Positions 1 through 14,178 of a DNA stretch of 14,178 nucleotides are shown here, piece after piece. The stretch is from assembly GCA_015259305.1 (NCBI GenBank), contig JABZGO010000013.1, positions 4,216 to 18,393 of the forward strand, written 5' to 3'. Origin of the DNA: Alloprevotella tannerae. GTDB taxonomy: Bacteria; Bacteroidota; Bacteroidia; Bacteroidales; Bacteroidaceae. The notes below the pieces were generated by a model. The model was not told the DNA's origin, ran no database searches, and saw nothing but the letters and a program-made list of their open reading frames with translations. The stretch's first letter is position 1, and each line of letters begins with the position of its first letter. Made by a program: the position numbers and the translations under genes.

Positions 1-16
1 TTATATATATAGGCAT

Positions 17-50
17 CGCCCGCTACGCTTTCTCATCTGCGTAGCGGGCG
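17..50. terminator. Strong hairpin downstream of miaB, possible terminator
   Basis: CGCCCGCTACGC (17-28) and GCGTAGCGGGCG (39-50) form a perfect 12-bp stem with a 10-base loop. It lies about 120 bases past the miaB stop. On the minus strand it is followed by an alternating AT stretch rather than a clean T run, and on the plus strand by only a short T run at 57-61. It could end miaB transcription or that of a gene to the left of the window. The structure is clear; the role is inferred. Confidence 0.45.
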
Positions 51-171
51 GTGTAAGTTTTGGCCGGTGAGCGCCGGCGGAGCTTCTTGCTATGCGGCAG
101 TCTGCCTTGCGGCGCACGACCTTTGAAATGCCTTGCAGCCACAGCCCTTTTGTGGGCGGCGAGAGCCGGAT

Positions 172-1497
172 TTAGTCGACGACCTCTCCTAAAAGCGTGG
201 CCGACGAACTGCCTGTCACGCGAACGCGAATGAATTCGCCGGGATGATGATTGCCGCGGTCGAAGATCACCACCTTGTTCTGCTCCGTGCGTCCGAAGAG
301 TTGATCCCGACTGCGCTTACTCGTGCCTTCAATCAAGACTTCGTAGACCTTACCCTCGCAGCGGCGGTTGGCTTCCGCACTCTTGCGGTTTTGCAGGGCT
401 ATGAGTTCTTCCAAGCGCTCTACCTTTACGGCCTCCGAGATGTCGTCCGGCAAATGCTTGCTCGCGTAGGTGCCCGGGCGCTCACTATATTTGAACATAA
501 AAGCACTGTCGTAGCCCACTTCTTCCATCAAGCTCAAACTCTCTTGATGGTCTTCCGGTGTCTCCGAGCAGTAGCCCACGAAGATGTCAGTCGATAAGCC
601 GCATTCGGGCACTATTCTACGAATGGCGGCCACGCGATCCAGATACCACTCGCGCGTATATTTGCGGTTCATTAATTTCAAAATGCGATTACTACCGCTC
701 TGTACGGGCAGGTGAATGTGCCGACACACGTTAGGTTCTTCCGCGATGACGTGGAGCGTCTCGTCACTCATATCCTTCGGGTGGGGCGTCACGAAGCGAA
801 TGCGCATATCCGGAAAGGCGCGCGCCACGCGGCGGAGCAAGCCGGGGAAGTTTACGGTTTCCGACTGCTCATCTGCCTGCCAACAATAGCTATTGACGTT
901 TTGCCCAAGCAGGGTTACTTCCTTAAAATGTTTGTCGCGCAGGTCGGCCACTTCGCGCAAGATGCTCTCCACATCTCGGCTGCGCTCTCTTCCACGTGTA
1001 TAGGGCACGATACAATAGTGGCAGAAATTGTTGCAACCGCGCATAATGCTCACAAAGCCCGAGAGTTTGCTGCCGCAGACGCGTTCGGGCACGACGTCGC
1101 GGTAAGTTTCGCTCGTCGAGAGTTCGATGTTCATCGCCTTGTGTCCTGTTTCCGCTTGCGCGATCAAGTCCGGCAAACTCAGATAAGCGTCGGGACCGGC
1201 CACGAGGTCGGCGTGATGATCGTGGAGGAGGCCTTCTTTTACGCGTTCGGCCATACAGCCCAAGACGCCGATAATCAGTCGGCGCCCGTGCTTGCGGAGC
1301 GCGTGGAGCGCGTCGAGGCGGTGAATGATGCGCTGCTCTGCATTGTCGCGCACACTGCAAGTATTGAGAAATACGGCGTCAGCTTCGTCGAGGTTCTCCG
1401 TAGGCTCGTAGCCCGCCATTTTCATGACGCTCGCCACGACCTCGCTATCGGCCACGTTCATCTGGCAACCATATGTTTCTATCAGAAGATGCTTCAT
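172..1497 (-). CDS. miaB: tRNA-2-methylthio-N6-dimethylallyladenosine synthase MiaB
   Basis: This cytoplasmic radical-SAM methylthiotransferase adds the 2-methylthio group to i6A37 of tRNAs that read codons starting with U. The 441-residue length is normal for the family. The N-terminal UPF0004 domain has its three cluster-binding cysteines at C11 (TYGCQMN), C47 (LNTCSVRDNA) and C81 (GVLGCMAER). The radical-SAM motif CNNFCHYC supplies C155, C159 and C162, followed by IVPYTRGRERSR, which is diagnostic for the MiaB branch. The last 65 or so residues form the TRAM RNA-binding domain. The ATG start is supported by conserved residues beginning almost at once (LIETYGCQMN) and by a TAnnTTTG promoter element about 20 bases upstream. 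It appears monocistronic: the next gene to its left lies outside the window, and the gene to its right is divergent. Long open frames on the opposite strand here are composition artefacts. Confidence 0.97.
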   Translation of the reverse strand: MKHLLIETYGCQMNVADSEVVASVMKMAGYEPTENLDEADAVFLNTCSVRDNAEQRIIHRLDALHALRKHGRRLIIGVLGCMAERVKEGLLHDHHADLVAGPDAYLSLPDLIAQAETGHKAMNIELSTSETYRDVVPERVCGSKLSGFVSIMRGCNNFCHYCIVPYTRGRERSRDVESILREVADLRDKHFKEVTLLGQNVNSYCWQADEQSETVNFPGLLRRVARAFPDMRIRFVTPHPKDMSDETLHVIAEEPNVCRHIHLPVQSGSNRILKLMNRKYTREWYLDRVAAIRRIVPECGLSTDIFVGYCSETPEDHQESLSLMEEVGYDSAFMFKYSERPGTYASKHLPDDISEAVKVERLEELIALQNRKSAEANRRCEGKVYEVLIEGTSKRSRDQLFGRTEQNKVVIFDRGNHHPGEFIRVRVTGSSSATLLGEVVD

Positions 1498-1517
1498 TGT
1501 CTTTTTATTTGGGGCTG

Positions 1518-1525
1518 CAAAGTTA
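1518..1525 (-). promoter_or_regulatory. Bacteroidota -7 promoter element for miaB
   Basis: On the minus strand this reads TAACTTTG, an exact match to the Bacteroidota -7 consensus TAnnTTTG. It sits 20 bases upstream of the miaB ATG, giving a predicted leader of about 14 bases. No TTTG is seen at the -33 spacing, so this is a half-consensus promoter. Confidence 0.55.
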
Positions 1526-2179
1526 ATGAAAACGACTGACTTAGCCGCCTCCTTTGCAGCCCTTTCGCCGCACCGGTTACCGACGAACTACTTCTACTCG
1601 GCCTCTCCGTAGGCCTGCGGGGCGTTTCCTCTCAGGCGGCGAGCGGCGGCGGCGCAGCTTTTTTTTCGTTTGCCGGCAGCAAACCATCGTTTGGTGAGGG
1701 CAAACTATCGTTTGGCGGCAGCATACCATCGTTTGGCGGCAGCAAACGATAGACCGATGGGTTCGCCGCCTGCGTTGGTCCATCGTAGCGCGACTCTTAT
1801 ACTACGGTCTTCGCATCGGAGTCGGACGCCGGCAACCGCTCCCGCATCGGCCGCGTTCGCAGGCTTGCGCTTCGGTGGCAACGAGGGGCGCAAAGGGTCG
1901 TAAAGGCTTGACCGACAAGCGCAATACGGCCGCAGCAGTCTTATCAACTCCGCTTTTACCGCCGCAAACGTCCGAAGCGTGCAACTAAAAAGTGGGAGCA
2001 ACGAAGAAATGTTTAACACTTATTGGCCAATTAAGAAATACAATGTCAGATAATGTCGCGTTTTATGTCGTCCTTTGCACTGTCAAAAGGAAATCAGAAT
2101 CGATCTAACGAAGGCCCGGCCGGCAATTCCTGCGACGCAATCAATGAGTTACTAACCTCTAATCAATTTCATTAAAACT
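1526..2179. other. Non-coding spacer between miaB and the HU-like genes
   Basis: About 650 bases separate two divergently transcribed genes. The short open frames here resemble no protein and change direction freely. The left half is GC-rich with one T8 run (1659-1666) and the 21-bp repeat array. The right half, from about 1990, is more AT-rich and probably holds the promoter and leader of the HU-like genes. No exact TTTG/TAnnTTTG pair was found there; the best fragment is CCTTTG near 2072-2077, lacking the TA. No tRNA, insertion sequence or attachment site was recognised. Confidence 0.6.
1667..1750. repeat. Four 21-bp tandem repeats, each an internal dyad
   Basis: Four consecutive units (1667-1687, 1688-1708, 1709-1729, 1730-1750) each begin CGTTTG and end in AT. 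The first and last have mirror arms, for example GTTTGC then CGGCA then GCAAAC. Units differ from one another at a few positions, so the array is partly decayed. It directly follows a T8 run. The 21-bp period is about two helical turns, which would put each dyad on the same DNA face. It could be a protein-binding array or merely a short-repeat expansion. No open frame across it is convincing. Confidence 0.85.
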
Positions 2180-2578
2180 ATGCTGAAGTATAAATTAGTG
2201 AGCCGCGCGAACCCGCGCAAGCGAAATGAAAAACAATTTTACGCCCAACTGACCGGCGTGCAAACCATCAAGCGTCCCGACTTCCTGAGTCTGCTCGAAA
2301 AGCGCTCGTCTATGTCCTCGGCCGACGTAAAAAGCTTCCTCGACGCCCTTGAGTTTGAACTGATGCACCGCTTGGCCAACGGCATAAGCATTCGCCTGGG
2401 CGACCTCGGTTCTTTTCGCGCCACGATCCGAAGCGTCGGCGCAGTGACCAAAAAGAATTATGACCAGCGAAGGTACATCAAAGGCGTCAACGTGCGCTTC
2501 CGCCCATCGGCTAAATGGATGCGCGAGAAGAGCAAGACCGGCGAACTCATCAGCTTTGAAACGGTGGGCAAGGCTTAA
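2180..2578 (+). CDS. HU-like DNA-binding protein, first paralogue
   Basis: This 132-residue protein is a member of the HU/IHF superfamily, probably the Bacteroidales form with an N-terminal extension (HU-HIG-like). Residues 1-27 are the extension (KLVSRANPRKRNEKQFYAQL). Residues from about 28 to 85 are the helical dimerisation part, with the family pattern SADVKSFLDALE and then the turn IRLGDLGSFRATIRS. The basic stretch that follows (VTKKNYDQRRYIKGVNVRF) matches the DNA-embracing arms. Like canonical HU it should bind DNA with little sequence specificity as a dimer. The ATG start is supported by alignment with the next gene, which begins the same way. It is the first gene of the same-strand block, 80 bases from its paralogue. 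Relatives commonly precede phage-type amidase or muramidase genes in Bacteroidales. A regulatory rather than architectural role is possible. Confidence 0.88.
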   Translation: MLKYKLVSRANPRKRNEKQFYAQLTGVQTIKRPDFLSLLEKRSSMSSADVKSFLDALEFELMHRLANGISIRLGDLGSFRATIRSVGAVTKKNYDQRRYIKGVNVRFRPSAKWMREKSKTGELISFETVGKA

Positions 2579-2658
2579 CGCTAACCAACGCTCGCGGCGT
2601 GCTGAAGAGTGGGCGCCGCTCATTAACAACTTAAATCTGTAAAATAACATTGAAGATT

Positions 2659-3084
2659 ATGCTTTATTATTTAGTATCACGTAGAAATCCGCTGAAGCGG
2701 GAAGAAATAAAATGGTATGCGCAGCCCGTGCGGGTAAGACCGATCGAACTGCAAACTTTGGCTACGGACATCGAAAGCCGCACGACGCTGAGCCGCGCTG
2801 ACGTAAAGGGCTTGCTCGATGCGGTGGAGCACGAACTCATCGCACAATTGGCGGCCGGAAACCGCGTGGCGCTGGGCGATTTGGGCGCTTTCAAGCTCAA
2901 GATCCGCAGCAGAGGCGAAAAGGAAATGAAGAAATTCTCGCCGAAAAACATCCTCGGCACGCGCGTTGTCTTTCGTTGCAGCACGAAGTTGCGCCACTAC
3001 TTTTCGCTGCAAGGCGGCAGTGTGCGCCTGATGCAGGTAAAGAGCGAAAAGGACCAGACGCCCGCACCGAAAAGCGGACAATAA
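2659..3084 (+). CDS. HU-like DNA-binding protein, second paralogue
   Basis: This 141-residue protein is clearly a tandem paralogue of the gene before it. Shared elements are LVSRxNPxKRxE near the N-terminus, SxADVKxxLDAxExEL in the helical part and LGDLGxFxxxIRSxG at the strand turn. The two diverge in the arm and tail. Here the tail runs on for about 20 residues rich in Lys, Gln and Ser (VKSEKDQTPAPKSG). An in-frame TTG nine bases upstream is possible, but the ATG is preferred because it aligns exactly with the start of the first paralogue. Divergence between the copies suggests they may form a heterodimer, as IHF alpha and beta do, or bind different sites; that is inference. A strong hairpin follows before the next gene. 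Confidence 0.87.
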   Translation: MLYYLVSRRNPLKREEIKWYAQPVRVRPIELQTLATDIESRTTLSRADVKGLLDAVEHELIAQLAAGNRVALGDLGAFKLKIRSRGEKEMKKFSPKNILGTRVVFRCSTKLRHYFSLQGGSVRLMQVKSEKDQTPAPKSGQ

Positions 3085-3103
3085 TCACTCCAATCTCTAT
3101 GCT

Positions 3104-3131
3104 CGCCCTCCGGTATCGCAGCCGGAGGGCG
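3104..3131 (+). promoter_or_regulatory. Perfect 10-bp hairpin between the second HU-like gene and the holin-like gene
   Basis: CGCCCTCCGG (3104-3113) pairs with CCGGAGGGCG (3122-3131) across an 8-base loop. It starts 19 bases after the HU-like stop and ends 41 bases before the next ATG. No T run follows directly, the first being TTTTT at 3151-3155, so it is not a standard intrinsic terminator. It may be an attenuator or processing site that sets different levels for the DNA-binding and membrane-active halves of the block. Confidence 0.6.
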
Positions 3132-3152
3132 GGTAAACTAACCGACATCGTT

Positions 3153-3180
3153 TTTATCTAAACCTTACAACAATGAAACA
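3153..3180 (+). repeat. Translation leader, copy 1 (before the holin-like gene)
   Basis: TTTATCTAAACCTTACAACA leads straight into the ATGAAACA start of the holin-like gene. An almost identical stretch, TTTATCTAACCTTAAA then ATGAAACA, precedes the muramidase gene at 3436-3458. Neither copy has a Shine-Dalgarno sequence. The AT-rich, unstructured leader is typical of Bacteroidota initiation regions, but the shared wording is closer than expected by chance and suggests a duplicated or selected leader. Confidence 0.55.
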
Positions 3181-3415
3181 TCAACCTTCTACAAACGCTA
3201 ACCGAAAATCGCGCTCGCGCGGCGAAACGATCTCTGCTTTCGTCTTGATCTCGGCCGGCATCTTGCTGGCTGTGGCGGGCTTCATCACGCCGCCACTGGG
3301 CGAAATCTCCGACTCGGTCTTGTGGTTTTTCGCGCAGTGTCTGCTCTATGCGGGTAGCGTGTTCGGCTTGCGGGCCTACGTCGATCGGAAGTTGGCCGAC
3401 GTGCTGAAAGATTAA
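3173..3415 (+). CDS. Two-helix membrane protein, holin-like
   Basis: This 80-residue protein is predicted to sit in the inner membrane. Residues 1-19 are basic and polar. A first membrane segment spans about 20-38 (SAFVLISAGILLAVAGF). A short loop TPPLGEISDS follows, then a second segment at about 48-66 (VLWFFAQCLLYAGSVFGL) and a charged tail. The basic N-terminus and charged tail suggest both ends are cytoplasmic, the layout of a class II holin. The loop and second segment (PPLGEISDSVLWFFAQ) resemble small membrane proteins next to lysin genes in Bacteroidales prophages, from memory of the family. It lies 50 bases before a muramidase without signal peptide, which would need a holin or similar pore to reach the wall. 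The sequence itself does not prove pore formation, and an antiholin or structural role is possible. Confidence 0.8.
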   Translation: MKHQPSTNANRKSRSRGETISAFVLISAGILLAVAGFITPPLGEISDSVLWFFAQCLLYAGSVFGLRAYVDRKLADVLKD

Positions 3416-3435
3416 GTCGCAAGCGGCAAGTTTAC

Positions 3436-3458
3436 TTTATCTAACCTTAAAATGAAAC
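3436..3458 (+). repeat. Translation leader, copy 2, with an extra ATG
   Basis: This is the second copy of the leader, TTTATCTAACCTTAAAATGAAA. Its own ATG at 3452 opens a 16-codon frame (MKQQLWQNLHFLRPDS, stop 3500-3502) that overlaps the muramidase start in another frame. The muramidase itself starts 14 bases further on at 3466. This could be a leftover start or an overlapping upstream reading frame that limits muramidase synthesis. Confidence 0.4.
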
Positions 3459-3465
3459 AACAATT

Positions 3466-3996
3466 ATGGCAGAATTTGCACTTTTTGCGCCCCGACTCCT
3501 GAAGTGGGAGCGGGGCTTTTCCTTCGACGCAGTCGATAGCGGGGGCGCTACGAAAGATGGCGTGACGCTACGCACTTTTGCGGCTTATTGCCGAAAAAAA
3601 CATTGGCCCGAACCGGGCATCGATCAGCTCTTGGCGCTCACGGCGCTGCAATGGACGGAGATTATGCGCGATTATTGGGATCGCTGTCGGGCCGACAATT
3701 GGCGGGATCAGCGCTTGGCCGACTTTGTGGTCGATTGGTATGTCAATGCGGGCCGACCGGCAATTCGCGCACTGCAATGGGCGGCCCACGTTCAGGCGGA
3801 CGGCATCGTGGGGAGCAAGACGCTGCGCGCAGTGAATAAGGCGCCAAGCGTCAAACTCCTGCAAACGTTGCTCGTGGCGCGAAAGGCGTTTTACATCAAC
3901 TTGGTGCGCCGACGGCCGGACCGGCGCCGCTTCTTGCGCGGCTGGCTGAACCGAACAGAAGATATGGCGCGCGAACCGAGAAAGGAGGAGGCATGA
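3466..3996 (+). CDS. GH108-type peptidoglycan hydrolase (endolysin-like muramidase)
   Basis: This 176-residue protein is predicted to cleave the glycan strands of peptidoglycan. The N-terminal catalytic region carries the GH108 signature in modified form: LKWERGFSFDAVDSGGATKDGVT, with E15 in the place of the catalytic glutamate. The usual EGG is ERG here. The central region has helices with DYWDRCRADNW (69-79) and DFVVDWYVNAG (86-96). The C-terminal part resembles the peptidoglycan-binding half of the family (VQADGIVGSKTLRAVN, 109-124) and ends in a very basic tail (RRRPDRRRFLRGW). No signal peptide is visible, so export must depend on membrane disruption, consistent with the holin-like gene 50 bases upstream. 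The stop codon overlaps the start of the next gene in ATGA, indicating translational coupling. Family assignment is good; the activity of this ERG variant is untested. Confidence 0.85.
   Translation: MAEFALFAPRLLKWERGFSFDAVDSGGATKDGVTLRTFAAYCRKKHWPEPGIDQLLALTALQWTEIMRDYWDRCRADNWRDQRLADFVVDWYVNAGRPAIRALQWAAHVQADGIVGSKTLRAVNKAPSVKLLQTLLVARKAFYINLVRRRPDRRRFLRGWLNRTEDMAREPRKEEA
3981..3988 (+). promoter_or_regulatory. Unusually strong Shine-Dalgarno before the spanin-like gene
   Basis: AAAGGAGG stands four bases before the ATG at 3993 and is fully complementary to the usual 16S rRNA 3' end. Other genes in this window start without such a site. It lies inside the last codons of the muramidase (encoding RKEE), so the spacing, the ATGA overlap and this site together point to coupled translation. 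A chance effect of Lys-Glu codons cannot be excluded. Confidence 0.6.
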
Positions 3997-4505
3997 GACA
4001 AAATAGGACTTTTCTATCCAAGGGTATGGGACTTGCGCGCCGCTTGATTGGGCGGCGCCGACGGCCGTTGCGCTTGGGGCATTCGCGGCGAGGAGCGAAA
4101 TGGGCCATCGGCTTGTTGCTCTGCTTAGTGTGCGGAGCTTGCTCGACGCATCGGCGGACGACGGAGGTGCAAATCAAACGTGAGGAGACGAAGGCGGCGC
4201 ACGAGCGCTTGGTTTTCGATTCGATACGCGTCAGAGATACACTCTTGGTGCGCACGGAGCGGGATACGGTGCACGTGGAGCGTCACGTACATTATGAACA
4301 TGCCGTCAGGCAAAGGCTGAGAGATACGCTGGTGGTGATGCGCACGGATACGGTGCGCCTGCAAACGGTCTCCGCACCGCCAAAATCGGCGGGTCGGCGC
4401 TTATCTTCAAGATGGCTGCGCACGATATGGGGCACGGTCATCGCGCTCTTGGCCCTCGGCATTCTGTGGTCTACTTTGCGCTACGCCGTGAGGCGTCCGA
4501 TCTAA
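3993..4505 (+). CDS. Lipoprotein with C-terminal membrane segment, unimolecular-spanin-like
   Basis: This 170-residue protein has an arginine-rich N-region (residues 1-36), then a hydrophobic stretch AIGLLLCLVCGAC, in which C50 would be the lipidated cysteine. Residues 51-125 are polar and repeat a pattern of the type RDTLxVRTERDTVxVE, likely an extended or coiled periplasmic rod. A second hydrophobic segment (144-162, TIWGTVIALLALGILWSTL) is followed by a basic tail (RYAVRRPI). A lipoprotein end in the outer membrane plus a C-terminal inner-membrane anchor is the layout of a unimolecular spanin, which joins the two membranes in the last step of phage lysis. Its position after a holin-like and a muramidase gene fits. 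The signal region is long; the only in-frame downstream ATG is M12. The lipobox (CGAC) is not textbook, so lipidation is probable rather than certain. Confidence 0.78.
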   Translation: MRQNRTFLSKGMGLARRLIGRRRRPLRLGHSRRGAKWAIGLLLCLVCGACSTHRRTTEVQIKREETKAAHERLVFDSIRVRDTLLVRTERDTVHVERHVHYEHAVRQRLRDTLVVMRTDTVRLQTVSAPPKSAGRRLSSRWLRTIWGTVIALLALGILWSTLRYAVRRPI

Positions 4506-4556
4506 GCGCCGCTGAAAGGCTGCAACGAAAAATGCGCCCCGTCTACTTGCTTTTTC

Positions 4557-4598
4557 ATACGACAATTCCCCGACTTGCAGGTCGGGGAATTGTCGTAT
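4557..4598. terminator. Perfect 18-bp hairpin between convergent genes
   Basis: ATACGACAATTCCCCGAC (4557-4574) and GTCGGGGAATTGTCGTAT (4581-4598) pair without mismatch around the 6-base loop TTGCAG. It lies between the end of the plus-strand block and the end of the minus-strand prfB operon, where a bidirectional terminator is expected. Neither side has a good T run: five T stand before it on the plus strand, and none follows on either strand. The length and perfection exceed what is needed for termination, so a mobile hairpin element or an end mark of the inserted block is an alternative. Confidence 0.65.
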
Positions 4599-4665
4599 AA
4601 TGTCACTGCTCCACCGAATAAGTGGGCGGAGTAGGAAAGCAAACAGTCGGGCGCTCCAAGAGCGT

Positions 4666-5133
4666 CTACCAGTTTTTATATGGGTTGCGGCGCAGTTGGG
4701 AATTGTAATAACGGGCTTCACCCGTCACTTCTTGACCCAAGAAATCAGGCTTGAGATAAGGCTCATCGGGCGAATGTAGCTCGATTTCTGCAACAACGAG
4801 GCCTTCATTTTCGCCCAAAAACTCGTCAACTTCGATGGTGTGCTTTCCGTTTGGGATGAGCCAGCGTACTTTCTCAACCAAGCCGGGTTCGCAAAGAAAC
4901 AAAAGCGCTAAGGCTTCGTTCTCGGTAATTTCCTTCTCAAACTCGAAGCGCGAAAGTCCGCCGTCGAGCGATGGGCCTTTGATCGTCAGAAAGCCTCTCT
5001 CACCGCAGAGCCGCACGCGTACCGTCCGGCCGCCACCGCTGCAAATGTAGCCTTGACGAATCGTGTAGTGGGACGTGGAAAAGTCCTTGTAAGGCCCCAC
5101 CACAAGAAACTTGCGTTCAATCTCCTGTGCCAT
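4666..5133 (-). CDS. CYTH-domain triphosphate tunnel metalloenzyme
   Basis: This 155-residue cytoplasmic protein has the CYTH signature EIERKFL at residues 4-10. It also has the alternating charged strands that line the tunnel: TVRVR (37-41), TIKG (50-53), RFEFEKEI (62-69), KVRW (88-91), EVDEF (101-105) and VVAEIEL (113-119). Length and spacing match stand-alone bacterial members such as those that hydrolyse inorganic triphosphate or use thiamine triphosphate. The physiological substrate in Bacteroidales is not settled. The ATG start is two residues before the conserved EIER block and is firm. It is the last gene of a probable operon: the upstream small membrane protein stops three bases before this ATG. 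A metal-dependent phosphohydrolase is more likely than an adenylate cyclase at this size. Confidence 0.92.
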   Translation of the reverse strand: MAQEIERKFLVVGPYKDFSTSHYTIRQGYICSGGGRTVRVRLCGERGFLTIKGPSLDGGLSRFEFEKEITENEALALLFLCEPGLVEKVRWLIPNGKHTIEVDEFLGENEGLVVAEIELHSPDEPYLKPDFLGQEVTGEARYYNSQLRRNPYKNW

Positions 5134-5136
5134 CGT

Positions 5137-5280
5137 TTAACTGAAAAGCCAGTAATAGAGGATCAAAATCAGAACGACTAAGGAGATAAGTCCGAAGAAA
5201 ATCCCGTTGATCACGCGCCGGGCTTGGTGAGCGGCCTTGCGGTCGCGCTCAATCTTTCTCATTTTACTCTTTCCGCTCAT
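5137..5280 (-). CDS. Small single-span membrane protein (47 aa)
   Basis: A 47-codon frame reads from ATG at 5280 to TAA at 5137. Its product begins MSGKSKMRKIERDRKAAHQA, strongly basic, and continues into one membrane segment at about residues 26-46 (GIFFGLISLVVLILILYYWL). By the positive-inside rule the N-terminus is cytoplasmic. It fits tightly between prfB (36 bases) and the CYTH gene (3 bases), on the same strand, filling a gap that would otherwise be empty. This and the clean charge-then-hydrophobic layout argue that it is real. A second possible start is M7. I do not recognise the family and assign no function. Confidence 0.7.
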   Translation of the reverse strand: MSGKSKMRKIERDRKAAHQARRVINGIFFGLISLVVLILILYYWLFS

Positions 5281-5316
5281 AATTCGTAATGTTTTTCAAA
5301 GTGTTGGTAATGAATT

Positions 5317-6432
5317 TTATGCTTCGCCGCCCCCATTTTCCATGAGGTAGGCCTTAATAAAGCCATCAAGTTTGCCATCCATCACGCCGTTGACGTCGCT
5401 TGTCTGAAAGTTAGTGCGGTGATCTTTCACGCGGCGGTCGTCAAAGACGTAGCTGCGGATCTGGCTGCCCCATTCGATCTTCTTCTTTCCCGCCTCGATC
5501 TTGGCTTGGGCAGCCCGACGCTTCTGCAAAGCGCGGTCGTATAGTTGAGAGCGCAGCAAGCGCATCGCATTTTCGCGGTTTTCCAATTGCTTTCTGCTCT
5601 CCGTGTTTTCGATAAGAATCTCTTCGGTCTCTCCGGTATCGGGGTCGGTGTATTGATATCGGAGGCGCACGCCCGTTTCGACCTTGTTCACGTTCTGGCC
5701 GCCCGCGCCGCCAGAGCGGAATAAATCCCAACTGATTTTAGATGGGTCAACGTAAACTTCAATATTGTCATCGACGAGCGGAGTCACAAAAACGCTGGCA
5801 AAAGACGTCATACGCTTGCCTTGCGCATTGTAGGGCGAGACGCGCACCAAGCGATGCACGCCGTTTTCACTCTTGAGATAACCGTAGGCATAGTCGCCCT
5901 CGATTTCGATTGTCACGGTCTTGATGCCCGCTTCGTCGCCGTCCTGCAAGTTAGAAATGCGCGTCTTATAGCCTTGCGCCTCAGCATAGCGCAAATACAT
6001 ACGCATCAGCATCGAAGCCCAATCCTGACTTTCCGTTCCGCCGGCGCCGGAGTTGATTTTCAAGACCGCGTCCATCGAATCCTCTTCGCCGCGGAGCATA
6101 TTTCTGAGTTCGAGCGCTTCGATGGCATCGATCGCCTTTTGGTAATCGGCATCTACTTCCTCTTCCGTGACCAACTCATCCTTATAAAATTCAAAGGCCG
6201 TCTCGAGTTCGCCGACCAAAAGGCAAACATCGTTGTAGTCCGTCACCCATTTTTCAATACCTTTCACCTTTTTCATCTGCTCTTCAGCGCGCTTCGGGTC
6301 ATCCCAGAAGTCGGGCGCTTGCGTGCGGAGTTGTTCTTCTTCCAGTTCAACCCGTTTAGCGTCGATGTCCAAGTATTTATGTAATGCTTCAGCGCGCGTC
6401 TGCACGTCCTTCAATTGATCAGCTGTAATCAT
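5317..6432 (-). CDS. prfB: Peptide chain release factor 2
   Basis: RF2 recognises UGA and UAA stop codons in the ribosomal A site and triggers peptide release. The 371-residue length is normal. The GGQ motif that contacts the peptidyl-transferase centre is at 244-246 (GGAGGQNVN). The stop-codon-reading tripeptide is SPY at 199-201 (RVSPYNAQGKRMTSF), where E. coli RF2 has SPF. The N-terminal helical domain starts MITADQLKDVQ. The usual programmed +1 frameshift is absent: the equivalent codons 20-22 are TAC TTG GAC in one frame, giving YLD with no UGA. Autoregulation by frameshifting is therefore not expected. It is the first gene of a probable operon with the small membrane protein and the CYTH gene. 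No exact Bacteroidota promoter was seen in the 120 bases upstream. Confidence 0.97.
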   Translation of the reverse strand: MITADQLKDVQTRAEALHKYLDIDAKRVELEEEQLRTQAPDFWDDPKRAEEQMKKVKGIEKWVTDYNDVCLLVGELETAFEFYKDELVTEEEVDADYQKAIDAIEALELRNMLRGEEDSMDAVLKINSGAGGTESQDWASMLMRMYLRYAEAQGYKTRISNLQDGDEAGIKTVTIEIEGDYAYGYLKSENGVHRLVRVSPYNAQGKRMTSFASVFVTPLVDDNIEVYVDPSKISWDLFRSGGAGGQNVNKVETGVRLRYQYTDPDTGETEEILIENTESRKQLENRENAMRLLRSQLYDRALQKRRAAQAKIEAGKKKIEWGSQIRSYVFDDRRVKDHRTNFQTSDVNGVMDGKLDGFIKAYLMENGGGEA

Positions 6433-6552
6433 TGTCTGTAGTTCTCGCTCGGCCGTCGGTCTATAAAGCCAGCCCGACGCGCCGGCGTTTATGATTGTCC
6501 TTATATATAATGTCCACGAGCGAAGTCAACCGCCCGGCCTCTTATTCTCGCC

Positions 6553-8382
6553 TTACGGCTTAAAGTTTTGCTCCGCCTTCCGGTAGAGTTGGTCGATCAT
6601 ATCAGCGTATCTTTTATAGACTACGTTGCGCTTCACCTTGAGCGTGTTCGTCAGTTCGCCGCTTTCGATGCTAAAGGGCGTCGGCAGGAGAATAAAATGC
6701 TTGATGCGCTCATAGTCGGAAAGATCTTGCTGCAGCGTATCGATCCGATTGCGCAAGAATTCTACGATTTCGGGCTTGCGGCAGAGTTCTTCGTGCGAGG
6801 CAAAAGCTATTCCGTTTTGATTCGCATACGCTTCGAGCGCTTGAAAATCCGGCACGATCAGCGCCGATACAAATTTGCGCTCATTGGCCACGACGACGCA
6901 TTGATCAATATAGCGATCAATCGTCATTTTAGATTCTATCTGTTGCGGCGCGATATATTTGCCGTTAGAGGTCTTAAACAAATCCTTGATGCGCTCCGTC
7001 AGATACAGTTCGCCATCTTTCATGTAGCCCGCATCGCCCGTGTGAAACCAACCATCGGCGTCGAGCACCGCTTTCGTGGCCGACTCCTTCTTATAATAAC
7101 CCGGCGTGATCGTATCTCCGCGCAAGAGGATCTCGTTGTTCGCACCGATCTTCAGCTCCAGTCCCGGCAGGATCTGACCCACAGAGCCAAGCGTCGCCCG
7201 TTCGCCCTTACGATCATTGGAAACGGTGGCCGTAGATTCCGTCAGGCCGTAGCCGACCAGCATATAAAGCCCCACAGCGTGCGCAAATTTTTCCACCTCA
7301 GGCGAAACGGCGGCACCGGCCGTCGGGAAGAAGTTCGCGCGGTCCAGGCCCAGCGTCTTGCGGAGCAGTTTGTAGACCGTCCGATCATAGAGTTTATACT
7401 TCATCTTCAGCATCATCGGCGCCGGCCGCTTTTGCGAAGCGTAGTCAGCCCAATAGCGCATACCCGTCTCCAGCGCATCCTTCATCAAGCTGCGCTGCAC
7501 CTTGGACGAAGCAGCAATTTTTTCCTGCACGCCTTGATAGATTTTCTCCCAAAGTCGAGGTACGCTCGACATACACGTGGGGCGAATCTCCTGCATCGAC
7601 TTTAAGACGTCGGCCGGGCGCTCATTGATCGCCTGACATACGCCGGCCGAGAAACCCAGATAAGACCAACCGCGCTCGAAGATGTGCGTAAAGGGCAGGA
7701 AGTTGAGAAAGACGTCATCCGGCGAAAGCGGCAGGTTGGCGCCGTTGCCATAGACCGCCCCGCGATACATCTTATACGTCAGGATGACGCCTTTGCTATT
7801 GCCCGTCGTCCCACTCGTATAGAGGATGTCTGCCATATCGTCGTAATTGGCTTCTTTCATGCGCTGCCGATATTCTCCACGGGCCTCTTCGGGCGAAGCC
7901 AGCTCGAGAAACTCGTCGAAATAGATGCTCAAGTGGTCCGTCTCTTTGCGCTTGACGGACTTGTCGAAGATGACGATGCGCTCCAAACTTTTACAGAGGC
8001 TCAGGACGCTGAACGCAACGTCGTATTGCTGCTGTTCGCCTACGAAGAGAAGTCGCACCTCTGCATCGTTCATCATATAAGTAATCTGTGCGCCGCTCGA
8101 AGACGGATAAAAAGGCGTGGTCACTGCACGTATGCCGTAGCCGCCAAAGCTGACGTACATGCACTCCGGCTTATTTTGAGAGAAGACGGCGATACGCTCC
8201 TGCCGACCTATGCCCAGCGCCAAGAGTGCATACGACACGCGCAATACGCTCGCTGAAAATTGTCGCCACGATATGTCGCGCCATTCGGAAGCCGCATAAT
8301 CGTAATGCTTCAAGGCTGTTTTATCGCCATAGCGCTCCGCTTGGCGATGAATAAGTTCAGACAGGTGTATGTTATGTACCAT
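6553..8382 (-). CDS. Long-chain acyl-CoA synthetase (AMP-forming)
   Basis: This 609-residue enzyme activates fatty acids: fatty acid + ATP + CoA gives acyl-CoA + AMP + PPi, at the inner face of the membrane. Numbered from the chosen start, the phosphate-binding loop is YTSGTTGNSKG at 188-198. The GYGLTES motif is at 377-383, the ATP-ribose aspartate lies in GWFHTGD (444-450), and LTERIKDLFK (461-470) is the hinge. Near the C-terminus, TNTLKVKR matches the region of the catalytic lysine. Length and motifs fit the FadD/FAA1-like group. A frame 20 residues longer opens at 8442, but the full-consensus promoter at 8404-8435 lies inside that extension. Its residues (MIICPACKFSLSL) also do not resemble the family, so ATG 8382 is preferred. 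It is separated from prfB by 120 bases and appears to be its own transcription unit. Chain-length preference cannot be read from sequence. Confidence 0.95.
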   Translation of the reverse strand: MVHNIHLSELIHRQAERYGDKTALKHYDYAASEWRDISWRQFSASVLRVSYALLALGIGRQERIAVFSQNKPECMYVSFGGYGIRAVTTPFYPSSSGAQITYMMNDAEVRLLFVGEQQQYDVAFSVLSLCKSLERIVIFDKSVKRKETDHLSIYFDEFLELASPEEARGEYRQRMKEANYDDMADILYTSGTTGNSKGVILTYKMYRGAVYGNGANLPLSPDDVFLNFLPFTHIFERGWSYLGFSAGVCQAINERPADVLKSMQEIRPTCMSSVPRLWEKIYQGVQEKIAASSKVQRSLMKDALETGMRYWADYASQKRPAPMMLKMKYKLYDRTVYKLLRKTLGLDRANFFPTAGAAVSPEVEKFAHAVGLYMLVGYGLTESTATVSNDRKGERATLGSVGQILPGLELKIGANNEILLRGDTITPGYYKKESATKAVLDADGWFHTGDAGYMKDGELYLTERIKDLFKTSNGKYIAPQQIESKMTIDRYIDQCVVVANERKFVSALIVPDFQALEAYANQNGIAFASHEELCRKPEIVEFLRNRIDTLQQDLSDYERIKHFILLPTPFSIESGELTNTLKVKRNVVYKRYADMIDQLYRKAEQNFKP

Positions 8383-8403
8383 AATCTTTCTCAGATTTAT
8401 TAG

Positions 8404-8435
8404 CAAAGATAACGAAAACTTGCAAGCAGGGCAAA
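8404..8435 (-). promoter_or_regulatory. Full-consensus Bacteroidota promoter for the acyl-CoA synthetase
   Basis: On the minus strand TTTG (8432-8435) is followed after 20 bases by TATCTTTG (8404-8411), an exact match to TTTG-N19-21-TAnnTTTG. The predicted transcription start, near 8397, leaves a leader of about 15 bases before the ATG at 8382. This position fixes the start codon choice. Confidence 0.82.
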
Positions 8436-9253
8436 TAATCAAGCCATTTTAGGCGTATTGGGATCGATTCTGCGCCCGCACAGCCTTTTTGCGCCGGCTT
8501 CGGGTGCTACTTTTTAGGCGAATCGTCGGCCTTTCTTCGCGCAAAAGGGCTTAGAATAATAATCCGTATTTATTTTTTATAAAATCCAACGCATCATCTG
8601 TCGGCCTCGATGGGCTATCGTCGCCGCCGGGGTTTTGTCGGCTTCGCGGCCCGCGTCGCCGCCTGCACGGAGAGTTTGCCGCCGTTGGCCTCAGTCGCTC
8701 CCTACCTTGCGAAAGGTGGATTTTCCTACTGACGAAAGCGGAAAATGGCGACCGACCGCGCAAGACTGCATCGACCGAAAATCTTACGTCCGAGGTTTTT
8801 TATCACGAGCGCAAACCTTTTTTATCACGAGCGTAAGCTCTTTTTATCACGAGCGCAAACCTTTTTCGTCGTCATAAAAAAAAAGCGAACGCAACGTCTG
8901 CGGCTTCAGATATGCAGTCTCGAGCGCGTACAATCAAGTTGCGCGCCGGTCGGCCTACGATTTTCTTACGCTAACTTATGAGGGCAGAAAAGGGAAATGA
9001 ACTCAGAAACTGCAACAGGAGGCACAAAACGCACTAATGGAAGGCACAGAAAGGAGAGAGGAAGAGTGGCATTGATTATTATCACGTTTTTCTTCTAAAA
9101 TGTATGGACGCCACGCTGTCGACTTACCTCGTTCGTTAGTTGAATCTTGACAAATGAAACTTTAATTCAGGATAACGCAAATATGAACACCTCCTTGCGA
9201 ATAAATACGAACATTATTTGACCAACAAGTTTGTATAAAAAACAACAAAGAAA
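8436..9253. other. Long non-coding spacer between divergent genes
   Basis: About 800 bases have no convincing gene on either strand. The open frames present are short and cross the T-tract repeats with low-complexity products. The left part (8450-8780) is GC-rich with fragments such as GCCGCCGGGG. The centre holds the 22-bp repeat array. The right part (about 9070-9253) becomes AT-rich and leads into the promoter of the surface-protein gene. No tRNA, transposon end, CRISPR or riboswitch was recognised. Confidence 0.6.
8796..8861. repeat. Three 22-bp tandem repeats with phased T-tracts
   Basis: Units at 8796-8817, 8818-8839 and 8840-8861 each consist of a T5-T6 run, ATCACGAGCG and a short variable end (CAAACC, TAAGCT, CAAACC). 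A broken fourth unit starts TTTTTCGTCGTCAT at 8862 and runs into an A9 tract. T-runs spaced 22 bp apart fall on one face of the helix every two turns, a pattern that bends DNA. A similar period, though different sequence, is seen in the 21-bp array at 1667-1750. Confidence 0.85.
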
Positions 9254-9267
9254 ACTTGTTTACAAGT
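9254..9267. promoter_or_regulatory. Palindrome over the -33 element, candidate operator
   Basis: ACTTGT-TT-ACAAGT is a perfect 6+6 palindrome and covers the putative -33 element of the surface-protein promoter. A further ACAAGT half-site lies at 9225-9230. The location would let a dimeric regulator block or recruit the polymerase. AT-rich palindromes also occur by chance. Confidence 0.4.
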
Positions 9268-9285
9268 AAAAGTTAAGTATATTTG
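9255..9285 (+). promoter_or_regulatory. Promoter of the type IX surface-protein gene
   Basis: TATATTTG (9278-9285) matches TAnnTTTG exactly. The -33 box, CTTG (9255-9258), differs from TTTG in one base and is spaced 19 bases away. The predicted start near 9292 gives a leader of about 50 bases. Confidence 0.7.
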
Positions 9286-9291
9286 CGCAGT

Positions 9292-9309
9292 CGCTAAGAA
9301 AACTTAGCG
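9292..9309 (+). promoter_or_regulatory. Stem-loop at the predicted 5' end of the surface-protein mRNA
   Basis: CGCTAAG (9292-9298), loop AAAA and CTTAGCG (9303-9309) form a perfect 7-bp hairpin. It begins at, or within a base or two of, the transcription start predicted from the -7 element. Hairpins at the extreme 5' end are known to protect mRNA from 5'-dependent decay, for example in ompA of E. coli. The remaining leader up to the ATG is unstructured and AT-rich. Confidence 0.6.
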
Positions 9310-9342
9310 TTAACTTTTAACCCATTTAATTTTACCTTGATC

Positions 9343-12300
9343 ATGACTAAACGACTATCAAACCTTCGGATGGGAGCCATAGCAGCTTGCTTGGCCTTCT
9401 CCGGACAAGCGATGTCACAAGTCGCCACGACGCAGATGCAGGTGCATCCGCGCGGCGCGACTGAACAGCAGTCGAGAGAGCGCATCGACGTTCGCGCGCT
9501 CTACCCGAACATTGCCGGAATGGGAGCGCGCTATGCGCAGCCCGACCGCGTACAGACAGTGCCTCAAACCCTAAGCAAGCCGGCGGCAAAAGCGCAAAAG
9601 CGCTCCGTACCCGTCAACTTCTTAGCGCCTCCGCCACCTACAAATCTGTGGGGTAATATGGTGAAGAGCAAAGCCTGGACGGCAGGCGATCAGTATGGCT
9701 ACTACTCATTTTCTACAGCGGCGCCCATCACGACCTTCAACGTCTTGGGCAAAAACCAGAAAATGGTGGCCGACGGCGGTAGCGTAATCTACGACGGCGT
9801 GTTGCACCTCTTCTATTTAGACACGTCCATGGCGCTCTTTGGCGGCGAGGTGAAAGCCTACCATATGCAGTTTGACCCCGAAACGTGGGAACAAGTGGCC
9901 GAGCCGATGCAGGTAAGTTTGGACCTTACTACATCCGACTTTGCGCAAGATCAAGCCACAGGCACGGTCTACGGACAATTCTACAACTCAACTACGAACC
10001 AGCGCGAACTGGGCGTGATCGATTTGGAGAATAACACGCGCACGACGTTTGCTACGACAGATAAGGCTTACGTCACAATGGGCTTTTCGAGCGATGGTTA
10101 CTTATATGGTATCGCTACAGATGGGAACTTATATAAAATAGATAAGACAAACGGCGCGGAAACGCTCGTCGGCGAAACCGGCGTCAGACTCCTGAACGAT
10201 AAAGATTTGTTCTGGAACCAAAGCGGCGAAATCGATCAGGAGACAAATACGTTCTACTGGGCCGGCGTCGACTACACGCAGCACTCAGCCTTGTACACGG
10301 TAGACCTCTCTACGGGTGCGGCAACGAAAATTTCCGAGTTCCCCAACAACGAGACGTTCTTGGGCATTTTATTGCCGAAAGCCATGGTGGCAGGCAACGC
10401 TCCGGCGGCAGCAGAACAGCTGACGGCAGCGTTTAGCGGCGGCTCGCTCACGGGCAGCGTGAAGTTCAAAGTCCCGACAAAGACTTACAGCGGCGGCACA
10501 TTGAACGGCGCAGTGACTTACACCGTAACGCAGGAAAAAAATGTCTTGGCTACGGGTACGGCACAGCCGGGTGAGGAAGTCACAGCCAACGTAACAATTC
10601 CCGAAGAAGGATTGGCACGACTCGCCGTAAGACTCAAAAACAGCGCAGGAAAGAGTAAATATACGCGCTGCGAACAATGGGTGGGCTACGATGAACCCCT
10701 GCCGGCACAAAACGTGAAACTCGAAATCAACAACGAGACCGGCGTAGCAAATCTTACGTGGGACGCACCGACAAGCACCGTGCACAATGGCTATCTCGGC
10801 GCATTGTCCTACGACGTCGTACGCTACCCCGATAAGGTTAAGGTCCTCACGAAAGGAACCGACACCCACTTCACGGAAACCTTAACAAAGAAGGGCGTAG
10901 TTTACTATTCGTATGGCGTCACGGTAAACAACGACAAGCAAGTTAGCCAACAAAAGAATTCTAACGGCGCTATTTTGGGCGACTCCGTCGGACTGCCTTA
11001 CTTGGAAGAGTTTAAGACGCCCGCAGCGCTCAACATTTTTAAAATTATCGACGCAAATAACGACGGAAATACTTGGGAGTATAATAAATACGCCAACTGG
11101 GATCCGGGCACAACAGGACAATCGGTTACGTATCACTATAGCGAAACCAACGATGGCGACGACTGGTTGATGACGCCCCCGATTAGCTTGAAGCAAAACT
11201 TCCTCTACCATTTCTCCTTCAAGACAAAATCGCGCGACGCCAAATACAAAGAGCGTTTAGAAGTGAAATTCGGAAAGGGCGACAAGGTAGAAGATATGAC
11301 AGGCGAACTCCTGGCGCCGACAGACGTAGCTTCAAAAGAGTATATTACGTATGAAAAATACTTCTCTGTAGACGCCGACGGCGCCTATCGCATCGGCTTC
11401 CACGCGCTAAGCCCCAAAAACCAGTTCTTCCTTTACGTTGATAGCCTCAGCGTGGAACAAGGTATCTCGTTTAGTGCGCCTGACACCGTGCAAAACCTAA
11501 CGATCACGCCCGATCCGCAAGGCACCAACAAAGCTACGATAACTTTCACGACGCCGACGCTTGACATCGCCGGCAACGCACTGTCCTTCCTCACGCGCCT
11601 TACAGTCATTCGCGAAGGCAAAGGCGTCATCAAGGAAGTAGATTACCCCAAACGCGGGAAGCAGTTTACCATCGAGGACGAAGTAGAAAACACGGGTCAC
11701 GTCAAATACACCGTCTACTGTACCTTTAGAGATTTCGACGGCCGCAAGCTTACGAAAAACGCCTACATAGGTTTAGATACGCCTGAGCCTCCCCAGAACG
11801 GCCGACTCACAGATTTGAACAACAGCATCAAGATCGATTGGGAGCCGGTAGGACGTCGAGGCAAGCACGGCGGCATCGTAGTCCCCGAAAGAGTAAGCTA
11901 CCAAGTTTACAACATCGTTTACGATCCCCGAACCGGCAATCCGAGCCCCGAAATCTTGGATGATACCCCCAACACGACTTATAGCGTGACTCGCAACACG
12001 CAAGAAGGCAAACAAGAGTTCGTTCTCTACGCCCTTTCAGCCACAAACGACATCGGCACGAGTACACTTGTATCCACAAGCGGCCTTGTTGTCGGCGAGC
12101 CCTACACGTTACCGATCGAAGAATCCTTAGCCGGATCTCGCATGAACCTATTATGGTGGAGCGAGCACGTAGGTAAAACGACTATCGACATTACCAACGA
12201 CCGCCCCTACGATAATGACGGCGGCGACTTCTGCTTCAACGCCAAGGCAGTCGGAGATGAAGCCCGCATGAACTCCGGAAAAATCTCCTTAAATGGTGCG

Positions 12301-13887
12301 AAGCACCCACGAATCGCCTTCTACCACTACTCTACGCCCGGAAAACCCATCAAGTTGCAAGTAGATGTGCGCAAGCCCGACAACACATTGACCACCGTCG
12401 GCGAGTTTGACTACGCCACATTCTCAGGCCAGAGAGGCTGGCAGCTGATGGAGTGCGACCTCGACGTAACAAAGTTCGCCAACGAGCCATACATCCAATT
12501 CAGCATCCACGCTAAGGCCGGCGAAGCCAAAGTGCCACTCTGGATCGACAAGATCTCGATGCGCGACGTATTGGAAAGCGATTTAGCAGCAGCTATTTCT
12601 ACACCGACAATTATGACTAAGGGCGACACAATTCGCACTTCCGTTCGCGTGAACAACAGAGGCTTGAAGCCCATCTCCGATTACAAAGTACGACTCACCG
12701 CCGGCGGCGAACTCGTAAAAGAAGCGATAGCAACACAAGCCCTCCAACCGGGCCAAGCGGCCAACTTCGAGTTCGACTACAAGGCTAGCGCAATCAACGA
12801 AGATAGCACAGTGACGCTCAAGGCTGAAGCCGTATACGAGGCAGATCAGAATAAAGAAGACAACACCGCCGAAACCACCCTACGATTGAAGAATTCCGAC
12901 TTACCAAAACCGGAAAACGTCATTGCACAGGCCAAAGGCGGAAAGAGCGTACAGCTCAAATGGGCAGCACCCTCTATAACGTCAGAGACCGTCACTGAAA
13001 ACTTCGAAGACTACTCTCCGTGGTCGATCGACACCTTTGGCGATTGGGCTTCAATAGATGGAGATAAAGGCAACAACGGCGGCTTCTGGAAGGCTCACCC
13101 CTACAAACACCAAGGCACACCCTTCGCTTTCATCGCCTTCAACCCCGAAAACCTCTTCGCAGGTTGCATTGCGAGCAACCCGGGCCTTAAACCACACTCC
13201 GGCGACCAGTTCCTCGCAGCCGTATTCTCCGTACAACCAAGCGCAAGCAACAAGTTTGTCGATGCCGACAACTGGTTGATCAGCCCCTTGCTCTCCGGCG
13301 AGGCACAAAAGATCGACTTCTGGGCCAACAACTACAAGGCCGGCACACAAGACTTCACGGAAAACGTCGAGATCCTCTACTCTACGACCGGACGCAATCA
13401 GAGCGACTTCCAAAAAGTAGGCAATACACACCTCATTAGTGGCGGCGAATTCCAAAATATCTCAGCCGACCTCCCGAAAGGCGCAAAATATTTTGCAATC
13501 CACCACATTACAGGAAAAGACCAAGTCTGCCTCTTGATGCTCGACGACATCACCTACGTCAAAGGCTATGCGAAGCCTAAGGGCTACAACGTCTATCGCG
13601 ACGGTAAACTCGTGGCAGGCTTAGACGCCGGCACGATGACGCTCGATGACCAAGCCGATACCGACGGCCAACATCGCTATGCCATCACAGCAGTCTATGA
13701 CAACGGCGAGTCGCAACCGGTTTGGATCAGCGTAACCACCGCGCTGCAACTCATCGAATCGCTTGCCGGCAAGCAAGTCGACATCTACACGATCGATGGC
13801 CGACTCATCGGCAAAGACCTCAACCATCTGCCGCATCTTGAGCGGGGCATTTACGTCATCAATGGTCAAAAAATAGTGATCAAATAA
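9343..13887 (+). CDS. Type IX-secreted multidomain surface protein with FN3 and cleaved-adhesin-like domains
   Basis: This 1514-residue protein is predicted to be exported and displayed or released at the cell surface. A Sec signal peptide covers residues 1-25 (MTKRLSNLRMGAIAACLAF, cleavage after AMS). About 95-345 repeats strands such as YDGVLHLFYLD and NLYKIDKTNGAETLVGETG, suggesting a beta-propeller. FN3-like domains follow at about 452-545, 712-810 and 812-920. Jelly-roll domains of the choice-of-anchor J/cleaved-adhesin type lie at about 545-706 (DDWLMTPPISL), 919-1080 (less typical) and 1215-1406 (DNWLISPLL). The last is inserted into an FN3 domain. A CARDB-like domain lies at 1080-1183 (VRVNNRGLKPISDYKVRL). 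The end, about 1470-1514 (VDIYTIDGRLIG...GIYVINGQKIVIK), is a type A Por sorting domain. No protease or glycosidase motif was found, so binding or adhesion is likelier than catalysis. An in-frame TTG lies six bases upstream; ATG is preferred. Confidence 0.93.
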   Translation: MTKRLSNLRMGAIAACLAFSGQAMSQVATTQMQVHPRGATEQQSRERIDVRALYPNIAGMGARYAQPDRVQTVPQTLSKPAAKAQKRSVPVNFLAPPPPTNLWGNMVKSKAWTAGDQYGYYSFSTAAPITTFNVLGKNQKMVADGGSVIYDGVLHLFYLDTSMALFGGEVKAYHMQFDPETWEQVAEPMQVSLDLTTSDFAQDQATGTVYGQFYNSTTNQRELGVIDLENNTRTTFATTDKAYVTMGFSSDGYLYGIATDGNLYKIDKTNGAETLVGETGVRLLNDKDLFWNQSGEIDQETNTFYWAGVDYTQHSALYTVDLSTGAATKISEFPNNETFLGILLPKAMVAGNAPAAAEQLTAAFSGGSLTGSVKFKVPTKTYSGGTLNGAVTYTVTQEKNVLATGTAQPGEEVTANVTIPEEGLARLAVRLKNSAGKSKYTRCEQWVGYDEPLPAQNVKLEINNETGVANLTWDAPTSTVHNGYLGALSYDVVRYPDKVKVLTKGTDTHFTETLTKKGVVYYSYGVTVNNDKQVSQQKNSNGAILGDSVGLPYLEEFKTPAALNIFKIIDANNDGNTWEYNKYANWDPGTTGQSVTYHYSETNDGDDWLMTPPISLKQNFLYHFSFKTKSRDAKYKERLEVKFGKGDKVEDMTGELLAPTDVASKEYITYEKYFSVDADGAYRIGFHALSPKNQFFLYVDSLSVEQGISFSAPDTVQNLTITPDPQGTNKATITFTTPTLDIAGNALSFLTRLTVIREGKGVIKEVDYPKRGKQFTIEDEVENTGHVKYTVYCTFRDFDGRKLTKNAYIGLDTPEPPQNGRLTDLNNSIKIDWEPVGRRGKHGGIVVPERVSYQVYNIVYDPRTGNPSPEILDDTPNTTYSVTRNTQEGKQEFVLYALSATNDIGTSTLVSTSGLVVGEPYTLPIEESLAGSRMNLLWWSEHVGKTTIDITNDRPYDNDGGDFCFNAKAVGDEARMNSGKISLNGAKHPRIAFYHYSTPGKPIKLQVDVRKPDNTLTTVGEFDYATFSGQRGWQLMECDLDVTKFANEPYIQFSIHAKAGEAKVPLWIDKISMRDVLESDLAAAISTPTIMTKGDTIRTSVRVNNRGLKPISDYKVRLTAGGELVKEAIATQALQPGQAANFEFDYKASAINEDSTVTLKAEAVYEADQNKEDNTAETTLRLKNSDLPKPENVIAQAKGGKSVQLKWAAPSITSETVTENFEDYSPWSIDTFGDWASIDGDKGNNGGFWKAHPYKHQGTPFAFIAFNPENLFAGCIASNPGLKPHSGDQFLAAVFSVQPSASNKFVDADNWLISPLLSGEAQKIDFWANNYKAGTQDFTENVEILYSTTGRNQSDFQKVGNTHLISGGEFQNISADLPKGAKYFAIHHITGKDQVCLLMLDDITYVKGYAKPKGYNVYRDGKLVAGLDAGTMTLDDQADTDGQHRYAITAVYDNGESQPVWISVTTALQLIESLAGKQVDIYTIDGRLIGKDLNHLPHLERGIYVINGQKIVIK

Positions 13888-13920
13888 GACGCACAAGTCC
13901 ATCGCGACAGCACACATTCA

Positions 13921-13957
13921 CGGCAACCTCCCCACCACAGGAGGTTGTCGTTTTTTT
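13921..13957 (+). terminator. Intrinsic terminator after the surface-protein gene
   Basis: CGGCAACCTCC (13921-13931) pairs with GGAGGTTGTCG (13940-13950) over 11 bp with one G-T wobble and an 8-base loop. T7 follows directly (13951-13957). It lies 33 bases past the stop codon and is a textbook rho-independent terminator. Confidence 0.93.
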
Positions 13958-14178
13958 AGCCCGCAAGGGGCCGGACTGCCACCCTCACGACTCACCCCAT
14001 CGAGACCGAAGCCTCAAACACTAATGGCAACCGCCCATGCGCACCTTTACCCGTCAGACCCGGCAAAGCCCCCATCGCCCATTTTCCGGCAGGCAGCCCC
14101 TCACTTATCGCGTAAGTCCAACAAATCCGCCGCCCCACCCCATCAGCCGCCGACCGGCACAAACCTACTTACGAGCAA
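13958..14178. other. Right end of window, no gene recognised
   Basis: These 220 bases are C-rich on the plus strand. An ATG at 14024 opens a frame to the window end, but its product is a Pro/Ala/Ser-rich string with no recognisable motif and no promoter. The opposite strand shows nothing better. Confidence 0.5.

Follow-up and report, generated by a model that had tools for sequence, protein, structure and literature searches.

The five genes at positions 2180 to 4505 of the window, by which we mean the whole 14,178-nucleotide stretch of DNA analysed here, probably form a domesticated phage lysis cassette, and we predict, with moderate confidence in the reading as a whole, that the two HU genes at its head control it. 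According to our best reading, the cassette derives from a phage, is maintained by selection and serves self-lysis; it resembles type 10 secretion in parts, and its HU leader is unexplained. Its five reading frames are unbroken, its surroundings showed no phage genes and its genes are under purifying selection in the one genome pair compared, so it is likely to be a domesticated self-lysis switch. This is the domesticated lysis module of the original prediction, which the phage-related trio, the surroundings and the selection favour; the restriction of the block to the A. tannerae group speaks against it.

The block consists of five intact open reading frames on the same strand, encoding two HU-like proteins (HU1 and HU2), a holin-like membrane protein, a GH108 muramidase and a spanin-like lipoprotein, and Pfam and PHROG matches together with homology bear out this arrangement as it was originally described. 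It lies between miaB (172 to 1497, minus strand; NCBIfam TIGR01574, 484.9 bits) and a prfB-type gene for a peptide chain release factor (5317 to 6432, minus strand; Pfam PCRF 4.1e-53, RF-1 1.1e-30). Family matches confirm both of these previously named flanks, with the addition that a gene for a CYTH-domain protein (4666 to 5133, minus strand; Pfam CYTH 1.2e-10) sits between the block and prfB. The corresponding locus of A. tannerae ATCC 51259, L001, has an identical gene order and 94.2% nucleotide identity to the window over 8.9 kb. The complete five-gene block was seen only in the A. tannerae group, one locus having been returned by a scan of named genomes for close relatives. We examined miaB loci in 30 of the 58 genomes of the genus, including A. 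tannerae, and none of the other 29 shares the neighbourhood; therefore, no empty site is demonstrable. Base composition is not decisive as a sign of recent transfer, the G+C content being 54-60% in the block against 52-56% in the flanking genes.

Both leading genes encode DNA-binding proteins of the HU-HIG family: HU1 (2180 to 2578, plus strand, 132 aa) matches Pfam HU-HIG at 3.5e-24, and HU2 (2659 to 3084, plus strand, 141 aa) at 3.3e-26. Their scores against that model, PF18291, are 85.7 and 92.2 bits respectively, for a cut-off of 26.2. We take the ATG at 2659 as the start of HU2, and the list of reading frames has an earlier TTG at 2650. HU-HIG genes are numerous: A. tannerae has 30 matches in its genome, and two further genomes of the same bacterial family have 29 and 16. 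The tree separates HU1 and HU2 from the copies dispersed in A. tannerae and so does not support an origin from those, with the exact placement of the two unsettled.

The third gene encodes the holin-like membrane protein of 80 aa, which we call TM80 (3173 to 3415, plus strand); it has phage relatives and no Pfam match above cut-off. At a hydropathy threshold of 1.6 one helix exceeds the threshold, at residues 20-38, while a second falls below it here and just above it in the phage homologues. With E values of up to 0.1 accepted, 73 phage records contain relatives of TM80, among them those of 56 Bacteroides and 12 Porphyromonas phages, although the four Porphyromonas matches that we inspected are weak (E 0.003-0.1). 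The phage relatives match phrog_8278. In the two phage records examined, those of the Bacteroides phages ARB14 and BT638P2, the TM80 homologue lies immediately 5' of an amidase, which in BT638P2 is annotated as an endolysin. In the window, too, this phage-related small membrane protein adjoins an endolysin gene, and the A. tannerae genome holds a single copy each of TM80 and of the GH108 gene.

That endolysin is a GH108 muramidase of 176 aa (3466 to 3996, plus strand), identified by Pfam, PHROG and PDB matches: Glyco_hydro_108 at 5.6e-17, PG_binding_3 at 1.6e-16, PHROG 315 (‘endolysin’) at 5.5e-31 and PDB 2nr7 at 5.5e-28. It has no signal sequence and, at the same hydropathy threshold, no membrane segment. 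Its relatives are found in 125 phage records. Glu15 and the neighbouring residues are conserved across the four sequences aligned, which suggests an intact catalytic domain. The protein falls outside the holin-associated N-acetylmuramidase family NF040573 of NCBIfam, scoring 62.4 bits for a curated cut-off of 240.

The last gene, which overlaps the muramidase gene by 4 nucleotides, encodes a lipoprotein of 170 aa with a C-terminal membrane helix (3993 to 4505, plus strand; helix at 144-162 by the same hydropathy criterion). It has no Pfam match that reaches the cut-off, and its structure model is poor (mean pLDDT 53). A profile built from six prophage lipoproteins nevertheless scores it at 42.5 bits, and the mature part alone at 29.9 bits, as compared with 16.8 bits for the best of 5000 shuffles. 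This profile comparison makes it a homologue of prophage lipoproteins whose genes lie at or near the position that follows the lysin. Its cysteines are confined to positions 44, 47 and 50, so that none follows C50, and Cys50 is invariant in all 16 of the lipoprotein sequences aligned. Because the lipobox, CGAC, is off consensus at position -3, we grade the lipid signal as likely rather than certain. With a likely lipid signal and a C-terminal membrane helix, the protein likely has the predicted layout of a unimolecular spanin, of which the prototype is T1 gp11, according to the accessible part of PMC6139136. The likeness is one of layout, and it extends to the last place in the cassette and the lack of cysteine in the mature part, whereas the off-consensus lipobox sets the window protein apart. 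Given its homology and its position, the gene after the endolysin is thus a putative spanin gene, as one would expect of a phage cassette.

It is important to ask how this trio compares with the cassettes of phages and prophages. Cassettes of Bacteroidales phages and prophages likewise place an endolysin gene after a TM80 homologue. A search of viral contigs with the window GH108 sequence gave no match, and a later scan with TM80 gave two contigs with a GH108 gene. The near-identical viral contigs L294 and L295 carry TM80 (46% identity), GH108 (37%) and a 170-aa lipoprotein with a C-terminal helix, in the same order as the window. Prophages of related genomes have TM80, a lysin and a C-terminal-helix lipoprotein beside genes for a tape-measure protein, a head protease or a terminase. 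The holin-like gene and the lipoprotein gene are therefore related to phage and prophage lysis genes, and the predicted trio has its relatives among such genes, in phage order. ARB14 and BT638P2 differ from the window in what follows the TM80 homologue: where the window has the GH108 enzyme and the lipoprotein, they have an amidase and a protein of 188 aa whose helix is N-terminal. The window block also differs from these phage cassettes in having two HU-HIG genes in front and no phage genes seen around it.

This last observation agrees with the earlier remark that no phage structural gene, integrase or repressor is visible. No phage gene was seen among the reading frames of the window or in 16.5 kb of L001, where we used marker profiles as well as the reading frames; an integrase was judged by eye only. 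An active or recent prophage would be expected to have genes for a capsid, a tail, a terminase or an integrase close by, and none was seen. The A. tannerae genome also gave no match to the two markers tried, a prophage gene at the capsid position, which matched four of four genomes picked as known carriers, and a tape-measure family, which matched one of 14 control genomes. Hence the block is not found only inside complete prophages, for in the A. tannerae group it stands without phage genes seen around it. As the holin-like and lipoprotein genes are also related to lysis families, the original prediction survives the refutation that was proposed along with it.

The same facts could be read in another way: the block might be the slowly decaying remnant of a prophage, a lysis module left behind by an integrated phage and without present function. 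We consider this unlikely. The homologues of the trio in phages and prophages, in the same order, would fit such a remnant, as would the confinement of the full block to the A. tannerae group. An HU gene also lies upstream at two loci with phage markers (L216 and L223) and on one viral contig (L291), so HU could have arrived with a phage. On the other hand, decay that leaves just a complete lysis set together with HU genes, and no other phage gene seen in the window or in the 16.5 kb of L001, would be an odd route, and all five reading frames are unbroken both in the window and in A. tannerae ATCC 51259.

Decay should also be visible in the pattern of substitutions, and here the comparison draws on a single genome pair from one species group, the window and A. 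tannerae, this group being the only one in which we found all five genes together. Over the five genes together we count 41.75 nonsynonymous changes, as against 81.6 expected under neutrality (p 7e-16), and each gene separately shows fewer than its neutral expectation. The ratio dN/dS is 0.14 for HU1, 0.10 for HU2 and 0.17 for the muramidase, and TM80 has no nonsynonymous and nine synonymous changes. Thus, all five genes are under purifying selection in this genome pair, which is the outcome that the proposed dN/dS check looked for. The lipoprotein, at 0.42, changes fast, which together with an apparent frameshift at the C-terminus of one of its relatives (P0155; 14 taken of 39 found) would fit decay, yet it too has fewer nonsynonymous changes than expected (p 0.007). 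The values for the lipoprotein and the muramidase are far higher than those for prfB (0.01) and miaB (0.02).

Two hairpins may bear on the transcription of the cassette. A near-perfect 21-bp hairpin at 4557 to 4598, which has no assigned strand, closes the block (z -5.55 for 4506-4610) and is likely a transcription terminator. In A. tannerae it is kept with one compensatory pair change and one change from C-G to U-G, and its maintenance by compensation is a further point against decay. The other hairpin lies in the gap between HU2 and TM80 (3100 to 3135, plus strand), which folds as RNA at -31.5 kcal/mol, with a z of -6.0; A. tannerae has an identical stem, minus the pair that closes the loop. 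It is possibly a terminator or an attenuator. With so strong a hairpin standing ahead of TM80, the HU pair may not share a transcription unit with the lysis trio.

If the cassette is indeed domesticated, as we prefer to think, the question arises what purpose it serves. One option is type 10 secretion, in which the regulated lysis of a few cells would free co-regulated cytoplasmic cargo; we hold this option with low confidence. The accessible text of PMC10847048 deals with orphan phage lysis cassettes that bacteria put to use, in Yersinia and Serratia, with Serratia ChiWXYZ and Yersinia entomophaga as its examples of type 10 secretion, and the window block, a holin-like, endolysin and spanin-like cluster outside a phage as far as its genes go, fits the description given there of a phage-like set on a bacterial chromosome. 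However, the Serratia system has an i-spanin and an o-spanin, according to the same text, where the window has one spanin-like lipoprotein. The window also differs in its leading HU-HIG genes, and family searches on its neighbours, namely miaB, the CYTH gene and prfB, point to neither cargo nor a dedicated regulator.

The window is not alone in pairing an HU gene with a holin-like one. An HU gene lies at most 2 kb upstream of TM80 on the same strand at 14 of the 23 loci of the genus without phage markers, at one of 36 viral loci and at two of 11 prophage loci, where the profiles for HU, lysins and phage markers at the genus loci were built from proteins of some of those loci themselves. Thus, a comparison of gene order across genomes upholds the pairing outside phages, and it places the five-gene block in the A. 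tannerae group only. Five further marker-free loci, in the DNA examined, resemble the window in that TM80 is preceded by an HU-HIG gene and followed by a phage-type wall hydrolase, but the lysin is of another family (an M15 peptidase at L121; an amidase at L217, L219, L221 and L222) and no spanin-like lipoprotein was found downstream. Among the 23 marker-free loci, only that of A. tannerae unites HU with a holin-like protein, a lysin and a spanin-like protein. Other genomes of the family carry cassettes of HU, smalltalk and an amidase (smalltalk being NCBIfam NF033879, a hypothetical equivalog with a 29-position model). These likewise combine an HU-HIG gene, a small membrane-type protein and a wall hydrolase, although smalltalk is a protein distinct from TM80 and an amidase replaces GH108. 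Smalltalk was matched in 184 of 399 genomes. The A. tannerae genome (G001) yielded no such match, and the window block holds no further fitting reading frame of at least 60 aa.

A pure lysis role leaves two features of these loci unexplained: nine of the 23 marker-free loci have no same-strand HU upstream of TM80, and at seven of the 14 that do, the profiles used detected no downstream lysin. The seven loci of the latter kind lend some weight to a set that does not kill, in which HU and TM80 would be the functional core of wall remodelling or of some membrane process and the hydrolase an accessory. The multi-copy HU-TM80 pairs of three genomes (G088, G059 and G110), where the profiles likewise detected no lysin downstream, point the same way, as do the 30 smalltalk loci, of which 23 have HU upstream and only nine of these a lysin downstream as well; three more of them have an amidase between HU and smalltalk. 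The window itself, though, keeps the full trio including the spanin-like protein, which points to lysis, and we judge a non-killing role very unlikely.

Returning to lysis, a second purpose would be suicide in defence: the HU-like proteins would sense invading DNA or a disturbed nucleoid and trigger early lysis, which would stop the spread of a phage. Burroughs and colleagues (2017) reportedly proposed that HU expansions in Bacteroidetes act against invading elements, and HU-HIG genes are numerous and recurrently stand beside small membrane proteins and wall hydrolases. A PADLOC scan of the five genes and two amidases gave no defence match except a weak one of HU2 to BrxC (E 0.007); on that scan a known defence system is rejected as the identity of the block, and we think the defensive purpose improbable.

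For the cassette as a lysis switch, we envisage the following sequence. TM80 would build up in the inner membrane and open it at a set level, and the signal-less GH108 enzyme would then gain access to the wall and cut it. The lipoprotein, presumably anchored by its N-terminal lipid in the outer membrane and by its C-terminal helix in the inner membrane, would then merge both membranes, so that the cell bursts. The HU-like proteins may bind DNA and time or license expression. The population might benefit from the release of cytoplasmic cargo, or from suicide on phage attack. Release of DNA or vesicles, as originally suggested, is likewise a conjectural purpose.

We also entertain, quite tentatively, a broader view, in which HU-led lysis cassettes constitute a widespread and undescribed system of Bacteroidales. 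HU would read the state of the DNA (an invading phage, damage or late growth) and license a phage-derived holin-like protein together with a wall hydrolase, which would lead a fraction of the cells to deliberate lysis; the most complete form would be the five-gene block seen in the A. tannerae group, with its own spanin. HU-led cassettes with a holin or an amidase are not described for Bacteroidales in any title or abstract that we found, most subscription papers lying outside the search. PMC12946183 has no bearing on the block; smalltalk and an HU protein do figure as rows of an expression table in the accessible part of PMC10434189. If true, a selected HU-led cassette, as one of a recurring set, would be a candidate programmed-lysis system for Bacteroidales. 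Two questions would also become directly testable: the function of the many HU-HIG proteins in these bacteria, and the reason why HU-smalltalk loci, some with an amidase and some lacking one, persist in so many genomes of the family.

The block under study (positions 2180–4505 of the window, + strand) consists, in order, of two HU-HIG family genes, HU1 and HU2; TM80, which encodes an 80-aa holin-like membrane protein; a signal-less GH108 muramidase; and a 170-aa spanin-like lipoprotein; all are intact. The spacing is 80 nt between HU1 and HU2, 88 nt between HU2 and TM80, and 50 nt between TM80 and the muramidase gene, which overlaps the lipoprotein gene by 4 nt. Pfam assigns HU-HIG to both HU genes, and Glyco_hydro_108 and PG_binding_3 to the muramidase; with the PHROG matches and intact reading frames, this confirms the original prediction of five same-strand genes in the order HU, HU, holin-like, GH108, lipoprotein. 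The genes said to flank them, miaB and prfB, are both present (miaB upstream on the opposite strand, the release factor downstream, each with its family match), and a CYTH gene, also with a family match, lies between the block and the release factor. No tRNAs or Rfam families were found in the window; the product of its positions 9337–13887 is 1516 aa long and combines the domains Cleaved_Adhesin, DUF4394 and CARDB.

The nearest named genome, Alloprevotella tannerae ATCC 51259, has an identical gene order at the corresponding locus (L001), with 94.2% identity across 8.9 kb; the whole genome (2.6 Mb) contains one GH108 match, one TM80 match and 30 HU-HIG matches, 29 of them above the cut-off. 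Fourteen of its HU-HIG genes, distinct but near-identical (MIKFVIRAKKNPLK...), stand alone, dispersed in repeat-rich intergenic DNA (for example in L142, at 2950–3360, L146 and L150), and no lysins were seen by eye beside them. A hairpin closing the block, at 4557–4598, is kept in L001 with one compensatory pair change, and the stem in the HU2–TM80 gap differs between the two sequences in nothing but its loop-closing pair. Long hairpins also precede TM80 at three loci of other genomes, L224, L225 and L229, between HU and TM80 (compare window 3100–3135); such hairpins may serve as terminators, as attenuators or as targets of HU. In the gap between miaB and HU1, at 1666–1770, there are about 4–5 copies of a 21-nt repeat of the TCGTTTGGCGGCAGCAAACCA type.

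The original prediction had proposed dN/dS as a check for purifying selection, and in the one genome pair compared, from one species group, all five genes fall below the neutral expectation. When the window is compared with L001, dN/dS comes to 0.14 for HU1, 0.10 for HU2, 0 for TM80 (9 synonymous and 0 nonsynonymous changes), 0.17 for GH108 and 0.42 for the lipoprotein; the flanking miaB, prfB and CYTH genes have 0.02, 0.01 and 0.12. One-sided p-values against neutrality, computed from rounded counts, are 4e-4, 5e-6, 4e-6, 3e-5 and 0.007, respectively, for the five genes of the block, and when these are pooled we find 41.75 nonsynonymous changes versus 81.6 expected (p 7e-16).

Reading of the ORFs in the window and across 16.5 kb of L001, together with marker profiles run on L001, revealed no phage structural genes. 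The genome-wide search of A. tannerae covered two markers: the prophage gene at the capsid position, which is named from position alone and has no family match, and a tape-measure family. Neither matched, while among control genomes the former matched 4/4 picked as known carriers and the latter 1/14. The earlier statement that no phage structural gene is visible is upheld at this scope, and by the same measure the block is no prophage at this locus.

The lysis genes themselves are of phage type. TM80 has relatives in 73 annotated phage records (E up to 0.1), of which 56 belong to Bacteroides phages and 12 to Porphyromonas phages; the four Porphyromonas matches among those listed are weak (E 0.003–0.1). 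In the two records opened, ARB14 and BT638P2, the TM80 relative, whose two helices score slightly above threshold, comes directly before an amidase, which BT638P2 labels ‘endolysin’, and next in line is a protein of 188 aa with a helix at its N-terminus; that of ARB14 strongly matches a PHROG without assigned function and weakly an Rz-like spanin PHROG (E 0.003). A PHROG of unknown function, phrog_8278, matches phage-type TM80 relatives at 1.8e-10 and 5.1e-7 and the window's TM80 at 0.004, and 23 aligned relatives share a core around GEISDSVLW. TM80 is a phage lysis-cassette protein, and its position and topology make it a putative holin.

The muramidase and the lipoprotein are also phage-type. 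The muramidase matches PHROG 315, ‘endolysin’, at 5.5e-31; 125 phage records hold a relative, and identity is 39–44% in the best 30 of these. Glu15 and the GGAT motif are conserved in an alignment of four sequences, and the best solved relative, 2nr7, was deposited as ‘Secretion activator protein, putative’. A lone GH108 gene amid chromosomal-looking genes, judged by eye, in another genome (L014, 9518–10351, genome G046) is possibly another orphan muramidase. Sequence search with the lipoprotein returned 39 relatives, all near ones. We also built a profile from six lipoproteins located 3' of TM80 in prophage-type loci. With it the window lipoprotein reaches 42.5 bits; the mature part by itself reaches 29.9 bits, versus 16.8 for the top of 5000 shuffles. 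By these scores the window lipoprotein is homologous to those of the prophage-type loci. All carry a lipoprotein-like signal at the N-terminus and a helix at the C-terminus, as unimolecular spanins do (PMC6139136). An alignment of 16 lipoproteins, those of the window and L001 together with 14 taken from the 39 relatives, shows no variation at Cys50 and almost none in the periplasmic core; among these relatives, P0155 has an apparent C-terminal frameshift.

Cassettes of this kind are found in phages. Searching IMG/VR with the aligned TM80 relatives turned up 37 loci, 22 with a downstream lysin of a profiled type and 23 with a downstream lipoprotein bearing a C-terminal helix. Two near-identical viral contigs (L294 and L295) repeat the window's gene order, with TM80 at 46% identity, GH108 at 37% and then a lipoprotein of 170 aa; the likeness of the last is one of layout, as the six-member profile does not detect it. 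In prophages from genomes of the same genus and family, TM80 is accompanied by a lysin, either an amidase or an M15 enzyme, and by lipoproteins with a C-terminal helix, adjoining genes that match head maturation protease, terminase or tape measure.

Across 58 genomes of the genus, TM80 has 34 matches in 26 genomes, at 33 loci, of which our script recovered 31 (all but L234 and L235): 8 with phage markers and 23 without. A same-strand HU-HIG gene lies within 2 kb upstream of TM80 in 14 of the 23 marker-free loci, some contigs being short enough that phage genes may be hidden, versus about 1% per locus expected by chance from the HU density of A. tannerae, 1/36 viral loci (omitting L280, with 90 nt upstream only) and 2/11 prophage-type loci (the eight with markers plus L132, L134 and L135 from the family). 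The Fisher p-values, 7.5e-7 versus viral and 0.03 versus prophage-type loci, are too small because loci share descent, and the profiles were derived from proteins of some loci they scored. In the nine remaining loci, L133 has HU downstream, and L138 and L214 have two HU genes about 2 kb off on the other strand. Known wall hydrolases follow in 6 of the 14 HU–TM80 loci (GH108 in L001, M15 in L121, amidase in L217, L219, L221 and L222) and a DUF5675 gene in L227; the other seven have no downstream lysin by the profiles used. A spanin-like gene follows in 1/23 marker-free loci (A. tannerae) versus 7/8 of those carrying phage markers. At family level, 87/399 genomes had a TM80 match, and the strongest loci, which were the ones examined, include HU–TM80 pairs without a detected lysin in three genomes (L122–L124 and L126–L130): G088 and G059 each hold more than one (L122, L124, L126, L127, L128, L129), and L130 is in G110.

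HU precedes TM80 alongside phage head genes in L223, L216 and the viral contig L291, possible intermediates from phage to stand-alone cassette. L125 has a big tail-like gene, noted by eye, that the phage markers missed. Replication-like genes, also recognized by eye, lie upstream of TM80 or HU in L138, L214, L133, L221 and L228, and in L269 and L270; Pfam scans of these identified DnaB (L270), the one family with a replication name, as well as DUF6291 (L228) and DUF6633 (L133), the rest of those scanned giving no match.

HU genes also accompany lysins beside another small membrane-type protein, smalltalk (NF033879), distinct from TM80. An amidase lies downstream in 7 of 15 HU loci seen in G292, a genome of the family (5.6 Mb; L242, L243, L253, L255, L258, L260 and L262, the small protein of the last being confirmed as smalltalk), versus 0 of 15 seen in G264 with the same profile. 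Smalltalk has seven matches in G292, and all five among the matches listed adjoin HU–amidase loci. Of 30 smalltalk loci listed, 23 have HU upstream, nine of these with a downstream lysin as well, and 3 more have an amidase between HU and smalltalk. Smalltalk matches 184/399 genomes and has no match in the A. tannerae genome.

Phage lysis cassettes that stand free of a phage are a known kind, and the lysis trio belongs to it. What distinguishes the block is the HU leader, which recurs where the lysin is a different one; no description of HU-led lysis cassettes was found in the literature searched. Anatomy, homology, gene order, conservation (one genome pair) and HU recurrence are established here, and the functional steps, all of them inferred, are those of what is most likely a regulated self-lysis set: TM80 would open the inner membrane, GH108 would cut the wall, the lipoprotein would join outer and inner membranes, and the HU proteins would gate expression. 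DNA release, as originally suggested, is possible; the benefit may be cargo release as in type 10 secretion (PMC10847048), or suicide defence.
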